Of a DNA stretch of 37,436 bases, positions 1 to 37,436 are shown one piece after another. The notes under the pieces are model-generated. The model had not been told where the DNA came from and searched no databases. It worked only from the letters and a program-made list of their open reading frames with translations. A program made the position numbers and the translations under genes. Each line of letters starts with the position of its first letter. The stretch's first letter is position 1. The stretch comes from a bacterium (GTDB lineage: Bacteria > CLD3). The DNA is taken from the NCBI GenBank assembly GCA_020850775.1, contig JADZEA010000127.1, positions 1-37,436 on the forward strand, read 5' to 3'.

Positions 1-1567
1 CCGATAAAATAACCATTGCAGGAACTTCTTCTGTTTTCAAATTCTCAACTTTGATTGTCAAACCATCAACTTTCAGGTTGTGCCTGAAAATTTCTTCAAT
101 GATTTGATTTGAAGTTTTGTTCGTTACTGCATCAATAATTTCCGTTTTTCCTCTGTCAACAAGTTGTTCGCTAACGTCTGAATCAACTCTTGCAAACGAA
201 ACTTCGTGGTTTTTCATCTCAAGGTGTTGAACGTAGTGAGTGTCAATCTCAGAATCCATAAAAAGTGCTTCCAGGTCTTGTTCCTTGAAAAGTCTCAGGT
301 AAGAAGATTGTGTAACTTCGTTAGAAACGTAAAAAACTTTATTCTTATTTTTTTCTTTGTTCCGTTCAAGGTATTCTTCAATCGTTACAAAATCACCTTT
401 TGTTGATTTAAAAAGCACAATTTCCTTAACTTGTTCATAAAATTTTTCGTCGCTGAGAACTCCGAATTTCACAAAAGGACTGATGTCTTCCCAAAATTTT
501 ACAAACTGTTCTTTATCTTTTCTAAAAAGTTCGTTTAGCTTATCCGCAACCTTTTTTTGAATGTGGGTTGCAAGTTTTCTGACATTCGGGTCATTTTGCA
601 AAGCACTTCTTGAAACGTTCAAAGGAATATCCGGAGAATCGATTGCTCCTTGCAAAACTGTTAAAAATTGTGGAATTAAATCCTGACAATTGTCTGAAAC
701 ATAAACTTCGTTACAGTAAAGTTTGATGTGTCCTTTTGATGAATCGAATTCGTGTTTGAGTTTTGGAAAGTAAAGAATTCCTGTTAGATTTATTGGAAAA
801 TCAAGATTTAAGTGTATCCAAAACAAAGGCTTATCAGAATAAGGATAAAGATAGTCGTAAAATTCAACGTAATCTTTTTCTTCCAAATTCGTTGGTGATT
901 TTGTCCAAAGTGCTTCTTTTTCATTTATTTTTGAACCATTAAACTCAATTGGAATTGGAATGAATTTGCAATATTTTCCAAGAATTTCACGAATTCTAAA
1001 CTCGCTGTTAAATTCCAATGCGTCTTCTGAAAGGTGTAAAATTACGTCTGTTCCGTGTTCAGAACGTTCTGAACCTGTGATTTCAAATTCTGTCGTTCCA
1101 ACTGAAACCCATTTTATTGCCTGGCTTTCTTCTTTGTAGGAAAGCGAAATAAGTTCAACCTTTTCTGCAACCATAAAAGCCGAGTAAAAACCAAGCCCAA
1201 AGTGTCCAATCAATTGTTTTTGAGAATCACCACCCTGATATTTTTTTGCAAATTCTTCAGCCCCCGAAAAAGCAACTTGATTGATGTATTTTTTCACTTC
1301 ATCGGCAGTCATTCCAATTCCGTTATCGGAAATCGTGATTGTTTTTGCGTTTGTGTCAAGTTTGACTGTGATTTTAAAATCTTTTTCGCCTTTGTATTCC
1401 TGAGTTAGTGAAAGATGTTTTAGTTTTGCAATTGCATCGTGAGAGTTTGAGACAAGTTCACGTAAAAAAATATCCGTGTCTGCGTAAAGCCATTTTTTAA
1501 TAATTGGCAAAATGTTTTCAGTGTGGACTGAAATGCTGCCTTTTTCGTTAAATTCTTTGTTTATCAT
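1..1567 (-). CDS. htpG: Molecular chaperone HtpG (Hsp90 family), 3' end outside window
   Basis: Reading the minus strand from the ATG at 1567 gives an open frame to the window edge (about 522 residues). It begins MINKEFNEKGSISVHTENI. The GHKL ATPase motifs are present: ELVSNSHDAI (the conserved Asn/Asp), DNGIGM, and GHFGLGFYSAF where most homologues have GQFGVGFYSAF. The middle domain contains DSPDIPLNVSRSALQ, which is diagnostic of HtpG. The stretch HIKLYCNEVYVSD resembles FCB-group HtpG more than the E. coli form. The protein is an ATP-dependent cytosolic chaperone dimer. Family length is about 600-630 residues, so roughly 100 residues of the C-terminal dimerisation domain are missing. It is divergent from gltA across a 108-bp gap. 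The identification is secure. Confidence 0.95.
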   Translation of the reverse strand, partial: MINKEFNEKGSISVHTENILPIIKKWLYADTDIFLRELVSNSHDAIAKLKHLSLTQEYKGEKDFKITVKLDTNAKTITISDNGIGMTADEVKKYINQVAFSGAEEFAKKYQGGDSQKQLIGHFGLGFYSAFMVAEKVELISLSYKEESQAIKWVSVGTTEFEITGSERSEHGTDVILHLSEDALEFNSEFRIREILGKYCKFIPIPIEFNGSKINEKEALWTKSPTNLEEKDYVEFYDYLYPYSDKPLFWIHLNLDFPINLTGILYFPKLKHEFDSSKGHIKLYCNEVYVSDNCQDLIPQFLTVLQGAIDSPDIPLNVSRSALQNDPNVRKLATHIQKKVADKLNELFRKDKEQFVKFWEDISPFVKFGVLSDEKFYEQVKEIVLFKSTKGDFVTIEEYLERNKEKNKNKVFYVSNEVTQSSYLRLFKEQDLEALFMDSEIDTHYVQHLEMKNHEVSFARVDSDVSEQLVDRGKTEIIDAVTNKTSNQIIEEIFRHNLKVDGLTIKVENLKTEEVPAMVILS

Positions 1568-1675
1568 TTCTTAACCCTTAATTTATCTAAATTCTTAATT
1601 GTTTTAAGGCGTAAAAATAACTAAATTCTTGCAAGTAAAAAAATACTTTTTGGTTTTAAAATTAGGACAAAAAAA

Positions 1676-2962
1676 ATGGAAAAATCAGTTAAACTTAAAT
1701 ACAATGGAAGTGAGTTGGAGCTTCCGTTAATCACAGGGACAGAAAACGAACAAGCTTTTGACATTTCTAAGCTACGTGGAGAAACAGGTTTAATCACGCT
1801 TGACGAAGGTTACGGAAACACAGGAGCTTGTGAAAGTTCAATTACTTTTATTGATGGCGACAAAGGAATTTTACGTTACAGAGGCTACGACATTCAGGAT
1901 TTGTGTGAAAAATCAACTTTTATTGAAGTTTGCTACCTTTTGATTAATGGTTCTTTGCCAAACAAAGAAGAGCTTGCTAATTTCACCAAAAAAATTACAC
2001 GGCACACAATGGTTCACGAAGACATTCGTAAATTTTACGATGCTTTACCAAGTCAGGCTCATCCAATGGCATTACTTTCTTCAGTTGTTTGTTCGCTTAG
2101 TGCTTTTTATCAGGATTCAATTGACCCCACAAACGTAAAACACGTTGAAGTTTCTATTTTCAGGCTTCTTGCAAAAATTACAACAATTGCCGCGTACTCG
2201 TACAAAATCTCAATCGGACAACCTTTGATTTACCCGAAAAATTCTATGAACTACACACAAAACTTTTTAAATATGATGTTTGCTTTACCTTCTGAAGATT
2301 ACCAGGTTGATGAAGATGTTGCAAAAGCCCTTGATTTGCTTTTCATTCTCCACGCTGACCACGAACAAAACTGTTCAACTTCTACAGTGAGACTTGTTGG
2401 AAGTAGCCACGCAAATATTTTTGCGGCAGTTTCGGCAGCGATTTGTGCTTTATGGGGACCAAGACACGGCGGAGCAAACCAGGAAGTGATTACAATGCTT
2501 GATTGGATTAACGCAGACGGTGGAAACGTGAAAAAATACGTTGAGTTTGCAAAAGACAAAAAAAATCCTTTCAGATTAATGGGATTTGGACACAGAGTTT
2601 ACAAGAACTTTGACCCAAGAGCAAGAATCATCAAAACTTATTGTGATAAAATCTTGTCAAAAATGAAAATTCACGACCCATTGCTTGACATCGCAAGAGA
2701 ACTTGAAGAAGCAGCACTAAAGGATGATTATTTCATTGAAAAGAAACTTTACCCAAACGTAGATTTTTACAGTGGAATTATTTACAGGGCAATTGGTTTC
2801 CCGGTAAACATGTTTACAGTTTTGTTTGCAATTGGCAGAATGCCAGGTTGGTTAGCTCACTGGAAAGAAATGATGAGCGACCCAACTACAAAGATTGGCA
2901 GACCAAGACAAATTTATTCCGGCTCAACACTTAGAACTTACCTTCCGATAGAACAAAGATAA
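1676..2962 (+). CDS. gltA: Citrate synthase (type II)
   Basis: This 428-aa protein condenses oxaloacetate and acetyl-CoA to citrate, the entry step of the TCA cycle, in the cytoplasm. Length and sequence match hexameric type II citrate synthases. The catalytic His residues are visible in GPRHGGANQE (His264) and MGFGHRVYKNFDPRA (His306), and the catalytic Asp in NVDFYSGI (Asp363). The N-terminal TLDEGYGNTGACES and YRGYDI segments are typical. The ATG follows an A-rich leader (TTAGGACAAAAAAAATG) with a weak AGGA. The gene is transcribed away from htpG and is followed by a strong intrinsic terminator, so it is probably monocistronic. Confidence 0.97.
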   Translation: MEKSVKLKYNGSELELPLITGTENEQAFDISKLRGETGLITLDEGYGNTGACESSITFIDGDKGILRYRGYDIQDLCEKSTFIEVCYLLINGSLPNKEELANFTKKITRHTMVHEDIRKFYDALPSQAHPMALLSSVVCSLSAFYQDSIDPTNVKHVEVSIFRLLAKITTIAAYSYKISIGQPLIYPKNSMNYTQNFLNMMFALPSEDYQVDEDVAKALDLLFILHADHEQNCSTSTVRLVGSSHANIFAAVSAAICALWGPRHGGANQEVITMLDWINADGGNVKKYVEFAKDKKNPFRLMGFGHRVYKNFDPRARIIKTYCDKILSKMKIHDPLLDIARELEEAALKDDYFIEKKLYPNVDFYSGIIYRAIGFPVNMFTVLFAIGRMPGWLAHWKEMMSDPTTKIGRPRQIYSGSTLRTYLPIEQR

Positions 2963-2972
2963 TTTTAACGCA

Positions 2973-3011
2973 AACCTTCAAAATTTTCCAATAGTTTTGA
3001 AGGTTTTTTTT
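2973..3011 (+). terminator. Intrinsic terminator of gltA
   Basis: A perfect 11-bp stem, AACCTTCAAAA at 2973-2983 and TTTTGAAGGTT at 2995-3005, is closed by an 11-nt loop and runs into eight Ts (3004-3011). It lies 11 bp after the gltA stop and 14 bp before gpmI, so it should separate the two units or attenuate gpmI. Confidence 0.88.
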
Positions 3012-3025
3012 AGGAAAGCAATTTT

Positions 3026-4555
3026 ATGAAAAATGTCCTTTTAATAATTCTTGATGGTTTTGGCTACAAAAAAGAAACGGAAGGAAATGCAATCAAACTC
3101 GCAAAACCAATTTTTTACGAAAACCTGATTAAAAGCTATCCAAACACGGTAATTGATGCTTGTGGCGAAGAAGTCGGGCTTCCGCAAGGTCAGATGGGAA
3201 ATTCAGAAGTCGGACACACAAACATTGGTTCAGGAAGAATTGTTTACCAGGACATTACAAAAATTGACGTTGAAATCCGGGAAGGCAGATTCTTCAAAAA
3301 TGAAGTCTTGTTAAACTCAATTTCACACGCAAAAAATAACCAAAAACCTTTGCACTTAATCGGGCTTGTTTCTGACGGAGGAGTTCACAGCAGCCTGAAT
3401 CATCTTTACGCAATTCTTGAACTGTGCAAAATCCAAGACTTGAAAGATGTTTTTGTTCACGCTTTGACTGACGGAAGAGATACTTCACCAAACAGTGGAA
3501 TCGGTTTTATCAAAGAACTTCACGAAAAAACACAAAAAATTGGTGTCGGAAAAATTGCCGTAATTTCAGGCCGTTACTACGGAATGGACAGAGACAAACG
3601 TTGGGAACGTGTGCAAAAATTCTACGAAGCCTGCGTTGAAAACAAAGGCGATTCCGCCGAAAATCCAGTCTTTGCAATGGAAAAATCTTACGAAAATGGA
3701 ATTTCTGACGAGTTTGTTTTGCCGACAGTGATTTTGGAAAATGGAAAACCTGCCGCAAAAATTTCTGACGGAGACGCTGTTTTTTGCTTTAATTTTCGCT
3801 CAGACAGAGTGCGTGAAATTTCAGAAGCACTGGCAAGTGAAAGTTTTGTTGGTTTTTTGAGGAAAAAAACGCTCAAACTTCACTACTCAACGATGACTCA
3901 GTACAAAAAAGAATTTACCTTTCCTGTAGCTTTTCCACCGGAACCACTAACAAACATTCTTGGCGAACTGGTAGCAAAAAAAGGATTGAAACAGCTTAGA
4001 ATTGCTGAAACTGAAAAATACGCTCACGTAACTTTCTTTTTTAACGGAGGACGTGAAGAGCCTTTTGCGAATGAAGACAGAATTTTGATTTCCTCACCAA
4101 AAGTTGCAACCTACGATTTACAACCTGAAATGTCTGCACCTGAAGTTACAAAAGAGCTTTTAGGAGCAATTCAAAGTGAAAAATATAGCTTGATTATTTT
4201 GAACTACGCAAACCCGGACATGGTTGGACACACAGGATTTTTAGAAGCTGCGAAAAAAGCAATTTCTACGATTGACAATTGTCTTTCACAAATTATTCCT
4301 GCATTTTTAGAAAAAAACGGCTCTGTAATTCTAACAGCTGACCACGGAAATTCTGACGAAATGATTGACGCTGAAGGAAACCCAATGACTGCTCATTCCT
4401 TAAACAAAGTGCCTTTTATTTTGATTGACAACGACTTGAAAAACGCTAAACTACGGGAAAACGGGAAACTTTGCGACGTTGCGCCAACAATTTTGGAACT
4501 GATGGAAATTGAGCAGCCAAAAGAAATGACAGGAAAAAGTATGATTGTAAATTAA
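3026..4555 (+). CDS. gpmI: 2,3-bisphosphoglycerate-independent phosphoglycerate mutase
   Basis: This 509-aa alkaline-phosphatase-superfamily metalloenzyme interconverts 3- and 2-phosphoglycerate in glycolysis and gluconeogenesis. The metal site is marked by LDGFG (Asp10), the phosphoserine nucleophile Ser60 in [15 protein letters not shown], and [10 protein letters not shown] near the C-terminus. The phosphotransferase-domain insert motifs [10 protein letters not shown] and [12 protein letters not shown] are present. Length is normal (about 510). The ATG follows AGGAAAGCAATTTT. The next gene starts 19 bp downstream on the same strand, so cotranscription is likely. Tyr and His codons are strongly C-ending while Phe codons are T-ending (see findings). 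Confidence 0.97.
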
Positions 4556-4574
4556 GAAAAATCTTAAAAAAATT

Positions 4575-6734
4575 ATGAATGTTTTACGAAGGATTGAAGC
4601 CGCAATTTTTTTAGGAGCAATTTTTACAGTTGCTTCCTGCAAAAACTCACAAAACGAGAAAGAAAATTTAATGCCCCGCACAAACCGTTTGATTAACGAA
4701 ACAAGCCCTTACCTTTTACAGCACGCTCACAATCCTGTTGATTGGTACCCTTGGGGAAACGAAGCTTTGGAACGTGCAAAAACCGAAAACAAACCAATCC
4801 TTGTAAGTATCGGTTACTCTGCTTGTCATTGGTGCCACGTAATGGAACGCGAAAGTTTTGAAATTGATTCTGTCGCAAAAATTATGAATGAAAATTTTAT
4901 TTGCATAAAAGTTGACCGCGAAGAACGTCCCGATATCGACCAAATTTACATGGCTTCTGTTCAAGCAATTACGGGACAAGGAGGTTGGCCTCTGAATGTT
5001 TTTCTAACTCCGGATTGTGAGCCTTTTTATGGCGGAACTTACTTTCCACCAACAAAAATGTACGGAAGACCAAGCTGGACAGATGTTTTGCATTCCATCT
5101 CAAATTATTGGAAACAAAATCCAAACGAAGCAAAACAACAGGCAAACGAACTAAAAATTCACATTGAAAAAATTTCTAAAATCCAGCAAACACAAGGCAA
5201 ACTTACTCCAACTCTTTTGGATTCCGCTTACGAACACTCTGCAAAGCATTTCGACACAATTCACGGAGGTTTTGGAATGCCTCCAAAATTTCCACACACA
5301 ATGGAACTGATGACTTTGTTACGTTTTTACAGCAGAACAAAAAACGAAGGAGCTTTGAAAATTGTTGAGTTTACTTTGCAAAAAATGGCAAACGGTGGAA
5401 TTTATGACCAGCTTGGCGGAGGCTTTGCACGTTACTCAACAGATGAAAAATGGCTTGTTCCACACTTTGAAAAAATGCTTTACGACAATGCTTTACTTTC
5501 AAGAACTTACCTTGAAGCCTTCCAAACAACGAAAAACCCGTTTTACAAACAAGTTGCAGAAGAGATTTTTGCTTACATTCTTGAAAAAATGACAAGCAAA
5601 GAAGGTGGTTTTTTTTCTGCTGAAGATGCGGACAGCGAAGGTGAAGAAGGAAAATTTTACGTTTGGACAAAAAAGGAGACGGAAGAAGTTTTAAACAAAA
5701 AAGAGGCTGAAATTTTTAATGGGTTTTACGACGTAACCGAACACGGAAATTTTGAAAATGGAAAAAGCATTTTAAACATTCAGTTTTCGTTTGAAGATTA
5801 CGCAAAAACAAACAAACTCTCAACTGCGGAACTTTCGCAAATTTTAAAAACTTGCAAACAAAAACTTTACGCAATTCGTGAAAAAAGAACTAAACCGGGT
5901 CTCGACGATAAAATCATTGTTTCCTGGAATGGAATGATGCTTTACTCCTTTGTTCAGGGCTACAATATTTTTCAAAACAAAATTTACCTTGAGACAGCAA
6001 AGAAAAACGCAAATTTTATTCTTGCAAAAATGACACAAAAAAGCAAAAGCACACTCAAAACTTATCTTTTCAGGACGCACAAAGACGGAAAAAGCCACTT
6101 GAATGCTTACCTTGAAGATTATTCAATTTTTGGGTTGGCTTTAGTTGAACTTTACTCGGCAACAGGTGAAACAAAATGGCTCGTTGAAGCTGAAAAACTC
6201 GCAAAAACAATGATTGACGAATTTTGGGACAACGATGAAAAAGGTTTTTTCTTTGTCGGTAAAAACCACGAAAAATTAATTGTCCGCACAAAGGATTTTT
6301 ACGACAATGCAACACCTTCAGGGAATTCTGTTGCTTTGGATTTTCTTTTGAGGCTTTCAACTCTGACCGACAACAAAACGTACAAAAAAAATGCTGCCGA
6401 AACTCTTGAAAGCATTGTTTTGGTTGCTGAAAAATATCCGGGCAGTTTTGGTTACGTTTTGCTGACGACTGATTTTGCGATTGAAAACCCAAAGGAAATC
6501 GTGATTTTGGGGAATGAAAACAAGGAATTTTTAAAGGCACTTTACAGCGATTTTTACCCGAACAAAGTTGTAGTTCTTGCAAATAATTTTACAAAAGATG
6601 ACGAAAAAATTGTTCCGCTTCTTGAAGGAAGAACAAAAATTGATGGGAAAACAACAGCTTTTGTTTGCAAAAATTTTGTTTGCAAACTTCCCGTAACCGA
6701 CGTGAAAGATTTTGAGAAGGCACTAAAAAATTAA
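4575..6734 (+). CDS. YyaL/DUF255-family thioredoxin-fold protein with lipoprotein-like N-terminus
   Basis: This 719-aa protein belongs to the DUF255/YyaL (spermatogenesis-associated protein 20-like) family. It has an N-terminal thioredoxin-like domain with CHWCHVM (Cys84, Cys87), then [12 protein letters not shown] and GGTYFPP, and then an alpha/alpha six-barrel domain with [42 protein letters not shown] and [13 protein letters not shown]. Family function is not established. Homologues normally start near [19 protein letters not shown]. Here 32 extra residues precede it and look like a lipoprotein signal: Arg-Arg, a hydrophobic core, and lipobox VASC with Cys22. A cytosolic product starting at Met33 (4671, behind GAGAAAG) is the alternative. 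It follows gpmI at 19 bp and converges on the next gene with a 9-bp gap. Confidence 0.88.
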
Positions 6735-6743
6735 GAGAAAATT

Positions 6744-7319
6744 TTAATTTTGCAGTAAAAATAAAACTGTGCAAACAGCCAAAGGAACTGTTAGGTTGTC
6801 GTCAATTTTTGTTGTGTAAAGTTCCACCAAAGTCCCGACAAAGGCACTTGCCAAAGCTGGTAAAAAGCTACTTTCAGGAAAAGCAAAAACCACAAAAAAG
6901 GCACTTACAAAGAATGCAAACGAACCTTCTAAGGATTTTTGCCTAAAAATTTTTGTTTTGCCAAACCTTTTGCCAACTAATGCCGAAAAACTGTCTGAAA
7001 CACTTGCAACACAAAGTCCTGCTGTTGCAAAATATTTTTCGGGAAAAACTAAAGTACAAATCAAAGTTGCAAGCACAAAAAAACTTGCTCCGGTAAGCCT
7101 TTTACTTTCAAACTCACGAAGAATTTTCCCAAAAACCAAGTTAAAAAGCTTTCCGGCTGCGCTAATTTTTAGCCTCAAAAAGTCAGTTAAAACACACAAA
7201 ACCGCAAGTGGAATAAAAAAAGTGAAAAAATCCTGTTTGGGCAAAAAATAAAAACTTAGTGGAACTAAAAGGTAAAGCAAGTGAATTGTTTTTCGTAAAA
7301 TTTCATTTAGAAAATTCAT
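6744..7319 (-). CDS. SEC59/DGK1/VTE5-type CTP-dependent lipid kinase (membrane)
   Basis: This 191-aa polytopic membrane protein is rich in hydrophobic helices. It carries the signature of the dolichol kinase/CTP-dependent diacylglycerol kinase/phytol kinase family: SDSFSALVGKRFGKTK, then KSLEGS (residues about 108-133), and the C-terminal KIDDNLTVPL. Family members phosphorylate a lipid alcohol using CTP, or are loosely annotated as phosphatidate cytidylyltransferase. The substrate here (polyprenol, diacylglycerol or an isoprenoid alcohol) cannot be read from sequence. The length is typical of bacterial members. It is divergent from threonine aldolase and convergent with the YyaL-like gene. 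Confidence 0.85.
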   Translation of the reverse strand: MNFLNEILRKTIHLLYLLVPLSFYFLPKQDFFTFFIPLAVLCVLTDFLRLKISAAGKLFNLVFGKILREFESKRLTGASFFVLATLICTLVFPEKYFATAGLCVASVSDSFSALVGKRFGKTKIFRQKSLEGSFAFFVSAFFVVFAFPESSFLPALASAFVGTLVELYTTKIDDNLTVPLAVCTVLFLLQN

Positions 7320-7393
7320 TTGAACAGCTTAATTTTATTGTTTGAAGATAAAAAATTTTTGTTCCAAACCTTCTTTAATTTTAAGGATAAAAA

Positions 7394-8419
7394 ATGATTG
7401 ATTTACGAAGCGACACGGTTACAAAACCTTCAAAAGCAATGCTTGAAGTGATGATTAAAGCAGAAGTTGGCGATGATGTTTTTGGTGAAGACCCCACAAT
7501 TAATTTGCTTGAAGAAAAAATTGCGGAACTTTTCGGGAAGGAAAAAGCACTTTTTGTTCCAAGCGGAACAATGGGAAACCAAATTTGTTTGCGAACTCAC
7601 ACAAATTTGGGTGATGAAGTGATTTTAGATTACAACGCACACATTTTTCAGTACGAAGCGGGTTCACCTGCTTCACTTTCAGGAATCCAACTTCACACAA
7701 TTGTTGGTGAAAAAGGGCTTCTGACTGTTTCACAAATCAGGCAGGTAGTTAGAACAGACAACGAACACTTTCCAAAAACAAAACTTGTTTGTCTTGAAAA
7801 CACGCACAATCGTGGCGGCGGAACTTTTTATGCGCTTTCACAACTTGAAGAAATTGGCAATTTTTGCAAGCAAAACAATCTAAAACTTCATCTTGACGGA
7901 GCGAGGCTTTTTAATGCAGCAGTTGCAAGCCAAACAAAAATTGAAGAACTTGCAAAACCTTTTGACTCCGTTTCGGTTTGTTTGAGCAAAGGTTTAGGTT
8001 GTCCAATTGGTTCTGTGATTGTTGGAACGAGGGATTTTATCAAAATGGCAAGGCGAGTTCGTAAATCTTTTGGCGGAGGAATGAGGCAAGCAGGATTTTT
8101 GGCTGCAGCGGGGATTTTTGCACTTGAAAACAATGTTAAAAGGCTTGAGGAAGACCACGTGAACGCAAAATTTTTAGCAGAAAAAATCAATGGAACTGGT
8201 GGAATCAGGGTTGCGGAAGTTCCGACTAACATTGTGATTTTAGAGATTTCAGGAACAAAGTTTAAGTCTGACGAAGAGGCATTGGAAAGTTTAAAAAAAG
8301 CAGGGATTTTGCTTGTTGGGTTTGGAGAAGGGAAACTTAGGGCGGTTACTCATCTTGATGTTTCACGGGAGCAAATTAAAACTGCAAGTGAAACAATTTG
8401 TAAAATTTTCAAAAAATAA
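7394..8419 (+). CDS. ltaE: Low-specificity L-threonine aldolase
   Basis: This 341-aa fold-type I PLP enzyme cleaves threonine or allo-threonine to glycine and acetaldehyde. The start MIDLRSDTVTKPS and the segment GDDVFGEDPT are family hallmarks. The PLP-binding Lys is Lys199 in SVCLSKGLGCPIGS, the cofactor Asp is in LHLDGARLFNAA, and FGGGMRQAGFLAA follows. The ATG is preceded by TTTTAAGGATAAAAA, with AAGG as the SD. Glycine made here would feed the same pool as glyA at 23-24 kb. It is convergent with the sigma factor gene. Confidence 0.95.
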   Translation: MIDLRSDTVTKPSKAMLEVMIKAEVGDDVFGEDPTINLLEEKIAELFGKEKALFVPSGTMGNQICLRTHTNLGDEVILDYNAHIFQYEAGSPASLSGIQLHTIVGEKGLLTVSQIRQVVRTDNEHFPKTKLVCLENTHNRGGGTFYALSQLEEIGNFCKQNNLKLHLDGARLFNAAVASQTKIEELAKPFDSVSVCLSKGLGCPIGSVIVGTRDFIKMARRVRKSFGGGMRQAGFLAAAGIFALENNVKRLEEDHVNAKFLAEKINGTGGIRVAEVPTNIVILEISGTKFKSDEEALESLKKAGILLVGFGEGKLRAVTHLDVSREQIKTASETICKIFKK

Positions 8420-8480
8420 AATGCAGTTTTAAATGGATTTTATTGTTTACCACGTTTGGTTTTTCCAGATTTTTAAAGTA

Positions 8481-8510
8481 AAAAAAAGGCTTGCCAAAAA
8501 TGACAAGCCT
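8481..8510 (-). terminator. Intrinsic terminator of the primary sigma factor gene
   Basis: On the minus strand, stem AGGCTTG (8504-8510) pairs with CAAGCCT (8487-8493) across a 10-nt loop. A run of Ts on the minus strand (complement of the A-run 8481-8487) follows directly. It lies 8 bases past the sigma factor stop. Confidence 0.88.
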
Positions 8511-8518
8511 GAATTTTA

Positions 8519-9376
8519 TTAACCAAGGTAGCTTCTTAAAGGTCTGCTTCTTGATTTGTGTCTAAGTCTGCGAATTGCTTTTTTCTTGATTTGGCGTACT
8601 CTTTCGCGTGTCAGACTAAAAAGTTCGCCAATTTCTTCGAGAGTCAGAGGTTTTTCTCTTTCAATTCCAAAGTAAAGTTTTACAACTTTCTTTTCTCTTT
8701 CTGTCAAAGTGTCAAGCACTCTTTCAATCTCAATTCTCAAAGATTCTTGCATTAAAGCGTTGTCAGGAGCAGGTTTTTGGTCGCTTGGAATTACATCAAT
8801 CAAGCTGTTTTTATCTCCGGTTTGGAAAGGCTCGTCAAGTGAAGAATGTCTGCTTGAGATTTTTAAGGTGTTTGCAACTTCGAAAGATTGCAAAGCTAAT
8901 TCTTCAGCAATTTCCTGTGTAGTTGGTTCACGTTCATTGATTTGTTCAAGTTCGCTTGCAACTTTGCTGATTTTGTTTAGCGTTCCTACTCTGTTTAAAG
9001 GCAATCTTACAACTCTTGAGTGTTCTGCCAAAGCCTGCAAGATTGATTGGCGAATCCACCAAACAGCGTAAGAAATGAACTTGAAACCACGAGTTTCGTC
9101 AAATCTTTTAGCAGCTTTGATTAGTCCAAGATTTCCTTCGTTAATTAAATCACCTAAAGAAAGTCCCTGATTTTGGTATTCTTTAGCAACACTAACAACA
9201 AATCTAAGATTTGAAGTTGTCATTTTTTCTAAAGCCCATTGGTCTCCGTCACGAATTTTTTTTGCAAGGTTAATTTCTTCATCAACTGTCAGCAATGAAA
9301 CATCGCTAATTTCTTGCAGATACCTTTCTAATGATTGATTTTCTCTACTTTTATTCTTTGTCGTTATCGCTGTCAT
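8519..9376 (-). CDS. rpoD: Primary (housekeeping) RNA polymerase sigma factor, short FCB type
   Basis: This 285-aa sigma-70 protein directs RNA polymerase to housekeeping promoters. Region 1.2 starts at [15 protein letters not shown]. Region 2 contains [35 protein letters not shown] and the -10 recognition helix [13 protein letters not shown]. Region 3 follows [12 protein letters not shown]. The region 4.2 helix-turn-helix is [20 protein letters not shown], followed by the basic tail [22 protein letters not shown]. There is no acidic region 1.1, so the protein is less than half the length of E. coli RpoD, as in Bacteroidota/Chlorobiota housekeeping sigmas. It has its own terminator downstream. 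An alternative sigma is less likely because all regions are intact and close to consensus. Confidence 0.94.
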
Positions 9377-9477
9377 TAAAATTCCTATTCTTAAATTTTG
9401 TTTTAACTCACAATCTAAAAAAACAAGGCTTTAAACTTGATAAATTGAAAATTGTTCCCTTGAATTTTTAAAAACCT

Positions 9478-9517
9478 AAAAAAACGCTTTTTTAAGGCAT
9501 TGCAAGAGCGTTTTTTT
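9478..9517 (-). terminator. Intrinsic terminator overlapping the 3' end of the DegT-type gene
   Basis: An 11-bp stem pairs AAAAAAACGCT (9478-9488) with AGCGTTTTTTT (9507-9517). Read on the minus strand, the second arm ends in a T-run. The aminotransferase stop codon (9492-9494) lies in the loop, and the upstream arm is inside coding sequence encoding the Lys-Asn-Ala part of the C-terminus. Confidence 0.75.
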
Positions 9518-10691
9518 TAATAATTTCAATTGCGGTTTCGAGTGCTTTTCTACTGACTAAAGGGTGAGTTGGAATGAGTAAAATTTGTTTGGACATCAAA
9601 ACGGAATTTTGGAAAAGAGAAGTGTTTTTTGCCATTTCTCTAAATTCTTCGTACTCTTCAACCTTGTGAAGTGGTCTGTCGTAAAGTGTTGTAATTTCAA
9701 GACCTTGTGCTAAAACTTTGTTTACAATTTCTTGTCTGTTAGCCGGGTTTTTCAGCAAAAGCGGGAATTGATTAAAACACACAAAGCAATTTTTTTCAGG
9801 AAGTTCAGGAACCGTAACTTTAGAAAAATCTTTAAGTTGTGAGTAGAGAAACAATCCATTTTCATTTCGTTTTTCAAAAATCTTTCTGGCGATTCCAAAC
9901 TGCGAACTGCCAAGTTTTTTTTGAAAATTTGTGAATTGAAAACTTTCAAAATCAAGGTGAACTTCTTTGTACTTGAATTTTGAAATCAAAATGTTGAGCA
10001 AAGTGTAAAAAAATGGTCGTACAGCCAAAGTTAAAGCAATTGTCCGTAATTTTTGGTTTGTGAGTTCTTTAGTGCTGAGTTCCCGTAATTTTTTAACTTG
10101 TTCTTCACACGTTTGAAAAATTTGTTCGTTGTTTGTAAAAATTGCTCCGCCATTTAAAGTGGAGAAATTTTTTCCGCGGTTAAAACTGATAACTCCAACT
10201 TCACAAAGTCCACCTGTTTGCTGATTTTTAATTTCACTTCCCATTGAACTTGCTGCGTCTTCAAGTAAAAAAACTTTTTTGTCTGATTTTGTAATTTTAT
10301 CTCTAAGATTTTCAATGTTTTGAGGAATTCCAAACATGTGGATAACTAAAATTGCAAGTGTGTTTTCCGTGATTTCAAAACTGTTTTCATCAATGTTAAA
10401 AGTCTTGAGCGATGTTTCTGCAAGGATTGGTTTTAGCCCTGCTTTTCGGATTGGTAAAATTAAAGAAGGTGCTGTGTAATCTTGTAAAATCACTTCATTT
10501 TTGGTTGGAGAAAGTTTTTTTAGTGATTCTAATGCAAAGTAAATTGCTGTTGTTCCACTGTTTGTAAACAAAACGTGTTTGTTTTTAGTGAAATTTTTTA
10601 GTTGGTCTCCAAAATTATCTTTGCCAAAAAATCCCGCAAAAATGTCTTTTAGCCTCGTTGGAGTTCCTGCTGAAGGTGTAATTATTTTCAT
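9492..10691 (-). CDS. DegT/DnrJ/EryC1/StrS-family PLP aminotransferase
   Basis: This 399-aa fold-type I PLP enzyme resembles sugar-nucleotide aminotransferases (ArnB, WecE and DegT group). Visible motifs are TNSGTTAIYFALESL (PLP phosphate site), FLLEDAASSMGSE (cofactor Asp) and SFNRGKNFSTLNGGAI, in which Lys174 is the likely Schiff-base lysine. The usual SF(F/N)..K region is slightly altered (NRGKN). Substrate cannot be assigned: no sugar-nucleotide dehydratase or glycosyltransferase lies next to it. A dehydratase member of the family (PLP Lys replaced by His) is excluded because Lys is present. It has its own terminator and is divergent from tatC. Confidence 0.85.
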   Translation of the reverse strand: MKIITPSAGTPTRLKDIFAGFFGKDNFGDQLKNFTKNKHVLFTNSGTTAIYFALESLKKLSPTKNEVILQDYTAPSLILPIRKAGLKPILAETSLKTFNIDENSFEITENTLAILVIHMFGIPQNIENLRDKITKSDKKVFLLEDAASSMGSEIKNQQTGGLCEVGVISFNRGKNFSTLNGGAIFTNNEQIFQTCEEQVKKLRELSTKELTNQKLRTIALTLAVRPFFYTLLNILISKFKYKEVHLDFESFQFTNFQKKLGSSQFGIARKIFEKRNENGLFLYSQLKDFSKVTVPELPEKNCFVCFNQFPLLLKNPANRQEIVNKVLAQGLEITTLYDRPLHKVEEYEEFREMAKNTSLFQNSVLMSKQILLIPTHPLVSRKALETAIEIIKKNALAMP

Positions 10692-10828
10692 AAATTTTTC
10701 TTAATTTTTTTTGGCTTGAAAATAATGAATGTTTTTTAGCTTTTTAAGTCTAAAGTGAAAAAAAGCTGAAATCGTAAAGTTTTTTTATTAAAATTGCACG
10801 TTGACTTTTTACTAAGGTTTTGGAGAAA

Positions 10829-11566
10829 ATGGCTTACAACGAAGAAATGAACTTTTGGGACCATCTTGAGGAATTACGTTTTACAATTATTCGTGTAATT
10901 GTTGGGATTTTAGTTGGAATGCTTGTCTGCTACTTTTTTGGCGATGAGATTATTAAATTTTTAATCAAACCTTACGTTGAACACACAGGAAACAAAGTTG
11001 TAAATCTAAGACCAACAGAAGGTTTTGTAACGAAACTTGAGGTTTCAGCGATTGCAGGTTTTTTTTTAGCTTTTCCTTACGTGCTTTTAGAAATCTGGAA
11101 ATTTATTGCTCCCGGTCTTTACGCTGAAGAAAAAAAAATGATTTTTCCCGTAATTTTTTTTGCAACCCTTTTATTTTTTGGTGGCGGAGCGTTTGGTTAC
11201 TTTAACTTAAATTTTGCTTTTGATTTTCTGACTGATTTTGAAATCAATGATTACACACAAAATAGTTTTTCACTAAACGAAACTGTAAGTTTTATCTCAA
11301 GGTTTTTGCTGGCTTTTGCAATTTCTTTCCAGGAGCCAATCGTAATTTTTATTCTCGCAAAAATAGGAATTGCTACTCCTGAATTTTTGAGGCAAAAACG
11401 AAAGTATGCTTTTGTAATCATTTTAATTGTTGCTGCAATCATTACTCCGACAACTGACCCCTTTACATTTTTAATGATGGCTTTGCCACTTCAGGTGCTT
11501 TACGAAGTGAGTATTTTTGTTGCCGGAAGAGTGAACCCAAAAACTAAAGATGAAAGTTCGGAATAA
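10829..11566 (+). CDS. tatC: Twin-arginine translocase subunit TatC
   Basis: TatC is the six-helix inner-membrane receptor for folded proteins with twin-arginine signals. The family landmarks are the N-terminal FWDHLEELRFTIIR with the conserved Glu, then LRPTEGF, FIAPGLYAEEKK, and hydrophobic helices through FVIILIVAAIITPTTDPF. I place the start at the ATG 10829 because GGAG lies 4 bases upstream (TTTGGAGAAAATG). An in-frame TTG at 10820 would overlap that SD. The length of 245 aa is normal. tatA follows after 61 bp and gatA after that, all on the same strand. Confidence 0.95.
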   Translation: MAYNEEMNFWDHLEELRFTIIRVIVGILVGMLVCYFFGDEIIKFLIKPYVEHTGNKVVNLRPTEGFVTKLEVSAIAGFFLAFPYVLLEIWKFIAPGLYAEEKKMIFPVIFFATLLFFGGGAFGYFNLNFAFDFLTDFEINDYTQNSFSLNETVSFISRFLLAFAISFQEPIVIFILAKIGIATPEFLRQKRKYAFVIILIVAAIITPTTDPFTFLMMALPLQVLYEVSIFVAGRVNPKTKDESSE

Positions 11567-11627
11567 TTTTGGTAATTACTAAATTTTTATTTAACTTAAA
11601 ATTTACTTTTAATTTGTGAGGTTTAAA

Positions 11628-11825
11628 ATGTTTGGATTAGGAGTTCCTGAATTAGCAGTGATTGGCTTAATAATTTTTGTTCTTTTTGGCGGGAAAAAAA
11701 TTCCTGAATTAATGCAAGGGCTTGGAAAAGGGATTAAAGAGTTTAAAAAAGCTTCAAAAGATGTTCAGGACGATTTGCAAAAATCTATTGACGACGAACC
11801 ACTGAAAAAAATAGGAGAGAAGTAA
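11628..11825 (+). CDS. tatA: Twin-arginine translocase subunit TatA/TatE
   Basis: This 65-aa protein has the TatA plan: a short N-terminal membrane helix with a conserved early Glu ([13 protein letters not shown]), the hinge FGGKKIPEL, an amphipathic helix [12 protein letters not shown], and a charged C-terminus. It oligomerises with TatC to form the translocation pore. The ATG at 11628 is chosen because GAGG lies 6 bases upstream; the in-frame GTG at 11616 is further from any SD and adds four atypical residues. Only one TatA-like gene is next to tatC and no tatB is seen here, so a minimal TatAC system is possible. Confidence 0.93.
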
Positions 11826-11827
11826 GT

Positions 11828-13213
11828 TTGTTATTTTTTCTTGAAGACGATTCTGTAAAAACAACTGTAAAAAAATACCTTACAAGAATTGAAAACAATA
11901 AAAAACTAAACGCTTTTATTACTGTTTGTGGTGATTATGCTTTGGAACAAGCAGAAAAAGTTGACGCAAAAATCCAAAATGGAAATGCGGGAAAACTTGC
12001 CGGACTTGTAATTTCAGTAAAAGATTTGATTTGTGTTGAAGGTATCAAAACAACAGCAGCTTCAAAAATCCTTGAGAATTTTGTCCCGCCTTACGACGCA
12101 ACTTTAATTAAAAAACTAAAAAATGAAGACGCAGTAATTATTGGAAAAAACAACTTGGATGAGTTCGCGATGGGTTCTTCAAACGAAACTTCTGCTTTTG
12201 GCAAAGTTTTGCACCCTTTGGATAATTCTTTAATTCCCGGCGGTTCAAGTGGAGGTTCTGTCGTTGCTGTTGCTTCTGAACTTGTGAGGGCTTCGCTTGG
12301 CTCTGATACCGGAGGTTCAATCCGCCAACCTGCAGCTTTTTGTGGAACTGTTGGTTTAAAGCCAACTTACGGCAGAGTCTCGCGTTTTGGAGTTGTTGCT
12401 TTTGCTTCTTCTTTTGACCAGGTCGGACCAATCGGAAAAACAGTTGAAGACGTTGCAAGAGTTATGGAAGTTATCGCCGGAAAAGATGTTTTTGACTCAA
12501 CTTCATCGCCAGAACCTGTTCCTGATTACACACAATTTTTAAAGCAAGATGTTAAAGGCTTGAAAGTTGGAGTAATTAAGGAATTTTTTACTGAAGGACT
12601 TGACGAAGAAATCAAAAATTCAGTTCTGACTTCAATTGAAAAACTTAGAGAAAACGGTGCAGAAATTGAAGAAATTTCTTTTCCGTTTTTAAAATACGGA
12701 GTTGCAGTTTACTACATTTTAACCACGGCAGAGGCTTCAGCAAACCTTGCCCGTTACGACGGAATTCGTTACGGTTACAGAAGTAAAAACGCAAAAGACT
12801 TGAACGAACTCTACGTTAAATCAAGAAGTGAAGGTTTTGGGGCAGAAGTTAAGCGAAGAATTATGCTTGGAACTTACGTTTTGTCTTCGGGTTACTACGA
12901 TGCTTACTACTCAAAAGGTCAAAAAGTTAGAACAGTGATGAAAAAGGAAATGGCAAAACTTTTTGAAAAATTTGATTGTTTGATTGCTCCGACAACTCCG
13001 ACGCTTCCCTTCAAAGCAGGTGAAAAAGTTGATAATCCTTTGGCAATGTACTTGAACGATGTTTACACAATTCCTGCAAATCTTGTCGGAATTCCGAGCT
13101 TAAACATTCCTTGTGGAAAAGCTAAAAATGGCTTGCCAATTGGCTTACAAGTGATGGCAAAAGCTTTTGACGAAGGAATGGTTTTCAGAGTTGGTAATTT
13201 TTTGATGAGTTGA
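11828..13213 (+). CDS. gatA: Asp-tRNA(Asn)/Glu-tRNA(Gln) amidotransferase subunit A
   Basis: GatA is the glutaminase/amidase subunit of GatCAB, which converts mischarged Glu-tRNA(Gln) and Asp-tRNA(Asn) to the amidated forms. The amidase-signature Ser-cisSer-Lys site is visible: VISVKDLICV (Lys65), IPGGSSGGS (cis-Ser 140/141) and GSDTGGSIRQPA (Ser164). The start is a TTG two bases after the tatA stop, with GGAGAG about 8 bases upstream inside the tatA tail, so translation is probably coupled to tatA. At 461 aa it is about 20-30 residues shorter than common GatA proteins, with a trimmed N-terminal helix and a C-terminus ending GNFLMS. gatB and gatC are not adjacent. Confidence 0.93.
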   Translation: MLFFLEDDSVKTTVKKYLTRIENNKKLNAFITVCGDYALEQAEKVDAKIQNGNAGKLAGLVISVKDLICVEGIKTTAASKILENFVPPYDATLIKKLKNEDAVIIGKNNLDEFAMGSSNETSAFGKVLHPLDNSLIPGGSSGGSVVAVASELVRASLGSDTGGSIRQPAAFCGTVGLKPTYGRVSRFGVVAFASSFDQVGPIGKTVEDVARVMEVIAGKDVFDSTSSPEPVPDYTQFLKQDVKGLKVGVIKEFFTEGLDEEIKNSVLTSIEKLRENGAEIEEISFPFLKYGVAVYYILTTAEASANLARYDGIRYGYRSKNAKDLNELYVKSRSEGFGAEVKRRIMLGTYVLSSGYYDAYYSKGQKVRTVMKKEMAKLFEKFDCLIAPTTPTLPFKAGEKVDNPLAMYLNDVYTIPANLVGIPSLNIPCGKAKNGLPIGLQVMAKAFDEGMVFRVGNFLMS

Positions 13214-13223
13214 AAAGAAATTG

Positions 13224-13250
13224 TCAGAATCTAATTTTTTTGTGTTCTGA
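13224..13250 (+). terminator. Possible weak intrinsic terminator of gatA
   Basis: A 6-bp inverted repeat, TCAGAA (13224-13229) and TTCTGA (13245-13250), is followed by GTTTATTTTT. It sits 11 bp after the gatA stop, between convergent genes. The stem is short and AT-rich, so this is tentative. Confidence 0.3.
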
Positions 13251-13276
13251 GTTTATTTTTCACTTAAAGACACACA

Positions 13277-14572
13277 CTACTTTCCGTTTTCAAGTTTTAA
13301 AACCCCTCTTGGGCAAACGGCAGCGCAAATTCCACAGCCAACACAAGAAGCACGTAAAATATTTTCTTGTCTTTGTGCGTAAAGGCGAACATCAATTCCC
13401 ATTTCACAATAAGTTGAACAATTGCCACAAGAAATGCACTGGCTTCCGTTTGTAGTAATTCTGAAACGTGAAAAATACTTTTGCAAAATCCCTAAAATTG
13501 CAGCCATCGGACAACCAAAACGGCACCAAACACGACTTCCCATTATTGGATAAAACCCAACTCCAATCACTCCTGAAAATGCTGAACCTATCAAAAATCC
13601 ATAAGTTGATTGAAAATTTGCGGATAAATTTCCTAAAATTTCACCTCCAAAAGAAAAGTTTAGCCATAAAAGAGAAGTTGTCAGAACCACAAAAACAAGA
13701 ATTGAATAAATCATCACACGTTCAATTTTCCAAGCCTTCAAAGACTTGTCAGAAAGTTGTCTGTACGGGTCGCCAAGTGTCTCTGCAAGTCCTCCACAAC
13801 CACAAACCCACGAACAGTACCAACGTTTTCCGTAAAAATAAGTCAGGATTGGAGTCGCAACAAAAGTCATCACAATTCCCCAAAAAACCATAAAAACTCC
13901 CAAACCTCCTTCGTGGCTCAAAAGATTTTGGATGTCGCTTGGATAAAGTGAGTAAGGTCTGAGTGGCCAAAAATAAGTAAAATAAAAATCAGGTTGGTTC
14001 AGGCTTTTTAAAATGCCTGGAATTAAAAATGCAAATCCAAGCTGGAAAAACATCACCGAACTTGTGCGTAAAATTTGGTAGTTGTTGTGTCTGTACCTGA
14101 TAATCATCCGCGTTCCCATTACCAAAACCGCAAGCGTGTAAAAAGTTCCGTACAAAAACCATTGGTCAGCTACAGAATTTCGTAAAAACAAACTCAAAGG
14201 GTCAACAAGTTTAATCCAATTTTGCAAAAACTCTGGAAACCAATAAAGCAAAATGTAAAATCCTGTAATCAAAATTCCAACAATCCAGGCAAGTGTTCCT
14301 TTTGAAGTCATCGAAGCAAAAAAGATTCCGTTGTTTTTAATTCCTTCGGGTTTTTCTCTAAAGTGTGGAACAAGGTAAAAAAATCCTCCGACAGTTGCTA
14401 AACCAATGCTTAAAAGAAAAAATAAAAGTGGCTTTTCGTTTGTGAAACCTGTTGCACTGACCAAAAGCACAAGCAAACCAATTGAGAAAAGTGCCAAACC
14501 TGTTTTTTTGATTGGTTTTTCAGTTTCAAAACTTTCTTTAAAATCGTAAGTTTTGCTTGAAGCAGAATCCAT
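13277..14572 (-). CDS. NosR/NapH/CcoG-like membrane polyferredoxin
   Basis: This 431-aa protein has about six to eight predicted membrane helices (for example around residues 24-43, 48-68, 93-112, 138-157, 171-188, 222-247 and 285-305). Cysteine motifs follow in order: WYCSWVCGCGG (Cys253, 257, 259), WCRFGCP (Cys350, 354), and two ferredoxin-type [4Fe-4S] sites, CISCGNCSTYC (379-389) and CVGCGICAAVCP (410-421). This is the NosR/NapH/CcoG membrane-ferredoxin plan without the NosR FMN domain. It probably moves electrons across or at the membrane. It lies 17 bp downstream of the FAD oxidoreductase on the same strand, which suggests the two work together. Exact partners and donor are unknown. Confidence 0.85.
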   Translation of the reverse strand: MDSASSKTYDFKESFETEKPIKKTGLALFSIGLLVLLVSATGFTNEKPLLFFLLSIGLATVGGFFYLVPHFREKPEGIKNNGIFFASMTSKGTLAWIVGILITGFYILLYWFPEFLQNWIKLVDPLSLFLRNSVADQWFLYGTFYTLAVLVMGTRMIIRYRHNNYQILRTSSVMFFQLGFAFLIPGILKSLNQPDFYFTYFWPLRPYSLYPSDIQNLLSHEGGLGVFMVFWGIVMTFVATPILTYFYGKRWYCSWVCGCGGLAETLGDPYRQLSDKSLKAWKIERVMIYSILVFVVLTTSLLWLNFSFGGEILGNLSANFQSTYGFLIGSAFSGVIGVGFYPIMGSRVWCRFGCPMAAILGILQKYFSRFRITTNGSQCISCGNCSTYCEMGIDVRLYAQRQENILRASCVGCGICAAVCPRGVLKLENGK

Positions 14573-14589
14573 AAAATTCCTTTCTTTGT

Positions 14590-15921
14590 CTAATCAAAAA
14601 GTTGTGCAAAAAAACCTTTTTTGCCTTTTAGAATTAATTTTTTCTCGTTTTCCTGATTATAAAATTCAATTAATTCCTGCCCATAAGTTTCAAAAAATTC
14701 CGGGTCAAAGTACGCTTCACCCAAGTTTTCTAAAACGTACTCAACGGTTCGTTTTTCAGCAATCCATTTTTCAAAGGTTTTGTGCCGAAACCTGATTCCA
14801 AAAGAGTTCATTCCGGTAATTTCGTGTTTGTTTTCGCCATAAACCAAGCGAATACAATGCTTTCCATCCTTGTGTTCCCAATAAAGTGTCTTTTCACCTT
14901 CACGTAAAACATTTGCAACAAAGCCATAAGTCTGGTATTCAATGTCAAAAAATTTCGCAGAGTTGAACCAAATTCCCCTTTCGTACTTTGTTCTTTCCCC
15001 ACAAATTGTTTTTGCAAGTGCCTGAGCCTGCATTTTTCCTGTGTACCAAAGTTGCTCAAACCTGTTTTTTTCACCTTCAACTTTGATTTCTGCACAATCT
15101 CCCGCAGAATAAACGTCAGGAATGTTTGTTTCAAGAAAATCATTGACCAAAACCCCGCGGTTTGTTTCAATTTTTGATTTTTTTACAACGTCAATGTTTG
15201 GTGAAACTCCAGCCGTCAAAGCAACAAACTGGCAAGGGATTTCTTCTCCTGAAGTTGTTAGAATTGCTCTGACTTTACCGTTTTCATTTGCTAAAATTTC
15301 CTTGAGTTCAGTTTGTAAACGCAAGCTAAGTTTGTTTTCAAGAATGTGTTTTCCGACTAAAATTGCCTCTTCTTTTGGTAAAATATTTCCCCAATAAAAT
15401 TTTTCACGGACAAGAAAAGTTACGTGAATTTTTCTTGAGTGAAGCATTTCCGCAACTTCAATTCCAATCAAACCTCCACCGATAATTACAGCGTGAGAAA
15501 TTCCTTTTGTGTTTTTTTCCATCAAATCAAGGTCTTGTTTTGAGTAAAACCCCTGAACTCCGTCTGAATTTTCACCTTTCCAACCAAATTTATTGCTCTT
15601 GGAACCTGTTGCAACAACAAGTTTATCGTAATAAATTTTTTGGTTGTTGTCTGTAAAAAGTGTTTTTGTGTCTGTGTCAATTTCTGTAACGTGAGAAAAA
15701 ACAAGTTCAATTCTGTTCTTTTCCCAAAACCAGTCTTCGTAAGGTTTTGTGTGTTCGTACCTCATTTGTCCCATAAAAATGTACATCAAAGCAGTTCTTG
15801 AAAAAAAATATTTTGTCTCACCGGAAATCACAGTGATTTTTATTTTACTGTCTGTTTTGCGAACTTCACGGGCAACTGTTGTTCCTGTAACACCGTTTCC
15901 GATGATTACCAAGTGAGCCAT
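14590..15921 (-). CDS. FAD-dependent NAD(P)H oxidoreductase (NirB N-terminal/rubredoxin-reductase-like)
   Basis: This 443-aa pyridine-nucleotide-disulfide-family flavoprotein has an N-terminal FAD dinucleotide fold (VIIGNGVTGTTVARE), LVVATGSKSN, an internal NAD(P) fold (AVIIGGGLIGIEVAEML), and the C-terminal FAD motif DVYSAGDCAEI. No redox-active Cys pair is seen, so it resembles the NirB N-terminus or NADH:rubredoxin/ferredoxin reductases rather than disulfide reductases. A C-terminal extension of roughly 120 residues follows. It is the first gene of a two-gene unit with the membrane polyferredoxin, so NAD(P)H-linked electron exchange with that protein is the natural inference. Confidence 0.86.
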   Translation of the reverse strand: MAHLVIIGNGVTGTTVAREVRKTDSKIKITVISGETKYFFSRTALMYIFMGQMRYEHTKPYEDWFWEKNRIELVFSHVTEIDTDTKTLFTDNNQKIYYDKLVVATGSKSNKFGWKGENSDGVQGFYSKQDLDLMEKNTKGISHAVIIGGGLIGIEVAEMLHSRKIHVTFLVREKFYWGNILPKEEAILVGKHILENKLSLRLQTELKEILANENGKVRAILTTSGEEIPCQFVALTAGVSPNIDVVKKSKIETNRGVLVNDFLETNIPDVYSAGDCAEIKVEGEKNRFEQLWYTGKMQAQALAKTICGERTKYERGIWFNSAKFFDIEYQTYGFVANVLREGEKTLYWEHKDGKHCIRLVYGENKHEITGMNSFGIRFRHKTFEKWIAEKRTVEYVLENLGEAYFDPEFFETYGQELIEFYNQENEKKLILKGKKGFFAQLFD

Positions 15922-16083
15922 AAAAAATTTTACCTCTTTGAATTTGGGAAAATGTAACGTTTACCTTTTTAATTTTATGCCAAAGAAAACACCTTTTTTC
16001 CTGAAAAAATACCTGAAAAAAGTTTAAGTAAGCACTTCACTAAAAAATTTAATTAAGTTTACTCAAAAAAAATTAGCTAAAAA
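15922..16083. promoter_or_regulatory. Divergent intergenic control region with small repeats
   Basis: This 162-bp gap separates the redox module (minus) from the ABC exporter (plus). It contains a near-palindrome GTAACGTTTAC (15954-15964), an inverted repeat TTTTTTC/GAAAAAA (15994-16009), and a tandem pair of CCTGAAAAAA at 16000-16009 and 16012-16021 (12-bp period). No promoter consensus can be fixed by eye. The repeats could be operator half-sites; this is inference. Confidence 0.3.
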
Positions 16084-17730
16084 ATGCAAACCAAAGAACT
16101 TTTTACCTTACTTTTCAAAGAAAAAAAACTGCTTTTTCTACTTGTTTTCTGCCTTTTAATTTATGGATTTTTCAGCAGTTTGGCGATTTGGAGCGTTTCA
16201 CCTCTTTTTTCTGTCCTTTTTGAAAAGGAAATTGTCTTTACCAAAGTTGGGGCTTTTAACCCCAAAAATTTGCTTTTTTCTTTCCTCTCACAAGACAAAA
16301 AAAAACTTGTTGGTGAAGTTGCTTTTTTGATTCTTACCTTATTTTTACTCCGAAATATTTTTGCTTTTTGTTCTGATTTTTGCTTCACTTTGCTTAGCGA
16401 AAAACTTGCTTTCAGCCTTCGTAAACAAGTTTTTAAAAGCCTTCTGCAAAATCATTTTTCCTACTTTGAAACCGTTACAACCGGAGAAAATATTTCAAAA
16501 GTTACAAGCGACGTTGAAAAAATCAGAGACACAATTTTCCAAAATTTCGTGGTTTTTTTAAGAGAGCCGATTTTGGCAATTTCTTACCTTTTTGTTGTAG
16601 TCTGGATTTCACCAAAACTCACTTTCTTAGCTTTTTCCACTTCAATTTTCAGCCTTTTGTTGATTGTTTTCCTCAGCAAAAAATTAAAAACTTTTGGCAA
16701 ACTTGCTCAGGAAAAATTCGCAAAAATCACGCAAACAACAAAAGAAAGTTTTGACGGAATTCTCATTTTTAAAGCCTTTCAAAGCGGGAATTTCATTTTT
16801 GGCAAGTTTTCCGAACAATTAAAAAGTTATTTTTTGCTTCGTAAAAAATTAATTTTCAGGCAAAGTTTAGCTTCACCACTTTCGGAATTTCTGGGAATTT
16901 CAGCACTAACTTTTGTGCTTTTTTCGGGAAGTTACGAAGTGCTTGAAACCAAAACTTTGAGTGCTGACGAATTCGTAGTTTTTTTGCTTGGACTTTTTGA
17001 ACTGATGAGTCCAATCAAAAAATTAAGCCAGACAAATGCACTTTTTCAGGAAGGAAAAGGAGTTCTCAAGCAACTAAAACTGACAAACCAACAGTTCCAA
17101 AAAGTAAAGCTGACAGTTCCAAAACTAAAAGAAATTCGTTTTGAAAAAGTGAGTTTCAAGTATCCGCAAAGCGAAAATTTTGTTTTTACTGATTTTGATT
17201 TTACACTTGAAACAGGAAAAATTAAAGTTCTACAAAGCCCAAACGGAACAGGAAAAACGACTTTGGTAAAATTACTTTTAGGACTTTTAAAGCCAACTTC
17301 AGGTGAAATTTCAGCTTTTTCAAAAGAAGGAAAAACTTTTGGTGTTGACTGCAGTTTTTTCAGTTTGGTTCCGCAAGAAGTGAAACTTTTTGATTTTTCT
17401 TTGGAAGAAAATTTGACTTTCGGAGAAAAACTTGACTTGGCAAAAGCAGAGAAAATCTTTGAAATTCTTGGTTTAACGGCAGTTTTGGAAAAATTACCAA
17501 AAGGTTTGCAAACTAATGCCGGGGACCTTGGAAACAATTTTTCGGGTGGAGAAAAGCAAAAATTCTCACTTGCAAGAGGTTTACTCAGAGAAACAGAAGT
17601 TTTGATTCTTGACGAACCAACAACTTACCTTGACAAAAAAACCATTGATTCTTTGCTTACTTTTTTGGAAACTCAGAAGTGGTTTTCAATGGTTTTATTG
17701 ATTTCACACAGTCAAAAAATGAAAGAGTAA
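16084..17730 (+). CDS. ABC exporter, fused membrane and ATPase domains (MsbA/ABCB-like)
   Basis: This 548-aa half-transporter has an N-terminal type IV ABC exporter membrane domain with about six helices (residues 1-310) and a C-terminal nucleotide-binding domain. The ATPase motifs are Walker A SPNGTGKTT (about 386-394), signature NFSGGEKQK (about 483), Walker B VLILDEPTT, and H-loop LLISHSQKMKE. The protein stops six residues after the H-loop His, so it is at the short end for the family (usually 570-600), but all catalytic motifs are present. It should work as a homodimer or pair with another half-transporter. Substrate is unknown (lipid, peptide or drug). The ATG has no clear SD (GCTAAAAAATG). 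Confidence 0.88.
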   Translation: MQTKELFTLLFKEKKLLFLLVFCLLIYGFFSSLAIWSVSPLFSVLFEKEIVFTKVGAFNPKNLLFSFLSQDKKKLVGEVAFLILTLFLLRNIFAFCSDFCFTLLSEKLAFSLRKQVFKSLLQNHFSYFETVTTGENISKVTSDVEKIRDTIFQNFVVFLREPILAISYLFVVVWISPKLTFLAFSTSIFSLLLIVFLSKKLKTFGKLAQEKFAKITQTTKESFDGILIFKAFQSGNFIFGKFSEQLKSYFLLRKKLIFRQSLASPLSEFLGISALTFVLFSGSYEVLETKTLSADEFVVFLLGLFELMSPIKKLSQTNALFQEGKGVLKQLKLTNQQFQKVKLTVPKLKEIRFEKVSFKYPQSENFVFTDFDFTLETGKIKVLQSPNGTGKTTLVKLLLGLLKPTSGEISAFSKEGKTFGVDCSFFSLVPQEVKLFDFSLEENLTFGEKLDLAKAEKIFEILGLTAVLEKLPKGLQTNAGDLGNNFSGGEKQKFSLARGLLRETEVLILDEPTTYLDKKTIDSLLTFLETQKWFSMVLLISHSQKMKE

Positions 17731-17877
17731 AAAATTAATTGAGAGAAAAAAATACCCTTCAGGCACACAAAATCCATTAAGCCGGCGTTTTCCAAAAACC
17801 ATTCACCTCTTTTTTAATTCTTAATTTTTTAATCACAAATTCTTTTCGTAAATTCGCTTCAAAAAAAAGGTGCAAAA

Positions 17878-19440
17878 TTGAACACGATTTTAGCGACAGA
17901 CCCCGTAAACGAAAAGGTTGTCAGGGATTTTACTGAAAAAACAGGAATTGAAATTCACCAAAAAACTTCTCTGACTGAAGAAGAATTGTTAAAAGAAATC
18001 GCAAACTACAAGTTTCTGGTTGTTCGCAGCGGAACACAAGTTACAAAAAAAGTCATTGAAGCAGGAAAAAAGCTAAAAATCATTGCCCGTGCAGGAGTTG
18101 GCGTTGACAATGTTGACACAAAAGCAGCAAGTTCAGCAGGAATTTTGGTGATTAATGCTCCGGACGGAAACACGGTTTCAGCAGCAGAACACACTTTAGC
18201 CTTGATTTTATCAAGTGCGAGAAACATTCCTCAAGCTCACCAAAGCCTCGTTTCAGGAAAGTGGGAACGAAAAAACGGCTTTGAACTCAATGAAAAAACC
18301 ATCGGAATCGTTGGCTTTGGAAAAATCGGACGTGAAGTCGCAAAACGTTCGCTTTCTTTTGGGATGAAAGTTCTTGCTTTTGACCCGTTTTTATCGCTTG
18401 AAGTTGCTGAAAAGCTAAAAGTTAAGCCGGCAACTTTGGAAGAAATTTGGGAAAACGCAGAAATTATCACGCTTCACGTTCCGCAAAACAAACAAACTGA
18501 AGGAATGATTAACAAGGAAACTTTCGCAAAACTCAGGAAAAAACCACTGCTTGTAAACTGTGCGAGAGGAAAATTAATCAACCAAAATGATTTGATTGAA
18601 GCACTTAAAACGGGAAAAATCCGCGGAGTTGCGCTTGATGTTTTCCCAACTGAACCACCAGAACCAACGGAGCTTTTCACACTTCCAAACGCTGTTCTGA
18701 CTCCTCACCTTGGAGCTTCAACGGTTGAAGCGAGCAAAAACGTAACGGCTTCAGTTCTTGACGAAATTGCCCTTTACGTCAAAACTGGAAGTGTTTTGAA
18801 TGCTGTAAACTCACCAATTTCGGATTTAACTTTGCTGACGAGCCTGAAAACTTTGCTTTCGCTTTCTGAAAACATTGGAGTTTTGGGGAACAAGCTCAGC
18901 GAAAAATTCCCGAAAAGGTTAAAAGTCAGTTACTTCGGTAAGGTTTCTGAACTCAAGCCAATCGCCTGTGCTTTTTTGGTTGGTTTTTTCAAGGAAACGA
19001 ACGACGTGAACTACTTTAATGTTTTTCCGCTTTGCAGCGAAAAGGGAATTGAAATTGTTGAAGAACTGGTTCAGACTACAGGGAACTTTGACGTTTTGCG
19101 TGTTGAAATCGAAAGCGAAGACGAAAAAATTGTGATTGAAGGAAGTTTGCTTACCGAAGACCATCCAAAAATTTTAAGAATTAATGGTTTTGAGTTTGAG
19201 TTTGAGCCAAAGGGAGAGATTGTTTTGATTGAAAACAGCGACATTCCGGGCGTTATCGGAAAAATTGGAATGACTTTAGCGGAAAAAAATGTAAACATTG
19301 CGGAGTTCAGGCTTGCACGAAACCCAAATTCACCAAACGCAATGGCTGTTTTGAAAATTGATTCTGAGGCAAACACTGAAATTCTTGAGGCACTGAAAAA
19401 GATTAACGGAGTCAAATCCGTGAAACAAATTAAATTTTAA
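17878..19440 (+). CDS. serA: D-3-phosphoglycerate dehydrogenase (long form with ACT domain)
   Basis: This 520-aa enzyme oxidises 3-phosphoglycerate to 3-phosphohydroxypyruvate, the first step of serine synthesis. The D-2-hydroxyacid dehydrogenase features are ARAGVGVDNVD, the NAD fold GIVGFGKIGREVAKR, the catalytic Arg in VNCARGKLI, Glu in DVFPTEPPEP, and His in LTPHLGAST. A substrate-binding domain and a C-terminal ACT domain (IENSDIPGVIGKIGMTL onward) complete the long form, as in mycobacterial SerA, and suggest serine feedback control. The start is a TTG at 17878 behind AAAGGTGCAAAA, the same leader pattern as the 25120 and 27062 genes. pcrA starts 8 bp downstream. Confidence 0.96.
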   Translation: MNTILATDPVNEKVVRDFTEKTGIEIHQKTSLTEEELLKEIANYKFLVVRSGTQVTKKVIEAGKKLKIIARAGVGVDNVDTKAASSAGILVINAPDGNTVSAAEHTLALILSSARNIPQAHQSLVSGKWERKNGFELNEKTIGIVGFGKIGREVAKRSLSFGMKVLAFDPFLSLEVAEKLKVKPATLEEIWENAEIITLHVPQNKQTEGMINKETFAKLRKKPLLVNCARGKLINQNDLIEALKTGKIRGVALDVFPTEPPEPTELFTLPNAVLTPHLGASTVEASKNVTASVLDEIALYVKTGSVLNAVNSPISDLTLLTSLKTLLSLSENIGVLGNKLSEKFPKRLKVSYFGKVSELKPIACAFLVGFFKETNDVNYFNVFPLCSEKGIEIVEELVQTTGNFDVLRVEIESEDEKIVIEGSLLTEDHPKILRINGFEFEFEPKGEIVLIENSDIPGVIGKIGMTLAEKNVNIAEFRLARNPNSPNAMAVLKIDSEANTEILEALKKINGVKSVKQIKF

Positions 19441-19448
19441 GGGAAAAA

Positions 19449-21638
19449 ATGCCTTTGTTAGATGAATTGAACGAAAAACAACAAGAAGCGGTGATTAATT
19501 TTAACGGACCTTCTTTGATACTTTCGGGAGCAGGAAGTGGTAAAACACGCGTTTTGACTTACAGAATTGCTTTTATGATTGAGAAAGGTGTTCGTCCCTG
19601 GAATATTTTGTCTGTAACTTTTACTAACAAAGCAGCAAAAGAAATGGTTGAACGGCTTGAACGGCTAATCGGAGCTAACGGAAGAGACGTTTGGGCAGGA
19701 ACGTTTCACTCTACTTTTGCAAAAATTTTACGAAGAGATGCTCACCTTTTAGGCTACGACAGAAATTTTAACATTTACGACAGCGACGACTCAAAAACAA
19801 TAATCAAGTCAATCATCACAAACGACCTGAAAGGTGATACAAAAATGCTCAACCCAAACATTGTTCGCTCAAAAATTTCAGGTGCAAAAAACAAGTTGGT
19901 TTCGCCTTCTGTTTTTGCGAGCCAGGCAGGAAATTTTTTTGAAAGGGAAGTTGCGGAAGTTTACAACGTTTACCAAAAAAGGCTAAGGCAAAACAATGCG
20001 ATGGATTTTGACGATTTGATTTTGGTTCCAATCCAGCTTTTTGAACAGCATCCAAAAGTTCTTGAAGCCTACCAAAACAAGTTTTCCTACATTCTTGTTG
20101 ACGAGTACCAAGACACAAACCACGCACAGTACAAACTCATAAACTTGCTTGCAGCTACTCACAGAAATCTTTGTGTGATTGGCGACGACGACCAGTCAAT
20201 TTATTCTTTTCGCGGAGCAGACATTTCAAACATTTTGAATTTTGAAAAAGATTACCCTGAAACAAAAATTTTTAAACTTGAACAAAACTACCGTTCAACA
20301 AAAAATATTTTGCAGGCAGCAAGCGACGTTGTTAGCAACAATGTTTTGCGGAAGGAAAAAACGATTTGGACAGCAAACGGAAAAGGTGAAAAAATTGCAC
20401 TTCTTGAAGCGTACGATGAAAAAGGAGAAGCCTTAAACGTTCTGACACACCTGACGAAGGAAATTACAATCAACAAGAAAAAATTCAGTGATTTTGCGGT
20501 TCTTTACAGGACGAACTCACAATCACGGGTTTTGGAAGACGTTTTGCGGATTAACGGGATTTCTTACAGAGTTTTTGGTGGTTTAAAATTTTACGACAGA
20601 AAAGAAATCAAAGACGTTTTGGCTTACCTGAAAATCCTTGTTAATCCGCGGGACGACCAGACTTTAAAGAGAATTGTTAATTATCCTTCGCGGAAAATTG
20701 GAGACACTTCAGTTACGGCAATTGAGGATTTTGCAAACAAAAAACAGTGTTCAATGCTTGAAGTTTGTGCGTTTCCGGAGAGTGTTTTTGGTCTTTCGGC
20801 GAGAAGTTACGGAGCGGTGAAAAGGTTTTACGATGAAATTTCAGAAGCAAAGGAAAAGGCAGAAATTTTGCCTTTGGATGAACTTGTAAACTTTGTGGCA
20901 GAAAAATTTCGCCTTGTAAAAGTTTACGAAGAAGAGGGTTCTGAGGAATCGCTTATCCGGAAAGAAAATATTTTAGAGTTGCTTGAGGGAATTAAGGAAT
21001 TTTACGAAGAACGTGAAGACAAAACTTTGACGGCATTTTTGCAGGAAGTTTCGTTAATTACCGATGTTGACAAAGCGAATGAATCCACTGAAGCAGTAAC
21101 TTTAATGACTGTTCACTCGGCAAAAGGGCTTGAGTTTCCTGTTGTTTTTGTTGCAGGACTTGAAGACGGGCTTTTCCCGATTCTTTCGCAAGACAAGCAA
21201 GAAAAAGAAATTGAAGAGGAAAGAAGGCTTTTTTACGTTGCGGTAACTCGTGCAAAAGAAAAATTGTTTTTGAGTTTTGCAAACAACAGAAGGCGTTTTG
21301 GTTACGACCTTGAGAGAGCCTCTAAATCCAGATTTTTGGAAGAGATTTCGGCTGAATTGCTTGACAATCTTTCTCAAACCAAGTTCAAATCTTACCTGAC
21401 AGAGACAAAAATTCCACAAAAAACGGTGAGTTCGGTAAGCCAACAAACGCAACCGGTAACTTTTAGTAAACCTTCGCAGAATTTTAGTGCGGGAATGGTA
21501 GTTACACACGAAGTTTTTGGAAAAGGTAAAATTTCAGCGGTTTCAGGAAGTGGAGCAGAGGCAAGATTAATTATTAATTTTGAAAGTGTTGGTGTAAAAA
21601 CTTTAATTGTAAAATTTGCGAAATTAGAGATTTTGTAG
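19449..21638 (+). CDS. pcrA: ATP-dependent DNA helicase PcrA/UvrD (superfamily 1)
   Basis: This 729-aa 3'-5' helicase acts in nucleotide excision repair and replication-conflict removal. All SF1A motifs are present: I LSGAGSGKTRVL, Ia SVTFTNKAAKEM, II LVDEYQDTN, III GDDDQSIYSFRGAD, IV KLEQNYRST, V MTVHSAKGLEFPVVF, and VI EEERRLFYVAVTRAK. The C-terminus (AGMVVTHEVFGKGKISAVSG to the end) is the Tudor-like domain that binds RNA polymerase in PcrA. Length is normal. AAGGG lies 5 bases before the ATG, overlapping the serA stop, so it is in an operon with serA without an evident functional link. Confidence 0.95.
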   Translation: MPLLDELNEKQQEAVINFNGPSLILSGAGSGKTRVLTYRIAFMIEKGVRPWNILSVTFTNKAAKEMVERLERLIGANGRDVWAGTFHSTFAKILRRDAHLLGYDRNFNIYDSDDSKTIIKSIITNDLKGDTKMLNPNIVRSKISGAKNKLVSPSVFASQAGNFFEREVAEVYNVYQKRLRQNNAMDFDDLILVPIQLFEQHPKVLEAYQNKFSYILVDEYQDTNHAQYKLINLLAATHRNLCVIGDDDQSIYSFRGADISNILNFEKDYPETKIFKLEQNYRSTKNILQAASDVVSNNVLRKEKTIWTANGKGEKIALLEAYDEKGEALNVLTHLTKEITINKKKFSDFAVLYRTNSQSRVLEDVLRINGISYRVFGGLKFYDRKEIKDVLAYLKILVNPRDDQTLKRIVNYPSRKIGDTSVTAIEDFANKKQCSMLEVCAFPESVFGLSARSYGAVKRFYDEISEAKEKAEILPLDELVNFVAEKFRLVKVYEEEGSEESLIRKENILELLEGIKEFYEEREDKTLTAFLQEVSLITDVDKANESTEAVTLMTVHSAKGLEFPVVFVAGLEDGLFPILSQDKQEKEIEEERRLFYVAVTRAKEKLFLSFANNRRRFGYDLERASKSRFLEEISAELLDNLSQTKFKSYLTETKIPQKTVSSVSQQTQPVTFSKPSQNFSAGMVVTHEVFGKGKISAVSGSGAEARLIINFESVGVKTLIVKFAKLEIL

Positions 21639-21684
21639 TTAATTAGCTTTCACAAAAATTTAGTAAGTGCAGGTTTCTCTAAAA

Positions 21685-22992
21685 TTAATTCCTGATTTCT
21701 TTAAAGCCAATCACGTCCATAAAAGCACTGACGCTAAAAACTGCTTTGCCAATTCCTGCTTCACCGTAGCCTTTGGGTGAAGGAAGTTTGTACTTTTCAA
21801 AAGTGTTTTTCCAGGCTAAAAGCAACTTGCAAAAATATTCCAAAGGAGCAGATTCCTGATGCCCTAAAGCTGCCAAAGGTTCAGGACACCAAGTCGTAAA
21901 ACGCGGAACAATTCCTTTGCTCATAAAAAATTCCAAACCTTCAGTTGTGCTTGAAATTGCTTCATCAATGTTTTGGAAGCCTGTTTGTTTGTTCATCTCA
22001 ACTCCGCCAACAAAGTTTGGAATTACGTTTTCTGCACCAAAAACTTCTGACGCTCTGACAACACGTTCAATCCAGTTTTCAAAACCAATCAGCCTTTCCT
22101 TTCCGGGACAGATTTTTGCAAACATTTCTTTTCCCCAAACTTCGTAGTTCGGATGATAAATTTCAACTCCAGCATTTTTTAGCTTTTGGCAATCCTCAAA
22201 AGTCCACGCCTGAACAACAGCCTTTGAAATCCAGCGGTTTGGAAACTTGTTGTTAATTGCTTCCGCGTACTTCAGGTAAAAATCAACTTCGCTTTCACCT
22301 TGCAAATCCGTAACAACGCTTCCACCAGTCAGAGTGTAGGCTTTTGCTGTTGTGTCAAACTCGTTCACGTAGTTTAGTGCTTCCAAAATTTCTTCAATGC
22401 TTTTAATTCCCGTGTAGGTTCTGCCTGCTTTTCGCTGCTGAATAAAATTTGTGTTCAGGTCGCAAAACTGACACTGCTCTTTCCCGTCAAAGTACTGACA
22501 CATCCGGTAAGCGGTCAGGTAAAGCAGGTAACCCCATTCAATCACAGGACAAATTTCACCGATTGGTTTTCCATTAATTTTTTCGTGCCTGTAGTAATCA
22601 GGAACTGGATGGTACTCAACTTCACCAAGGTTCATTTTGTCAAGCGTTAAAGTAATTTTTCCTTCGCACAAAGTTACTAAGTAAGGCGATTCCGGATTTA
22701 TTCTCACCGAAATCGTAGTTGGTAAAAGCCTGAAATCACCGTTTTTGATGCGGATTTCTTCAGGAGCTTTCAGGTTTTCCTGATTTTTCATTTCTTTGAG
22801 TTCAACAAGGTCAAACGTAAAAATGAAGTAATCCTTTGGTTTGTAACCACTTACAATTTTCAAGGCGTCTTCACTAAAGTTCAAACCACGTCGCAAAACA
22901 TCTTGTTTGATTATCGCTTCAACGGGAAGGTTTCTAAACTCTTCAATATTTTTTAGCAGTGTTTCAGAAAAAGTAGAATTTGTCGTAATCAT
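21685..22992 (-). CDS. Radical SAM protein with non-canonical C-x8-C-x2-C cluster motif
   Basis: This 435-aa protein has one cysteine cluster able to hold the radical SAM [4Fe-4S]: RMCQYFDGKEQCQFCDLN (Cys165, Cys174, Cys177). The CQFCDLN end and the later LTGGSVVTD (GGE-like SAM-binding segment), VVQAWTFEDCQKLKNAGVEIY and NFVGGVEM fit a radical SAM TIM barrel. The spacing C-x8-C-x2-C replaces the usual C-x3-C-x2-C. About 145 N-terminal residues precede the barrel and are not a domain I recognise. Substrate is unknown. It follows glyA after 55 bp, but a terminator hairpin lies between them, so cotranscription is uncertain. Confidence 0.8.
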   Translation of the reverse strand: MITTNSTFSETLLKNIEEFRNLPVEAIIKQDVLRRGLNFSEDALKIVSGYKPKDYFIFTFDLVELKEMKNQENLKAPEEIRIKNGDFRLLPTTISVRINPESPYLVTLCEGKITLTLDKMNLGEVEYHPVPDYYRHEKINGKPIGEICPVIEWGYLLYLTAYRMCQYFDGKEQCQFCDLNTNFIQQRKAGRTYTGIKSIEEILEALNYVNEFDTTAKAYTLTGGSVVTDLQGESEVDFYLKYAEAINNKFPNRWISKAVVQAWTFEDCQKLKNAGVEIYHPNYEVWGKEMFAKICPGKERLIGFENWIERVVRASEVFGAENVIPNFVGGVEMNKQTGFQNIDEAISSTTEGLEFFMSKGIVPRFTTWCPEPLAALGHQESAPLEYFCKLLLAWKNTFEKYKLPSPKGYGEAGIGKAVFSVSAFMDVIGFKEIRN

Positions 22993-23003
22993 TTTTGCCT
23001 TTA

Positions 23004-23038
23004 AAAATTAACCTTCAAAGTTTTTCATTTTGAAGGTT
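23004..23038 (-). terminator. Intrinsic terminator of glyA
   Basis: On the minus strand, AACCTTCAAA (complement of 23029-23038) pairs with TTTGAAGGTT (complement of 23010-23019), a perfect 10-bp stem with a 9-nt loop followed by AATTTTTAA. It lies 10 bases past the glyA stop. Its stem is the same sequence as the gltA terminator stem. Confidence 0.78.
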
Positions 23039-23047
23039 GGAAAAAAT

Positions 23048-24334
23048 CTAAGCGTAAAGTGGAAATTGCTTGCAAAGTTCTGAAACTGTTTCTCGTACTT
23101 CGTGAATTACTTGTTCGTTTTCAGCATTTTTAATAGTTTTTGCAATCAGGTTCCCAATGATTTTCATTTCATTTTGCTTAAAACCTCTTGTTGTCAGCGC
23201 CGGAGTTCCAATCCTGACACCACTCGTAACAAAAGGACTTTTTTTATCAAACGGAACCATATTTTTATTGGTTGTGATTCCTGCGTGTTCAAGAAGTGTT
23301 TCAGCTTTTTTTCCTGTAATTTCTTTGTCTGAAAGGTCAATCAAAATTAAGTGATTGTCTGTTCCACCGGAAACCAACTTAAAATCGTGTGAAAGCAAAG
23401 TTTCAGCCAGAACTTTTGCATTTTTAATGACTTGCTTTGAGTAATTTTGGAAATCTTCCGTTAATGCTTCACCAAAAGCAACAGCTTTTCCTGCGATTAC
23501 GTGCATCAAAGGTCCGCCTTGAATTCCAGGCATTACAGTAGAGTCAATTAATTCAGACATCATTTTTGTTCTTCCCGTTTTTGGGGCGGTTTTCCCAAAC
23601 GGGTTTTCAAAATCTTTTCCCATCAAAATCATTCCACCACGAGGTCCACGCAAGGTTTTGTGAGTTGTAGTTGTTACGACGTGGCAAAAAGGAATCGGCG
23701 ATTGCAAAAGCCCGGAAGCAATCAAACCTGCCGGGTGAGCGATGTCCGCAAACAAAAAAGCACCAACTTCGTCAGCAATTTCTCTGAATTTTGAGTAATC
23801 AATTTCTCTTGGGTAAGCGCTTCCACCAGCGATAATCATTTTGGGTTTGTGTTCGTGGGCTTGCTTTCTGACGTCGTCAAAATCAATCAGGTTCGTTTTT
23901 TCAGAGACGCCGTAAGGAACGATTTTGTAGAGTTGCCCTGAAAAATTTACTGGTGAGCCGTGAGTTAAGTGTCCGCCGTGAGCCAAATTCATTCCAAGAA
24001 CGGTGTCCCCAACATTTATAAAAGTAAGGTAAGTTCCGAGGTTTGCCTGCGAGCCGGAATGAGGCTGAACGTTTGCGTACTCTGCACCAAAAAGTTTTTT
24101 TGCTCTGTCTCTTGCAATGTTTTCGGCGACGTCAACAGCTTCACAACCTCCGTAGTAACGGTTTCCGGGATAGCCTTCTGCGTACTTGTTGGTTAGGACT
24201 GAACCAACAGCTTCAAGCACTGCTTTGCTGACAAAATTCTCACTTGCAATCATTTCCAAAGTGTTTTGTTCGCGGTAAAGTTCCTTTTGCAAACTTGCAA
24301 AAACTTCGGGATCCTGATTTTTTATGACTGACAT
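23048..24334 (-). CDS. glyA: Serine hydroxymethyltransferase
   Basis: This 428-aa PLP enzyme interconverts serine and glycine with tetrahydrofolate, the main one-carbon source. The N-terminal [32 protein letters not shown] and [13 protein letters not shown] are family hallmarks. The PLP lysine is Lys226 in [16 protein letters not shown]. Length is normal. An ACGGAG SD lies 6 bases upstream of the ATG. With serA and ltaE it completes serine-glycine metabolism in this window. A 147-bp divergent region separates it from the secreted-protein gene. Confidence 0.97.
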
Positions 24335-24481
24335 TTTTATCTCCGTGTAAAATTGGTTTTCTTCTTTTTAACACTAAATTTAGCAACTTTAAGTTAAAAA
24401 ATAGAATGTTTTTTTAGCCATCTTTAGTTATCTTTAAGCCGTCAAAGGTTTTAGTTTTTACTAAACAATAAGAATTTAAAA
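24335..24481. promoter_or_regulatory. Divergent control region between glyA and the secreted-protein gene
   Basis: This 147-bp AT-rich gap contains GAATG-T7-AGC at 24404-24418, which closely matches an element upstream of the DegT-type gene. It also has a small hairpin TTAGT/ACTAA around 24447-24460 and CTTTAAGCC at 24432-24440, which recurs upstream of moaC. Both divergent genes must have promoters here, but the exact -10/-35 or -7/-33 boxes cannot be fixed by eye. Confidence 0.35.
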
Positions 24482-25093
24482 ATGAAAAAAGCATTTTTTT
24501 TACTTCTGTTTTGCACAAATCTTGCTTTTGCAGACAAAATTTTCCTGAAAAACGGGAACGCTTTGGAAGGAAAATTTATCGGGCAGGTTGATTCAACAAT
24601 TACTTTTGAAGTTTGGCTCGGCAGAAAAATTATTTCTCTTGAGTTCCAACAATCAAAAGTTGACTCAATGGTTACAGGAACAGAAACAAAAAATGACAAA
24701 CTTTTGAAGGAACTAAAAGTTCAGCTTGACTCTTTGGACAGAAAAAATCCAAACGACTGGTTTGAGCTTGGGATTTGGTGCAGAAAAAACAGGCATTTTG
24801 AAGACGAGGCTCAGGAATGTTTTTACAAAGCATTGGAAGTTGACCCTCACCACCAGTTGGCTTTGATGGAATTAGGTTTGAAACAAAGTTCACCGCGTGC
24901 AATCCGCATTTCTTACACAAAAACCAAACCTTCAGGTTCGTCGGTTCCATCTTTAGATGCAGGAAATTTTGAAGACATTAATTCACTTGTTGGAAATATT
25001 TTAAATTCTGTGCTTTCAGGTTCTGATTCAATGGGTTCAGGTACGGAACTGAACAACCTTTTGAACCAGTTGACTAAACAGTCCGGAAACTAA
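24482..25093 (+). CDS. Secreted small protein of unknown function with possible TPR segment
   Basis: This 203-aa protein has a clear Sec signal peptide (MKKAFFLLLFCTNLAFA, cleavage before DK). The mature start DKIFLKNGNALEGKFIG resembles the short beta-rich segments in secreted FCB proteins that read D-x-I-x-L-K-N-G-x-x-L-x-G. The region about 75-125 (NPNDWFELGIWCRKNRHFEDEAQE, CFYKALEVDPHHQLALMELG) looks like one or two TPR helices pairs. The C-terminus is Ser/Gly-rich with an amphipathic end. Function is not recognised. It is cotranscribed with the acyl-CoA dehydrogenase by position (26 bp gap), but a functional link is not evident. Confidence 0.75.
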   Translation: MKKAFFLLLFCTNLAFADKIFLKNGNALEGKFIGQVDSTITFEVWLGRKIISLEFQQSKVDSMVTGTETKNDKLLKELKVQLDSLDRKNPNDWFELGIWCRKNRHFEDEAQECFYKALEVDPHHQLALMELGLKQSSPRAIRISYTKTKPSGSSVPSLDAGNFEDINSLVGNILNSVLSGSDSMGSGTELNNLLNQLTKQSGN

Positions 25094-25119
25094 AAAAAAT
25101 TAAATTTTAAGGTGCAAAA

Positions 25120-26289
25120 ATGCAAAATTTTATTGGTGTAGATTATTTTGATTTTGACTCTCTTCTTAACGAGGAGGAAATTTTAGTCAGAAATTCAGTT
25201 AGAGATTTTGTTTCTGAAAATCTCATTCCCGTAATTGAAAAACATTACGAGGAAGCAACTTTTCCAAATTACTTAATTCCAAAACTTGCAGAACTTGGAA
25301 TTTTTGGAGCGAACCTTCCTGAAAAATACGGTTGTGCAAATCTTAACAATGTTGCTTACGGTTTAATTATGCAGGAACTTGAAAGAGGCGACAGTGGAAT
25401 CAGGAGTTTTGCTTCTGTTCAAGGTGCTTTGGTGATGTATCCGATTTTCACTTACGGAAGTGAAGAACAAAAAGATTACTGGTTGCCTTTGCTTGCTTCA
25501 GGGAAAAAAATCGGCTGTTTTGGTTTGACTGAACCAGATTTTGGTTCAAATCCGGGCGGAATGATTACGCGGGCAGTTAAAGACGGAAATTCTTACGTTC
25601 TTAACGGTGCAAAAATGTGGATTACAAACGGAACTGTTGCAGACGTTGCAGTTGTTTGGGCAAAACTTGACGGAGTTGTCAAAGGATTTTTAGTTGAAAA
25701 AGGAACTCCCGGTTTTTCTGCTCCTGAAACAAAAGGCAAGTTTTCACTTCGTGCTTCCGTTACAAGCGAACTGATTTTTCAGGATGTCCGAATTCCACTT
25801 GAAAACTTACTTCCAAAAGCAGACGGTTTAGCTGGTCCTTTAGGTTGTTTAAATCAGGCACGTTACGGAATTGCCTGGGGCGTGATTGGTTCAATGCTTG
25901 CTTGCTACGATTCCGCTTTGAACTACTCAAAAACAAGAATTCAGTTTGATAAACCAATTGCTTCTTTCCAAATTATTCAGGATAAACTCGCAAAAATGCT
26001 TACTGAAATTGTTAAAGCACAATTTATGACTTTACAACTTGGAAGATTGAAAGATGCAGGAAAACTTCGCCACCAGCAAGTCTCACTTGCAAAACGAAAC
26101 AACTGCCGTGAAGCACTTGAAATTGCAAGAGCCGCAAGAGACATTCACGGTGCAAACGGAATCGCTAACGAGTATCCCGTAATGCGACACATGTGTAATC
26201 TTGAGTCTGTAAAAACCTACGAAGGAACGGAAGACATCCACGCTTTAATCATCGGTGCAGACATCACAGGAATTCAGGCATTCAGATAA
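25120..26289 (+). CDS. Acyl-CoA dehydrogenase, glutaryl-CoA dehydrogenase type
   Basis: This 389-aa FAD flavoprotein matches glutaryl-CoA dehydrogenase (GCDH) most closely: GIRSFASVQGALVMYPI carries the Arg (Arg95) that binds the glutaryl carboxylate in GCDH, followed by TYGSEEQKDYWLP. Other motifs are FGLTEPDFGSNPGGM, KMWITNG and ARDIHGANGIANEYPV. The catalytic base is Glu368 in TYEGTEDIHAL. GCDH oxidises and decarboxylates glutaryl-CoA to crotonyl-CoA in lysine/tryptophan or aromatic-acid breakdown. No other pathway gene is adjacent. AAGGTG lies 5 bases before the ATG, and a strong terminator follows the gene. Confidence 0.88.
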   Translation: MQNFIGVDYFDFDSLLNEEEILVRNSVRDFVSENLIPVIEKHYEEATFPNYLIPKLAELGIFGANLPEKYGCANLNNVAYGLIMQELERGDSGIRSFASVQGALVMYPIFTYGSEEQKDYWLPLLASGKKIGCFGLTEPDFGSNPGGMITRAVKDGNSYVLNGAKMWITNGTVADVAVVWAKLDGVVKGFLVEKGTPGFSAPETKGKFSLRASVTSELIFQDVRIPLENLLPKADGLAGPLGCLNQARYGIAWGVIGSMLACYDSALNYSKTRIQFDKPIASFQIIQDKLAKMLTEIVKAQFMTLQLGRLKDAGKLRHQQVSLAKRNNCREALEIARAARDIHGANGIANEYPVMRHMCNLESVKTYEGTEDIHALIIGADITGIQAFR

Positions 26290-26303
26290 AAATTAGTGTT
26301 TTT

Positions 26304-26336
26304 AAGCCTTCAGTTTTTTTAATCCTGAAGGCTTTT
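26304..26336 (+). terminator. Intrinsic terminator of the acyl-CoA dehydrogenase gene
   Basis: A perfect 10-bp stem, AAGCCTTCAG (26304-26313) and CTGAAGGCTT (26325-26334), has an 11-nt loop and a short T-run (26333-26336). It lies 15 bases after the stop codon. It shares the CCTTCA/TGAAGG core with the gltA and glyA terminators. Confidence 0.82.
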
Positions 26337-26367
26337 AACTTTTCAAAGCACTAACTTCGGGAAAACC

Positions 26368-27057
26368 TTGAAAAAACCAACCCTTTCAATCATCGTTCCA
26401 ATTTTTAATGAAGAAAAAATACTTGCAGAATTTTTGGAGCAGTTTGCAAATTTTGAAAACATTGAAATTTTGCTCGTTGACGGAAAAAGCACGGATAAAA
26501 CTCAAAAAATTGCTAAAAATTTTCCCGTGAAATTCTTCGTTTGCTCACAAAGAGGCAGAGCTTTTCAAATGAATTTTGGAGCAAAACAAAGCAACTCCGA
26601 AAATTTATTTTTCATTCATTCGGATACAAAAATTACTTACAAGCACATTGAAACGGTGTTTTTTTATTTAGAAAAAGCAAACTTTGTTGCCGGTGCTTTT
26701 GGAATTGAAATTAACTCAGATAAAAAAATATTTAAAATAATCTCAAAAACTGCTAACATTCGTTCTAAAATTTCAGGAATTGCTTACGGCGACCAAGGGC
26801 TTTTTCTCAAAAAACAAACCTTCAACAAAGTTGGTGGTTTTCCTGAAATCCAAATTGGAGAAGACATAAAAATTTCGCAAAAACTAAAAAAAACAGGTAA
26901 AATTACTTTTGTCGGGCAAACGTTGAAAACCTCTCCAAGACGCTGGGAAAACGAAGGAATTATTTTTGTAACTCTAAGGAACTGGTTTTTGGCTGTCCTG
27001 ATTATTTTAGATTTTAACCCCGAAAAAATTGCTAAATTCTACAAAAACAAAAGGTGA
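26368..27057 (+). CDS. Family 2 glycosyltransferase, TIGR04283 type
   Basis: This 229-aa GT-A glycosyltransferase has the features of the TIGR04283 group, described as rSAM/selenodomain-associated and often listed under arsenosugar biosynthesis: LSIIVPIFNEEKIL, LLVDGKSTDKT, QRGRAFQMNFGAKQ, FFIHSDT (DxD-like), AYGDQGLFLKK, VGGFPEIQIGEDIKIS, and SPRRWENEG near the end. It lacks the C-terminal helices of polyprenyl-phosphate GT2 enzymes. The start is a TTG (26368); no in-frame ATG upstream is available. None of the usual partner genes (ArsS-type radical SAM, TIGR04282) is adjacent. Its end overlaps the nadB leader region. Confidence 0.83.
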   Translation: MKKPTLSIIVPIFNEEKILAEFLEQFANFENIEILLVDGKSTDKTQKIAKNFPVKFFVCSQRGRAFQMNFGAKQSNSENLFFIHSDTKITYKHIETVFFYLEKANFVAGAFGIEINSDKKIFKIISKTANIRSKISGIAYGDQGLFLKKQTFNKVGGFPEIQIGEDIKISQKLKKTGKITFVGQTLKTSPRRWENEGIIFVTLRNWFLAVLIILDFNPEKIAKFYKNKR

Positions 27058-27061
27058 AAAA

Positions 27062-28687
27062 TTGAGTTTTGAAACAGATTTTCTCATAATCGGAAGTGGA
27101 ATTGCTGGTTTAACCTTCGCACTAAAGGCTTCCACAAAAGGTAAAGTTACAATCGTTACAAAAAAACGAAAAAAAGAAAGCAGCACAAACTACGCTCAAG
27201 GTGGAATCGCTACCGTTCTTTCTCCGCTTGATTCCTTTGAAAACCACGTAAAAGACACTCTTGACGCAGGAGCCGGACTCTGTGATAAAAAAGCTGTCGA
27301 TTTTATTGTCAAAAACGGTCCTGAAGTCATTGAGGAATTGATTAATTTAGGTGTAAATTTCACAAAAGAAAAAAATTCCGGCAACTACGATTTAGGTCGC
27401 GAAGGTGGACACTCTCACAGCAGAGTAATTCATTCTCAAGATTTTACAGGAAAAGAAATTGAACGGGCATTAATTTCAGCTTGTAACTCTAACTCAAACA
27501 TTAAAATCCTTGAAAACCACCTTGCTTTTGACCTTTTGACTGATTACCACCTTCACGGAGCAAAAGAATTTGACAAAAATAACATTACTTGTTACGGTGC
27601 TTACGTTTGGGATTCAAAGAATTCAGTTGTAAAAATTTTTCGTGCAAAGTTCATAATTCTTGCAAGTGGTGGAATGGGAAAAGTTTACCTTCACACAACA
27701 AATCCGGAAATTGCAACCGGAGACGGAGTTGCAATCGCTTACAGGGCAGGAGCAAAAGTCGCAAACTTAGAATTTATGCAGTTTCACCCAACTTCACTTT
27801 ACGCTCCAAATCACCCAACTTTTTTAATCAGTGAAGCAGTTCGCGGGTTTGGTGGAATTTTGAAAACCGCTGACGGAAAAACTTTTATGGAAAAATATTC
27901 ACCAACTCAAAAAAGCCTTGCTCCAAGAGACATCGTTGCACGGGCAATTGATGCGGAACTAAAAAAACGTGGCGACGAGTTCGTTTACCTTGACGTTACA
28001 CACCTTCCGAAAGACGAAACAAAACGAACATTTCCAAATATTTACAAAAAATGTAAAGAACTTTTGAACCTTGATTTTACAAAAGAAAAAATTCCCGTTG
28101 TTCCTTCGGCTCACTACCAGTGCGGCGGAATTATCACGAATTTAAAAGGTGAAACAAACATCAAAAGGCTTTACGCTTGCGGAGAAGTTGCTTGCACCGG
28201 ACTTCACGGAGCAAACAGACTTGCAAGCAATTCGCTTCTTGAGGCACTTGTTCTTTCAAAAGCAATTTACCAGGAGCTTGAGACTAAAAACCTTGCAGTT
28301 TTTAACTGTCCAACTTTTCCTGAGTGGAGCGAAGAAGGTACCACAAGCGGTGAAGAATTGGTTTTGATTTCGCACAACATTAAGGAAATTAAAACTTTAA
28401 TGTGGGATTACGTTGGAATTGTTCGTTCAAATCTAAAACTTGAACGTGCCCAAAAAAGGATTAAACTAATTAAAAAAGAGGTGAAAGACTTCTACAACAA
28501 AACCAAACTAAGCTCCGAACTTCTTGAAGTTAGAAATTTGATTGCTTGTGCAGATTTGATTGTTCGCTGTGCAAAAATGAGAACCGAAAGTCGCGGACTT
28601 AATTTTAACATTGATTTCCCGAACCAAAACGAAAAAATTGAAGACTCAGTTTTGTGGCGGTTTGACGCACCTTCAACTTTGGAGTAA
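27062..28687 (+). CDS. nadB: L-aspartate oxidase
   Basis: NadB oxidises L-aspartate to iminoaspartate with FAD, the first step of de novo NAD synthesis. Visible motifs are the FAD fold DFLIIGSGIAGLTFALKAS, SSTNYAQGGIATVL, GREGGHSHSRVIH, the active-site HPTSLY and FLISEAVRGFGGILK, HYQCGGI, and HGANRLASNSLLEAL. I choose the TTG at 27062 (541 aa): AAGGTG lies 6 bases upstream, the same leader as serA, and family proteins begin right at the FAD fold. An ATG at 27029 would add 11 residues inside the preceding gene. nadA and nadC are not adjacent. The gene converges on a GT2 gene with a 6-bp gap. Confidence 0.93.
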   Translation: MSFETDFLIIGSGIAGLTFALKASTKGKVTIVTKKRKKESSTNYAQGGIATVLSPLDSFENHVKDTLDAGAGLCDKKAVDFIVKNGPEVIEELINLGVNFTKEKNSGNYDLGREGGHSHSRVIHSQDFTGKEIERALISACNSNSNIKILENHLAFDLLTDYHLHGAKEFDKNNITCYGAYVWDSKNSVVKIFRAKFIILASGGMGKVYLHTTNPEIATGDGVAIAYRAGAKVANLEFMQFHPTSLYAPNHPTFLISEAVRGFGGILKTADGKTFMEKYSPTQKSLAPRDIVARAIDAELKKRGDEFVYLDVTHLPKDETKRTFPNIYKKCKELLNLDFTKEKIPVVPSAHYQCGGIITNLKGETNIKRLYACGEVACTGLHGANRLASNSLLEALVLSKAIYQELETKNLAVFNCPTFPEWSEEGTTSGEELVLISHNIKEIKTLMWDYVGIVRSNLKLERAQKRIKLIKKEVKDFYNKTKLSSELLEVRNLIACADLIVRCAKMRTESRGLNFNIDFPNQNEKIEDSVLWRFDAPSTLE

Positions 28688-28693
28688 AATTTT

Positions 28694-29707
28694 TTAGTTT
28701 AAATCCGAGTAGAATTTTTTGCCTTGAAGAAAGTATTTTCGCACAATACTTTTTTTGTAAAGTGGAAGCTCAAAATTGTTAATTTTTAATTTTTTACGCT
28801 TCTTTAAAACATTAGAAAAATTCTCAAAAAACCACTTGTAAGCCCTGAAAATCCCTTTTGTCCGTTCAAAATCAAATTTCACAAGACCGAAAACGAGTGC
28901 TGCAAAATCCAAAAAAATACGGATTGGTAAAACCTTGGCAAGTGAAAATGCAGAGTAGTTTTTGAGAAGCATCAAAACACTGTTTCGGTGGTTCAGGAAA
29001 ATTTTGAACCAACTTTCCGCTCCAAGTGAAGCTCCGGAGTAGTGAAAAACAACAGAAGTTGGAACACTCCAAACTTCGTAGCCAAAAGAATTGATTCGCC
29101 AGCACAAATCAATTTCTTCAAAGTGCATAAAAAAATCTTCGTCAAGCAGCCCAACTTCGTCAAGCACATCTTTTTTAAGAAAACAAGCGGTTCCGGAAGC
29201 CCAAAAAATTCTTTTTGGTTTGTCGTACTGACCTGAATCTTTTTCCAAAGTGAAAAAAATCCGTCCTCTTGCAAAAGGGTAACCAAGCCAGTCGAGTTCG
29301 CCACCACAAGCTCCGGAGTAATCAAAAAGCGTTTTGTCTTTGATAAAAATCAATTTTGGCTGAAGTGCAACAGCTTTTGGATTTTGTTCAGCAAAGTTTA
29401 CAAGTTCGGAAATCCAGTTTTTTTCTTGTGTTGTGTCGTTGTTTAAAAAAACAACGTACTTTCCACTTGAAATTTTGTAACCAAGGTTGCAACCGCCTGA
29501 GTAACCAATATTTTTGGGGCTTTTGTGGAGTTTTACCCAAGGAAACTCATCTTCAATAATTTGAATGCTTTGGTCTGTTGAACCATTGTCAATTACCAAA
29601 ACCTCAAGATTTTGGTAATCACAATTTTTTAGTGAGTTCAGGCAGTCTTCTAAAATTTCTTCGCCGTTAAAGTGTGGAATTATTACACTTACGAGTGGCA
29701 ATTCCAT
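28694..29707 (-). CDS. Family 2 glycosyltransferase (rhamnosyltransferase-like)
   Basis: This 337-aa cytosolic or membrane-associated GT-A enzyme has VSVIIPHFNGEEILEDCL, VLVIDNGSTDQS, GYSGGCNLGY, FLNNDT as the metal-binding motif, ASGTACFLKKDVLDEVG and FEEIDLCWR. These are typical of WbbL/rhamnosyltransferase-type GT2 enzymes. A hydrophobic segment (about residues 250-275) may anchor it at the membrane. It starts 6 bp after the DUF2723 gene stop on the same strand, so the two are almost certainly cotranscribed and probably act in envelope glycan or glycoprotein synthesis. Donor and acceptor are unknown. Confidence 0.88.
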   Translation of the reverse strand: MELPLVSVIIPHFNGEEILEDCLNSLKNCDYQNLEVLVIDNGSTDQSIQIIEDEFPWVKLHKSPKNIGYSGGCNLGYKISSGKYVVFLNNDTTQEKNWISELVNFAEQNPKAVALQPKLIFIKDKTLFDYSGACGGELDWLGYPFARGRIFFTLEKDSGQYDKPKRIFWASGTACFLKKDVLDEVGLLDEDFFMHFEEIDLCWRINSFGYEVWSVPTSVVFHYSGASLGAESWFKIFLNHRNSVLMLLKNYSAFSLAKVLPIRIFLDFAALVFGLVKFDFERTKGIFRAYKWFFENFSNVLKKRKKLKINNFELPLYKKSIVRKYFLQGKKFYSDLN

Positions 29708-29713
29708 TTTAAT

Positions 29714-32464
29714 TTACCTTTTAGTTTTATCAATAGTTTCATTAACCTGAAGTTGAGCAGTTGAGTCCTGAGTTGTTAAACTTCCGTCTCCGGCAAGCAT
29801 TTTTTTGAACAAGTCAAGTTTAGCTTTTGCTCTTCTATCGTTTGGAGATTCTGAAACCCATCTTTCAAGCAGTTCAATTCCTTTTTCATAATTTTCCTGA
29901 AGTTCGTAAAAACTAATCAGGTAAGTGCTTACTAAAGCACGTTTTGAAGGGTCAGAATCAAAACCTGAAACGAGAAATTTTTCAATTTTTTCAGCTAATT
30001 CAGGAGGATACTTTACGTCTGTTGAGAGCAAAGTTTGTCCGACGTCTTCTCTTTCCGTGTCTGAAATTTTTTGAGAGAAAAGGTTGTCAAGTTTTGTTTC
30101 CAAAGTTTTTGAGTCGCCTGCTTCGTGGTAAAAAAGTCCGATTTGAGTAGCAATTCCTTTGTGGCGAATCGGGACGACGGTTTCAGGTAAAATTTCGTCC
30201 ATTTGTTTTAGCAGTGCAAGAACTTTTGAGTTGTCATTTTTTTGTCTGTAATTGTACACCAAACGCAAAAATGCAGAGCGATAATTTTGTAAAAGTCCTT
30301 TAACGTTGTCATCAAAAAAGACACTTGGGTCGTTGATTTGGCGATACTTAAATTCCTGAGTGATTTTTTGTTCAAGGATTTCAGGCACAATTCCAAGCGG
30401 AAGATTTTTGTCAGGGTCAGGGTTTTTACTAACTTTGTAAGGTAAAATTTTGAAAGCAAGTCCATCCATTCTCATAAAATCAGCAAGCCCGACCTGATTG
30501 CTTTCAGGAATTGTTACAGCAAAATAAATTGGTCGTTTGTCAATGTTAAACTTGATTAATTGAATAATCATCAAGTCTTGAACTCTAATTCCTCTGCCCT
30601 GAAAAGTTGGTTTGACAAGAACGTCCATCGTTGTTCCCTGAGAAAGTTTGAACTCGTCAAGTGCAGTTTGTGAAAGTGGAATTTTTACTTCCTGAGTTTC
30701 CCAAAGCATTGGTCTGAACTCTTCAAGCACAGCATCTTTAAAAGGGATGTGAATTTTTGGTTCGTTATCCCGTAATTGTTTAATGTACCAATCAGTGTTT
30801 AGAAGGCTAAGGTTCACAATTTTTATGTCTTTACGAATTCCCTCAACTTCTTGCAGGTACCAAAGTGGAAAAGTGTCGTTGTCGCCGTTTGTGAAAAGGA
30901 TTGCGTTTGGTTCACAAGATTGCAAAATGTTGTAAGAGTAATCCCACGCAACGTAATTACCTTTGCGGTTGTGTTCAGGGAAATTTTTGTAAGCCATCCA
31001 AACAGGCAAAGCAAAAAATGAAATTGCAAGAATTCCGGTAAAAATCAGGGTTTTGTTAGTGTTTTTAAGTTTTTGGGTAAGTTCTTCAAGAATTGCTGAA
31101 AGCCCGATTCCAATCCACAAAGCAAAAGCGAAAAAAGAACCAACGTAAGAGTAGTCTCTGTCTCGTGGTTGAGGGTCAGGTTGATTTACGTAAAGAACGA
31201 TTGCGATTCCCATCAAAAAGAAAAAAACAAGGTTTGCCAAAGCGCGTTTCCAGTCTTTTACAAAATGGTGGTAAGCACCAATCAAACCAACTGCAAGAGG
31301 AATTCCTAAAAAAGTCATTCCGTAACCGGGTTCTCCTGTTCTGTAACCTTTTAAAACTTCGCCGAAATCGGGAGAAGTTTTGCCGACAAACTGCCAGGCG
31401 AAGTAACGGACGTACATTTTTTCGATTTGGTAAGACCAAAACGGAGCGTTTCTTTCAAAAACAGTGAGGAACTGGTTTTCGGTTCCGTACTGTTCGCGTT
31501 TCAGGTAAGAGATAAAATTTTTAGCGTTTTCGGGGTTGTTTTCATCAATGATTGTGTTTAAGCCGGAACGAATTAAAATCATTTCGTAGCTTGTGAAACC
31601 TAAAATCAACAAGAAAATGGAGTAAAAAGCAATTGAGAGCGTGATTTTGTTTTCTTTTTGGAATTTGTAGCCAAGGAAAGCGGAAAGGGTTAAAATTACT
31701 AAAATCAGAAGTGGTCCGTCAGTTACGTCGTAAAGCAAAGGAATTCCTGTAACAAAAAGGAAATTAATAAAACCAAGCACAATAAATGAAGCGGCAAAAA
31801 CGCCGAAAATTTTTGTGTAATCAATATTTTTGCTTTTGTCTTTTTGAAAGTAAATGATTAAGGCAATCGTTGGAACTGTCAGAATATTTAAAAGGTGAAC
31901 TCCCGAAGAAAGCCCAATCAGGTAAACAATCAAAAGCAGAATTGCTTCGTTTTCTTCGTCGTTTCGTGCTTGTTCTTCCCAAACAAGAATCAGCCAGAAA
32001 ACTACAGCGGTAAAAAACATTGAAATTGCATAAACTTCAGCTTCAACAGCATTAAACCAAAAAGAATCGGTTGTTGCAAGAGTTAAGGCACCGATTGCTG
32101 AGGAGCCGAAAGTAATAATTTTATCTTCAAAGGTTTTTGGTTTGCCTCGCCAAAACTCAATTAATCTTACAGTTATCAAGTAAGCTAAAAGCACACAAAA
32201 AGCACTTGAAATCACTGAAATTAAATTAATGCGAAAAGCAACATCGCCAAGGAAATCAGGTAGAAATGAAAAAAATCTGCCAAGCAGCAAAAAAAATGGA
32301 GCGCCGGGAGGATGAGGAACTCCAAGAGTGTAAGAACAGGCGATGAACTCACCACAATCCCAAAAAGAAACTGTTGGAGCCATTGTTAAGAAGTAAAGTA
32401 TCAAACTAAGTGTAAAAACTATTCCACCGACGATGTTGTTAGTTTTATCTTTTAATTGGTTCAT
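29714..32464 (-). CDS. DUF2723 multi-spanning membrane protein (PMT/GT-C-like glycosyltransferase)
   Basis: This 916-aa protein starts with the DUF2723 signature MAPTVSFWDCGEFIACSY (Asp36, Glu39) and GVPHPPGAPFFLLLGR, which resembles the first periplasmic loop of GT-C mannosyltransferases. About ten or more membrane helices follow to residue ~490. A soluble part comes next, with TNGDNDTFPLWYLQEVEGI and NLSLLNTDWYIKQLRDN, then a C-terminal TPR-like region (about 740-890). The family is widespread in the FCB group and its enzymatic role is inferred, not proven. A GT2 gene follows at 6 bp, supporting a glycosylation unit. The gap upstream (97 bp) holds two GCTAAAAAAA elements. Confidence 0.9.
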   Translation of the reverse strand: MNQLKDKTNNIVGGIVFTLSLILYFLTMAPTVSFWDCGEFIACSYTLGVPHPPGAPFFLLLGRFFSFLPDFLGDVAFRINLISVISSAFCVLLAYLITVRLIEFWRGKPKTFEDKIITFGSSAIGALTLATTDSFWFNAVEAEVYAISMFFTAVVFWLILVWEEQARNDEENEAILLLIVYLIGLSSGVHLLNILTVPTIALIIYFQKDKSKNIDYTKIFGVFAASFIVLGFINFLFVTGIPLLYDVTDGPLLILVILTLSAFLGYKFQKENKITLSIAFYSIFLLILGFTSYEMILIRSGLNTIIDENNPENAKNFISYLKREQYGTENQFLTVFERNAPFWSYQIEKMYVRYFAWQFVGKTSPDFGEVLKGYRTGEPGYGMTFLGIPLAVGLIGAYHHFVKDWKRALANLVFFFLMGIAIVLYVNQPDPQPRDRDYSYVGSFFAFALWIGIGLSAILEELTQKLKNTNKTLIFTGILAISFFALPVWMAYKNFPEHNRKGNYVAWDYSYNILQSCEPNAILFTNGDNDTFPLWYLQEVEGIRKDIKIVNLSLLNTDWYIKQLRDNEPKIHIPFKDAVLEEFRPMLWETQEVKIPLSQTALDEFKLSQGTTMDVLVKPTFQGRGIRVQDLMIIQLIKFNIDKRPIYFAVTIPESNQVGLADFMRMDGLAFKILPYKVSKNPDPDKNLPLGIVPEILEQKITQEFKYRQINDPSVFFDDNVKGLLQNYRSAFLRLVYNYRQKNDNSKVLALLKQMDEILPETVVPIRHKGIATQIGLFYHEAGDSKTLETKLDNLFSQKISDTEREDVGQTLLSTDVKYPPELAEKIEKFLVSGFDSDPSKRALVSTYLISFYELQENYEKGIELLERWVSESPNDRRAKAKLDLFKKMLAGDGSLTTQDSTAQLQVNETIDKTKR

Positions 32465-32561
32465 TCAAAAATTATCCTAAATTTTTTTAGCTAAAGTTTG
32501 TTAAAAAACCTTGAAAAGTAGTTTTTTTTTTAGCTTTAGTCAATGCAAGAATTAAGAAAGT

Positions 32562-33491
32562 TCAGTTGTTGGCAGTAACGGTGTAAAAAACGTTTGTATT
32601 GTTTGAAACTGCGTTTGTGTCAGTAAAGTTTGTTGTTGCAACTGTAGTTAGAAAAATCATTGTTGTTGGCTCGTTTGTAGATTTATAAATTTTATAGCTT
32701 GTTGCGTTTGGGATTTGTGTCCAGAAAAGCTGTGCATTGTTTCCCAAAGTTGTGATTTGCAAATCCGTAACTGGTAGCAGAACGTCGTCAAACATCGTAA
32801 TGTTTTTGTTTACAGCGTTTCCGTTTGCGATTACGATTTGAGTTGGGTTTGCAAGGGAACCAAAAAATCCGCGTGGTTCGTTTGAATCTAATTGCAGGTT
32901 AGAATTTTTATCCATAAAAGCCATTGCGTAGTAGGTTCCGTTGGCTAAGTGAACTTCGTAGTTTCCGTTGCCGTTTCCTGTGAAAGTCAGGTTAAAGGCA
33001 GACGGAGTTCCTGTAAAATTTTGATTGTTGTAAGCAAAAATCACAGTTGGTCCGGAATCAGTTCCTGAGTAAGAGATGTTTCCGGCAAAGTAGTTGGTTG
33101 GCGGGACGGCGAGAGCGATATTTTTTCCTGTTTGGTTGCTTCCGCTGACTACAATTTGAGTTGGGATTGTTCCGCCGAAGTAGCCAATTTTATCTGTAAC
33201 GTCAAAGGCAGAATTGGCGTTCACGTCCTGAAAAGCCATTACGTAGTAGCTTCCGTTAGGGACGTTTTGCAGTGAGTAGTTGTAACTTGTTGAGAAAGGG
33301 AATGGGTTAGTTTGTGAGTAAGGCAAGTTAGTCGGGTCAATCGGAGCTGTAGGGAGTTGGCTAAGAGCGGCGACGATTAGTGTTTTCAGGGCACCTGTAG
33401 TTACGTTTGTAACTGTTCCGGTGATGTTTGCGGCAAAAAGGTTTGTGCAAGCTAAAGTTGTTGCAAGCAAGGTTAGTAAAGATTTATTCAT
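32562..33491 (-). CDS. Secreted two-repeat protein with EF-hand-like loops and an FN3 domain
   Basis: This 309-aa protein has a Sec signal peptide (MNKSLLTLLATTLACTNLFA). The mature part has two repeats of about 100 residues, each ending with a Y-Y-x-M-A-F segment, a Ca-binding-like loop (DVNANSAFDVTDK and DKNSNLQLDSNE), a G-Y/F-FG turn and a strand PTQIV. A C-terminal fibronectin type III domain follows (VTDLQITTLGNNAQLFW to FYTVTANN). Asn and Thr are very abundant. It is probably an exported, perhaps surface-bound protein. The ATG overlaps the stop of the upstream TPR gene (ATGA), with AGGAGG 4 bases before it, so it is translationally coupled. Function is unknown. Confidence 0.82.
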   Translation of the reverse strand: MNKSLLTLLATTLACTNLFAANITGTVTNVTTGALKTLIVAALSQLPTAPIDPTNLPYSQTNPFPFSTSYNYSLQNVPNGSYYVMAFQDVNANSAFDVTDKIGYFGGTIPTQIVVSGSNQTGKNIALAVPPTNYFAGNISYSGTDSGPTVIFAYNNQNFTGTPSAFNLTFTGNGNGNYEVHLANGTYYAMAFMDKNSNLQLDSNEPRGFFGSLANPTQIVIANGNAVNKNITMFDDVLLPVTDLQITTLGNNAQLFWTQIPNATSYKIYKSTNEPTTMIFLTTVATTNFTDTNAVSNNTNVFYTVTANN

Positions 33492-35158
33492 TTTTCCTCC
33501 TGTTTTTTATGAATGTTAATCATATTTACGTCATCAATGTACTGAATCAACTCTGGTTCGTCAATTGACTGGAAATTTTCTAAAGTTCTGAAAAGTACGC
33601 GGATTGCGTTTCCTATTGCGTCAAGCACTCTTTTTTCTTTTTCGTCTAACTTGTCATAAATTAGTATTTTAATTATTGTTAAATTACCACTTAAAACAGT
33701 TAAGGGGTCATTAATTTTTTTGATTTCTGCAACTAAGTAGTTGAAGACACTTTTGATTTCACTTTGGATAATTTTATCTTGTGTTTCTGAAAGAATGTCC
33801 TGAAGTTTTTTTAAATCAATGTTTTTCAAGAAATAGATTTCTTTATCGGCTTGTTCATTTTCTACTTCGTGAGAAATTTGGAGGCTTTTTATTTTTTGGT
33901 TTGTTTGTTCGATGAAAGTTTGTTCTTCCACCTCGTGAAATTTTCTGAAAAATTCCAATGCTTTTTGTGGTTTTTGGAATTTTTTATAAGTTTCAAAAAG
34001 TGAGTAGCAAACTTTTTTGATCAGTGGTTTTGATTTTATTTCCTGAGCAAGGTAAAGAGCTTCTTCTAAAAATTTAGTTGAATTATTTATGTTTTTAATT
34101 TTTGCGTAAACGTTGCCAAGGAACAAAAGAGAGTGGATTTCGCCCTTGATGTTTCCAAATTTTCTGTTGTTTTCAAGGGCGTCAGCCAAAGTTGAAATTG
34201 CTTTTTCATTTAAATCCAAGTGATTGTAAGTTTCACCAATCAGGTTTAGAGAATCGCCTTTTTTAGAATTTTTATTTTTTTGTTCAATGATTTGGAGGCT
34301 TTTCATTTGGAATTCGAGGGATTTTTGGTAAGAACCTAATTCTTTGTAAACCTCTCCAATGTTACGAAAACAAGCTTCTCTTAAATCGTCATTGTTAATT
34401 TCCACAGCAATTTCAAGGCTTTTAAAATGATAATCTGAAGCAGTTTTAAAATCTCCTAACTCACTGTAAATATTTCCGATATTATTTAAGGAATTTCCAA
34501 GACCGTAAGAATCCTGAAGTTCCTCTTTAATTTTCATACTTTCGAAATTATACTCAAGTGCTTTTTCAAAATTTCCCAAGCTTCTGTGGATGTTTCCAAT
34601 GTTGTTCAGGCTTGAGGCGATGCTTCTTTTATCGCCAAAATTTTGTTTAATTTCAATGCTTTCAAGGTAATATTTTAGCGATAAATCAAGGTCTCCAATA
34701 AAATGGTAAACAATGCCAATATTATTTAAGATGCTTGCTTTGTTTTTTTCGTCTTTAAGTTGTTTGTAAATTTCTAAACTTTTCAGATAAAATTCTAAAG
34801 CATTGTTTGAGTTTCGTAAAATTCTGTAAGCATTTCCGAGATTGTTGTAAACAGAGGCTTCACCTTGTTTTTCTTTTGTTTGGATAAAAATTTTTAAGGC
34901 TTTTTCCAAGTTTTCAAAGGCTTCATCGAAGTTTGAAAGAACAATGTTGCAAGCTCCAAGGTTCCGTAAACTGTAACCTAAACCTTTTGTGTAGGAAATT
35001 TTTTCAGAAAATTCTTTAGCTTGTTTGCTTAGTTCAATGGCAAAAAGGGAATTATTATTTCTAATTTCCCAGGCAAAATCATTAAAAATATCAATTTTGT
35101 CTTTGATATCGTCAGTTGATTGCAGCTCAAGCTCAAAATCTTTAAAATTATTTGCCAT
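33488..35158 (-). CDS. TPR protein with degenerate histidine-kinase dimerisation domain (no ATPase)
   Basis: This 556-aa protein is a paralogue of its upstream neighbour. Residues about 45-410 form roughly nine 40-residue TPRs with the pattern SLNNIGNI(H/Y)..LG(N/D)F..A. A coiled coil (about 415-470) leads into a two-helix segment, INDPLTVLSGNLTIIK then LDEKEKRVLDAIGNAI, which aligns with a HisKA/DHp domain. The phospho-accepting His of the neighbour is replaced by Lys480. No N, G1 or G2 box follows; the protein ends YIDDVNMINIHKKQEEK. No signal peptide is seen, so it is cytosolic. It is 21 bp downstream of its paralogue, and its last codons carry the SD of the secreted-protein gene. Role: probably a regulatory scaffold (inference). 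Confidence 0.82.
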   Translation of the reverse strand: MANNFKDFELELQSTDDIKDKIDIFNDFAWEIRNNNSLFAIELSKQAKEFSEKISYTKGLGYSLRNLGACNIVLSNFDEAFENLEKALKIFIQTKEKQGEASVYNNLGNAYRILRNSNNALEFYLKSLEIYKQLKDEKNKASILNNIGIVYHFIGDLDLSLKYYLESIEIKQNFGDKRSIASSLNNIGNIHRSLGNFEKALEYNFESMKIKEELQDSYGLGNSLNNIGNIYSELGDFKTASDYHFKSLEIAVEINNDDLREACFRNIGEVYKELGSYQKSLEFQMKSLQIIEQKNKNSKKGDSLNLIGETYNHLDLNEKAISTLADALENNRKFGNIKGEIHSLLFLGNVYAKIKNINNSTKFLEEALYLAQEIKSKPLIKKVCYSLFETYKKFQKPQKALEFFRKFHEVEEQTFIEQTNQKIKSLQISHEVENEQADKEIYFLKNIDLKKLQDILSETQDKIIQSEIKSVFNYLVAEIKKINDPLTVLSGNLTIIKILIYDKLDEKEKRVLDAIGNAIRVLFRTLENFQSIDEPELIQYIDDVNMINIHKKQEEK

Positions 35159-35179
35159 TATTTTAAGTCTCTCAATCCA

Positions 35180-36721
35180 CTACTTTTTTTTACTAATGTT
35201 AATAATATTTATGTCATCAATAGTTTTTAGTAAAGTTGGTTCTTCAATTGAGCGTAATTTATTTAAAATATTAGAAATACTGTCAATAGATTTTTCCATA
35301 TTTTGCAAAATACGTATCTCTTTTTCGTTCAATTTTCCTTCTGAAAACATTTTTAGAATTGCCAAATTTCCTTTTAAAACTGTCAATGGTTGATTAAACT
35401 CGTGATTTGTCGTAACAACAGTTGCAACAAACATTGATTTTTTTTCGCTTTCAATGAGTTTATTTTGTGCCTCAATGAGTTTTTGGTTTAAATCAACTAA
35501 CTCTATATTTTTCAACCTGTAGATTTCTTTTTCTTTTTCTGCTTTTTCTACTTCAAAACTTATCTGTAATTTTTTTAGTTTGCTGTCGGATTCTTCGTTA
35601 AAAACTTCTTTTTCCAAACTATGAAATTTTTCGTAGTGTTCAAGTGCTTTGTCAAAATTCTCAATTGCTTCGTAAGTTTTTGAAAATGCTTCGTGAGTTT
35701 TATAAATTAAAGACTTTGCTCCGATACTTTCGGCAATCACAAGGGCATTTTGCAGGTTTTCCAAACTTTGATTGTAATCCTTTAAGTCAAAATAAATCTG
35801 ACCGTAAAACAAATGGCAGTTAGCTTCCTGAAGTTTGTAATTAATTTTCTTGCTAATTTCAAAACTTTTTGTGTTGTACTCTAATGCTTTGTCTGTTTCA
35901 CCAAGCTTTTGGTAAACAACTCCAAGCAAACCCAAATTTATACTGAAATTCTGTTTGTTACCAATTTGCGATGAAATTTCAAGACTTTGCTCTAAGTATT
36001 CAATGGCTTTTACGGGTTCATTCAACTTGAGAAAAATTTCTCCAATGCCTGTTAAAGCAGTTATTTTACTTTTTACCCCTTTTGTTTTTTCCGCAAGTTC
36101 TAACCCTTTTTCGTAATAATCCAATGCTTTTTGGTGTTCTTCCAAGTCAGAATAAACATTCCCAATATTATTGAATGAAGCACACAAGTCTTTTAAATCT
36201 TCTATTTTTTCACGGATTTTCATACTGCTTAAATGATAATCCAAAGCCTTTGGGTAATCACCTAAGTTTCGGTAAAGATTCCCAATATTGTTGTAAACAA
36301 CTGCCTCAAAGTTTTTATCTTTTTCCTTTTTTGCAATTACCAAACTCAAAAAATAACTTTCAAGTGCATTCTTAGAATCACCAATGTTTTTGTAAGCTAT
36401 TCCAATTTTATTTAAAGCAAGTGCTTCTATTTTTTTATTGTTACTTTTTCTTGACAATTCAAGCGTCTCGTTTAGAGTTATCAAAGCATCTTTGTAGTCA
36501 GACAAGTGATTTTGCAGGCTGCCAAGATTGTCTAAAGCCGTCAAAAGACCTTGTTCATAATTTATTTTTCTTGCAATTTCAATAGTTTTTTTAGCTATTT
36601 CATGGGCAAAAGTGTAATCAGAAGATTTTGTTAGTGAATACATCTGATTTAAAATATCAACCTTTTTAAACAGGTCTTTAGTAGATTTTAATTTTTCTTC
36701 AAGCTCAATAATTTTATTCAT
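35180..36721 (-). CDS. TPR protein ending in a DHp-like (HisKA-like) domain, no ATPase
   Basis: This 513-aa cytosolic protein has about eight to nine TPRs (residues ~35-365, for example NNIGNLYRNLGDYPKALDYH). A coiled coil (KLKKLQISFEVEKAEKEKEI) leads to TTNHEFNQPLTVLKGNLAIL, which looks like a histidine-kinase H-box with His440 (35402-35404), and then a second helix (LNEKEIRILQNMEKSIDSI). The protein then stops at TIDDINIINISKKK, with no HATPase_c domain. It is the first gene of a minus-strand block and is divergent from moaC. Compared with gpmI, its Tyr codons are less biased to TAC (16 TAC, 8 TAT). Likely a signalling scaffold or trans-phosphorylated partner (inference). Confidence 0.84.
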   Translation of the reverse strand: MNKIIELEEKLKSTKDLFKKVDILNQMYSLTKSSDYTFAHEIAKKTIEIARKINYEQGLLTALDNLGSLQNHLSDYKDALITLNETLELSRKSNNKKIEALALNKIGIAYKNIGDSKNALESYFLSLVIAKKEKDKNFEAVVYNNIGNLYRNLGDYPKALDYHLSSMKIREKIEDLKDLCASFNNIGNVYSDLEEHQKALDYYEKGLELAEKTKGVKSKITALTGIGEIFLKLNEPVKAIEYLEQSLEISSQIGNKQNFSINLGLLGVVYQKLGETDKALEYNTKSFEISKKINYKLQEANCHLFYGQIYFDLKDYNQSLENLQNALVIAESIGAKSLIYKTHEAFSKTYEAIENFDKALEHYEKFHSLEKEVFNEESDSKLKKLQISFEVEKAEKEKEIYRLKNIELVDLNQKLIEAQNKLIESEKKSMFVATVVTTNHEFNQPLTVLKGNLAILKMFSEGKLNEKEIRILQNMEKSIDSISNILNKLRSIEEPTLLKTIDDINIINISKKK

Positions 36722-36844
36722 AATTCTTCTTTTGAATTTTAGTAAAGTAAGTTAAAAAAAAAATAAAGCTTTTTCAACAATCCTTATTCTTATCTTGAAA
36801 AAATTACTAACTTTAAGCCAAGTAAAATAAGTTTGGCAGGAAAA
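36722..36844. promoter_or_regulatory. Divergent control region between the TPR block and moaC
   Basis: This 123-bp AT-rich gap must hold promoters for both directions. CTTTAAGCC (36811-36819) lies 25 bases before the moaC ATG, and the same 9-mer lies before the secreted-protein gene at 24432-24440. No hairpin or recognised riboswitch is seen; in particular no Moco riboswitch could fit here as a long structured leader. Confidence 0.3.
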
Positions 36845-37345
36845 ATGAAAACACACACACTCACTCACGTTGACAATTCAGGAAAAGCAGCAATGGTTGA
36901 TGTTTCCCAAAAACCCGAAACAACACGAAAAGCCACTGCTCAAGCTAAAATCTTTCTTGGCGAAGAGGCTTTCCTGCTTGTCAAACAAAACCAAATCAAA
37001 AAAGGCGATGTTATTTCTGTCGCACAAATTGCAGGAATTTTAGCTTCAAAAAAAACAAGTGATTTAATCCCTCTTTGTCATCCTTTGTTTCTTTCAAAAG
37101 TCGATGTTTCTTTCGAACTTTGTGAAAATGATTTTGCAATTTTAATTAAAGGTTTCGTCCAAACTGAAGGAAAAACCGGAGTTGAAATGGAAGCTCTGAC
37201 TGCTGTTTCAGTCGCAAGTTTAACAATTTATGACATGTGTAAAGCTGTAAACAAAAAAATAGTAATTTCTGAAATCAAACTTCTTTCCAAAAGTGGTGGA
37301 AAAAGCGGTGATTTTAACTTCTCAAACGAAAGTGAACCAAAATGA
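36845..37345 (+). CDS. moaC: Cyclic pyranopterin monophosphate synthase MoaC
   Basis: MoaC converts the MoaA product (3',8-cyclo-GTP) to cyclic pyranopterin monophosphate in molybdenum cofactor synthesis. It carries LTHVDNSGKAAMVDVSQKPE, KKTSDLIPLCHPLFLSKVDV, GKTGVEMEALTAVSVA, LTIYDMCKAV and LLSKSGGKSGDF, all strongly conserved, including the active-site Lys and His residues. I choose the ATG at 36845 (166 aa) because GGCAGG lies 4 bases upstream. An in-frame TTG at 36833 adds MAGK and would overlap that SD. It overlaps the following HAD gene by ATGA. No other moa gene is in the window. Confidence 0.95.
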   Translation: MKTHTLTHVDNSGKAAMVDVSQKPETTRKATAQAKIFLGEEAFLLVKQNQIKKGDVISVAQIAGILASKKTSDLIPLCHPLFLSKVDVSFELCENDFAILIKGFVQTEGKTGVEMEALTAVSVASLTIYDMCKAVNKKIVISEIKLLSKSGGKSGDFNFSNESEPK

Positions 37346-37436
37346 CAAAACCAACCTGGCTTGCTGAAATTCAAAACTGGATTTTTGATATGGACGGAAC
37401 TCTGACAATTGCAATCCACGATTTTGATGAAATCAG
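37342..37436 (+). CDS. HAD-superfamily hydrolase, N-terminal fragment at window edge
   Basis: The ATG overlaps the moaC stop codon (ATGA), and 31 codons are visible before the window ends: MTKPTWLAEIQNWIFDMDG then TLTIAIHDFDEI. FDMDGTLT is HAD motif I, with the nucleophile Asp and the acid/base Asp two residues later. This suggests a beta-phosphoglucomutase- or phosphoglycolate-phosphatase-like enzyme. Subfamily and substrate cannot be decided from this fragment. Translational coupling to moaC is likely. Confidence 0.75.
   Translation, partial: MTKPTWLAEIQNWIFDMDGTLTIAIHDFDEI

Follow-up and report, generated by a model that had tools for sequence, protein, structure and literature searches.

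The window, that is the whole 37,436-nucleotide stretch of DNA analysed here, carries two tandem genes of a stand-alone, kinase-less DHp family with a conserved tail and a missing ATPase domain, and the two are degenerate in opposite ways, the histidine being kept in one and the tail in the other. Members of this family may be dimeric His-Asp phosphotransfer proteins, represented here by a heterodimer in which one chain would give the His and the other the tail, a reading that we regard as evenly balanced between right and wrong. That a two-chain histidine phosphotransferase has been split between tandem paralogues, with the tail acting on the partner's His and with at least three independent origins, is plausible, if slightly short of an even chance. 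We infer the heterodimer, the phosphotransfer, the gating by the TPR array and the partner.

Genes 1 and 2 (Table 1) lie on a common strand with 21 bp between them, and the ORF and Pfam analyses confirmed the sequence-only reading of this DNA, which had described adjacent frames of 513 and 556 aa with TPR arrays and a DHp-like hairpin that stop without an ATPase domain. TPR_12 matched both proteins (E 7e-49 for gene 1 and 2e-63 for gene 2). The HisKA domain proposed for both was found by Pfam in gene 1, at residues 439-492 (E 7e-8), where the phospho-acceptor had been placed correctly at His440; gene 2 has no Pfam HisKA match and carries Lys481 at the His position. No HATPase match, with its N, G1 and G2 boxes, was obtained by Pfam or among the ORFs in either gene or downstream, and because the unrelated DUF2141 gene overlaps the stop of gene 2, there is no ATPase remnant beyond the pair. 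This overlap of the DUF2141 start with the end of gene 2 also means that the DUF2141 gene is probably translated with the pair. The DUF2141 protein has a signal-peptide-like start, a secreted product that is apparently co-translated with a cytoplasmic signalling pair. No two-component genes adjoin gene 1 or gene 2 among the ORFs scanned, and neither protein matches Hpt (PF01627) in Pfam, the Hpt matches of the genome being located elsewhere.

Table 1. Positions of the gene pair, its neighbour and the conserved elements within the window
Feature	Position	Strand	Description	Basis
Gene 1	35180..36721	(-)	513 aa; TPR array, coiled coil, DHp with His440, degenerate tail	ORF; Pfam TPR_12 and HisKA
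DHp region, gene 1	35249..35470	(-)	residues 418-491	alignment; helical hairpin in model
His440 codon, gene 1	35402..35404	(-)	predicted phospho-acceptor	aligned with H of HisKA
Tail, gene 1	35183..35245	(-)	residues 493-513; Tyr replaced by Thr500 (35222-35224), Met by Ile	alignment
Gene 2	33488..35158	(-)	556 aa; TPR array, coiled coil, His-less DHp-like hairpin, intact tail	ORF; Pfam TPR_12; module profile
DHp-like region, gene 2	33566..33784	(-)	residues 459-531	alignment
Lys481 codon, gene 2	33716..33718	(-)	at His position	alignment
Intact tail, gene 2	33491..33562	(-)	residues 533-556; Tyr540 (33539-33541), Met546	alignment
DUF2141 gene	32562..33491	(-)	4-nt overlap with gene 2 stop	ORF, Pfam

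Alignment of the His boxes sets NHEFNQPL of gene 1 against IKKINDPL of gene 2, while the two most conserved residues of the tail, a Tyr and a Met, are lost in gene 1 and kept in gene 2, so that the gene 1 tail is worn, but still present. In both proteins the hairpin is followed by a tail of only ~21-24 aa, with no ATPase-like or degenerate C-terminal domain. The signature of the family, which consists of an NHE[ILF]NQPL box, a second helix and a Tyr-x5-Met-hydrophobic tail near the C-terminus, is therefore carried jointly, the box by gene 1 and the tail by gene 2, and the claim that both genes follow the same plan gives way to a pair of complementary degenerates. It follows from this complementary degeneration that only the 513-aa protein would be able to take phosphate at the DHp His site. 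The wider arrangement of an input domain joined to a HisKA-like region with its His and no HATPase is found in gene 1 and in ~84 of 93 stand-alone modules, and gene 2 departs from it by lacking the His.

An alignment of 40 diverse modules yielded the consensus A-x5-N-H-E-[IL]-N-Q-P-L, followed by a second helix and a tail with a nearly invariant Tyr and Met. The AlphaFold2 monomer model of gene 1 residues 386-513 (mean pLDDT 89.6, lower at the tail) shows the helical hairpin suspected at the C-terminus, in the form of a long helix and a second helix, and the tail appears as a short pair of strands; in a model of a REC-DHp-REC protein the pLDDT falls below 50 over the tail stretch 207-226. A fold search with the hairpin matched DHp structures, including CpxA, GacS, RetS-GacS and ERS1, at Z 8-9, but unrelated hairpins scored equally high, hence the fold match alone proves little. 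In a profile comparison hhalign aligned the module with kinase DHp regions over 82 columns (E 2e-23), and the DHp is thus clearly derived from kinases. In a global profile alignment the tail comes to lie beside the kinase 'V-D-L' segment, whereas the local alignment ends before the tail, and it is a guess that the tail shares ancestry with the beginning of the ATPase domain.

A search with the module profile revealed that the DHp-tail-stop arrangement recurs in dozens of other proteins, which is more than chance. In full kinases the match to the profile ends near column 75 and ~160 aa more follow, whereas in module proteins it extends over the tail and the chain ends soon after, mostly within ~15 aa; in a third form a second REC domain follows the tail (REC-DHp-tail-REC). 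The inputs ahead of the DHp-tail module are TPR, REC, PAS or GAF domains, and the genome scan identified hosts in Calditrichota, Cloacimonadota, KSB1, Aminicenantes, Neomarinimicrobiota, Latescibacterota and others. The source genome contains seven copies, the window pair included, compared to about 30 HisKA-HATPase kinases; the others are two TPR proteins (C31, C103), two REC proteins (C34, C42) and a PAS-like protein (C117). One of these, the REC-DHp-tail protein C42 (G000; L012:2290-3285), has NHSINQHL in place of NHEINQPL, meaning that the Glu after the His and the Pro of the box are replaced, and its tail is intact. The nearest relative among the genomes covered, G001, has 13 or more copies, comprising ten of TPR size and at least three short ones. 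Among relatives of a Calditrichia genome, most carry a single strong copy, which is a REC-DHp-tail protein (~226-261 aa) or a longer form (~335-383 aa), architectures that are deduced from length.

This recurrence bears on whether the proteins might simply be truncated or misassembled histidine kinases, as the clear kinase origin of the DHp and the fragmented state of the assemblies could be taken to suggest. We give this explanation hardly any credence and have rejected it: the end point and the conserved tail recur across phyla with no ATPase remnant downstream, and a single strong copy is present in most of the Calditrichota-related genomes searched. The view that the window genes are not random truncations, and that DHp proteins sharing a tail form a family that stands alone, is accordingly borne out across phyla, and the refuting case, in which every relative runs on into an ATPase domain, was not encountered, as module proteins stop at the tail. 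A shortage of Hpt proteins was considered as a reason for the family and discarded, for the genome has two Hpt matches above the cut-off and one below, which leaves no clear gap.

Complementary losses are not confined to the window. A His+/tail- gene beside a His-/tail+ gene was found in seven tandem pairs, namely the window pair and six more in four Cloacimonadota genomes (loci L110, L152, L153 with two pairs, L154 and L155), and in the Cloacimonadota pairs the His-bearing chain ends as soon as the second helix is complete. In six of the seven pairs, the gene with the His precedes its partner. At L153:1951-8344 four tandem TPR-DHp genes alternate as His+/tail-, His-/tail+ twice over, as if a pair had been duplicated as a unit. 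The 93 stand-alone modules include 72 with both features, 9 without the His, 12 without the tail and none without both, although chains lacking both could escape the profile search. His loss affects 7/16 tandem modules as opposed to 2/77 others (Fisher p 4e-5) and tail loss 7/16 versus 5/77 (Fisher p 6e-4), with kinship uncorrected in both tests. Unpaired copies nearly always keep both His and tail. The five unpaired modules without a tail comprise three that look like non-members (L116, L120, L033) and two partial cases (L069, L184), and the two unpaired His-less ones are C31 and L158, which lies at a contig edge. C31 (G000; L009:2333-3862) is a TPR-DHp protein with Tyr for His and an intact tail, with a REC-flanked kinase ~3-4 kb away on the same contig, and it might partner a His+ copy elsewhere. 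The only other tandem pair among the 93 modules, L151, consists of two near-identical copies that each have both features.

The window proteins cluster with L015 and C31 in a tree built from 42 TPR-DHp proteins, in which the L152 genes are sisters. The pairs of G046 and G047 resolve into one His+ clade and one His- clade, which means that this pair arose early and was duplicated whole, and the L110 genes sit elsewhere on long branches. On this topology, the split onto opposite chains would have three to four origins. The closest relative of gene 1, L015, has no adjoining module gene and has kept both features. Given one loss of each kind, the probability that the losses fall on opposite chains by chance is 0.06 with four origins and 0.13 with three. 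Searches of 242 and 193 genomes with His-less profiles uncovered no further strong His-less copies, hence the sample of pairs is small.

The same distribution helps to judge whether the C-terminus is a mere dimerisation handle for TPR scaffolds, in which the His is a relic and its loss is neutral. TPR arrays usually bind other proteins and some copies do lack the His, including the unpaired C31, but it is retained in 84/93 modules, 8/9 losses affect tandem genes or a gene at the edge of a contig, and the invariant NHE-INQPL surroundings fit an active site, which makes such a neutral handle quite improbable.

In the favoured phosphotransfer reading, the TPR input is fused to a DHp hairpin, the His of which would exchange phosphate with REC domains, and the short tail after the second helix would be required for this exchange. 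The tail starts at the point where a kinase would enter its ATPase domain, and it could therefore act in the vicinity of the His. Most members have the His and the tail in one chain and would presumably work as homodimers; in the window His440 would come from the 513-aa chain and the intact tail from the 556-aa chain, and because labour is divided in this way between tandem copies, the two chains probably work as a heterodimer that has a single His and a single tail. The donor of the phosphate might be found among the cell's ordinary kinases, about 30 in number, or hybrid receivers, and its flow could be gated by ligand binding to the TPR array. Several findings weigh against this reading: the opposite-chain pattern has no more than three to four origins, C31 is His-less although unpaired, the gene 1 tail is worn and still there, the ORFs scanned beside the pair include no two-component gene, and most members keep the Glu that follows the His, a residue that CrdS needs for autophosphorylation and not for phosphatase action (PMC3510030).

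Two other activities have to be weighed against phosphotransfer, and CrdS offers a guide to both, because there the acid that follows the His is required by the kinase step alone, and a Thr or Asn at +4 by phosphatase action alone (PMC3510030). The module could join the DHp of a full histidine kinase and be trans-phosphorylated by its ATPase domain or block it, with the His-less copy serving as an inhibitor or decoy. DHp heterodimers are known, the RetS-GacS co-complex being among the structural matches, and the Glu at +1 is kept in 74/84 His-bearing members. Nevertheless, the window pair has no kinase gene alongside, what recurs next to a His-less copy is a His+ member of the same family without its tail, and the loss of the tail in that partner would be left without explanation, thus we consider this unlikely. 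The earlier suggestion of decoys or of heterodimers with true kinases fits less well with the pairing pattern, which points to two adjacent products joining each other. Alternatively, the module could be a phosphatase for REC domains controlled by the tail or the TPR array, a role in line with its fusions to REC domains and suggested for archaeal HisKA proteins without HATPase (PMC5847659). However, most members have Gln at +4, where CrdS requires Thr or Asn, and the acid at +1 is kept, a combination that argues against a plain phosphatase, which we rate as distinctly unlikely, and leaves room for phosphorylation by a kinase in trans. These proteins might also belong to a split kinase with a separate ATPase-only protein as the partner; the weak HATPase matches without HisKA in the genome include the HSP90 of the window and several short frames of 82-144 aa.

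Spo0B, a histidine phosphotransferase, keeps a C-terminal domain. ChpT shows that a DHp dimer of kinase origin can act as a phosphotransferase while lacking autokinase activity, and what ChpT and Spo0B share with the present family is a kinase-derived DHp hairpin that serves phosphotransfer without such activity, which for the family is the proposed working mode (PMC3433190). ChpT retains an ATPase-like C-terminal fold, whereas the family has only a ~20-aa tail, with TPR, REC, PAS or GAF inputs ahead. A parallel to the tandem pairs is provided by FasB and FasC of group A Streptococcus, co-transcribed tandem kinase-like chains that have been reported or proposed to form a heterodimer in which one gives the His, but both keep DHp and ATPase, and the complementary function is the ATPase there and a short tail here (PMC12675982). 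Similarly, RetS-GacS (structure 7n0e) demonstrates that DHp domains of two different proteins can join, although these are full kinases in an inhibitory complex and not tandem complementary degenerates. TPR-coiled coil-HisKA-HATPase kinases have the same order of TPR, coiled coil and DHp, whereas the module lacks the ATPase domain and ends in its own conserved tail.

HisKA proteins without HATPase are a known but unstudied kind. In archaea such proteins, labelled 'HisKA, no HATPase' or 'possible incomplete histidine kinase', are described as unstudied, and a phosphatase or phosphotransfer role is suggested for them; they likewise have sensor domains, a C-terminal HisKA-like region with a conserved His and no HATPase, and also occur as REC-(PAS)-HisKA, and unlike here, the passages covered mention no tail, REC-DHp-REC form or complementary tandem pairs (PMC5847659). 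In the portion of the literature covered, neither the tail nor complementary pairs were found described, and the same holds for REC-DHp-tail-REC proteins in these phyla. ATPase-less DHp proteins are treated as incomplete or misannotated kinases. The natural split of His and tail provides a ready-made genetic test of the role of the tail and of the sufficiency of one His per dimer.

The REC-DHp-tail and REC-DHp-tail-REC fusions are counted in favour of phosphotransfer, and together with hybrid HK-REC neighbours and a recurrent STAS / REC-HATPase_c_2 gene order they would indicate, at the level of sequence, that phosphate is exchanged with REC domains. Along with the conserved tail and the hybrid-kinase and partner-switching neighbours, the REC-DHp-tail-REC form suggests a distinct relay output module. 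In two Aminicenantes loci (L101:1-2812, L119:2-2797) a hybrid kinase of HAMP-HisKA-HATPase-REC architecture abuts or overlaps a REC-DHp-tail gene, as expected for a phosphorelay. In Calditrichota-type loci the order STAS / REC-HATPase_c_2 / REC-DHp-tail-REC was confirmed by Pfam at L076:691-3193, L083:535-3184 and L094:748-3187, and a similar order was assigned from sequence likeness and gene order at L077, L081, L084, L087, L091 and L097. The STAS and REC-HATPase_c_2 neighbours constitute a partner-switching module of the anti-sigma type beside the kinase-less DHp protein, and at L073 a SpoIIE-type phosphatase and a HATPase_c_2 fragment are located upstream instead.
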